A stretch of DNA of 40,489 nucleotides, taken from positions 22,911 through 63,399 of the forward strand of contig NZ_ANAD01000059.1 in assembly GCF_000341245.1 (NCBI RefSeq), in the 5' to 3' direction. Made by a program: the position numbers and the translations under genes. Of this stretch, positions 1 to 40,489 are shown in pieces. The notes under the pieces were generated by a model. That model did not search any database. It was not told the DNA's origin and saw nothing but the letters and a program-made list of their open reading frames with translations. Source of the DNA: Nocardiopsis halophila DSM 44494. GTDB lineage: Bacteria > Actinomycetota > Actinomycetes > Streptosporangiales > Streptosporangiaceae. The number at the start of each line of letters is the position of its first letter. Within the stretch, counting starts at the first letter, position 1.

Positions 1-34
1 CACCGGATCGGTCAACCGATCTCTCCGAACTCCG

Positions 35-50
35 TCCCGCCGGGGCGGGA
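35..50 (-). terminator. possible rpoC terminator hairpin
   Basis: A short GC-only inverted repeat (TCCCGCC facing GGCGGGA) lies 8 bases past the rpoC stop codon. It has no T-run and a very small loop, so it is only a candidate end of the rpoBC transcript. Confidence 0.35.
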
Positions 51-57
51 TCCGGCC

Positions 58-3933
<3,876 letters not shown>

Positions 3934-3967
3934 TTAATTCGTCCCCTGCTCTCGAAGCTTGCGGAAG

Positions 3968-7435
<3,468 letters not shown>

Positions 7436-7636
7436 CAGGGGTCCTTCCGAAGGCTTGTGGCGGTTGATGCGCGCGCACGCCGGACGACCCGGGTCGTTGT
7501 TCGATGGGGGAAGCCTCCGGGGCTCCCGGTGGCCTCCGCCGTCGAGGTGGCACGTGCAGTCGGTGGGCCGAGACCACGGGTGATCAGGGCGCGGAACGCA
7601 CGGACACCGGCACAGGGGTCGTCAAAGGGCAGCGCA

Positions 7637-7673
7637 AAAGGGCAGTGTAGCCGAATACTACACCGCTGTCCAA
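7637..7673 (-). promoter_or_regulatory. likely rpoBC promoter
   Basis: On the minus strand a -35 TTGGAC (7668-7673) and a -10 TACACT (7644-7649) are separated by 18 bases, which predicts a start near 7637. This gives rpoB a leader of about 200 nt. The whole 540-base rpoB-rplL gap (7436-7977) otherwise holds only this site and the rplL terminator; no gene is credible in it. Confidence 0.55.
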
Positions 7674-7906
7674 CCGCATCCCCCGGAGTCAGTCACGACA
7701 CCACGCAGCATCGCTCCCTCAGGCGGATCCGTCAAGCCCGGAGGGGCCTGGCGGCCTCGCCCGATGCCCGTGAGAGGTCCCACAGGACAGGGCGGGTGTG
7801 AGGGAGGAGACATCGGGGAAGGAATCTTCACTTCCAAGGGTCGGTCGAACGCGGGCAAAGAGCGGCGGCGACGGGCGGCGCGGAGGCGCGCCCGGTGGAA
7901 CGAGGA

Positions 7907-7934
7907 AGGCCGCCCCGGTGTTCCGGGACGGCCT
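7907..7934 (-). terminator. rplJL terminator hairpin
   Basis: The inverted repeat AGGCCGCCCCGG facing CCGGGACGGCCT lies about 45 bases beyond the rplL stop. A second GC-rich hairpin sits between it and the stop codon. Neither has a long T-run, as is common in high-GC actinomycetes. Confidence 0.5.
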
Positions 7935-7977
7935 CCCTGCGGCGCGGCGGCCCCGCGTGCGGGGCGGCCGCTCGGCC

Positions 7978-8367
7978 CTACTTGAGGGTGACGGTGGCGC
8001 CGGCGCCCTCCAGGGCCTCCTTGGCCTTGTCGGCGTTCTCCTTGTTGACGCCCTCCATCAGCGGCTTGGGGGCGTTGTCGACCAGGTCCTTGGCCTCCTT
8101 CAGGCCCAGGCTGGTGAGGCCGCGGACCTCCTTGATGACCTGGATCTTCTTGTCGCCGGCCGACTCGAGGATGACGTCGAACTCGTCCTTCTCCTCCTCC
8201 TCGGCGGCACCGGCGTCGCCAGCACCCGGGGCGGCGGCGACGACGGCGGCCGGAGCGGCGGCCTCGACGTCGAACTTCTCCTCGAACAGCTTGACGAACT
8301 CGGAGAGCTCGAGAAGGGTCATCTCCTCGAAGGCGCCGAGGAGCTCTTCGTTGCTGAGCTTCGCCAT
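7978..8367 (-). CDS. rplL: 50S ribosomal protein L7/L12
   Basis: This is the 129-residue stalk protein that recruits translation factors to the ribosome. The N-terminal dimerisation helix ([18 protein letters not shown]) is followed by an Ala/Gly/Glu-rich hinge at about residues 35-60. The conserved C-terminal domain has [20 protein letters not shown] and ends in GATVTLK. It lies 60 bases downstream of rplJ on the same strand, in the classic rplJ-rplL operon, and is followed by a hairpin terminator. Length and all family motifs are normal. Confidence 0.97.
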
Positions 8368-8427
8368 GATTGCGATCTCTCTTTCTTCCCGAACACGCGC
8401 GCCCCTCGGCGCCGTGCCATGGTCGTC

Positions 8428-8952
8428 TTAGGCCTCGTCCGACTTCTTGTCCTGCAGCGCCTGCGCGAGGCGAGCGAACTTGAGCGGGAGGGCCTCGAAC
8501 GTGGCGGCGGCCTGGCCCTGCTTGGCCTTGAGGGCGCCCGCCAGCTTCGCGAGGATGACCTCGCGGGACTCAAGGTCGGCCAGCTTGGTGATCTCTTCGG
8601 GGCCCATCGTCTTGCCGTCGATGTAGCCGCCCTTGATCACCAGAGGCGGGTTCTCCTTCGCGAAGTCACGCAGGCCCTTGGCCGCCTCGACCACGTCACC
8701 GCGGACGAAGGCGATGGCCGACGGCCCCTCGAACATCTCGAGGGCCTTCTCGTCAAGGTCGGCCTCCTTGGCCGCGATCTTGCCGAGGGTGTTCTTCACG
8801 ACGCGGAACCGCGCGTTCTGGCCGAGGCTGCGGCGCAGCTTGCCCATCTGCGCCACACTGAGCCCCCGGTATTCGGCAAGCACGGCGCCCTGGGAGCTCG
8901 TGAACTCCTCGGTGAGCTCGGCGACCGCGGCTGCCTTATCCGGCCTCGCCAT
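8428..8952 (-). CDS. rplJ: 50S ribosomal protein L10
   Basis: This 174-residue protein forms the base of the L7/L12 stalk. I chose the ATG at 8952 (MARPDKAAAV) because it gives the usual family length and has a GGAG-type ribosome site just upstream. The same frame stays open to 9306, but that part is the structured L10 leader and has no protein-like character. Conserved segments include the ...FTSSQGAVLAEYRGL region and VVKNTL. It is the first gene of rplJL, preceded by a leader RNA with an intrinsic-terminator-like hairpin at 9021-9050. Confidence 0.96.
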   Translation of the reverse strand: MARPDKAAAVAELTEEFTSSQGAVLAEYRGLSVAQMGKLRRSLGQNARFRVVKNTLGKIAAKEADLDEKALEMFEGPSAIAFVRGDVVEAAKGLRDFAKENPPLVIKGGYIDGKTMGPEEITKLADLESREVILAKLAGALKAKQGQAAATFEALPLKFARLAQALQDKKSDEA

Positions 8953-9020
8953 GGGACTCCTTCCAACAGTGAACGCCGGGGGTTCCAGGGACCTGGGCGA
9001 GGCGGGCGGGCGCGGCATGA

Positions 9021-9190
9021 AAAAAGCCCCGGCGCAGGGGCGCGGGGCACGACCGAGGACGCACGGATCCGGGGATCGCGCACACGTATCGGAAGAGCTC
9101 ACATCACACCTGCGCAGGCCGCCCGACCTCGTCGGGACCTTGGGCCGCCCTGAGGGCGGCGACCGGCGGTCTTCGGCACTCACCATCTTA
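9021..9190 (-). promoter_or_regulatory. L10 leader with attenuator-like hairpin
   Basis: The 385-base gap between rplA and rplJ carries on the minus strand the kind of structured leader known as the L10 leader, to which L10(L12) binds for autoregulation in many bacteria. A possible -10 (TAAGAT, 9185-9190) starts it, and a GCCTGCGCAGG element follows at about 9110-9121. At 9021-9047 a GC stem (GCCCCG facing CGGGGC) is followed at once by six T. That is a textbook intrinsic terminator 70 bases ahead of rplJ. The assignment rests on position and shape and was not tested with a covariance model. Confidence 0.6.
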
Positions 9191-9290
9191 GGGCATCCGG
9201 AAAGCGCCCCGGCACGTGCGCCGGAAGGTGTGGGCGGAGGCACACCGGCGCGGGCCGGGGGACCGGGCGGCACGACCGGGGGAAACGGCA

Positions 9291-9320
9291 GGGCCCCGGA
9301 CCGCACGCGGTCCGGGGCCC
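9291..9320 (-). terminator. rplKA terminator hairpin
   Basis: A perfect 13-bp inverted repeat (GGGCCCCGGACCG facing CGGTCCGGGGCCC, 4-base loop) begins 17 bases after the rplA stop. It fits the end of the rplK-rplA transcript. Confidence 0.65.
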
Positions 9321-9337
9321 AGAGCAGGGGGCCGAGG

Positions 9338-10039
9338 CTACTCGGCGGCGACGCGGGTCACCGACGGGTCGACCGGGATGCCCGGGCCCATCGTGGTGGT
9401 GATGTTCGCGGACTTGATGTAGCGCCCCTTGGCGGCCGACGGCTTGAGCCGCAGGACCTCCTCCAGGGCGGCGGCGTAGTTCTCCGCCAGCTGCTCCTCG
9501 GCGAAGGAGGCCTTGCCGATGATGAAGTGCAGGTTGCTGTGCCGGTCGACACGGAACTCGATCTTGCCGCCCTTGATGTCGGACACGGCCTTGGCCACGT
9601 CCGGGGTGACCGTCCCGGTCTTGGGGTTGGGCATCAGGCCGCGGGGGCCCAGAACCCGGCCCAGGCGACCGACCTTGCCCATCAGGTCCGGCGTGGCCAC
9701 CACGGCGTCGAAGTCGAGGAAGCCGTTCTGGATCTCCTGCACCAGGTCGTCGTCGCCGACGTAGTCGGCGCCCGCGGCACGTGCGGCCTCGGCCTTCTCG
9801 CCGGTGGCGAAGACCAGGACCCGAGCGGTCTTACCGGTGCCGTGCGGAAGGTTGACGGTGCCGCGGACCATCTGGTCGGCCTTGCGCGGGTCGACGCCCA
9901 GGCGCAGGGCCACCTCGACGGTGGCGTCGAACTTGGCGGTGGAGGTCTCCTTGGCCAGCTTGATCGCGTCGACCGGCCCGTAGAGGCGGTCGCGGTCGAC
10001 CAGGGAGCTGGCCTTGCGGTGGTTCTTGCTGCGCTTCAT
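9338..10039 (-). CDS. rplA: 50S ribosomal protein L1
   Basis: This 233-residue protein of the ribosomal L1 stalk is of normal length. It has the conserved N-terminal [19 protein letters not shown] and [14 protein letters not shown] segments and the [15 protein letters not shown] motif. It ends with the [10 protein letters not shown] block. It lies 67 bases downstream of rplK on the same strand and is followed by a strong hairpin. In many bacteria L1 autoregulates the rplKA transcript; nothing seen here contradicts that. Confidence 0.97.
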
Positions 10040-10106
10040 GCGGTTCTCCTGACGAGATGTGTGGTGAGCGGGCCGCGCAGGACCCTGCCACGGTCGACGG
10101 CGGGGG

Positions 10107-10538
10107 CTACTTGATCACGAAGCCCATGGAGCGGGCGGTGCCCTCGACGATCTTGCTGGCGGCCTCGACGTCGTCGGTGTTGAGGTCGGGCAGCTTGGTC
10201 TGGGCGATCTCGCGGATCTGGTCGGCGCTGATGCTGCCGGCCGTGGTGCGCCCCGGGTCGGTGGAGCCCTTGTCGACGCCGGCGGCCTTCATGATCAGCT
10301 TGGGCGCCGGCGGGGTCTTGGTGATGAAGGAGAACGAGCGGTCCTCGTAGATGGTGATCTCTACGGGGATGACGTTCCCGCGCTGGGCTTCGGTCGCAGC
10401 GTTGTACTGCTTGCAGAAGTCCATGATGTTGACGCCGTGCGGGCCCAGCGCGGTACCGACGGGCGGGGCCGGGGTGGCCTGGCCCGCGGGCAGCTGAACC
10501 TTGACGAGCGCCGCGATCTTCTTCTTCTTCGGAGGCAT
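10107..10538 (-). CDS. rplK: 50S ribosomal protein L11
   Basis: This 143-residue protein belongs to the GTPase-associated centre and is the target region of thiopeptides. The chosen start is ATG at 10538 ([11 protein letters not shown]), which gives the usual length; the frame is open further upstream, but that sequence is not L11. Motifs include [34 protein letters not shown] and the C-terminal [13 protein letters not shown] and GTARSMG blocks. It is the first gene of rplKA and lies 209 bases downstream of nusG. Confidence 0.97.
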
Positions 10539-10658
10539 ATCGGGTCCTTTGCCTGATCTGCGTTGCTTCTCGGCCCCTCGGGCGCGCCGGAGGGTGTGCG
10601 CAGGGCGCACGGACCGCGCGGAGCGGGGCCGACAGGGGCCCTGCGCTGGGCAGAGCGC

Positions 10659-10687
10659 GGTGGGTCCGCCCAGAAGGCGGACCCACC
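10659..10687 (-). terminator. nusG terminator hairpin
   Basis: A perfect 12-bp inverted repeat (GGTGGGTCCGCC facing GGCGGACCCACC, 5-base loop) begins about 60 bases after the nusG stop and separates secE-nusG from rplKA. Confidence 0.6.
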
Positions 10688-10747
10688 AAGTCTACGTGCT
10701 CGCGCGGGCGGCGGGGCACGGCCGCCCGCGGTCCGGGCGAGCGGTGC

Positions 10748-11530
10748 TCAGATCTTGGAGACCTGGTTGAAGCCCAGCTCCACCGGGGTCTCTCGGCCGA
10801 AGATGGAGACCAGCACCTTGAGCTTCTGGGTGTCGGGGTTGATCTCGCTGACGGTCGCCGGGAGCGTGGCGAAGGGCCCCTCCATCACGGTGACCGACTC
10901 GCCCACCTCGTAGGCGACGTCGCCGCGCGGCTCGGGCCGCTCACCCTGCTTGGCCTGCTCCGGCTCTTCCTCCGCCTCGGGCGCCAGCAGGTCGGCGACC
11001 TCCTGGACGCTCAGCGGCGCCGGCCGGTTGGACAGGCCCACGAAGCCGGTGACGCCCGGGGTGTTGCGGATGGCCGACCACGACTCGTCGGTCAGCTCCA
11101 TGCGCACCAGGACGTAGCTGGGAAGCACCTTCTCGGTGACCTGCTGCCGCTTGCCGCCCTTGACCTCGGTGACCTCCTGGGTGGGCACCTCGACCTGGAA
11201 GATGTAGTCCTCCATGTTGAGCGACTGGGTGCGGCTCTCGACATTGGCCTTCACGCGGTTCTCGTAGCCCGCGTAGGTGTGCACGACGTACCAGTCGCCG
11301 GGAAGCAGCCGGAGCTCGATCTTGAACTCCTCGACCGGGTCGAGCCTGGGGGCCTCGTCGGCCTCCCCCTCGGCCTGGGACTCGGCCTCGGGGCCGCCGG
11401 AGCCGTCGGCGCCGTCCTCGGCGCCCGGCTCCTGCTGCTCCTCCTCGGCGCGCTGGCCGGCCTCTTCCTCTGACACCTGATCAAGGTCCTCTTCCGGGAG
11501 GTCGCCAGAGGTCAGTGGGGACTCGGACAC
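10748..11530 (-). CDS. nusG: transcription termination/antitermination protein NusG
   Basis: This 260-residue NusG is longer than the E. coli form (about 180). The first 80 residues are an acidic, Glu/Gln/Gly-rich and probably disordered extension. The NGN domain follows ([20 protein letters not shown] at about residues 90-110, then the [11 protein letters not shown] and TPGVTGFVG segments). A charged linker of about 30 residues leads to the C-terminal KOW domain ([19 protein letters not shown]). The acidic extension and linker are usual in actinobacteria. It sits 126 bases downstream of secE in the standard secE-nusG arrangement. Confidence 0.97.
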
Positions 11531-11656
11531 GGCTGCTCTTTCTCTCGTCGGTTACGCCCGCCGGGCACCCGCGCGCGTGGCGGCCGGTGCCGGTCCTGCC
11601 AGCTTACGGCGTCACAGGGCGCACCGTGACCAGGCGCGGCCGGGGCGGGAGGGGCG

Positions 11657-11923
11657 CTAGAAGGGGGCCTGCTCGCCGCCGCTGCTCCCGAGCGTCCCGT
11701 AGAGCCAGGTGACGGCCTCGCCGAAGCCGAAGTCGAGGAGCGAGACGTAGCCGACCATGATGACAACGAAGACGATCACGACGATCGTGTAGGTGATGAG
11801 CTCGCGGCGCGTAGGCCAGCGGACCTTGCGCAGCTCTCCGACGACCTGGCGGGTGAAGGTCACCGGACCGGTACGACGCTGGGGCTCCTTGCCGGGCTTG
11901 GCGTCGGCGTTGGTCTGAGTCAC
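11657..11923 (-). CDS. secE: preprotein translocase subunit SecE
   Basis: This 88-residue small subunit of the SecYEG channel has the short actinobacterial form. It starts with a charged cytoplasmic stretch. The conserved amphipathic segment VGELRKVRWPTRRELITYT comes next, and then one transmembrane helix (IVVIVFVVIMVGYVSLLDFG). It lies between tRNA-Trp and nusG on the same strand. The ATG start at 11923 has a plausible ribosome site (AGGACC region) upstream. Confidence 0.95.
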   Translation of the reverse strand: MTQTNADAKPGKEPQRRTGPVTFTRQVVGELRKVRWPTRRELITYTIVVIVFVVIMVGYVSLLDFGFGEAVTWLYGTLGSSGGEQAPF

Positions 11924-11975
11924 CAGAGGTCCTTAGTGTCGGGTCCGATGCGCACCTCATCCACATCTGTCCTTG

Positions 11976-12048
11976 CAGGGCAGGAGGGACTCGAACCCCC
12001 AACCGCCGGTTTTGGAGACCGGTGCTCTACCAATTGAGCCACTGCCCT
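11976..12048 (-). tRNA. tRNA-Trp (anticodon CCA)
   Basis: This is a 73-base cloverleaf. The acceptor AGGGCAG pairs with CTGCCCT, the anticodon loop reads CTCCAAA, and the T-arm contains GTTCGAGTC. The 3' CCA is not encoded. It lies just ahead of secE, its usual place in actinobacteria. Confidence 0.96.
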
Positions 12049-12221
12049 TCGCGGCGTCCGCGCGGTACCCACCATAGCCGGTTCCGCGCCCGGATGCGCA
12101 CCCGGAGCCACCGCTCCGCCGTACGCGTCCGCCCCGCCGGGTCGCCTGAGTCTATTGCCTATCGGCCCTGCGGGCCAACCCGAGCGGGCCGGACCCGCTC
12201 ACCGCGTGCAACGATGGGCCC

Positions 12222-13430
12222 ATGAGTGACCGACCTCGTATCTCGCAACGCATCGGCGGCATCTCCGAGTCGGCGACGCTCGCCGTGGACGCCAAGGCCA
12301 AGGCCATGAAGGCCGAGGGCCGCCCCGTGATCGGCTTCGGCGCCGGCGAGCCGGACTTCCCGACCCCCGACTACATCGTGGAGGCGGCGGTCAAGGCCGC
12401 CCGTGAGCCGCGCTTCCACCGCTACACCCCGGCGGGCGGGCTGCCCGAGCTGAAGGAGGCGCTGGCCGCCAAGACGCTGCGCGACTCCGGCTACGAGGTG
12501 GAGCCCTCCCAGGTGCTCGTCACCAACGGCGGCAAGCAGGCGATCTACGAGGCCTTCGCCACGCTGCTGGACCCGGGCGACGAGGTCATCGTCATCGCCC
12601 CGTACTGGACCACCTACCCCGAGTCGATCAAGCTGGCCGGCGGCGTTCCGCGCTACGTGGTCACCGACGAGTCCACCGGTTACCTGGCCACCGTCGAGCA
12701 GCTGGAGCAGGCCCGGACCGAGCGCACCAAGGTGCTGCTGTTCGTGTCCCCCTCCAACCCGACCGGCGCGGTGTACGCCCCCGACCAGGTGCGCGGGATC
12801 GGCCGCTGGGCGGCCGAGGCGGGCCTGTGGGTGATGACCGACGAGATCTACGAGCACCTCGTCTACGGGGACGCCCGGTTCTCCTCGATGCCGGTGGAGG
12901 TCCCCGAGCTGGCCGACCGCACCGTGGTCGTCAACGGCGTCGCCAAGACCTACGCCATGACCGGCTGGCGGGTGGGCTGGGTGATCGGCCCCAAGGACGT
13001 CGTCAAGGCCGCCTCCAACCTGCAGTCGCACGCCACCTCCAATGTGGCCAACGTCTCCCAGGCCGCGGCGCTGGCCGCGGTCACCGGCGACCTGTCGGCG
13101 GTGGAGCGCATGCGCGAGGCCTTCGACCGGCGCCGCCGCACCATCGTGCGGATGCTGGGCGACATCCCCGGCGTGGTCTGCCCGGAGCCGCAGGGCGCGT
13201 TCTACGCCTACCCCTCGGTCAAGGGGCTGCTGGGCAAGGAGATCCGCGGCGTGCGGCCGCAGGACTCCGCCGAGCTGGCGAAGCTGATCCTGGAACAGGC
13301 CGAGGTCGCGGTGGTCCCCGGCGAGGCCTTCGGCACCCCGGGCTACCTGCGGCTGTCCTACGCGCTCGGCGACGCCGACCTGGCCGAGGGCGTGGGCCGG
13401 ATCCAGAAGCTGCTGGGCGAGGCCGCCTGA
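12222..13430 (+). CDS. aspC: PLP-dependent aspartate aminotransferase (class I/II)
   Basis: This 402-residue fold-type I aminotransferase transfers the amino group between aspartate (or related amino acids) and 2-oxoglutarate. Visible hallmarks are [13 protein letters not shown] near residue 42, the substrate-loop region GGKQAIYEA, the [11 protein letters not shown] motif and the cofactor-binding lysine in [16 protein letters not shown]. The C-terminal arginine motif is GYLRLSYAL. It is divergent from tRNA-Trp/secE, is followed by a perfect 15-bp hairpin, and occupies the place known for this gene next to secE-nusG in Streptomyces. The exact amino acid preference cannot be read from the sequence. 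Confidence 0.93.
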
Positions 13431-13458
13431 GCCGCCCACCGGCCGCCGGACCCGACGC

Positions 13459-13497
13459 GACGCGCCGCACGCCCTCCTCCGGGGCGTGCGGCGCGTC
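13459..13497 (+). terminator. aminotransferase terminator hairpin
   Basis: A perfect 15-bp inverted repeat (GACGCGCCGCACGCC facing its complement, 9-base loop) lies 28 bases after the aminotransferase stop and ahead of the adenosine deaminase-like gene. Confidence 0.65.
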
Positions 13498-13551
13498 TCA
13501 TTTCGCACGAGGCACCGGGCGGCGCCCGCGCCGATACGGCACCATTGCGTC

Positions 13552-14643
13552 ATGGAACGCCCCATCGCGCTGCTGCCGAAAGCCCATCTGCACCTGCACT
13601 TCACCGGCTCCATGCGCCACTCCACGCTCGTGGAGCTCGCCGCGCGGCACGGGGTCCACCTCCCCCAGGCCCTGGCCGAGGAGTGGCCGCCGCACCTCAG
13701 CGCGGCCGACGAGCGCGGCTGGTTCCGGTTCCAGCGGCTCTACGACATCGCCCGGTCGGTCCTGCGCGAGCCGGAGGACATCCGCCGGCTGCTGCGGGAG
13801 GCGGCCGAGGACGAGGCGGCCGCCGGGGCGCGCTGGCTGGAGATCCAGGTCGACCCCAGCGGGTACGCCGCCCGGTTCGACGGTCTCACCGCCGCCCTGG
13901 AGCTGGTCCTGGACGCAGCCCGCGCCGCCGAGCGGGAGACCGGGGTGCACATCGGGCTGATGGTGGCGGCCAACCGCACCCGGCACCCGATGGACGCCAA
14001 GGCGCTGGCTCGCCTGGCCCGGCAGTACGCCGACAAGGGCGTGGTGTCCTTCGGGCTGAACAACGACGAGCGGCGGGGGCGCGCCCTGGAGTTCGAGGGC
14101 GCCTTCCGCATCGCCAAGCGCGCGGGGCTGCTGTCCGCGCCGCACGGGGGCGAGCTGCAGGGGCCGCGCAGCGTGCGCGAGTGCCTGGACGAGCTCGCCG
14201 CCGACCGCGTCGGCCACGGGGTGCGCGCCGTGGACGACCCCTACCTGGTGGAGCGGATCGCCACACAGGGGGTGACGCTGGAGGTGTGCCCCTCCTCCAA
14301 CGTGAGCCTGGGCGTGGTCTCCGACGTGGCGCACGTGCCGCTGCGGCGGCTCTTCGACGGGGGCGTCCCGATCGCCCTCGGCGCCGACGACCCGCTGCTC
14401 TTCGGGCCCCGGCTGGCCGAGCAGTACGAGATCGCGCGGTCGGTCTTCGGGTTCGGCGACACCGGGCTGGCGGAGCTGGCGCGGATGTCGATCCGGGGGT
14501 CGGGCGCGCCGGAGTGGCTGCGCAAGGAGATGCTCGCCGGGGTGGACGAATGGCTGTCCCGCTCCCCCGGGGAGCCCGGCGCGCGAGAGGGGGCGTCCGG
14601 AGGCGGCACCGGTCACAGCCCCGACAGCGTCAACGCGCCCTGA
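13552..14643 (+). CDS. adenosine deaminase-like metal hydrolase
   Basis: This 363-residue amidohydrolase belongs to the adenosine/AMP deaminase superfamily and probably deaminates a purine nucleoside or derivative. The start is ATG at 13552 (MERPIALLPK). Zinc ligands and catalytic residues line up: HLH at residues 14-16, HGGE in the middle (the general-acid Glu), RVGHGVRA, and GADDP for the last ligand pair. In classical enzymes the segment after the first ligands is LDG; here it is FTG, so the Asp that contacts the ribose is replaced by Thr. Some other substrate is therefore possible. Its 3' end overlaps the convergent GDT1 gene by 31 bases. Confidence 0.82.
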   Translation: MERPIALLPKAHLHLHFTGSMRHSTLVELAARHGVHLPQALAEEWPPHLSAADERGWFRFQRLYDIARSVLREPEDIRRLLREAAEDEAAAGARWLEIQVDPSGYAARFDGLTAALELVLDAARAAERETGVHIGLMVAANRTRHPMDAKALARLARQYADKGVVSFGLNNDERRGRALEFEGAFRIAKRAGLLSAPHGGELQGPRSVRECLDELAADRVGHGVRAVDDPYLVERIATQGVTLEVCPSSNVSLGVVSDVAHVPLRRLFDGGVPIALGADDPLLFGPRLAEQYEIARSVFGFGDTGLAELARMSIRGSGAPEWLRKEMLAGVDEWLSRSPGEPGAREGASGGGTGHSPDSVNAP

Positions 14644-15206
14644 AGCGTCATCGCGCCCCCGGCCAGGAAGAACAGGACGGCGGCAGCGATCTGCACGGCC
14701 CGCTCGGGGAGTTTCTTGCCGAGCACCGCCCCCAGGGCGATCGCGACGGCGTCGGCGGCGACCATGCCGACGGTGGAACCGATCCAGACCGGCAGCCAGT
14801 GGTACTGGGTGCCCACGGTCACGGTGGCGAGCATGGTCTTGTCGCCCAGTTCGGCGACGAAGAAGACGGTGGCGACGGTGAGGAAGGCCGACCGGACCCG
14901 CCGGGACGCGGCGCGCCGCTCGTCGGCCTCGGTCATCTCGTCGCCGCGCAGGGTCCACAGCCCGAACCCGATGAAGGCCAGGCCCGCGATGAGGGTGACC
15001 CATTCGGTGGGGACCGCCAGGCCGGCGGCCTCGGCCAGCAGGACGCTGAGCCCGTGCACCGCGACGGTGGCGGCGGTGATCCCGGCCAGGACGGTCCACC
15101 AGCGGTAGCGGCTGGCCAGGGAGAGCGCCACCAGCTGCGTCTTGTCTCCCATCTCGGCGAGGAACACCACCACGGTGCCCGCCGCCAGCGCGGGGAGGAA
15201 ATCCAT
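14613..15206 (-). CDS. GDT1/TMEM165-family manganese transporter
   Basis: This 197-residue integral membrane protein has two homologous halves, each opening with the family signature: EMGDKTQLVAL near residue 19 and ELGDKTMLATV near residue 118. About six transmembrane helices can be counted. Bacterial members export manganese, or manganese and calcium. That fits the manganese-type yybP-ykoY riboswitch found in its leader. The start ATG at 15206 follows a GGCGGA ribosome site. It overlaps the end of the convergent deaminase gene by 31 bases. Confidence 0.9.
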   Translation of the reverse strand: MDFLPALAAGTVVVFLAEMGDKTQLVALSLASRYRWWTVLAGITAATVAVHGLSVLLAEAAGLAVPTEWVTLIAGLAFIGFGLWTLRGDEMTEADERRAASRRVRSAFLTVATVFFVAELGDKTMLATVTVGTQYHWLPVWIGSTVGMVAADAVAIALGAVLGKKLPERAVQIAAAVLFFLAGGAMTLQGALTLSGL

Positions 15207-15250
15207 TCGGTCCGCCTTTCGCCCGGTGTGCCGGGGCGCGAGGGGACGCC

Positions 15251-15381
15251 CTTTCGGCCCGGTGGCGTCCGTTACCGGGCCGAAGGTCTCGTCCGCCCGT
15301 GCGGCGGGCTCCCGCGGCCGGGCCGGGCACGGGGCCCGGCCAGTGTGTCGACGGCGGGAATTGGGGACTACTCCCCTTCGG
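15251..15381 (-). promoter_or_regulatory. yybP-ykoY manganese riboswitch
   Basis: Read on the minus strand, the leader has the landmarks of this class: GGGGAGTAG (15368-15376), a CGTCGACACACTGG stretch, and GACGAGACC at the 3' side. The P1 stem pairs CCGAAGG (15375-15381) with CCTTCGG (15280-15286). The 3' strand of P1 is also the first part of a perfect 11-bp hairpin (15274-15284 with 15253-15263), so the two structures exclude each other. That is how an expression platform works. There is no T-run. The leader is followed by a GDT1-type manganese exporter, a known partner family. Confidence 0.85.
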
Positions 15382-15389
15382 TTGTTTCG

Positions 15390-15419
15390 ACCCTAGGACG
15401 GGCGAAATTCCGAACACAA
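15390..15419 (-). promoter_or_regulatory. promoter of the riboswitch-GDT1 transcript
   Basis: On the minus strand a -35 TTGTGT (15414-15419) and a -10 TAGGGT (15390-15395) are 18 bases apart. The start is predicted near 15383, directly at the first base of the riboswitch P1 stem. That agreement supports the call. Confidence 0.5.
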
Positions 15420-15517
15420 TTCATGGAGACGCCTTCCCGCGAGCGGGAAATTCGGCGAAGAATGAAGTTGGCCGCCCCCAACTTCCTTTTTGGGAGGGGC
15501 GGGCGGGGCCGCGCGGG

Positions 15518-16591
15518 TCAGAGCCGCACGCCCACCATGACGGGCTCGTTGACCAGCGTGACGCCGAAGCGGTCGGCCACGCCCGCGCGCACCTCGCGCG
15601 CCAGGGCGAGCAGGTCGCCGGTGGTGGCGCCGCCGGGGTTGGTCAGGGCCAGGGTGTGCTTGGTGGAGATCCGCGCCGGCCCCGAGCCGTGGCCCTTCGA
15701 GAAGCCGGCCTTGTCGATCAGCCAGGCGGCGGAGGTCTTGACGCGGCCGCCGGCCTCGGGGAAGGCGGGCGGCTCGGCGCCGGGGCCGAGGAGGTCGGCG
15801 GCGCGCTTGCGCAGGTCCTCGAACTCGGCCTCGGTGAGGATCGGGTTGGTGAAGAACGAGCCGGCGCTGCGGGTGTCCGGGTCGTCGGGGTCCAGGACCA
15901 TGCCCTTGCCGCGGCGGAGCTCCAGCACGGCGGCGCGGGCGTCGGCGGCGGGGACCCGCTCGCCCTGCCCGACGCCCAGGCGCCGGGCGAGCTCGGCGTA
16001 GGCCACGGGGGCGCTGAGCGCGGAGGACTCCAGCTCGAAGACGACCTCGCAGACCACGTAGCGGTCGGAGCCCTTGAAGACGCTGTCGCGGTAGGCGAAG
16101 CCGCACTCGGCGGGGGCCATGGCGCGCCGCTCGCCGCGCTCGCGGTCGTACACGACGACCTCGGCGACGGTCTCGGAGACGGACTGCCCGTAGGCGCCGA
16201 CGTTCTGGATGGGGGTGGCGCCCACCCGCCCGGGGATGCCGGAGAGGCATTCGACGCCGCTGAGGCCGTCGGCGACGCACCGCTCGACGAGCCCGTCCCA
16301 CTCCACGCCGGCCTCGGCGCGCACCCGGACGGTGCCCGCGGCGCTCCCGGCCTCGGTCCGCACCCCGCCGGTGCCGACCAGGACCACCGTGCCCGCGAAG
16401 CCCTCGTCGGCGACGACGAGGTTGCTGCCGCCGCCGAGCACCAGCAGGGGGCCGCCGGCGGCGTCGGCCTCGGCGACGGCGGTGGTGAGCTCACCGGTGG
16501 TGGCGGCGGAGACGAACCGGGCGGCCGGGCCGCCCAGGCGCAGGGTGGTGTGGTCGGCCAGCCGGACACCGGCGGCGGGTGCAGCGGACAC
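15518..16591 (-). CDS. murB: UDP-N-acetylmuramate dehydrogenase
   Basis: This 357-residue FAD enzyme reduces UDP-N-acetylenolpyruvoylglucosamine in peptidoglycan precursor synthesis. FAD-domain motifs include HTTLRLGGPA near residue 14, VLGGGSNLVV near residue 51 and GIPGRVGATPIQNVGAYGQ near residue 118. The catalytic serine is in SAGSFFTNP, and YRDSVFKG precedes it. It looks like the type I MurB. It lies downstream of the MaoC pair on the same strand but is separated from it by a palindromic repeat element that probably ends that transcript. Confidence 0.96.
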   Translation of the reverse strand: MSAAPAAGVRLADHTTLRLGGPAARFVSAATTGELTTAVAEADAAGGPLLVLGGGSNLVVADEGFAGTVVLVGTGGVRTEAGSAAGTVRVRAEAGVEWDGLVERCVADGLSGVECLSGIPGRVGATPIQNVGAYGQSVSETVAEVVVYDRERGERRAMAPAECGFAYRDSVFKGSDRYVVCEVVFELESSALSAPVAYAELARRLGVGQGERVPAADARAAVLELRRGKGMVLDPDDPDTRSAGSFFTNPILTEAEFEDLRKRAADLLGPGAEPPAFPEAGGRVKTSAAWLIDKAGFSKGHGSGPARISTKHTLALTNPGGATTGDLLALAREVRAGVADRFGVTLVNEPVMVGVRL

Positions 16592-16646
16592 GGGGATCCC
16601 TCTCAGAGGCTGTCGGACGACCGGACATCACCGGCCGGCCCTTTCG

Positions 16647-16710
16647 CGTTGATCTCGGGGAAGTCGGCCTTATCAGGACCCTCTCAAGGCCGACTTCCCC
16701 GAGTTCAACG
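16647..16710. repeat. long palindromic intergenic element, copy 1
   Basis: Two 25-base arms (16647-16671 and 16686-16710) match in 24 of 25 positions around a 14-base loop. The core GTTGATCTCGGGGAAGTCGG (16648-16667) recurs exactly in a second palindrome at 32888-32907. It lies between the MaoC pair and murB and could act as a terminator, but its repetition marks it as a dispersed element. Confidence 0.85.
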
Positions 16711-16719
16711 CGGGGTCGA

Positions 16720-17148
16720 TCAGGCGAGGCGGACGACGACGGTGGGGCGGGCCAGCACCCGTGTGCCGCCCGAGCGCACGGTCAGGGCGACGAGGACCTG
16801 GTTGTCCCCGCGCTTCTCCTTGATGACCCCGGAGACGGTGATCTCGGCCCCCTCGTCGTCGTCGGGCACCACCACGGGGGCCGAGAAGCGGGTGCCGTAC
16901 TCCACGACCGCGCCGGGGTCGCCGACCCAGTCGGTGACCAGGCGCACGGCCTCGGCCATGGTGAACATGCCGTGGGCGATGACGCCGGGCAGGCCGACCG
17001 CCTTGGCGGTGCGGTCGTTCCAGTGGATGGGGTTGAAGTCGCCGGAGGCCCCGGCATAGCGGACCAGGTCGACGCGGCGCACGGGGAAGGTGCGCTCGCC
17101 GAGCTCGGTCCCGGCCTCGACCTCGTCGTAGCGGACGGCGGCGGTCAC
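16720..17148 (-). CDS. MaoC-type dehydratase, HadB-like
   Basis: This 142-residue hot-dog-fold protein is of the (3R)-hydroxyacyl-ACP/CoA dehydratase type. The catalytic signature is clear near residues 32-60: ASGDFNPIHWND, with the Asp, and then GVIAHGMFTM. It is the active partner of a HadA/HadB-like pair; in mycobacteria the equivalent complex serves the FAS-II system. Start is GTG at 17148, overlapping the stop of the upstream partner by four bases (GTGA), so the two are translationally coupled. What substrate it serves here is unknown. Confidence 0.9.
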   Translation of the reverse strand: MTAAVRYDEVEAGTELGERTFPVRRVDLVRYAGASGDFNPIHWNDRTAKAVGLPGVIAHGMFTMAEAVRLVTDWVGDPGAVVEYGTRFSAPVVVPDDDEGAEITVSGVIKEKRGDNQVLVALTVRSGGTRVLARPTVVVRLA

Positions 17149-17633
17149 GCGTCCCCCTCCTTCGCCTCGGACGTCGCCCCGGCCCCGTCCGCGGCGCCGC
17201 GGACCACGAGCATGTTGACCGCGGTGACCACGTGGGCGCCCTCGGGGTCGGTGATCTCGCTCTCCAGGGTGATCAGCTCGTTGCCCGCGAGGCTGCGGAT
17301 GTCGGTGATCCGGGTCACCGCGTCCAGCACGTCCCCGGCCCGCACCGGCCTGGTGTAGCGGAAGCGCTGCTCCCCGTGGACCACCATGGAGAAGTCCAGG
17401 CCCAGCTCGGGGTCGGTGACGGCGCGCCCGGCGCCGGCCATGCCCAGCACGATGGGGAACGTGGGCGGCGCCACGACGTCGGGGTGGCCCTCGTCGCGGG
17501 CGGTGGCCGGGTCGCTGTAGAGCGGGTTGGGGTCGCCGACGGCCTCGGCGAACTCGCGGATCTTCCCGCGGGTGACCTCGTAGGGCTCGGGCGCGGGGTA
17601 GGCGCGGCCGAGGAAGGCACGGTTGATCGCCAT
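17145..17633 (-). CDS. MaoC-like dehydratase subunit, HadA-like
   Basis: This 162-residue hot-dog protein has the N-terminal FAS1-type dehydratase region (YEVTRGKIREFAEAVGDPNP). It lacks the Asp/His catalytic pair of the partner and is probably the substrate-binding subunit of a heterodimer. It starts at ATG 17633 (MAINRAFLGR), 72 bases downstream of rpmG, and overlaps the HadB-like gene. The rpmG-hadA-hadB order next to secE/nusG is widely conserved in actinobacteria. Confidence 0.9.
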   Translation of the reverse strand: MAINRAFLGRAYPAPEPYEVTRGKIREFAEAVGDPNPLYSDPATARDEGHPDVVAPPTFPIVLGMAGAGRAVTDPELGLDFSMVVHGEQRFRYTRPVRAGDVLDAVTRITDIRSLAGNELITLESEITDPEGAHVVTAVNMLVVRGAADGAGATSEAKEGDA

Positions 17634-17653
17634 GGGCTCCTTCTCTCACACGT

Positions 17654-17685
17654 ATGGCCCAGCGAGCCGGGGCTCACTGGGCCAT
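17654..17685 (-). terminator. hairpin between rpmG and the HadA-like gene
   Basis: Arms of 15 bases (ATGGCCCAGCGAGCC and its complement) match in 14 of 15 positions around two bases. It follows the rpmG stop by 20 bases, so it may reduce read-through into the dehydratase genes. Confidence 0.45.
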
Positions 17686-17704
17686 GTGCGCTGCTCTTCC
17701 GCGG

Positions 17705-17869
17705 TTAACGGGTCTCGCGGTGCTCGTTGTGCCGCCGGCAGTTGGGGCAGAACTTCTTCAGCGAGAGACGGTCGGGGTGGTTCCGACGGTTCTTCCGCGT
17801 GATGTAGTTGCGGTGCTTGCACTCCTGGCAGGCCAGGGTGATCTTCGGCCTCACGTCAGTGGCAGCCAC
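17705..17869 (-). CDS. rpmG: 50S ribosomal protein L33
   Basis: This 54-residue protein is read from a GTG at 17869 (coded Val-Ala-Ala-Thr-Asp). The start is set by family length; upstream residues in frame are not L33. It carries two cysteine pairs (CQEC and CPNC), so it is the zinc-binding C+ form. The rest is the normal [14 protein letters not shown]... and [17 protein letters not shown] pattern. It lies downstream of tRNA-Met and upstream of the MaoC pair. Confidence 0.96.
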
Positions 17870-17954
17870 GTCGGAGTGCCTTTCTGCTGGTGACGGTGAA
17901 CACTGAAAAAGACCCGCGATGACCCCTGACAATGGGCAGGGGCCGTGCGGGTAG

Positions 17955-18027
17955 TAGCGGAGGCCGGACTTGAACCGACGACACAGCGATTATGAGCCGC
18001 TTGCTCTACCGACTGAGCTACTCCGCC
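17955..18027 (-). tRNA. tRNA-Met, elongator type (anticodon CAT)
   Basis: This is a 73-base cloverleaf with acceptor GGCGGAG and CTCCGCT (a G-T first pair) and loop CTCATAA. The anticodon stem lacks the three G-C pairs of initiators, so it is an elongator. The CCA is not encoded. Confidence 0.93.
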
Positions 18028-18150
18028 GCGACGGTCCGGGAAACGGACCTCACTGGGTGAGGATACCCGTCTCTCGACCCGGCCGGGAGGGATCATGGCC
18101 CCCCGCCGACCGTCCACCTGAGTGGGGAAGGAACCTCATCGAGGTGGTAG

Positions 18151-18223
18151 AGCCCCTTTACGGAATCGAACCGTAGACCTTCTCCTTACCATGGAGACGC
18201 TCTGCCGACTGAGCTAAAGGGGC
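18151..18223 (-). tRNA. tRNA-Thr (anticodon GGT)
   Basis: This is a 73-base cloverleaf with acceptor GCCCCTT and AAGGGGC, anticodon loop ATGGTAA and T-loop TTCGATT. The CCA is not encoded. It is paired with tRNA-Met upstream of rpmG. Confidence 0.95.
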
Positions 18224-18275
18224 ACGCTCCTGCGGCTTCTCCCCTTCCGGGGTTCCGCCCTTGCGTTGGTCATGA

Positions 18276-20414
18276 CTATACAGGCCTCTGGGGGTGCTCT
18301 GCCAAATCGGGAGGCGCGACCCGGACGTTGGACAGCGAATCGCGCTCGATGGCGCGCAGGTCGGCGGGGAGCCCCAGCCTCCTGAGCGCGTCCGGAAGCC
18401 GCGTGTCGTGGGTGAACACGACGATCTGCCGGTGCGCGCCGACCTCGGCCAGCACCCCGGCCAGACCCTCCACCGTCTCGGTGTCCATGGCCTGTACGGG
18501 GTCGTCCAGGAGCAGGAACCCGAAGGGGTTGCCGGCGGCCAGGGTGCGGGGCAGGCAGATGGACAGCGCGAGCGCCTGGAACTCGCCCTGGCTGAGCAGC
18601 CCGGGGGCGTTGCCCTCCCCCTCGGCGCCGTCGACCGCCACGTCCACGGCCACGCGCCGGCGGGCGCCCCGCCCGACCAGGCGCAGCGACTCCAGGTCGA
18701 TGTGGCGCTCCTGGCGCAGCCGCTGCCAGACGTGCTCGGTCTGCGCGGCCAGCGGGCGCAGCCGCTCGTCGCGGATCTCCTTGGCCGCGGCGGAGAACCA
18801 GTCCAGCGCCTCGTGGGCGGAGACCAGGAGCCCGTCGGCCTTGACCGCCGCGCGCGCGTCCTCCACCCAGGCGGCGAGCATCTCGGCGTACTCGCCCCAG
18901 TCCCCGGCGGGGTCGTCCAGGCGCCGCCCGGCGTCCTTGCGGGCGGCCAGGGCGGCCGAGCGCAGGCGCCGCCCGGTGCTCTCGATGTGCTCGGCCAGCT
19001 CCACCAGGTCGGTGATGCCGGCGCCCTCCTCCCACTCGCTCCAGATGCGCCCCAGATCGCTCTGTGCGGGCAGCCAGGACGGCTTGGGGGCCATGAGGAA
19101 CCGGGCCTGGTCCCGGGCGGCCTCGGCGCGCTCGTAGGCCGCCGAGGCGCTCTCGGCGACCGGCCGCAGCCGGTCGATCTCGGCCCGGGCGCGCCGCACC
19201 CACTCCTCGCCGAGGGCGCCCTCGGCGCCGCAGGCGGGGCAGGCGGAGTCGGCGGGGTGGCGCTCGTGGTGCTCCAGGGCGCGGGAGAGCAGGTCGGCCA
19301 CGCCGCGGGCGCGGTCGCCCTTGGTCCCGGCGGCCATCGCCAGCTCCATGGCGGCGCCGCGCAGCTCGTTGACCACGTCGGCGATCAGGGAGCGCTCGGG
19401 CACCGACAGCCGCCGCAGGCGGCGCAGCACCCGCTCGGCCTCGGGGTCGGCGGGGCCGTCGTCGGCGGCCAGCGCGGCCAGCCGGTCCAGGTCGGGGGCG
19501 CCGGGGCCCTGCTCGCCGAGGAGCTCCACGGCCCGCGCGGCGCGCGGGTCGGTGGCCTCGCCGAGCCGCGCCAGCAGGTGGTCCAGGTCGCGGCGCGGGC
19601 GGTCGCGCAGCCGGGCCAGCCGCGAACAGGTCTTGGCCAGGCCCCGCTCGGCGTCGGCCAGTCCGGTCAGGCCCAGGACCGCGGTGAGGGTGTCGTAGAG
19701 CTCGGCGGCCCGGCCGTTCACGGCCCGGCCGAGCTCGTCGTAGGAGAGGAAGGGGCGGTAGCGGTCCAGGTCGGGGCCCCAGCCCAGGGAGCTGAGCGGG
19801 CCGGAGGAGCCGTCGGGCAGCTCGACGCGGCCGCGGGCGGAGCGGACGCTGTCGCCGTCCCACACCCGGGTGGCGCGCAGGGGGCCGTCGGCCCCGGGGG
19901 CGGCCAGCGTGACGGTGACCTCGGTGCGCTCGGGGTGGTGCAGGTTGCGCCAGCCGTCCCGCCAGGCGGTGGGCATGGCGTCCCAGCGCAGGTTGCGGCC
20001 GGTGAGGGCGGCCTCGGCTGCCTCGGCGAAGCTGGACTTGCCCGACCCGTTGCGGCCGACCACCACGGTCAGCCCGGGGCCGGGCGTCAGCTCCAGCGCG
20101 GCGGGGCTGCCGATTCCCCGGAAGCCCTGCACCCCGATGCGGGAGAGGAAGACCGGGCGCGGCACGGCCCCGGGGTCGCGCTGCGGCTCGGGGGCGCCGT
20201 GCAGGACCTGGGAGGGCTCGGGGGCGGGGCCGCCCCCGGCGAGGGCCTCCAGCGCCTCTTCGCCGCTCAGGGCCGCCAGCACCCAGCCGCGGGCCCCGTT
20301 GTCGAGGGGGGAGCGGGCGAGCAGGCCCAGCACCGCGGCGGCGGTGGCCGCCCCGTCGGGCGGCGGCGGTTCCTCGGCGAACGTCTCAGCGCCGGTGGTC
20401 AGCGTCGTCACCAC
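18276..20414 (-). CDS. Rad50/SbcC-like ATPase with a zinc-hook motif
   Basis: This protein of about 712 residues is an ABC/SMC-superfamily ATPase. Walker A is GRNGSGKSS near residue 120, preceded by VQGFRGIGSP. A CPACG motif near residue 391, between two helical arms, resembles the Rad50 zinc hook. The signature LLSQGEFQALALSI (about 600), Walker B FLLLDDPVQAMD and FTHDTRLPDALRR follow. The arms are much shorter than in SbcC, and there is no neighbouring Mre11/SbcD-type nuclease. An N-terminal domain of about 80 residues is of unknown type. Start is one of two adjacent GTG codons (20414, 20411) after GGAGG. It lies downstream of the JetABC-like operon on the same strand, separated by an IS scar. 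Its function is not known; DNA repair or defence is plausible. Confidence 0.82.
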   Translation of the reverse strand: MVTTLTTGAETFAEEPPPPDGAATAAAVLGLLARSPLDNGARGWVLAALSGEEALEALAGGGPAPEPSQVLHGAPEPQRDPGAVPRPVFLSRIGVQGFRGIGSPAALELTPGPGLTVVVGRNGSGKSSFAEAAEAALTGRNLRWDAMPTAWRDGWRNLHHPERTEVTVTLAAPGADGPLRATRVWDGDSVRSARGRVELPDGSSGPLSSLGWGPDLDRYRPFLSYDELGRAVNGRAAELYDTLTAVLGLTGLADAERGLAKTCSRLARLRDRPRRDLDHLLARLGEATDPRAARAVELLGEQGPGAPDLDRLAALAADDGPADPEAERVLRRLRRLSVPERSLIADVVNELRGAAMELAMAAGTKGDRARGVADLLSRALEHHERHPADSACPACGAEGALGEEWVRRARAEIDRLRPVAESASAAYERAEAARDQARFLMAPKPSWLPAQSDLGRIWSEWEEGAGITDLVELAEHIESTGRRLRSAALAARKDAGRRLDDPAGDWGEYAEMLAAWVEDARAAVKADGLLVSAHEALDWFSAAAKEIRDERLRPLAAQTEHVWQRLRQERHIDLESLRLVGRGARRRVAVDVAVDGAEGEGNAPGLLSQGEFQALALSICLPRTLAAGNPFGFLLLDDPVQAMDTETVEGLAGVLAEVGAHRQIVVFTHDTRLPDALRRLGLPADLRAIERDSLSNVRVAPPDLAEHPQRPV

Positions 20415-20679
20415 ACCCGCCTCCGTCGTCGGTTCCGGTACGAAGGGACAGTATGCGCGTTCGGGGCGTACCGGGTCAGCCCGGGGGCCGCCCGTCCCGC
20501 CCGGTCCGGGCCCGGCAGGCGGGTCCCGGGGAGGGGCACGGGACGACGGGCCCGGAGACACGGGGCCGGAGCATACCGAGCACGCCCGGCGTGTGCGGCC
20601 GGAACGGCGCGAGCCCGGACGGAGCCGGACGTCCGCACTCCGACGGCCTCCGAGGACCGCCGGGTGGCGATGGCCCCCG

Positions 20680-20760
20680 GGCGTGGTGCTCGCCTTTGCC
20701 GACGTCCAGGCCGAGGTAGACGCCGATGTCGTCGGTGGGGGGTCGGCCATGGGCGCTCCT
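20680..20760 (-). pseudogene. IS110-family transposase fragment (N-terminal end)
   Basis: The frame reads DDIGVYLGLDVGKGEHHA, which is the start of the DEDD catalytic domain of IS110 transposases. After HHA the match stops, so only about 18 residues survive. The 100 bases upstream (20760-20870) resemble in my memory the non-coding left end of such elements, where the bridge RNA is encoded, but this was not searched. The scar occupies the place where a jetD gene would be expected. Confidence 0.7.
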
Positions 20761-20870
20761 GATCCTGGTCGGTGTCCTCCCGGCCTCGCCTGGGCGCCGT
20801 GTGCCGGCATCCACATCACGAAGGTCCTGCCCGCGGGGCGGATCGTGCTTCTATCAGCGGTCTCGCGGCG

Positions 20871-20941
20871 CCTCCGTGCCCGGTGACACCACCCCCGGAC
20901 CATGGGCGACCGGGGGCGGAGAGTCATACCGGGCACGGAGG
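20871..20941. repeat. nested inverted repeats beside the IS110 scar
   Basis: An outer perfect 14-bp inverted repeat (CCTCCGTGCCCGGT, 20871-20884, with 20928-20941) encloses an inner 7-bp one (CCCCCGG, 20892-20898, with 20910-20916). It could be a jetC terminator or part of the IS110 left-end RNA. The 737-base gap 20415-21151 holds this, the IS fragment and one doubtful small reading frame. Confidence 0.6.
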
Positions 20942-21079
20942 CCGGGGTCCCGTTGCGGGACTGCTCGGGAAGGTGACGGGGCGGGCGCACTCGACCACGT
21001 CCGGTCCGCGGGAGACGCCCACGTCGAGGTGCTCGTGGCGGAGCCGGCCTCGGCACTGGTGGCATGCTCGCGCATCCAC
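20924..21079 (-). CDS. doubtful 51-residue Cys-rich small protein
   Basis: A GTG-started frame reads VDARACHQCRGRL and later VVECARP, with a CxxC pair and a third Cys as in a small zinc ribbon. There is no clear ribosome site, and its end overlaps the inverted repeat, so it may be chance or a decayed gene. I do not recognise it. Confidence 0.2.
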   Translation of the reverse strand: MDARACHQCRGRLRHEHLDVGVSRGPDVVECARPVTFPSSPATGPRPPCPV

Positions 21080-21151
21080 GTTCTGCAGTCCCGGCGCCCG
21101 TGAAAGGGGCGGCGGCAGGGGCGGAGCGTGCCGTGCACGGCCGGCCCCCGC

Positions 21152-24100
21152 TCAGGCCCCGACCATGCGTCTGCGGGTGCCGTCCCAGGTGAAGTGCAGG
21201 GTGGCGATGCCCGGTTCGGACGGGTCGCGCAGGCACTCGTAGACGTGCAGGCTCGGCACGCTGGCGAAGCAGCCCCAGACCCGCTCCGAGGTGAGCACGA
21301 AGTCCAGGTCCAGCTCCACCAGCAGGCCCAGCAGGCGGCCGTGGGTGGGCTCGTCGACCTTGGCGAAGGCGTCGTCGAGCAGGATGAGCCGCGGCGCGTG
21401 CGGCGCGCTCTTGGCCAGCGAGTCGTACTGGGCCGCCGCCGCGGCGAACAGCACCAGGTAGGCCACCACCCGCTGCTCGCCCTGGCTGAGCCCGGTGCGG
21501 TGGCTCAGCCGCCGCTCCCGGCCCGGGCGGGCGGCGTCGGTCACCCGCACCTCGAAAGAGAACCACGACCGGTAGTCCAGCGCCTGGCGGAGCTGGGCGC
21601 CGCCGGTGGCGCTGGGGTCCAGCCGGCGGATGGACTCGATGCAGCGGCGCAGCGCGTCCCGCAGCCGGGTGGTCTCCACCCGGCTGCGCCGGTGCGCGGG
21701 CCGGGCCAGCAGCGGCACCACCGCGCGCACGTCCTCGTCGGCGTCGGGGGCCAGGTCCCAGCCGATGCGCACGCCGATGCCCTGGGAGGTGGTCACCCCC
21801 TCCAGCACCCCGTTCATGGCCGCCACCAGCTCGCGGGCCTCGTCGATGCGGCGGGCCAGGTGCTCGGCCAGCTCGCCGAGCAGGTGGCGCTCGTAGGCCT
21901 CCTCCTCGCGCAGCAGGGCCGCCTCCTCGGCCTCGGCGCGCATCCGCTCCAGCCGGGCGGCGTACGCGCTCACCCCGTCGGCTCCGGAGTCGTCGTGCAC
22001 GGTGACCCGCTTGACCCCGTGCACCTCGGCGACAGAGGTGCGGGCGGCGGCGTACCGGCCCAGCGCCTCGTGCAGCTCCTCGCGGCGGCGCAGCAGCCCG
22101 CTGTCGTCGACCTCCTCGGCGCCGGCGCCGCCCTCCAGGCCCTTCTCCAGCGCCGCGACCAGCTCCTCCAGCGCGGCCAGCCGCTCGTCCTCGCCGGCCC
22201 CGGGCTCGGCGCCGCCCTCCAGGGCCGGGGCGGCCTCCTCCAGCCCGGCGGCGGCGAGCAGGTCGGTGTCGGGGGCGCCGTCGGCGCCGCACAGCGCGGC
22301 GCGCAGCCGGTCCCCGGCGGCCAGCGCCCGCTCGGCCTGCCCGGCGCGCTCGGCCGCGGCGGCGGCGAGCCGGGTCTCGGCGGCGATGCGCTCGTCGCGG
22401 GCGCGCTGGGCGGCGCGCTCCAGGTCCGGCACGCGGGCGGCGGCCTCGTCCATCCGGCCGCGCACCTCGTCCACGGCGGTGCCCAGGCGGTCGGGGTCGG
22501 CGGCGCGTGCCCGGTCGGTGAGCTCGATGTCCCGGCGCACGGTGATCATGTCGCCGATGGCGGCGGTGCGGGCGTCCTCGGCCACCACCCGGTCGGCGCG
22601 GGCCTGGCGCCAGTCCTCCACCGCGACGCGGTGCTCCTCCAGCAGCGCGGCCAGGTCGCGCAGGTCGCGCAGGGCGGCGGCGGTGCGCACCCGCAGGCCC
22701 TCCACGGCGGCTCCGGTGGCGGCGGCCTCCCCGGGGTCGGTGGGCAGCGACGCGGCCTCGGCCTCCTCCCGCACACGGGTGCGCAGGCCCAGGGCGGTGC
22801 CGCGGGCGTCCTCGGCGGCCTCCTGGGCGCGGTCCCGTTCCTGCAGGGCGGCGTCCAGCCAGGACCGGGCGGCCTCCAGGGCGGCGCGGGCGCGGTCCGG
22901 CCCGGCGGGGCCGGGCAGCTCGCGGGCGGCGGCCACCAGGCGGTCCTGGGCGCGCTCGGTCTCGGCGCGGCGCTCGCCCGCCTCGGCGAGCAGCGCCTCG
23001 GCGATGTCGATGCGCCGGTCGACGTTGGCCAGGCGGCGGTCGCGGGCGGCGGCCCGGGCGTCGGCGCCGATCCGCTCGGGGGCGACCGGCAGCTGCCCGG
23101 CAGCGCCGGAGGCCACCCCCAGGCGCCAGCGGCCGTCCACGGAGACGGCGCAGGCGGCCGGGGGCCGCTCGCCGTCGCGCAGCCGGCGGTGCCGGGGCGC
23201 GGGGTCGCCGGCCGGCCCGCCCTCGGCGGGCAGCAGCGCGACCGAGGACAGCAGCGCCTCGACCCGGTCCCGGGGCACGCCGAACTCCTCGGCGGCGCCC
23301 TCGGCGACCCGGAGCACGTCGAGCAGGCCGGCGCCGTCGGCGGGGCGGCCGGGCACCAGCACGGCCCCGTCCAGGGCGCCGTCCCCGACGCCGTGGGCGG
23401 TGCCGTCGGGGGCCAGGCGGGCGTCGAGCAGCCCGGAGGCGGTCAGGGCGGCCTCCAGGCCGACCTTCTCGGCGTCGCTGAGCCCGTCGGCGAAGTCGAC
23501 CAGCAGGTACAGCGGGGTGCCGTCCGGGCCGGCGTCGGCGGCCCGGCGCTTGCGCTCGGAGAGCTCGTCCAGCTCGGTGACGAGCTCGCGCTCCTCGCCC
23601 AGGGAGGTGTCCCGGCGCGCGCGCAGCTCCTTGAGCAAGTCGTCGACGAGGGCGTGGGCGGCCTGCTCGACCCGGGCGCACAGGTCGGCGTCGACCGCCT
23701 CTCCCCCGCCGGGCGGCAGGTGGACGAGCTCCTCCAGGGCCGAGGCGGCCCCGGCGGCCTCGGGGAAGTCCTCGGCGAGGGCCTGGGCCCAGGCGCGGAC
23801 CCGCTCGGCGTAGTGCCCCCCGGCCTCGCCCAGCGCCCGGACGGCGTCGGCCTCGCGGGCGCGGGCGCGCTCCAGGGCGGCGTCGGCGGCCTCCGCCTCG
23901 CCCTCCAGCGCCTCGGCGCGCCGCTCGGCGGCGTCCCGGCGGGCGGCCGCGGCGCCGAGCGCGGTGACGGCGGCGGCCCGCTCGGCGGCATGGGCCTCGG
24001 CCCGGCAGAGCCGGTCGTGCAGGTCGGCCAGGCCGGAGCGGAGCGCCTCCAGGTCGATGCCGGGAACCGGGTCGCGCTCCACGGCGCGCTCCAGACCCTC

Positions 24101-25657
24101 GAAGTCGACGTGGGTGGTGGACTCGCGGGGGGCGAGCACGGTGTGCACGGGGCGGGGCACCCGGCCGAGCAGGGCGGGGTCCATGCCGGCGGCACGGGCC
24201 GACTCGGCGGCCTCGGCGTGCAGCTCCTCCAGGCCCTCCAGGCTGCGCTCGACGGCGCCGGTCCCGGTGGCGAGCGCGGCCACCGCCCGCTCTTCGCGGG
24301 TGAGCGCGTACCCGGCGGCGGTCCACGCGGCCTCGGCGGCCCGGATGTAGGCGGCGACGGCGGCGTCGCGCGCCTGCAGCTCGCCCTCGGCGGGGGCGGG
24401 CTCGGCCCGGCCGGCGGCGGTGAGCGTGGCGGCGTCGGAGGCGGCGGTGTCCCGGGTGCGCCGGCTGCGGTCGCGCTCCTCCTGGGCTGCGGCCTCCTCG
24501 GTGACCAGCCGGTCCAGCTCCTCCTCCAGCCGGGCGGCCTCGGCGTCCCGGCGCTGGTAGTCCTCCAGCAGGCCGCGCACCCGGGCGGTGCGGCGGCCGA
24601 GCACCCCGTGCAGGTAGGAGCGGTAGCCCTCGAGGAAGGTCCGGACGTGCTCGGCGGCCCCGGTGAGCGCGGTGCGGCGGTCGCGGGCCTCCTCCAGGTC
24701 GGCGACGTTGCGGGCGACCTGGTCGAGCACGGCCTCGTCCATCGGCGGCAGGGCCTCGGCCAGCACCGAGACCAGCTCGCCGGCCTCCAGGCGCTCCCCG
24801 ATGGTGGGGCGGCGCAGCCGGTAGAGCAGGTGGACCAGGTTGCGGTAGCGGACCGGGTCCTCCAGGCCGAACAGGTCGCGCATGACGCGGGCCCGGTAGG
24901 CCGGGGCGGAGTCGTAGCAGTCGTCGGCGCCGAGCTCGGCGCGCAGCCGCTCGACGGGGACGGGGCGGCCGTCGCGGACCAGCTCCAGGTCCTCGCCGAC
25001 GGTGCGGCCGGTGACGAAGTACAGCCGGCGGGGCTCCTCCCCGGGCACGGCGGTGACGGCGGCGCCCAGGGTGAGGCGGTCGGGGGAGCCGGGGCCCTCG
25101 GGTTCCCCGGCGCCGTCGGTCTCGCCCCGGGCGGCGTCCCGGGCGAACTCGATCCACAGGTAGCCCACACGCGCGGCGGGGGCGCCGTCGGGGGCACCGG
25201 GGCCGGCGTCGCCGGGGGCGGCATCAGTGCCGTCGGCGCCGTCGGCACTGTCGGCGGCGTCGGCCTCCTCCGCGCGCTCCCCGCGCTCCTCGCCGTCCTC
25301 GTCGTCGTCCAGGACCGGGGCGCTGCGCCCGTCCTGCATCAGCCAGCGCAGGCTGGTGCGGCCGGTGCCGGTGGTGTCGAGCCGCCGGGCGTCGCCGTCC
25401 AGCAGGAACGGCAGCAGCATCTCCAGGGCCTTGGACTTGCCGGCGCCGTTGCGTCCGCGCAGCAGCAGCCGCCCGTCGGCGAAGGAGAAGACCTGGTCGT
25501 CGTAGTGCCAGACGTTGTGGATGCCGGCCCGGCGCAGCCGGTGGCGCCGGCGGGCGGAGCGGCCGACGACCGGCAGCGGTGCGGTCACCTGCTCGTCGGC
25601 GGACACCTGCTGCTCGGCGGGGCCGGCCGGGTCCGGGGCCGTGCCGGTGTCGCTCAT
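21152..25657 (-). CDS. jetC: JetC-like SMC/MukB-type ATPase (TIGR02680 family)
   Basis: This 1501-residue SMC-like ATPase is of the Wadjet JetC type. It opens with HNVWHYDDQVFSFADGRLLL and Walker A GRNGAGKS (residues 68-75), followed by LEMLLPFLLDGDARRLDTTG. About 1200 residues of Ala/Glu/Arg-rich coiled coil with a hinge-like interruption follow. The C-terminal head has LSQGEQRVVAYLVLF near residue 1390 and Walker B LILLDDAFAKVDE near 1425. In this family, JetC with JetA (kleisin) and JetB extrudes DNA loops and JetD cuts plasmids. Its ATG directly abuts the jetB stop. No motif is missing, so the motor looks intact even though jetD is absent. Residual ATPase/loop-extrusion activity is an inference. 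Confidence 0.9.
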   Translation of the reverse strand: MSDTGTAPDPAGPAEQQVSADEQVTAPLPVVGRSARRRHRLRRAGIHNVWHYDDQVFSFADGRLLLRGRNGAGKSKALEMLLPFLLDGDARRLDTTGTGRTSLRWLMQDGRSAPVLDDDEDGEERGERAEEADAADSADGADGTDAAPGDAGPGAPDGAPAARVGYLWIEFARDAARGETDGAGEPEGPGSPDRLTLGAAVTAVPGEEPRRLYFVTGRTVGEDLELVRDGRPVPVERLRAELGADDCYDSAPAYRARVMRDLFGLEDPVRYRNLVHLLYRLRRPTIGERLEAGELVSVLAEALPPMDEAVLDQVARNVADLEEARDRRTALTGAAEHVRTFLEGYRSYLHGVLGRRTARVRGLLEDYQRRDAEAARLEEELDRLVTEEAAAQEERDRSRRTRDTAASDAATLTAAGRAEPAPAEGELQARDAAVAAYIRAAEAAWTAAGYALTREERAVAALATGTGAVERSLEGLEELHAEAAESARAAGMDPALLGRVPRPVHTVLAPRESTTHVDFEGLERAVERDPVPGIDLEALRSGLADLHDRLCRAEAHAAERAAAVTALGAAAARRDAAERRAEALEGEAEAADAALERARAREADAVRALGEAGGHYAERVRAWAQALAEDFPEAAGAASALEELVHLPPGGGEAVDADLCARVEQAAHALVDDLLKELRARRDTSLGEERELVTELDELSERKRRAADAGPDGTPLYLLVDFADGLSDAEKVGLEAALTASGLLDARLAPDGTAHGVGDGALDGAVLVPGRPADGAGLLDVLRVAEGAAEEFGVPRDRVEALLSSVALLPAEGGPAGDPAPRHRRLRDGERPPAACAVSVDGRWRLGVASGAAGQLPVAPERIGADARAAARDRRLANVDRRIDIAEALLAEAGERRAETERAQDRLVAAARELPGPAGPDRARAALEAARSWLDAALQERDRAQEAAEDARGTALGLRTRVREEAEAASLPTDPGEAAATGAAVEGLRVRTAAALRDLRDLAALLEEHRVAVEDWRQARADRVVAEDARTAAIGDMITVRRDIELTDRARAADPDRLGTAVDEVRGRMDEAAARVPDLERAAQRARDERIAAETRLAAAAAERAGQAERALAAGDRLRAALCGADGAPDTDLLAAAGLEEAAPALEGGAEPGAGEDERLAALEELVAALEKGLEGGAGAEEVDDSGLLRRREELHEALGRYAAARTSVAEVHGVKRVTVHDDSGADGVSAYAARLERMRAEAEEAALLREEEAYERHLLGELAEHLARRIDEARELVAAMNGVLEGVTTSQGIGVRIGWDLAPDADEDVRAVVPLLARPAHRRSRVETTRLRDALRRCIESIRRLDPSATGGAQLRQALDYRSWFSFEVRVTDAARPGRERRLSHRTGLSQGEQRVVAYLVLFAAAAAQYDSLAKSAPHAPRLILLDDAFAKVDEPTHGRLLGLLVELDLDFVLTSERVWGCFASVPSLHVYECLRDPSEPGIATLHFTWDGTRRRMVGA

Positions 25658-26860
25658 CTACCGCCCTCCGCTTTCGTCGGTGCCGCTGGGTGCGCCCGTC
25701 CCCGCCGCGGCCGGAACCGGGCGATCCGGGCCATTGTCCCGGATCCGCGCCCCCTGCGGGCCGTACCGGGCGGCGGCCGCGAGCAGTTCCCACCCCTGTC
25801 GGCCGCCGCCGTCCGGCGCCCGCAGCAGCCCGGCCCCGCACAGCCGCCGCAGCACCCGGGCGCGCAGGTCGCGGCGGCCCGGCCCGTCCGGCAGCGCCGC
25901 CGCCAGCTCCTCCTCCAGCACCGCCTCGGGGACCTCGGCGGCGCGGGCCGGGGTGGCCGGCGGGCGCACCCGCCCGGCCAGGCCGCGCACCAGCAGAAGC
26001 GCGGCGCGGCCCTCCGCGCCCTCGCCGGGCAGCAGGGCCTCGTCCCGGCCGTCGGGCGTGATCAGCGCCACACCCTCGGCGCGGACCTCGGTCTCGCACC
26101 CCAGGAGCGCGCCGAGCTCGGCCGCGGCGCGCCACTGGTGGCGGGCGAGTCGGCCGCGCTGGCGCTCGGGCAGGTCCTCCCGGTAGACGACGGCCTGCTC
26201 GGCCAGCAGGCGGCGGAGCGCGACCTCGCCGTCGGCGTCGGCCGCGGGGTCGGGGTCGCGGGCGGACTCCAGGAACTCCTCGGGGCCCGAGGCCGAGTGC
26301 GGCGGGTGGGCGAGCGCCCGGCGGGCGGCCTCGGCGTCGGCGTCCAGGGCGGCGGCGGGGCGGCTCCCGGCGGCGTAGTCGGCCAGGGCGCCCTCCTCCC
26401 GTTCGGCGAGCACCCCCCAGGAGGCCAGGTGGCGCAGGGCGGCGGCGAAGGCGCGGCGCTCGGCGGCGCGCGCCTCGGGGTCGTGCGCCAGCCCGGCCTC
26501 GGCGGCGGCGGCGCGCACCCGGTCGGCCACCTCGCCGGTGCCGGTGGAGGCGGCGCACTCGGGCAGGGCGGCCAGGGTGAGGGCCAGGTAGGTGTAGGCG
26601 CGCGGGGTGAGTGGGGCGCCGCTCGCCCGGCGCGGCGGCGGGGCGTCCTGCGGCGGGGCGGCCTTGACCAGCCGGGCGTGGTCGGCCTCGACGACCAGCT
26701 CGTAGCCCAGGACACGGCGAAAGCGCTGCACCAGCCAGTCGGAGTGGGCGCGGACGAGCGCCAGGTCGCGGGGGTGGGTGCGGGCGGACAGGACCGGGGT
26801 GCGCAGCAGCCGCCGGGCGGCCGCCTGCCGCTCCCCGGTGAGCGCGATGTCGTCGATCAT
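25658..26860 (-). CDS. jetB: JetB-like protein (DUF2398, TIGR02678, MukE-like)
   Basis: This 400-residue protein starts at ATG 26860 (MIDDIALTGERQ). It is the winged-helix, MukE-like partner that joins the kleisin and the JetC heads in Wadjet complexes. Typical segments are ARRLLRTPVLSARTHPRDLALVR near the N-terminus, LTPRAYTYLALTLAAL, and a later ALRHLASWGVLAEREEG helix-turn-helix-like region. Length is normal for the family and there is no frameshift. It overlaps the truncated jetA by four bases (ATGA) and abuts jetC with no gap, so the three are one transcript. The family assignment is from remembered pattern. Confidence 0.85.
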   Translation of the reverse strand: MIDDIALTGERQAAARRLLRTPVLSARTHPRDLALVRAHSDWLVQRFRRVLGYELVVEADHARLVKAAPPQDAPPPRRASGAPLTPRAYTYLALTLAALPECAASTGTGEVADRVRAAAAEAGLAHDPEARAAERRAFAAALRHLASWGVLAEREEGALADYAAGSRPAAALDADAEAARRALAHPPHSASGPEEFLESARDPDPAADADGEVALRRLLAEQAVVYREDLPERQRGRLARHQWRAAAELGALLGCETEVRAEGVALITPDGRDEALLPGEGAEGRAALLLVRGLAGRVRPPATPARAAEVPEAVLEEELAAALPDGPGRRDLRARVLRRLCGAGLLRAPDGGGRQGWELLAAAARYGPQGARIRDNGPDRPVPAAAGTGAPSGTDESGGR

Positions 26861-27558
26861 TCCGGGGGCTCCTGCTCGGGACCGTCGTGGGGCCCGTCGC
26901 CTGCCGGGGCGTCGGCCGGGGTGTCGTCCGGGACCCGGGTCGTGCGGTAGTCGGTGACCTGGAGCCACAGCCCGTCCAGGTGCAGCTCGCCGTCGGGGGA
27001 GGCCAGGGTCAGGCGCGCGTCGGGGGCGGGGCCGGCGTGCAGGCGGACCTCCAGCTCCATGTCTCCGGCGGTGACGGGCGCGCGCTCGGGGTCGCCCGAC
27101 CCCAGGGCGGCGGTGAGCAGCTCCATGAGCACGCCCGCGGCGGCGGGGTCGAGCGCGATGCGGGCGCCGCCTTCGGTGCGCTCGGCCAGGGCGCGGTGCA
27201 CCTCGGCGGCGGCGGCGCGGCGCCAGTGCGCGCGGGACTCGGCGGCGGCGTGCAGCGCGGCCCGCTGGGCGGAGTGGTCGGCGGCGGGCTCGGTGGGCAC
27301 GGGGCCCGCGGGGCGCGGCGGCGCGGCGTGCGCGCGGGGGGCGTTCCACCAGCTGCCGGTGGCCGGGGCCGTCTCGTCGCCGGCGCCGCCGAGGCGGCGC
27401 GCGGGCCAGGCGGCGAAGGCCGCGGCGTAGAGCGCGTCGGCGCGCGCGGTATCGGCGGAGTCGAACCACCGGGCCAGCCGCAGGAGGGCGGCGCGCCCGT
27501 GCCGGCCGGTCGCCCGCCCGCTCCCGGCCGCCTCGTCCACTGCTGAGTCACCCATCAC
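26857..27558 (-). CDS. jetA: N-terminally truncated JetA-like protein (DUF2397, TIGR02677)
   Basis: This 233-residue protein matches only the C-terminal half of the JetA/kleisin family, whose members are usually about 500 residues. The conserved LLRLARWFDSADTARADALY and WWNAPRAHAAPP segments and a GELHLDGLWLQVTD ending are present. The N-terminal winged-helix part, which should bind the JetC neck, is absent, and no frame upstream restores it. Start is GTG 27558 (or ATG 27555) after a weak GAAG. The C-terminal tail is a Pro/Asp/Gly-rich extension. It may be a decayed gene or a real short form; the frame itself is open and clean. Confidence 0.78.
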   Translation of the reverse strand: MMGDSAVDEAAGSGRATGRHGRAALLRLARWFDSADTARADALYAAAFAAWPARRLGGAGDETAPATGSWWNAPRAHAAPPRPAGPVPTEPAADHSAQRAALHAAAESRAHWRRAAAAEVHRALAERTEGGARIALDPAAAGVLMELLTAALGSGDPERAPVTAGDMELEVRLHAGPAPDARLTLASPDGELHLDGLWLQVTDYRTTRVPDDTPADAPAGDGPHDGPEQEPPE

Positions 27559-27645
27559 TTCAGCAGCCTAAAGACCCCCGGCGACCGCCGTGCCCCGATT
27601 GCCCGTCCCGGTGCCCGCCGGGCGGCCGAAATCACGCCGGTGAGC

Positions 27646-27675
27646 TGGGAGTTATGCACACCTTGGGAATTATGC
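27646..27675. repeat. direct repeat TGGGARTTATGC, possible jet operator
   Basis: TGGGAGTTATGC (27646-27657) and TGGGAATTATGC (27664-27675) lie 18 bases apart, 88-117 bases upstream of jetA. They are AT-rich islands in GC-rich DNA, spaced near two helical turns, as expected for a tandem protein-binding site. Their role is unproven. Confidence 0.55.
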
Positions 27676-28142
27676 GGGGCCGATGCGGGCGTCGGCAGGG
27701 GCGCTGGGCGGGGTGCCGGTCGTCCGGCCGTGCCGGATTCCGGCGTCCGGGGCATGAGGAGAGCATCAGGGGATGCATGAGGGGCGCCGAGGCCGGTGCT
27801 TGGGCCGACACGGGGTCTGGGCCCCTCGTCCTGACGGATACGGACCGACGGGCACGCACCGATGAACACGGAGCGCGCGGGCGGGGCCCGCCGGGGAGGG
27901 CGGCGGCCGACCGGCCACGGACGCCCACCCGCGCCCGCAGTCGTTCAGGCAGGCCTCATCAGGGATCCGGCCGTTGTCCGCCGCCCCTACGGCCCAAGAG
28001 GCGGGCGCTTCCCGGACCTGCTCGACAGCTGCCGGGTCTCTCGCGATCCAGGCGAAAGGGCGACGACGGAGCAGCAGGTGCCCCGCTCACGCCCGCTGGC
28101 CGGGCGCCGGGTCCGTGGTGCGGACGGGCGGCCCGGCCCGTG

Positions 28143-28200
28143 CATCGGGTGGCGATATCGCCACCCGATGTGCGATCGAGTGGTGACCTCACCACGATCG
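28143..28200. repeat. perfect 28-bp palindrome plus adjacent hairpin
   Basis: CATCGGGTGGCGAT and its exact complement abut with no spacer (28143-28170). Directly after it, CGATC/GATCG and GTGGTG/CACCAC form a second imperfect hairpin (28173-28200). They lie just past the 3' end of the lipoprotein gene and could serve as terminator, operator or recombination site. Confidence 0.75.
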
Positions 28201-28234
28201 ATGGCCCCGCCCGCCCGGGGCGGGGCGGGCTCGG

Positions 28235-28726
28235 TCACGGGCGCATCAGCCTGCCGCCGTCGGCCTCCTCCATGGCCTGCCGCTCCTCGTCAGGGAGCTC
28301 GTCGGTCTCACCCACCTCGTAGGCGGTGAAATAGCTCTTCCCGTCGAACTCCTCCGGATCGGTCAGCTCGACCGGGACCCGGTACGGGTCCTTCTGGCAC
28401 TGCGGCAGGCACCAGGTGCCGGACAGGTCGCCCTCGCCGACGGCCCGCTCGGTGCCCCACTCGCTCCACTCCAGGTCGTTGAAGGCGGTGAACTCCGATG
28501 CGGTCAGGTCCTGCGGCTCCTGGTCGGTGGAGCCCTGCTCGTCGCCGTGGGTGTTGAAGACGTAGGCCTCTCCGCCGTCGCGGGTCCCCCCGGCCGGCGA
28601 CGGGTCGACTCCCCCGGTCGTCTCGGGGGTGGGCTGCTGGGCCGCGCCCCCGCCCGCGCCGCACCCCGCGGCCAGGGCGACGGCGGCCGCTCCCGCCGCG
28701 GCGGTGATGGTGCGTGTCGGCTTCAT
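28235..28726 (-). CDS. small secreted lipoprotein of unknown function
   Basis: This 163-residue protein has an N-terminal lipoprotein signal: MKPTRTITAAAG, a hydrophobic Ala stretch and LAAGC with the lipidated Cys at about residue 22. A low-complexity Gly/Pro/Thr linker follows. The mature domain is acidic and contains a WCLPQCQKDPY segment with two Cys. ATG 28726 is chosen because GGAGG precedes it and the signal peptide begins there. It stands alone between the palindromes and the divergent DUF35/thiolase pair. No known family was recognised. Confidence 0.75.
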   Translation of the reverse strand: MKPTRTITAAAGAAAVALAAGCGAGGGAAQQPTPETTGGVDPSPAGGTRDGGEAYVFNTHGDEQGSTDQEPQDLTASEFTAFNDLEWSEWGTERAVGEGDLSGTWCLPQCQKDPYRVPVELTDPEEFDGKSYFTAYEVGETDELPDEERQAMEEADGGRLMRP

Positions 28727-28843
28727 GGGGTCCTCCCTCGGAACGCCGAGCATCGTCACTCACCGTAATCCTACGTGCGGCTTCGCCGGATTCGCCGGAT
28801 GCCGCCCTGCGCGGCCCCGATCCGCCCGCCGCCCGCCCCCTAT

Positions 28844-28861
28844 ACCAAGCAAGCGTTAGGT
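28844..28861 (+). promoter_or_regulatory. possible TetR-type operator of the DUF35/thiolase pair
   Basis: ACCAAGCAAGCGTTAGGT is an imperfect palindrome just upstream of the DUF35 gene (start 28876). CAAG-containing palindromes of this kind are known targets of TetR-family lipid regulators such as KstR2. A TATACC possible -10 overlaps its left end. No ribosome site is obvious before the ATG. Confidence 0.35.
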
Positions 28862-28875
28862 GCTATATCTGGCCC

Positions 28876-29319
28876 ATGGAGACCGCCCACTGGCTGGCCC
28901 GCGGCCCCGACGGGCCGCACCTGGTCGGCAGCCGATGCACCGCCTGCGGCGCCGTGGCCTTCCCGCCCGACCCCGACCACTGCCGCGACCCGCACTGCCC
29001 CGGCGGGCCGACGGAGGAGGCGCCCCTGCCCCGCCGCGGCCGCGTCTGGTCCTTCACCGACTGCCGGTACCGGCCGCCGCCCCCGTTCGTCCCGCCCACC
29101 GACCCCTTCGAGCCGTTCGTCCTCCTCGCCGTCGAACTGGACGGCCCCGGACCCATCGTGCTCGGCCAGGCCCCGCCCGGCACCGACCTGTCCGCCCTGC
29201 GGGTGGGCCTGCCCGCCGAACTGGTCGAGGGCACGGCCGCCGGACCCGGAGGCGAGCGCCACCCGGTCTGGCACTGGCGGCCGCTGCCCGCGGACGGACC
29301 GCGGGAGGAGGACCGGTGA
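28876..29319 (+). CDS. DUF35 OB-fold/zinc-ribbon protein
   Basis: This 147-residue protein has a zinc ribbon near the N-terminus (CTACGAVAFPPDP, then CRDPHC) and a following OB-fold domain (GRVWSFTDCRYRPPPPFVPP, FVLLAVELDG). Such proteins form a complex with a thiolase-like partner and supply the acyl-CoA binding part, for example in Ltp2-DUF35 aldolases of sterol side-chain degradation. The following thiolase gene overlaps it by four bases (GTGA), so the two are coupled. ATG 28876 is the only start giving the usual N-terminus. Confidence 0.88.
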   Translation: METAHWLARGPDGPHLVGSRCTACGAVAFPPDPDHCRDPHCPGGPTEEAPLPRRGRVWSFTDCRYRPPPPFVPPTDPFEPFVLLAVELDGPGPIVLGQAPPGTDLSALRVGLPAELVEGTAAGPGGERHPVWHWRPLPADGPREEDR

Positions 29320-30521
29320 GCGGCGGAGAGGTGTGCGTCATCGGCACCGGCATGCACCCGTGGGGCAAGTGGGGGCGCCCCTTCACCGAGTACGGGGCGG
29401 TCGCGGCGCGGGCCGCCCTCGCCGACGCCGGGACCGACCCCGGTGAGGTCGACTTCGTCTCCGGCGCGGCCACCGTCCGGGGCGGCTATCCCGGGTTCGT
29501 CGCCGGGGCCGTCTTCGCCCGCGCCCTGGGCTGGCGGGGCCAGCAGGTCGCCAGCTCCTACGCCGCCTGCGCGTCCGGCGCCCAGGCGATCGCGGCCGCC
29601 CGCGCGCGGCTGCTCGCCGGGCTGAGCGACACGGCGCTGGTGGTGGGGGCCGACTCCGCCCCCAAGGGCTTCCTCGCCCCGCTGGGCGGCGACCGCCCCG
29701 ACGACCCCGACTGGCTGCGCTTCCGCCTGCTCGGGGCGGCCAACCCGCTCTACTTCGCGCTGGCCGCCCGGCGCCGGATGGAGCTGTACGGCGCACGGCC
29801 CGAGGACTTCGCCGCGGTCAAGGCCAAGAACGCCGCGCACGGATCGGCCAACCCCCGGGCCCGCTACCGGGCGCGCACCACCCCCGAGGAGGTGCTGGCC
29901 TCCCCCGTGGTCGCGGACCCGCTGCACCTGCTGGACGTCTGCGCGACCAGCGACGGCGGGGCCGCGCTGGTGCTGGTGCGCACCGAGGACGCGCGGCGGC
30001 GGGGCGCCGGCCCGGTGCGGGTGTCCGGGCTGTCGGCGGCCGTCCCCGCCTACCCGGTGGCCGAGCCGGAGATGCCCTACCTGGCGGGCGACCCGCCCCG
30101 GCGCGGGGACGGGGGCCGGGTCACGGGCGCCCCGCGCTTCCGGGCGGCCAATGCGCACGCGGCCTACGAGGAGGCCGGCGTCGGCCCGGAGGACCTGGAC
30201 CTGGCCGAGGTCTACGACCTGTCGACCGCGATGGAGCTGGACTGGTACGAGGAGATCGGGCTGTGCCCCTGCGGCGGCGCCGAGAAGCTGCTGCACGAGG
30301 GGGCGACCCGGGTGGGCGGGCGGATCCCGGTCAATCCCGGCGGCGGGCTGGCGAGCTTCGGCGAGGCCGTCCCGGCCCAGGGGATCGCCCAGGTGTGCGA
30401 GATCGCCGACCAGCTGCGCGGACGGGCCGAGGCCGGGCGCCGGGTGGAGGGAGCGCGGGTCGGGATCGCGGTCAACCAGGGGCTGTTCGGACACGGGTCG
30501 GCGACCGTGCTGACCCGCTGA
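29316..30521 (+). CDS. thiolase-like lipid-transfer protein (Ltp/SCPx type)
   Basis: This 401-residue thiolase-fold protein starts at GTG 29316. Fold motifs are SYAACASGAQAIAAA near residue 79, with Cys and Gly in the nucleophile position, and the C-terminal GGGLASFGEAVPAQG and NQGLFGHGSATV. AEVYDLSTAMELDWYEE carries the Tyr region used by the retro-aldolase members. Pairing with DUF35 favours an acyl-CoA aldolase or lyase rather than a classical condensing thiolase, but the substrate is unknown. It ends in a strong bidirectional hairpin facing the secreted-protein array. Confidence 0.87.
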   Translation: MSGGEVCVIGTGMHPWGKWGRPFTEYGAVAARAALADAGTDPGEVDFVSGAATVRGGYPGFVAGAVFARALGWRGQQVASSYAACASGAQAIAAARARLLAGLSDTALVVGADSAPKGFLAPLGGDRPDDPDWLRFRLLGAANPLYFALAARRRMELYGARPEDFAAVKAKNAAHGSANPRARYRARTTPEEVLASPVVADPLHLLDVCATSDGGAALVLVRTEDARRRGAGPVRVSGLSAAVPAYPVAEPEMPYLAGDPPRRGDGGRVTGAPRFRAANAHAAYEEAGVGPEDLDLAEVYDLSTAMELDWYEEIGLCPCGGAEKLLHEGATRVGGRIPVNPGGGLASFGEAVPAQGIAQVCEIADQLRGRAEAGRRVEGARVGIAVNQGLFGHGSATVLTR

Positions 30522-30549
30522 GCACCACGGGCGCGCACCGCACGCGAAC

Positions 30550-30580
30550 GGGCCCCCTCCCCGGAGCGGGGAAGGGGCCC
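30550..30580. terminator. bidirectional terminator between convergent genes
   Basis: A 13-base arm pair (12 of 13 matches, 5-base loop) lies between the thiolase stop and the end of the small secreted-protein array, which converge here. Confidence 0.65.
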
Positions 30581-30648
30581 ACGAGCCGACCGGCGGCGGT
30601 CCGGGCGGCGGCGCTCCGGCGGTCGCGGCCGCGCGCCCGGATCACGCG

Positions 30649-30900
30649 TCAGTGGCGGTAGCCGTCACCCTCGTCGACGACGGTCTGGACCGGCCCGTTG
30701 GTGCAGTCCTCGGTGGTCTGCGGCGACAGGACCGGCACCGCGGCGCCGAGCACGCCGACGTTGGCGTTGCAGACCTGCACGGGCAGAACCTGCAGGTTCT
30801 GGTTGAACGTCTGGTCGGTCGCCTGAGCCGGGGCCGCCATGAGGACGGCGCCGGCCGCGGCGCCGACGAGCATGCCGGCGACGGTGGCCTTACGCAGCAT
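30649..30900 (-). CDS. small secreted two-Cys protein, array member 5 (type A)
   Basis: This 83-residue protein has a signal peptide (MLRKATVAGMLVGAAAGAVL, cut after APAQA). The mature part is about 57 residues, with QVCNANVGVLGAAVPVLSPQ and then DCTNGP; the two Cys are 21 residues apart. It is the last of five tandem paralogs and has a distinctive tail ending in DEGDGYRH. It groups with members 1 and 3 by the GVLGAAVP segment. A ribosome site (GGGAG) precedes the ATG at 30900. Function unknown; see the findings for the array as a whole. Confidence 0.85.
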   Translation of the reverse strand: MLRKATVAGMLVGAAAGAVLMAAPAQATDQTFNQNLQVLPVQVCNANVGVLGAAVPVLSPQTTEDCTNGPVQTVVDEGDGYRH

Positions 30901-30910
30901 CTGCGTCTCC

Positions 30911-31144
30911 CTACTTGACGAGCGTGGAGATCGCGCCGTTGGTGCAGGCGCCCGTGGACTGGGGCGACAGCACCGGGACGGCGAAGCCGATCGCGGCACC
31001 GACGTTGGCGTTGCAGACCTGCGCGGGCACGCCCTGCAGGTTGGAGTTGAAGTCCTGGTCGGTGGCCTGGGCCGGGGCGGCCATCAGGACGGCGCCGGCC
31101 GCGGCGCCGACGAGCGCGCCGGCGACGGTGAACTTGCGGATCAT
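30911..31144 (-). CDS. small secreted two-Cys protein, array member 4 (type B)
   Basis: This 77-residue secreted protein has a cleavable signal peptide ending in APAQA. The mature region of about 50 residues is TDQDFNSNLQGVPAQVCNAN, then GAAIGFAVPVLSPQSTG and CTNGAISTLV. It is of type B, marked by AQVCNAN, GAAIG and the GACTNGAIS end, and is nearly identical to member 2. It lies 10 bases upstream of member 5 and 15 bases downstream of member 3. Both Cys are kept and a disulfide is likely. Role not known. Confidence 0.87.
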   Translation of the reverse strand: MIRKFTVAGALVGAAAGAVLMAAPAQATDQDFNSNLQGVPAQVCNANVGAAIGFAVPVLSPQSTGACTNGAISTLVK

Positions 31145-31159
31145 GGGTGATTCCTCTCG

Positions 31160-31390
31160 CTACTCGACGATCGTCGAGATGGGGCCGTTGGTGCAGTCGC
31201 CGGTGGTCTGCGGGGACAGGATCGGCACCGCGGCGCCGAGCACGCCGATGTTGGCGTTGCAGACCTGGACCGGGACGACCTGCAGGTTCTGGTTGAACGT
31301 CTGGTCGGTCGCCTGGGCGGGAGCGGCCATCATGAGCGCGCCCATGGCGGCGCCGGCGACCAGGCCGGCGGCGGAGATCTTGCGGATCAT
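31160..31390 (-). CDS. small secreted two-Cys protein, array member 3 (type A)
   Basis: This 76-residue protein has the MIRKISAAGLVAGAAMGALM signal peptide and a mature part of about 50 residues. Its type A features are TFNQNLQVVPVQVCNANIG, GVLGAAVP and GDCTNGPIST. The signal peptide is almost the same as in member 2, which suggests recent duplication or gene conversion, while the mature part follows type A. It lies between two type B genes with spacers of 14-15 bases, so the genes are surely co-transcribed. Confidence 0.87.
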   Translation of the reverse strand: MIRKISAAGLVAGAAMGALMMAAPAQATDQTFNQNLQVVPVQVCNANIGVLGAAVPILSPQTTGDCTNGPISTIVE

Positions 31391-31404
31391 CAGGTCGTTC
31401 CTTC

Positions 31405-31635
31405 CTAGACGAGCGAGGAGATGGCGCCGTTGGTGCAGGCACCGGTGGTCTGCGGCGAGACGACCGGCACGGCCGCGCCGATGGCGGCACCCACGTTGGC
31501 GTTGCAGACCTGCGCGGGGATGCCCTGCAGGTTGGAGTTGAACTCCTGGTCGGTCGCCTGGGCCGGAGCGGCCATCAGGAAAGCGCCCATCGCGGCACCC
31601 GCCACCAGGCCGGCGGCGGAGATCTTGCGGATCAT
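31405..31635 (-). CDS. small secreted two-Cys protein, array member 2 (type B)
   Basis: This 76-residue protein starts at ATG 31635 (MIRKISAAGLVAGAAMGAFL); the frame extends upstream but only this start gives the shared signal peptide. The mature part is of type B: EFNSNLQGIPAQVCNAN, GAAIGAAVPVVSPQTTG, then ACTNGAISSLV. It is separated from member 1 by 60 bases, the largest spacer in the array, which could hold a processing or internal start site. Otherwise it mirrors member 4. Confidence 0.87.
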   Translation of the reverse strand: MIRKISAAGLVAGAAMGAFLMAAPAQATDQEFNSNLQGIPAQVCNANVGAAIGAAVPVVSPQTTGACTNGAISSLV

Positions 31636-31695
31636 CGGATTTCCCCTCTGGAAAAGTATGTCTGGAATCGTCACCCGTTATCGGGTGCTGCCGCT

Positions 31696-31923
31696 CTAGC
31701 CGACCTTCGTCAGGATCGGGCCGTTGGTGCAGTCACCGGTGGTCTGCGGGGACAGGACCGGGACGGCCGCGCCGAGCACACCGACGTTGGCGTTGCAGAC
31801 CTGGATCGGCACGCCCTGCAGGTTGGAGTTGTACTCCTGGTCGGTGGCCTGGGCCGGGGCGGCCATCAGAACGGCACCCATGGCGGCGCCGGCGAGCAGG
31901 CCGGCGGCGGTCAGCTTCTTCAT
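31696..31923 (-). CDS. small secreted two-Cys protein, array member 1
   Basis: This 75-residue protein is the first of the array, behind a consensus promoter and a GGGGGAA ribosome site. It has a Lys-Lys signal peptide (MKKLTAAGLLAGAAMGAVLM) cut after APAQA. The mature part mixes the two types: the NSNLQGVPIQ start of type B, and the GVLGAAVPVLSPQTTGDCTNGP of type A. Two Cys are 21 residues apart. The hydrophobic middle and paired Cys recall chaplins of Streptomyces but the sequence is not a chaplin. Its family is not known to me. Confidence 0.87.
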   Translation of the reverse strand: MKKLTAAGLLAGAAMGAVLMAAPAQATDQEYNSNLQGVPIQVCNANVGVLGAAVPVLSPQTTGDCTNGPILTKVG

Positions 31924-31998
31924 TGCGATTCCCCCGGAAGATTCCCTAAGGAGGCGGATAGATAAGGGCGCGCCGTGCGGACGCTCCCCCGCGGTGGA

Positions 31999-32036
31999 CG
32001 TGAGTAATCATGGGACTACGCAGCGTATTTTGTCAA
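31999..32036 (-). promoter_or_regulatory. promoter of the small secreted-protein array
   Basis: On the minus strand a perfect -35 TTGACA (32031-32036), an 18-base spacer and a -10 CATGAT (32007-32012) predict a start near 32000. This leaves a leader of about 76 bases. The surroundings are AT-rich compared with the rest of the window. Confidence 0.7.
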
Positions 32037-32629
32037 CGCCGAAACGGCGGATTCAAAATGTCCTCTTCACCCTTCTTCGACCATGGATCCGCAATACGGA
32101 GGGAATGGGGAGAGAAAACGCGGCACCATTTCCGGCATTCCGGGTGCCCGGTCGGGGGCGTCGCGTCGGCGGAGGCGGGGGCGCGGCGCCGGACCGGGCG
32201 GTCGGGACGCCCGGCGCGGGGGCGCCAGGCGGCGCGCGGGAGGATTCGGACCGATGCGGGTCCGGGCACACGGCTGCTGCACCCGGCCACGGGCGCGCTG
32301 CGGGTTTCGGTCCTACCCATATCCGGCCCCGCCGACGGCGGACGGTCACCGGACCGGGGTGATGGGGGCACGAAGTGCTCCGCTCCGACACGCCGGGGGT
32401 GCCGGAGGCGCGGAAGAGTCGGAGAGCAGGTGGGCCCCTAACGGGGTCGGAAGGCGGGTCCGCACGACGGATCCGGCGGACCACAGGCGGGCGGGAGCAC
32501 GCACGAATCGCGTGCCGCTGCTCCCACTGCACCGCTCGAACGCCTGAGGGCGGGTCCAGCGTACACAGCTCCGCACTCGGACGCCCGCCGTTCCGGAGCT
32601 TTCCGGGGTCCCCCGTTCCGCTCCGCCGC
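32037..32629. other. 593-base stretch without a recognised gene
   Basis: Several open frames exist, as expected at this GC content, but none has a convincing start, ribosome site or protein-like composition. Nothing else was recognised apart from the AT-rich edge near the promoter. Confidence 0.5.
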
Positions 32630-32839
32630 TCAGCCGCGCCGGCGCTCGTCCCGCCGCGCGCTCAGCTCCTCGACCGGGGTGGGAAGCGTCGTCTCGGAGC
32701 CGAGCAGCTCGGCCCAGGTCGGGGCCACGAGGATCCGGACCATGCCGTCGTAGAGTGAGCGGACCTCGGCCTCCCGGTCGTGTCCGCTGGAGCGGTGGAA
32801 CTGTCGGCCGCGTCCTTCTGAGCGGCGCGGCCGCTGCAC
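32630..32839 (-). CDS. doubtful 69-residue hypothetical protein or gene remnant
   Basis: A GTG-started frame contains VRSLYDGMVRILVAPTW and LLGSETTLPTPVEEL, which look protein-like, followed by a basic tail (ARRDERRRG). There is no family match I recognise. It may be the end of a decayed gene, since a similar open frame continues upstream without a clear start. Confidence 0.25.
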   Translation of the reverse strand: MQRPRRSEGRGRQFHRSSGHDREAEVRSLYDGMVRILVAPTWAELLGSETTLPTPVEELSARRDERRRG

Positions 32840-32880
32840 CTCGATCAGCGACCCCGCCCCGGGCGCGCGCCCCCTTCTCT

Positions 32881-32954
32881 CCTTGCCGTTGATCTCGGGG
32901 AAGTCGGGGTAATACCGGCGAGTATTCCCCCGACTTCCCCGAGATCAACAAGGG
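32881..32954. repeat. long palindromic intergenic element, copy 2
   Basis: Arms of 27 bases (32889-32915 and 32922-32948) match in 26 of 27 positions around a 6-base loop, and a CCTTG/CAAGG extension continues past a 2-base bulge. It shares the exact 20-base core of copy 1 (16648-16667) and the same palindromic plan but a different loop. Here it is not next to the end of a recognised gene. The rest of 32840-33188 shows nothing else. Confidence 0.85.
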
Positions 32955-33188
32955 TGCCGATGCGGGCGGCAGGCAGCGCCCCCGGGAGCGGCCGGGGCCA
33001 GCAGAGTCCAACCACGCCAGCGGACACGACCGGCCTCCCGCTCGACCCGTTCGACCCGTTGTTCGGCCGTCCTCGTGGAGGAGCCGTTCATGTGGAGGAA
33101 CCCCCTCGGGGATGCCCTCGACGTGGTCCGACTCGGCACGTCCGCGGATCAGCAGGACCGGGGGCACGTCGCGATTCCGCGCTTTGCA

Positions 33189-33245
33189 CAGCAAAAATTA
33201 CACCCAGGCTGCAACTTTCGCCGACCCAGGGTGTAACCTTTGCTG
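33189..33245 (+). promoter_or_regulatory. abiE operator-promoter with inverted repeat
   Basis: CAGCAAAAATTACACCC (33189-33205) and its near complement at 33229-33245 match in 15 of 17 positions, 23 bases apart. The right half covers a possible -10 (TAACCT, 33234-33239), and the ATG of the antitoxin lies two bases further on. AbiEi-type antitoxins are known to repress their operon by binding such repeats. No ribosome site is seen, so the mRNA may be leaderless. Confidence 0.7.
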
Positions 33246-33246
33246 C

Positions 33247-34245
33247 ATGAGACGCGAGGATGCGGCGAAGGTTCTCGCCGAGTACGCCACCGACCAGTGG
33301 GGTCTCGTGACCGCCGCGCAGGCCAAGCAGGCCGGTGTGAGTGGGGTTACGCTGCTGCGCCTGGTCGAGGCGGAGGTGGTGGAGAGGGTCGGCCGGGGCG
33401 TGTACCTGGTTCTGGGGGCCGCGCCCCCGCAGCACCTGGACGTCAAGGTGGCATGGCTGCGGCTGGACCCGGCACGCCCGGCTTGGGAGCGCACTTCCCC
33501 CGGGGACTATGGCGGAATCGTCTCGCATGCCTCGGCCTGCCTGGTTCACGACCTGGGCGATATCCCGACAGGGGAGGTCGAACTCAGCGTGGAACGGCGC
33601 CGCTCGACCAGGGAGAGCGGAGTTCGGCTCCGGGTCCGTCCGGTGGCTGCCGAGGATGTGACCGTCATCGACGGCCTTCCCGTGACCCGGGCCGAGCGCA
33701 CGATCGCCGACCTGCTGGAGGCCCGCACCGACGGCGGACACGTGGGCGGTGTGATCGCCGACGCCGAGCAGCGCGGGCTGGTGGACCCGGAGGCCCTGGC
33801 CGAGCGGGTCCGGCATTTCGCCACGACCTACGGCCTCTCGCGGCACACCAGGGGGCAGGCCTTCATCGAGCACCTGGTGGAACAGGCGGGGCGGACCCTG
33901 CACGCCGAGGAGGTCGCACGGGCTGCAGGGGCCGGGTATGCCCTGGCCCTGGCGGAAGCGCTGTCCACGATGCCCCTGCCCCCGGCCGAACTGCGCTCGA
34001 TGAGCAAGGTCGCCGAACAGATGGGCAGCCTGCGCAGGAGCCTCTCTCCGCCCGCGACCGCTGCGGGGATGCCGTCCCTCCCCCAGATCGGCCGACTCGC
34101 CCTTCCGAATCCGGCGCCCTCGATGCGCGAAACGCAGGCCGCGCTCGCACGTGCTGCGCTCAGAGCCCACCTACCCGACTCCTTCGGGGCATACCGATCC
34201 GGAGGAGGGCCCTCGGACGAGGACGACTCAGAGGAAGAATCGTGA
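33247..34245 (+). CDS. abiEi: type IV toxin-antitoxin antitoxin, AbiEi family
   Basis: This 332-residue protein has the AbiEi plan. An N-terminal winged-helix domain (GLVTAAQAKQAGVSGVTLLR, RVGRGVYLV at about residues 18-60) binds the operator. The antitoxin domain follows, with IVSHASACLVHDLGD and GLPVTRAERTIADLLEAR, both typical of this family. The tail of about 60 residues is Pro/Ser-rich and ends acidic (DEDDSEEES). Start is ATG 33247 (MRREDAAKV). It overlaps the toxin gene by four bases (GTGA). Confidence 0.9.
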   Translation: MRREDAAKVLAEYATDQWGLVTAAQAKQAGVSGVTLLRLVEAEVVERVGRGVYLVLGAAPPQHLDVKVAWLRLDPARPAWERTSPGDYGGIVSHASACLVHDLGDIPTGEVELSVERRRSTRESGVRLRVRPVAAEDVTVIDGLPVTRAERTIADLLEARTDGGHVGGVIADAEQRGLVDPEALAERVRHFATTYGLSRHTRGQAFIEHLVEQAGRTLHAEEVARAAGAGYALALAEALSTMPLPPAELRSMSKVAEQMGSLRRSLSPPATAAGMPSLPQIGRLALPNPAPSMRETQAALARAALRAHLPDSFGAYRSGGGPSDEDDSEEES

Positions 34246-35144
34246 GCTACAAGACACCGCGGGCCTTCGAGCAGGCGATCAATACACACGCCCGGCGCGC
34301 GGCCAGCCAGAACGGCCTGAAGACCGGCGACCTGGTCACCGGCTACTACTTCCACCGCCTGGTCGCCCGAGTGTTCCATGCCGACCCCCATGGGTGGCTG
34401 CTCAAGGGCGGGCAGGCGCTCCTGGTCCGCTACGCGGCCCAGGCGCGGCTGAGCCGTGATATCGACCTGCAGCGCCTCGGGGCCGAAGACCCCGAGGCGG
34501 CGCTGGAGACGCTGTGCGCGGCCGCGGCGACCGACCTGGGCGACTACCTCTGCTACGAACCGACCAAGCGCCAGATGCTCGCCGAGCTGACCGGCGGGGC
34601 CAAGCAGACCTTCGATGTGCTGATCGGCGTCCGCAGGGTCGCCTCGGTGAGCATCGATATCGTTACTGGACAGACCCCCACCCAGAACCCGGTCGAAACC
34701 GCTCTGGAGCCGCTCATGGAGCTGGAGTGGCCCCAGGACTGGCCGACGGTGCGGCTCTACCCGCTCGCCGACCACATCGCGGACAAGGTCTGCGCGATGT
34801 ACACCCGGTTCCAAGGCCGGGCCTCCAGCCGAATCCGCGACCTGCCCGACCTGCTGCTCATCTGCCAGAAGGACGAGGTAGAAGGCCCGGCGGCCCGGGC
34901 GGCGCTGGACAGCGAGCGCGAGCGGCGCCGCTCACTCGGCCACGACCTCGATCTCCCCGACCGCTTCGTGCTCCCCGATTCCAGCTGGGAGAAGCTCTTT
35001 CCCAAAGCCGCAGCGAACATCAGCGGGCTGAAGGGGTGCGCGACCCTGGACGAGGCCCGGCCCCTGGCCGACGCCTTCCTCACCCCGCTGCTGGCCGGAC
35101 CGCTGGAGGCGGTGTGGATGCCTTCGGATCGGGCCTGGCGTTAG
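34242..35144 (+). CDS. abiEii: nucleotidyltransferase toxin, AbiEii/AbiGii family
   Basis: This 300-residue toxin of the AbiE phage-abortive system starts at GTG 34242. The nucleotidyltransferase motif is GGQALLVRYAAQARLSRDIDL near residues 46-66, with the Gly-Gly and the Asp-x-Asp metal site. The second family motif is LADHIADKVCAMYTRF (about residues 183-198), followed by SRIRDLPDLLLI. All catalytic residues visible are kept, so it should be active. Family members add nucleotides to RNA targets such as tRNA. It is translationally coupled to the antitoxin. Confidence 0.9.
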   Translation: MSYKTPRAFEQAINTHARRAASQNGLKTGDLVTGYYFHRLVARVFHADPHGWLLKGGQALLVRYAAQARLSRDIDLQRLGAEDPEAALETLCAAAATDLGDYLCYEPTKRQMLAELTGGAKQTFDVLIGVRRVASVSIDIVTGQTPTQNPVETALEPLMELEWPQDWPTVRLYPLADHIADKVCAMYTRFQGRASSRIRDLPDLLLICQKDEVEGPAARAALDSERERRRSLGHDLDLPDRFVLPDSSWEKLFPKAAANISGLKGCATLDEARPLADAFLTPLLAGPLEAVWMPSDRAWR

Positions 35145-35169
35145 GGGGTGTTTCTTGGATCAGGCCCCG

Positions 35170-35370
35170 GCCCGTCCCGAGGCGCCTCCCAGTCCGGACC
35201 AGGATCCCGTGCACGGTCGAGGTGTTCATGTGCAGGTGTCCGGCGATGGGGGCCGGGCGGCTGGAGGCATCGCCCATGCCCGCCGGGCCGCGGTCGCGGT
35301 AGCGGTCGGCCCACCGGCGGGCGATGGTGCGGCTGACCTGGAAGCGCTCGGCGGCCCGGCACAGGGGCCC
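35170..35370 (-). pseudogene. IS481-family transposase fragment with internal deletion
   Basis: Read on the minus strand, one frame gives AAERFQVSRTIARRWADRYR and GDASSRP, the N-terminal helix-turn-helix of IS481 transposases. It passes directly into APIAGHLHMNTSTVHGILVR, which belongs some 30 residues further on in intact enzymes. The catalytic DDE part is absent. It lies between the AbiE toxin and the integrase remnant. Confidence 0.75.
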
Positions 35371-35390
35371 GTTTCCTCGACGATCCCGCT

Positions 35391-35531
35391 CAGGTCGCGG
35401 AGTGCGCGGGGAGCAGCGTGGGCTCCCTACTGAGCACGTACGCCACGTGCGTCTCGGGGCGCGAGGCCATCAACCGGCGCAAGGCTGAGCAGGCCACACG
35501 GGTGGGCTCCAAAGCGCCGCCCGGGGAGTAG
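35391..35531 (+). pseudogene. tyrosine-integrase C-terminal remnant
   Basis: An open frame reads QVAECAGSSVGSLLSTYATC and then GREAINRRKAEQATRVGSK before a stop. It resembles the last segment of actinomycete tyrosine recombinases (ERAGHS...LL..YA.C...NRR), with the nucleophile Tyr kept but the His of AGHS changed to Ser and the Arg to Cys. The N-terminal catalytic part is missing. The remnant ends 139 bases from tRNA-Tyr, the normal setting of an integrase next to its tRNA target. Confidence 0.65.
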
Positions 35532-35618
35532 CCGACCGTGGGGCCGTAAAGCTTCGCCGCGTATTTGTCGCGAACGGCCGTCTGCGGCGGGACACGCCCG
35601 GACGCGGCCGGACCGAAC

Positions 35619-35663
35619 GAGAACGCCCCCTGACCGGGCTCACGCTGGTCAGGGGGCGTTCTC
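35619..35663 (-). terminator. tRNA-Tyr terminator hairpin
   Basis: A perfect 17-bp inverted repeat (GAGAACGCCCCCTGACC facing its complement, 11-base loop) begins 6 bases past the tRNA-Tyr 3' end. Confidence 0.75.
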
Positions 35664-35669
35664 CGTGGG

Positions 35670-35751
35670 TGGCAGGTGCAGGGTTCGAACCTGCGTAGGC
35701 TGAGCCGGCGGTTTTACAGACCGCTCCCTTTGGCCACTCGGGCAACCTGCC
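35670..35751 (-). tRNA. tRNA-Tyr (anticodon GTA), long variable arm
   Basis: This is an 82-base type II tRNA. The acceptor GGCAGGT pairs with ACCTGCC, the anticodon loop reads CTGTAAA, the T-arm has GTTCGAAC, and a long variable arm is present. The CCA is not encoded. It is followed by a 17-bp terminator hairpin. Confidence 0.95.
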
Positions 35752-35911
35752 TGGGAGTGCTGCGCCCTCGTCGGGGCGCGGCGACGTGAAAGAGAATAGC
35801 GGACAAGCGGCGCGCTCGCGAATCGGTAAGCTCTGTGCCGCCGCGGCCGGCCCGGCCCGGGACCGCGGCCGCCTGCCGGAACCGACCCGAACCCCGAGAG
35901 TGTGAGCGCAC

Positions 35912-36409
35912 GTGGCCGCTGAATCCAGTTTCGACATCGTCTCCAAGCTCGACCGGCAGGAGGTCGACAACGCGCTGAAGCAGGCCGAGAAGGAGCTGTC
36001 CCAGCGCTTCGACTTCAGGGGCACCAACGCCTCCCTCGCCTGGTCCGGAGAGCAGGGCATCGAGGTCAGGGCCAACTCCGAGGAGCGCGTCACGGCCGCC
36101 CTGGACGTGTTCAAGGAGAAGCTGATCAAGCGCAAGGTCTCCCTGAAGGTCCTGGACGTCCCCGAGAAGCCCAAGGCCTCGGGCAAGGAGTACCGCCTGC
36201 CGGTCGCCCTGAAGGAGGGCATCTCCTCCGACGACGCCAAGAAGATCTCCAAGCTCATCCGCGACGAGGGCCCCAAGGGCGTCAAGGCGCAGATCCAGGG
36301 CGACGAGCTGCGGGTGAGCGGCAAGAAGAAGGACGACCTCCAGGCCGTCATGCAGCTGGTCAAGGAGAAGGACTTCGACCTGGCGATCCAGTTCGTCAAC
36401 TACCGCTAG
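35912..36409 (+). CDS. yajQ: YajQ family nucleotide-binding protein
   Basis: This 165-residue protein of the YajQ (DUF520) family starts at GTG 35912. It shows [20 protein letters not shown] at the start, [13 protein letters not shown] near residue 30, and [20 protein letters not shown] in the second half, ending in [12 protein letters not shown]. Some members bind cyclic di-GMP or RNA; the role in actinobacteria is not established. It ends in a hairpin facing htpX. Confidence 0.93.
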
Positions 36410-36435
36410 AGCCGGCGGAGTCCCGAGGCGCGGTA

Positions 36436-36459
36436 CGCGGCGGCCGTCCGGCCGCCGCG
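36436..36459. terminator. bidirectional hairpin between yajQ and htpX
   Basis: A perfect 10-bp inverted repeat (CGCGGCGGCC facing its complement, 4-base loop) lies in the gap between these two convergent genes. Confidence 0.55.
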
Positions 36460-36463
36460 CCCC

Positions 36464-37324
36464 TCACTCCAGGCGCCACTCCTCCTCCAGGGCGCGCAGG
36501 CGGCGGATGCGCTCCGCCGCGGGAGGGTGGGCGTCGAACAGCCGGCACATCCCCCGCTTGGGGAACGGGTTGGCGATCATCTGGTGGCCCGCGGCCAGCA
36601 GCCGGCGCTCGGTCGGCAGCGGGTGGGTGCGCGCCCCCGCCTCGATCTTGCGCAGGGCCGAGGCCAGCGCCAGCGGGTCGCCGGTGAGCCGGGCCGCCGC
36701 CTCGTCGGCGCGGAACTCCCGGCGGCGCCCGACCCCGGCGTGGATCACCGTCGCCGCCAGCGGCCCCAGCACCAGGAAGAGCAGCCCCTCCAGCAGTCCG
36801 GGCCCCTCGTCGTCGCCGTCGTCCAGCGGCAGCAGCAGCGCCAGCGCGGTCAGCGAGGTGATGATCGTGGCCAGCCCCACCGCCACCGCCGAGACCAGGG
36901 TGTCCCGGGTGCGCACGTGGGCCAGCTCGTGCGCGACGACCGCGCGCAGCTCCCGCTCGTCCAGCAGCCGCAGCAGGCCGGTGGTGCAGCAGATCCCCGC
37001 CGAGCGCGGGCCGCGCCCCACCGCGAAGGCGTTCGGCGCCGCCGTGGGCGACAGGTAGAGCCGGGGCATCGGCTGGCGCGCCCGGGTGGCCAGGTCGCGC
37101 ACCACCCGGTGCAGTTCGGGCTGCTCGAATTCGCCCACCGGCCGGGCCCGCATCGCGCGCAGCGCCAGCGAGTCGCCGAAGAAGCAGACCAGCCCGGTCA
37201 CCCCGAGCACGACCACCGCCGCGGCGCGCACCCCCTCGTGGCCGGCGCACACCCATCCGGCGAGCACGATCAGGGCCGCCAGTCCGGCGAGCAGGGCGAG
37301 GGCCCGGATCGGATTGGGGTGCAC
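36464..37324 (-). CDS. htpX: M48-family membrane zinc metalloprotease, HtpX-like
   Basis: This 286-residue protein has two N-terminal transmembrane helices (about residues 6-24 and 33-50). The zinc motif is HELAH at residues 132-136, two further hydrophobic segments follow, and the third zinc ligand Glu is in EFRADEAAAR near residue 203. It is typical of HtpX, which degrades damaged membrane proteins. Start is GTG 37324, with GGAGGG upstream; longer readings into the upstream gap lack protein character. Transcribed away from korA. Confidence 0.92.
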   Translation of the reverse strand: MHPNPIRALALLAGLAALIVLAGWVCAGHEGVRAAAVVVLGVTGLVCFFGDSLALRAMRARPVGEFEQPELHRVVRDLATRARQPMPRLYLSPTAAPNAFAVGRGPRSAGICCTTGLLRLLDERELRAVVAHELAHVRTRDTLVSAVAVGLATIITSLTALALLLPLDDGDDEGPGLLEGLLFLVLGPLAATVIHAGVGRRREFRADEAAARLTGDPLALASALRKIEAGARTHPLPTERRLLAAGHQMIANPFPKRGMCRLFDAHPPAAERIRRLRALEEEWRLE

Positions 37325-37518
37325 GGCGGTCCCGCCCTCCTTCGTCCGCCCGACAGTCCTCCCGGCCGGGCCGCGCTTCGCGGGCCCGTCCACCGATAGG
37401 AACGTGTGGGCCCCGCCGGTCCGTTCCCGTCCGGCGCCGCGACCCCGCCGACCGGGCCCGGGGCGGCGCCGACCTGATCGGCCCGCCCCCGCCCGCCGCG
37501 CGCGCCGGGCCGGAGGCC

Positions 37519-37524
37519 TATAGT
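37519..37524 (+). promoter_or_regulatory. -10 element of the kor leader transcript
   Basis: TATAGT ends 7 bases before the GTG of the leader peptide at 37532, so transcription probably starts on that GTG and the mRNA is leaderless. No good -35 is visible. Confidence 0.5.
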
Positions 37525-37531
37525 GGCGGAC

Positions 37532-37630
37532 GTGGCCGTAATCACTCCGCACCGCCTCCCCGGTGCCCTGCTGACCGGTCGGCGCCACGTCGACCTGGCA
37601 CGGGTGGAAAGCGCCCTGTGTCGCCCCTGA
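37532..37630 (+). CDS. leader peptide with RRHVDL motif upstream of korA
   Basis: This 32-residue peptide is read from GTG 37532 (an in-frame GTG at 37523 is less likely, as it overlaps the -10). The end reads GRRHVDLARVESALCRP. The RRHVDLxRVxSAxCR pattern recurs in short actinobacterial leader peptides, and the Cys codon is third from the end. In such systems slow translation at Cys alters RNA folding further on. It precedes korA by 257 bases, with hairpins between. The call rests on remembered pattern and on the leaderless start. Confidence 0.68.
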   Translation: MAVITPHRLPGALLTGRRHVDLARVESALCRP

Positions 37631-37643
37631 CCCCGGCACGGGG

Positions 37644-37725
37644 GCGCCGCCGAGGGGCGGCGCGGCCGTTCCCGGAAAGGGGGTGTGGGCCCGGCCCTCA
37701 CCCAGCGGCGCCCGCCAGGCGCCGC
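37644..37725 (+). promoter_or_regulatory. possible attenuator hairpins between leader peptide and korA
   Basis: Two perfect 8-bp stems, GCGCCGCC (37644-37651) with 37656-37663 and GCGGCGCC (37705-37712) with 37718-37725, lie after the leader peptide. The first arms and second arms are also complementary to one another, so alternative folds are possible. Neither has a T-run. Confidence 0.4.
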
Positions 37726-37887
37726 CCATCAGGTCCCCACTGATCCCATTGGCAACCGTTGGGGCCCTGCGCCGGCCACCACGCGGCCGCTCGGCGAGCG
37801 GTGCGGTGCGTAGTCTGGCGGCGAGGGCCGAGGCAACCTGAGCCTCCGCGCGCCCGCGGGGGCTCGTCGAGGAGGTCGGCGATCTCA

Positions 37888-39741
37888 GTGACCAAGAAGG
37901 TCCAACGTGTCGATCGCGTCATCATCCGGTTCGCGGGAGACTCCGGCGACGGGATGCAGCTGACGGGCGATCGCTTCACCCAGGAGACGGCGTCGTTCGG
38001 GAACGACCTTTCCACCCTTCCCAACTTCCCGGCGGAGATCCGCGCCCCTGCCGGAACCCTGCCCGGCGTGTCGAGCTTCCAGCTCCACTTCGCCGACCAC
38101 GACATCATGACCCCCGGTGACGCCCCCGACGTGCTGGTGGCGATGAACCCGGCCGCGCTCAAGGCCAACGTGGACGACCTGCCCCGGGGCGCCACGATCA
38201 TCGCCAACACCGACGAGTTCACCAAGCGCAGCCTGGCCAAGGTCGGCTACGGGTCCGACCCGTTGGAGGACGGGTCGCTGGAGTCGTACAAGGTGAGCCG
38301 GGTCCCGCTGACGTCGATGACGGTCAAGGCCGTCGAGGAGTTCGACGTCTCCAAGAAGGACGCCCAGCGGGCCAAGAACATGTTCGCCCTGGGCCTGCTG
38401 TCCTGGATGTACAACCGGCCCACCGAGGGCACGCAGGGCTTTTTGAAGTCCAAGTTCGCGGGCAAACCGGAGATCCTCGCCGCCAACCTCGCGGCGTTCC
38501 AGGCCGGGTGGAACTTCGGCGAGACCACCGAGGACTTCGCCGTGTCCTACGAGGTCAAGCCGGCCTCGCTGCCCCCGGGCACCTACCGGAACATCACCGG
38601 GAACCTGGCGATCTCCTACGGGCTGGTGGCCGCCTCCCGGCTGACCGGGCTGCCGCTGTTCCTGGGCTCCTACCCCATCACCCCCGCCTCCGACATCCTG
38701 CACGAGCTCTCCCGGCACAAGCGCTTCGGCGTGCGCACCTTCCAGGCCGAGGACGAGATCGCCGGGGTGGGCGCCGCCCTGGGCGCCGCCTTCGGCGGGT
38801 CGCTGGGCGTGACCACCACCTCCGGGCCGGGCATGGTGCTCAAGGGCGAGACCCTGGGCCTGGCGGTGATGACCGAGCTGCCGCTGATCGTGGTGGACGT
38901 GCAGCGGGCCGGGCCCAGCACCGGCATGCCCACCAAGACCGAGCAGGCCGACCTGATGCTGGCACTGTACGGCCGCAACGGCGAGTCGCCGGTGCCGGTG
39001 CTGGCGCCGCGCTCGCCCGCGGACTGCTTCGACATCGCGGTGGAGGCGGCGCGCATCGCCACCGCCTACCGCACGCCGGTGATCGTGCTCTCCGACGGCT
39101 ACCTGGCCAACGGGTCCGAGCCCTGGCGCATCCCGGACGTGGCCTCCCTTCCGGACCTCTCGGTCGAGTTCGCCGAGGGGCCCGGGGACGACGGCGGGGA
39201 GTTCCTGCCCTACCGGCGCGACCCCGAGACGCTGGCGCGCCCCTGGGCGGTGCCGGGCACCCCCGGGCTGGAGCACCGCATCGGCGGCATCGAGAAGAGC
39301 GACGGCCGCGGCGACATCTCCTACAGCCCCGCCAACCACGACCTGATGGTGCGCTCGCGCCAGGGCAAGGTGGACGCGATCGCCCGCGGCCTGGACCCGC
39401 TGGAGGTGGACGACCCCTCGGGCGACGCCCGCGTGCTGGTGCTCGGCTGGGGCGGCACCTACGGGTCGATCGCCGCAGGCGTGCGCCGGGTGCGCCGCGC
39501 CGGCGGCAAGGTCGCCCAGGCCCACCTGCGCCACCTCAACCCCTTCCCGCCCGGCCTGGGCGAGGCGCTGGAGCGCTACGACCGGGTGCTGGTGCCCGAG
39601 ATCAACCTGGGCCAGCTCTCGCTGCTGCTGCGCGGCCGCTTCGGCGCCGACGTCACGGGCTACAACAAGGTGCGGGGCCTGCCGTTCAAGGCCGAGGAGC
39701 TGGCGGGCGTCATCCAGGAGGTCATCGATCGTGCCGAGTGA
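37888..39741 (+). CDS. korA: 2-oxoacid:ferredoxin oxidoreductase, alpha subunit (KorA)
   Basis: This 617-residue alpha subunit (fused gamma-alpha type) of 2-oxoglutarate:ferredoxin oxidoreductase oxidises the 2-oxoacid with CoA and reduces ferredoxin. The N-terminal gamma domain has IIRFAGDSGDGMQLTGDRF, and the alpha domain starts near residue 230 with YRNITGNLAISYGLVAASRL. GSYPITPASDILHEL and GPGMVLKGETLG are further family blocks. Start is GTG 37888 (VTKKVQRV), with GAGGAGGT upstream; reading further upstream adds only leader sequence. Overlaps korB by 11 bases. Confidence 0.95.
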   Translation: MTKKVQRVDRVIIRFAGDSGDGMQLTGDRFTQETASFGNDLSTLPNFPAEIRAPAGTLPGVSSFQLHFADHDIMTPGDAPDVLVAMNPAALKANVDDLPRGATIIANTDEFTKRSLAKVGYGSDPLEDGSLESYKVSRVPLTSMTVKAVEEFDVSKKDAQRAKNMFALGLLSWMYNRPTEGTQGFLKSKFAGKPEILAANLAAFQAGWNFGETTEDFAVSYEVKPASLPPGTYRNITGNLAISYGLVAASRLTGLPLFLGSYPITPASDILHELSRHKRFGVRTFQAEDEIAGVGAALGAAFGGSLGVTTTSGPGMVLKGETLGLAVMTELPLIVVDVQRAGPSTGMPTKTEQADLMLALYGRNGESPVPVLAPRSPADCFDIAVEAARIATAYRTPVIVLSDGYLANGSEPWRIPDVASLPDLSVEFAEGPGDDGGEFLPYRRDPETLARPWAVPGTPGLEHRIGGIEKSDGRGDISYSPANHDLMVRSRQGKVDAIARGLDPLEVDDPSGDARVLVLGWGGTYGSIAAGVRRVRRAGGKVAQAHLRHLNPFPPGLGEALERYDRVLVPEINLGQLSLLLRGRFGADVTGYNKVRGLPFKAEELAGVIQEVIDRAE

Positions 39742-40489
39742 GAACGGATCCGCCGCGAACGGCTCCGCCGCCCCCTCCTTCCCCGGGCTGGCGCTGGTGC
39801 CGTCGGCGCAGCAGGAGTACAAGGCCAAGGACTTCAAGTCCGACCAGGAGGTGCGCTGGTGCCCCGGGTGCGGGGACTACGCGATCCTCGCCGCCTTCCA
39901 GGGGTTCCTGCCCGAGCTGGGGGTGCCGCGGGAGAACGTGGTCATCGTCTCGGGCATCGGGTGCTCCTCCCGGTTCCCCTACTACCTGAGCACCTACGGG
40001 ATGCACTCGATCCACGGCCGGGCGCCGGCGATCGCCACCGGGCTGGCCGCCTCCCGCCCGGACCTGTCGGTCTGGGTGGTCACCGGCGACGGAGACGGGC
40101 TGTCGATCGGCGGCAACCACCTGATCCACGCGCTGCGGCGCAACGTCAACGTCAACATCCTGCTGTTCAACAACCGCATCTACGGGCTGACCAAGGGCCA
40201 GTACTCGCCCACCTCCGAGCCGGGCATGGTGACCAAGTCCTCGCCGATGGGGTCGCTGGACTCCCCCTTCAACCCGGTGTCGCTGGCGCTGGGGGCGGAG
40301 GCCTCGTTCGTGGCGCGCACGGTCGACTCCGACCGCAAGCACCTGACCTCGGTGCTGCGCGCGGCCGCCGCGCACGAGGGGTCGTCGTTCGTGGAGATCT
40401 ACCAGAACTGCCCGATCTTCAACGACGACGCGTTCGAGCCGCTGAAGGACCCCGCCGAGCGGGACCTGCGGCTGGTGCGGGTGGGGGAC
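39731..40489 (+). CDS. korB: 2-oxoacid:ferredoxin oxidoreductase, beta subunit (KorB), partial
   Basis: The first 253 residues of the beta subunit are present; the gene runs off the right end. It starts at GTG 39731. The thiamine diphosphate site is VTGDGDGLSIGGNH at residues 118-130, followed by FNNRIYGLTKGQYSPT. Cys residues for the 4Fe-4S cluster are seen in CPGCG (44, 47), GIGCSS (78) and QNCPIFND (227). The first 35 residues are Ser/Ala-rich and probably disordered. Coupled to korA by an 11-base overlap. Confidence 0.95.
   Translation, partial: MPSENGSAANGSAAPSFPGLALVPSAQQEYKAKDFKSDQEVRWCPGCGDYAILAAFQGFLPELGVPRENVVIVSGIGCSSRFPYYLSTYGMHSIHGRAPAIATGLAASRPDLSVWVVTGDGDGLSIGGNHLIHALRRNVNVNILLFNNRIYGLTKGQYSPTSEPGMVTKSSPMGSLDSPFNPVSLALGAEASFVARTVDSDRKHLTSVLRAAAAHEGSSFVEIYQNCPIFNDDAFEPLKDPAERDLRLVRVGD

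Follow-up and report, generated by a model that had tools for sequence, protein, structure and literature searches.

A REPIN-like family of dispersed 62-bp palindromes, with free copies close to gene ends, in Nocardiopsis halophila and related actinomycetes

A 62-bp palindrome (copy 1) lying between a maoC-like and a murB-like gene of Nocardiopsis halophila DSM 44494 is one member of a real, abundant, and clade-specific repeat family. The members are multicopy, intergenic, and of fixed length, with conserved tips and covarying arms; they are gained or lost between species, some have been inverted in place (as seen in draft assemblies), and some are carried by a MITE. Taken together, the evidence makes it probable that copy 1 belongs to a REPIN-like family whose free copies are terminator-like and which has spread as non-autonomous elements. 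As a dispersed palindrome the family is ordinary in kind; what is unusual is its fixed length, the lack of a matching RAYT, its placement at gene ends, and its inversion and replacement in place. A fixed-length family of this sort in high-G+C actinomycetes opens three matters to testing: the means by which short palindromes are moved, the way in which the arms of a hairpin change yet keep their complementarity (by selection or by template switching), and the possible use of mobile hairpins as terminators where those with a U-tract are rare.

Two copies in the window

The window is the whole stretch of 40,489 nucleotides that was analysed; its features are collected in Table 1. Positions 16647-16710, to which an earlier note drew attention, comprise copy 1 and one flanking C-G pair. 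That note described a palindrome sharing an exact 20-base core with a second element, and the description stands: GTTGATCTCGGGGAAGTCGG matches exactly at 16648-16667(+) and at 32888-32907(+), and matches inverted at 16690-16709 (1 mismatch) and 32930-32949 (0 mismatches), with 0 matches in 100 dinucleotide shuffles of the window. Both arms of copy 1 and of copy 2 begin with this core (with one mismatch in copy 1). The inner arms differ between the copies and do so through compensating changes, as the note had also said. RNA folding of the two palindromes yields -51.6 to -55 kcal/mol, with z about -10, on both strands. A search of the window against Rfam found tRNAs only, and nothing in plasmid records matched copy 1 at E 1e-5.

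Table 1. Positions of the two palindromes and associated features in the window
Feature	Position	Strand	Remarks
Free copy (copy 1) of the dispersed 62-bp palindrome	16648..16709	no strand	tips GTTGATCTCG / CGAGTTCAAC
maoC-like dehydratase gene	16720..17148	(-)	Pfam PF01575; stop codon 10 bp from copy 1
murB-like gene, downstream of maoC on the same strand	15518..16591	(-)	Pfam PF02873, PF01565; start 56 bp from copy 1
Copy 2 of the palindrome (62 bp), within a MITE	32888..32949	no strand
MITE carrying copy 2, 256 bp	32776..33031	no strand	terminal inverted repeats GGTCGTGTCCGCTGGAGCGGTGG ... CCACGCCAGCGGACACGACC, ~23 bp
Left 8-bp target duplication of copy 2's MITE	32768..32775		GGCCTCCC
Right 8-bp target duplication of copy 2's MITE	33032..33039		GGCCTCCC

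Copy number and distribution among genomes

The earlier note made its reading depend on there being more than these two copies in the genome, and there are many more. At up to 2 mismatches, the genome of origin (G000; 6.3 Mb in 299 contigs) contains 78 forward and 67 reverse matches to the 18-base arm, against 0 for a reversed control. Searching it with the family pattern GTTGATCTCG-N42-CGAGATCAAC, and allowing up to 3 mismatches, retrieves 75 complete elements in addition to copies cut at contig ends. The same pattern finds 152 elements in G002, 46 in G005, 35 in G004, and 157 in the single contig of G025, as well as 148 in G102, which belongs to another genus. Three further genomes (G014, G069, and G083) have 8-14 each and all remaining ones 0 to 3; 21/120 genomes of the taxonomic family have any match, several of the single matches not being hairpins. 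The reversed pattern gave 0, and the pattern survey shows the subfamilies to be species-specific. A literature search, with subscription literature mostly outside it, yielded no match to the motif GTTGATCTCGGG and no such repeat described for Nocardiopsis.

Several contigs terminate inside an element, which helps explain why Nocardiopsis assemblies are fragmented. An assembly or sequence artefact, or chance, might be suspected from this, given that hairpins sequence poorly; however, the 157 copies in a single-contig genome and the empty reversed-pattern control settle the existence of the family, and the probability left to such an origin is negligible. Half-sites were considered as the ends of a longer transposon, an idea that was dropped: seven half-site stretches were fetched, of which five proved to be contig ends and another (L246) contains a full element. 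For the half-site at C202 (L242:3053), a partner was not found.

Anatomy of the element

In a survey that allowed 56-66 bp, 186/188 distinct elements from four Nocardiopsis species measure exactly 62 bp; a search with exact inner tips and free spacing found several shorter elements in G005. An alignment of 28 hand-picked sequences from the genome of origin and its relatives has 12 invariant columns, all within the outer ten positions of either side. Across genera, then, hardly any change is seen in the outer ~10 bp, whereas the inner arms vary freely yet stay complementary. In these 28 hand-picked sequences, 27 pairs are formed in 91.8% of cells versus 69.3% after shuffling, and 173 pair cells, compared across genera, are changed on both sides versus 53 in shuffles. 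The tips, which start with GTTG, GATG, GCTG, or GGTG, are paired from base 1 to base 62.

Immediately outside the element, the left base is C or T in 46/46 and 109/109 elements and the right base is G or A in 45/46 and 108/109, a bias that, for free elements, possibly reflects an insertion-site preference. The flanks of free elements also have graded base preferences further out (for example, at 16643-16647 and 16710-16714 of the window). Left and right flanks of free copies covary at chance level (z -0.4, with a loose split of free from MITE-borne copies that filed L173:5847 and L193:3022 as MITE), and the covarying unit therefore ends sharply at 62 bp. Insertion into the tips of older hairpins was rejected on this same chance-level complementarity.

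Nearly invariant tips across genera, a free interior, and a fixed 62-bp spacing are what one would expect of the binding site of a DNA-binding protein (for the nucleoid, supercoiling, or chromosome organisation) that recognises the tips and needs the interior only as a spacer. The interior, however, is also self-complementary, which a two-site protein would not need, and there is no candidate for the protein; this explanation is decidedly improbable.

Placement at gene ends and probable termination of transcription

Free copies sit between genes and mostly close to gene 3' ends, an arrangement that the earlier note had proposed to look for. With gene calls from a home-made codon-bias caller, 30/44 free copies in the genome of origin have a gene 3' end no more than 100 bp away (null 0.23, p 1.6e-10), as do 38/77 at loci of N. 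endophytica, N. suaedae, and N. chromatogenes (null 0.25, p 4e-6) and 10/12 in G025 (null 0.29, p 2e-4). In the same three sets, 22/44, 32/77, and 9/12 are found between convergent genes (null 0.18-0.20) and 3/44, 6/77, and 0/12 in divergent regions. These statistics use a stricter split of free from MITE-borne copies; they leave out duplicates, elements less than 300 bp from the end of a locus, those for which a called gene was lacking on either side, and a single element inside a called frame.

Such a distribution would also arise if the elements were purely selfish and REPIN-like, with no host function, and were seen after stop codons only because insertions in genes, operons, and promoters had been purged. 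The few copies in divergent regions agree with this, as do rapid gain or loss between species and species-specific subfamilies. However, MITE-borne copies in the genome of origin, which would have undergone the same purging, are not 3'-end-proximal: just 2/22 are near a gene 3' end, and the median distance is 223.5 bp versus 39 bp for free copies, a difference that the length of the MITE explains in part. A purely selfish origin is doubtful, although it retains an appreciable chance of being correct.

In the preferred account, the free copies would also act on transcripts. As in an intrinsic terminator, a stable hairpin stands shortly after the stop codon. There is no U-tract 3' of it; the flank is G/A-rich, and none of the positions +1 to +5 has T in more than 3/46. 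The location after stop codons, together with the symmetry and stability of the hairpin, agrees with a bidirectional terminator or a 3'-end protector that does without a U-tract. Judging from these features of the sequence, the hairpin probably ends transcription from either side. Free copies would then be kept mainly just 3' of stop codons because so stable a hairpin ends transcription, and between convergent genes the same hairpin would serve both transcripts; alternatively, it may protect mRNA 3' ends. According to the accessible part of PMC8269248, U-lacking transcript ends are found in Streptomyces, and bidirectional ends are reported for the U-lacking ('I-shaped') terminators of high-G+C bacteria, which the present hairpin resembles in being stable, G+C-rich, located after a stop codon, and free of a U-tract. 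The 62-bp elements differ from ordinary terminators in forming one repeated sequence family of fixed length.

At empty orthologous sites, a hairpin fold with z below -2 is present in 7/20 cases, versus 11/40 random positions. Substitute hairpins are therefore not clearly present there, and the comparison gives no support for a terminator being required at these sites. The earlier note had also offered a conserved terminator as a possibility. Its placement after stops and between convergent genes speaks for a terminator; conservation does not hold, since copy 1 is missing from its site in all five congeners compared, and the absence of a U-tract also counts against it.

Turnover between species

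The site of copy 1 lacks a family hairpin in G001, G002, and G003, whose flanks are about 89-92% identical, and is likewise empty in the more distant G004 and G005. For 12 sites of the genome of origin with aligned sister flanks, a comparison that can miss degenerate copies (two scored absent were found present) recognised no hairpin in any sister examined at 9, a different subfamily in one or more sisters at 3 (C18:7738 and two L208 sites with one weak flank), and the same subfamily at 0. Together with the 75 intergenic copies and with the target duplication around the MITE of copy 2, these empty sites bear out the earlier idea of a repeated extragenic or mobilised miniature element.

Comparison of N. 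endophytica with N. suaedae, both draft assemblies, reveals five shared sites of the same subfamily, two of them inverted. At L036/L042 of these drafts, the entire 62 bp is the exact reverse complement, with ~120 bp on each side nearly identical. At one further site (L061 against C3:25181), where the flanks are 93 and 96% identical, the subfamilies differ. Comparisons with a flank identity of 69-76% (L076, L048, L106, L056, L094, and others) involve repeats, not orthologues, and were excluded from the statements on these two species; the L208 and C88:14543/14831 sites were retained and flagged as weak. Thus, at shared sites of these draft assemblies, the hairpin can be inverted in place or swapped for another subfamily.

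These events bear on how the arms stay complementary. Template switching during replication can make arms change together (PMC8794818, from the part of that source available) and could also flip the hairpin centre. Covarying arms can be explained in this way, and compensation alone is therefore no proof of selection. The earlier argument from compensation to selection or mobility is accordingly weaker than it was claimed to be, since inversions and whole-arm swaps let recombination or template switching preserve complementarity with no selection at all. Complementarity may be maintained by replication template switching or arm-to-arm recombination, with selection against broken hairpins perhaps helping.

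A more elaborate idea is that the hairpins are live cassettes: an enzyme not of the Y1 type would recognise the invariant ~10-bp tips at their 62-bp spacing, invert the unit in place, and exchange one subfamily for another without a change of intergenic position, each species thereby keeping its transcription-ending sites while hairpin sequences were swapped genome-wide. We consider this unlikely.

Known systems and the search for a mobilising enzyme

Dispersed palindromes have been described mainly in Proteobacteria, where they are tied to RAYT transposases. As presented in the part of PMC3116915 used here, REPINs are REP doublets that form hairpins, and the 62-bp family is like them in having two conserved inverted ends around a constant-length spacer with compensated changes, in being extragenic at about 100 copies per genome, and in its lineage-specific types. 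It differs from REPINs in that no RAYT tracks it, its tips are paired to the last base and have no GTAG/CGTC tag, its unit is a single near-perfect palindrome of 62 bp where a REPIN has two small palindromic REPs, and it is biased to gene 3' ends. The GTAG- and CGTC-tagged REPs described in the available part of PMC3733652 are likewise short palindromic repeats, and the CGTC group also has no dedicated transposase; unlike the 62-bp elements, they are 20-40 bp long and end in an unpaired tetranucleotide tag. A word search of the main text of that paper, as available, found neither Nocardiopsis nor Actinobacteria. In sum, the elements are multicopy and extragenic, with inverted conserved ends and a fixed-length hairpin spacer; their ends are not small palindromic REPs with an unpaired GTAG/CGTC-type tag, and no RAYT flanked by the repeat was seen at the 10 Y1 loci scanned of 30 fetched. 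The layout is that of a REPIN but the RAYT test fails, and tagged REPs are shorter, with unpaired tags; therefore, "REPIN-like" is used here rather than REPIN.

Pfam PF01797 (Y1) has no match in the element-bearing genomes G004, G005, G014, G069, and G083, and only a marginal 30-residue match, within a 1137-aa frame, in G002 with its 152 copies. Overall, 18/34 genomes have Y1 matches; some element-rich genomes have none, and several element-free genomes have clear ones. RAYT/IS200 mobilisation was rejected, as Y1 matches do not correlate with element presence and the 10 scanned loci have no hairpin. An integron attC site was rejected as well, because the tip GTTGATC does not match the attC consensus GTTRRRY. 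No consistent target duplication flanks free 62-bp copies (best z ~3 in two sets, each with 42 offset/length combinations). The copies would have spread as non-autonomous elements, in part as MITE cargo, moved by an enzyme; the PF01797 search brought up no mobilising gene.

Larger repeats that carry the hairpin

The carrier of copy 2 resembles bacterial MITEs in its inverted ends, its perfect 8-bp target duplication, and its non-coding sequence, and terminal inverted repeats with a target duplication place it in that class; the 62-bp unit alone, having no target duplication, falls outside it. Hairpin-bearing MITEs of 225-256 bp with ~23-bp inverted ends have related copies in the genome of origin. 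For the 20 TIR pairs listed, which include two alternative right ends for L199, the target duplications agree in 8/8 bases in 9 and 7/8 in 3, and the mean match is 6.35 versus 2.78 for shuffled pairs. A parent insertion sequence or transposase of copy 2's MITE was not found in the genome of origin, and the ORFs shown for one TIR pair 2.7 kb apart (C93:21663-24392), judged by eye rather than by family search, include no recognisable transposase. The idea that MITE copies lacking the hairpin are clean empty sites was rejected, as L256 is a deletion derivative that retains part of the right arm.

Copy 2 and 22/67 copies counted in the genome of origin sit inside this MITE, and deletion derivatives exist, so that every free copy might be the remnant of a MITE, the sole real mobile unit. 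Yet the flanks of free copies are unrelated and their inner arms differ, with no MITE scar seen in the flanks listed, and the same 62-bp unit recurs in genera where the inner sequence is another; such a derivation is very improbable.

Directly after copy 2's MITE, window 33247-35144 (+) encodes an AbiEi/AbiEii-type toxin-antitoxin pair (Pfam AbiEi_4, AbiEii). Five frames of 75-83 aa follow one another at 30649-31923 (-); any resemblance to glycine-zipper or MotA_N domains is weak and below cut-offs.

Larger repeats other than the MITE also carry the hairpin, namely 224-bp palindromes and doublets in N. endophytica. The former, at L202 and L205, are near-perfect and have the 62-bp hairpin in their middle, reaching ~112 bp from its centre in each direction. 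The doublets, with 29-31 bp between two hairpins, number 9 among 91 elements, and a looser listing gives more. At L041, L048, L074, and L084 of N. endophytica there are composite repeats of up to ~1 kb with two or three hairpins, which contain a further hairpin-like block around GTCGTG.AATCGACGC...GTCGATTTCAC.

Follow-up and report, generated by a model that had tools for sequence, protein, structure and literature searches.

The stretch of DNA analysed here (the window, 40,489 nucleotides of Nocardiopsis halophila DSM 44494) contains, at positions 30649-31923, five head-to-tail ORFs on the minus strand, of 75, 76, 76, 77, and 83 codons. A purine-rich ribosome-binding site precedes every one of them, confirming the five tandem genes for small secreted proteins of 75-83 codons reported in the initial annotation, and the Sec leader ending in APAQA that it had described is present on all five proteins. 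The mature chains are 49-56 aa long and contain two Cys; the spacing of 21 residues given earlier is correct for g1, g3, and g5 but is 22 in g2 and g4. The proteins share a hydrophobic VPVQVC...VLGAAVP segment, with an overall GRAVY of only −0.21 to 0.35. No further genes of this kind were found in the genome beyond the members of the array. In order of transcription, the features are:

31990-32041, minus strand: predicted promoter block before g1, GGCGTTGACAAAA-N17/18-ATGATT, then GTCCACCGCG
32031-32036, minus strand: predicted −35 element, TTGACA
32007-32012, minus strand: predicted −10 element, CATGAT
31990-31999, minus strand: GTCCACCGCG
31696-31923, minus strand: g1 (first type, MKK leader), 75 aa; A-type middle and C-terminus, B-like mature N-part
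31636-31695, minus strand: g1-g2 spacer, 60 nt; the remaining array spacers are 10-15 nt
31405-31635, minus strand: g2, 76 aa; B-type (GAAIG ... ACTNGA)
31160-31390, minus strand: g3, 76 aa; A-type (GVLG ... DCTNGP)
30911-31144, minus strand: g4, 77 aa; B-type
30649-30900, minus strand: g5 (last type), 83 aa; A-type, acidic/His tail DEGDGYRH

An orthologue of g1 is present in every close relative, and because comparison with the N. endophytica, N. chromatogenes, and N. suaedae orthologues gives a dN/dS of 0.09-0.32 for the array genes, the five genes are real and constrained, under purifying selection and behind a conserved promoter. The promoter block is near-invariant in the arrays of Nocardiopsis, Streptomonospora, and Marinitenerispora, where most arrays have TTTCGGCGTTGACAAAA-N17/18-ATGATTGC-N3/4-AGTCCACCGCG before gene 1; slight deviations occur in Streptomonospora and elsewhere. 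We interpret the block as a sigma-70-like promoter that has a conserved stretch after the −10 element, and since it is conserved, expression of the array is likely. The pattern CGTTGACAAAAN{14,24}ATGATT has a single exact match in the genome, the array promoter itself, and judged by exact pattern the same promoter does not occur at other genes. A BldN-type promoter was also considered, but its consensus did not appear to fit. The g1-g2 spacer contains a hairpin, CACCCGATAACGGGTG, in the window and in close relatives; it is not general among arrays, and a conserved hairpin or attenuator at this position was rejected. No Rfam family, whether riboswitch or other RNA leader, matched the array or its leader region. 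The mir-1993 Rfam matches fall on an unrelated palindrome; an inverted repeat at 32888-32949 (28-nt arms, 96% complementary, 6-nt loop) draws false microRNA Rfam matches on both strands. That g1-g5 form one transcription unit of small chaplin-like proteins is part of the overall explanation we propose, in which, taken as a whole, we have moderate confidence.

The array is widespread. A scan of 84,980 named genomes recovered 45 array loci, nearly all in Nocardiopsis, Streptomonospora, and Marinitenerispora. Every one of the 6 genomes in the GTDB genus has the array, and so, if weak and leader-only matches are included, do 26 of the 101 genomes of the GTDB family; in a class-wide sample of 395 genomes, full-length members were confined to this same family. 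No array match was found on plasmids. In many species of the three genera, the locus adjoins a 2-oxoacid oxidoreductase gene. In the window, an AbiEi/AbiEii pair (type IV toxin-antitoxin or abortive infection; 33112-35144, plus strand) lies between the array and this usual neighbor. Two further minus-strand features of the window are a candidate Wadjet type II system at 21152-27558, comprising JetC2 (1501 aa, PADLOC E 0, TIGR02680) and JetB2, and, adjoining it, an SMC/RecF-like ATPase at 18279-20684 that partially matches several defence ATPases. Other genera of the family contain more distant proteins whose core resembles FQ(V/I)(V/I)PIQxC...CVNG (L049, L051, and L052, from genomes G029, G006, and G024), and proteins of this type possibly point to a wider superfamily.

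The initial annotation divided the mature sequences into two alternating classes. This division holds for the middle and C-terminal segments, to which the A-B-A-B-A order is confined, but not for the mature N-part, where g1 is B-like (NSNLQG) and is joined to an A-type C-part, nor for the leaders. At the DNA level, the leaders pair g2 with g3 (90%) and g4 with g5 (86%), while the mature N-parts pair g2 with g4 (94%) and g3 with g5 (90%). The five genes are thus mosaics in which leaders and mature parts pair differently, and a simple [B-A][B-A] pair duplication does not cleanly account for their origin. Nor is the alternation alone beyond chance, because 1 in 10 of the possible orders of three A and two B genes is perfectly alternating.

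From the alternation it had been argued that A and B are partner subunits. If they formed an obligate two-partner coat in which A and B alternate in a heteropolymer, gene order would mirror assembly, and the presence of two sequence classes in the window is what one would expect, as is the restriction of B genes to inner positions in those Nocardiopsidaceae arrays that have the longer AAIG-type middle. The order, however, varies among relatives: by middle motif it is AAABBA in N. chromatogenes and AABA in N. endophytica, the closest relatives, ABBA in two Streptomonospora and in N. ansamitocini, ABAA in S. mangrovi, and ABA in N. potens, and the N. suaedae array, which lies on two contigs, likewise fails to alternate. 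The AAIG motif itself is missing from most Nocardiopsis arrays, and the mosaic classes and the ease of chance alternation count against this reading as well, which we regard as quite improbable. The A-B-A-B-A order was seen only in the Nocardiopsis halophila genome of the window, and two adjacent B genes in N. chromatogenes have identical mature parts. Alternation as a conserved rule is rejected by the orders found in relatives, and the order in the window is most likely a local accident of gene turnover and conversion, not the product of selection for alternation.

What is conserved is one locus of ordered first, inner, and last paralogues, usually four genes. These three labels change 21 times on a 169-member tree, compared with at least 66 changes in 200 within-array shuffles, and in the core Nocardiopsis species the first genes, the second genes, and the rest form separate clades. 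N-x-N is preceded by F in 38 of 43 first genes and 37 of 43 last genes and by Y in 66 of 83 inner genes. The tail after the second Cys has a median of 23 residues in last genes, versus 10, and in other arrays, too, the last gene mostly ends in a longer polar tail, as g5 does. Spacers after the first gene usually measure 50-77 nt, those further along mostly 8-21 nt. The array is an old, ordered set across Nocardiopsis and its relatives, and its ordered paralogues leave room for a multi-subunit coat.

Chaplins are coat proteins of the aerial filaments in Streptomyces, and the proteins of the array resemble them in several respects. Like the short chaplins (ChpD-H of Streptomyces; PF03777 ChpA-C), they are small and Sec-exported, with a hydrophobic core, two Cys, a similar leader, and several paralogues per genome, and around the first Cys the two groups align without gaps over PVxVC-x3-VxV(L/I)G. 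Three GN motifs spaced 12-13 residues apart belong to the definition of chaplins (PMC7766987, PMC13251363). The mature core of 168 of 169 array members contains none, and since these motifs are missing we call the array proteins chaplin-like and do not file them as chaplins. All 169 members have exactly two Cys, separated in every member except one by 21-24 residues, versus about 13 in the Nocardiopsis-type short chaplins found here. The array proteins also differ in a C-terminal SPQTTGDC(T/V)NGP block, in their organization as a tandem operon of ordered paralogues, and in falling below Pfam detection: no Pfam or NCBIfam model matches them, and neither the 5 window proteins nor 88 mature members reach the PF03777 cut-off.

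Could such proteins have arrived at a chaplin-like way of working by convergence, as small amphipathic coat proteins that share no ancestry with chaplins? The missing PF03777 match and GN motifs would fit this, as would the different C-terminal half (SPQTTGDCTNG) and a weak hhalign comparison of the mature parts (probability 17% over 16 columns, with 1 of 200 column shuffles as good). At genome scale, however, the next-best matches of the array model are single-domain chaplins in ten Nocardiopsidaceae genomes, N. halophila included, and in one genome of the wider family, a link that is aided by similar leaders; these matches start in the leader and end shortly after the first Cys, and within Nocardiopsidaceae the next-best matches are mostly short chaplins. 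In the weaker direct comparison, single chaplins scored with the array model are equalled by 8 to 86 of 2000 shuffles. The two groups are joined by an intermediate that is a single protein (L181, genome G102), whose best match among array members has E 4e-7 and among chaplins E 6.5e-8, and which scores 18.3 bits against PF03777 (cut-off 21). Its mature part alone scores above 2000 of 2000 shuffles with the array model and above 1999 of 2000 with the chaplin model; it is 54% identical over 22 residues to one array member. Together with the gap-free alignment at the first Cys, this makes convergence unlikely in our judgment, and a distant common ancestry of array proteins and chaplins likely, though short of proof. 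The earlier statement that no chaplin motif is present thus stands as far as GN motifs are concerned but missed this weak, probable homology.

N. halophila has chaplins of its own elsewhere in the genome, at the locus of a four-domain LPVTG protein and at two other places, among them a short chaplin with a GRAVY of 0.21. The four-domain protein (L187, G000:C138:28000-31500) combines its chaplin domains with a long acidic Gly/Asp stretch and an LPVTG sortase signal, and multi-domain chaplins like it occur in many related genomes. Such long chaplins (ChpA-C) have a core probably related to that of the array proteins and are probable coat partners in the same genome; the array proteins differ in being single-domain and in having no sortase signal. 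Chaplin-like genes in N. dassonvillei were mentioned earlier, when they were found alongside Kitasatospora chaplins (PMC4255298), and in the open-access literature we found no paper describing the array.

Other secreted systems were also compared. Rodlins RdlA and RdlB are paired secreted proteins of the rodlet layer (PMC7766987), and obvious rodlins are reported only in streptomycetes (PMC4255298); a rodlin reading of the array found no support. CwpA and CwpB of Actinoplanes missouriensis are hydrophobic surface proteins that were judged not to be chaplins, their GN motifs being missing (PMC13251363). Like the array proteins they lack GN motifs and come from an actinomycete other than Streptomyces, but they are sortase-anchored cell wall proteins and form no tandem array of small proteins. 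If the array instead encoded secreted antimicrobial or signalling peptides, such as multi-peptide bacteriocins, then small size, two Cys, a Gly-rich hydrophobic segment, and paralogue arrays would all be in keeping, and there are trivial Pfam Bacteriocin_IIc matches in the leader (E 1.6-3.1). The leader is, however, of the Sec AxA and not the double-glycine type, genes for immunity, modification, or transport were not seen adjoining the array, and synteny and purifying selection extend over the whole family. The bacteriocin reading in particular found no support, and we consider antimicrobial or signalling peptides a highly improbable identity for these proteins.

The array represents a conserved and so far undescribed branch of chaplin-like proteins, encoded in an ordered operon. 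The suggestion that it belongs to an unfamiliar family and may be an undescribed surface coat agrees with the lack of a Pfam or NCBIfam model and with its conservation and secretion, and a coat is plausible. Each protein would be exported by Sec and its leader removed at AxA, after which an intramolecular disulfide may close a loop of 21-22 residues around a hydrophobic core able to form strands (VPVQVC...VGVLGAAVP). AlphaFold2 placed strands at 11-15 and 22-27, around the first Cys, but not confidently (mean pLDDT 48.6), and no solved structures were found for array proteins. Several paralogues would be made together and, on aerial hyphae or spores, would join into common polymers, probably beta-rich and amyloid-like, beside the true chaplins of the same genome. 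We infer the disulfide, polymerisation, location, and function by analogy, and most likely the array provides secreted, beta-forming proteins with a disulfide bond that assemble together at the surface of hyphae or spores. The ancestral plan would usually have had four genes, of distinct first, inner, and last types, and the clade of the window would have reshuffled it by duplication and gene conversion, arriving at A-B-A-B-A by turnover. This entire account, a chaplin-like, co-assembling coat array reshuffled in the window's clade, strikes us as fairly probable. More tentatively, and with considerable doubt, one may picture a second Nocardiopsidaceae coat separate from the chaplins, usually a heteropolymer of four parts in which the first, inner, and last paralogues would each have a fixed role (for example, as starter, body, and charged outer or tip subunit) and would be made together from one strictly conserved promoter.

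What is understood of chaplin-based coats comes almost entirely from Streptomyces. An array that is syntenic and unannotated across a spore-forming actinomycete family offers a compact target for asking if coats of the chaplin type have diversified past the proteins with GN motifs and if the ordered paralogues serve as subunits distinct from one another, and its weak link to PF03777 shows how far the superfamily may extend beyond current models.
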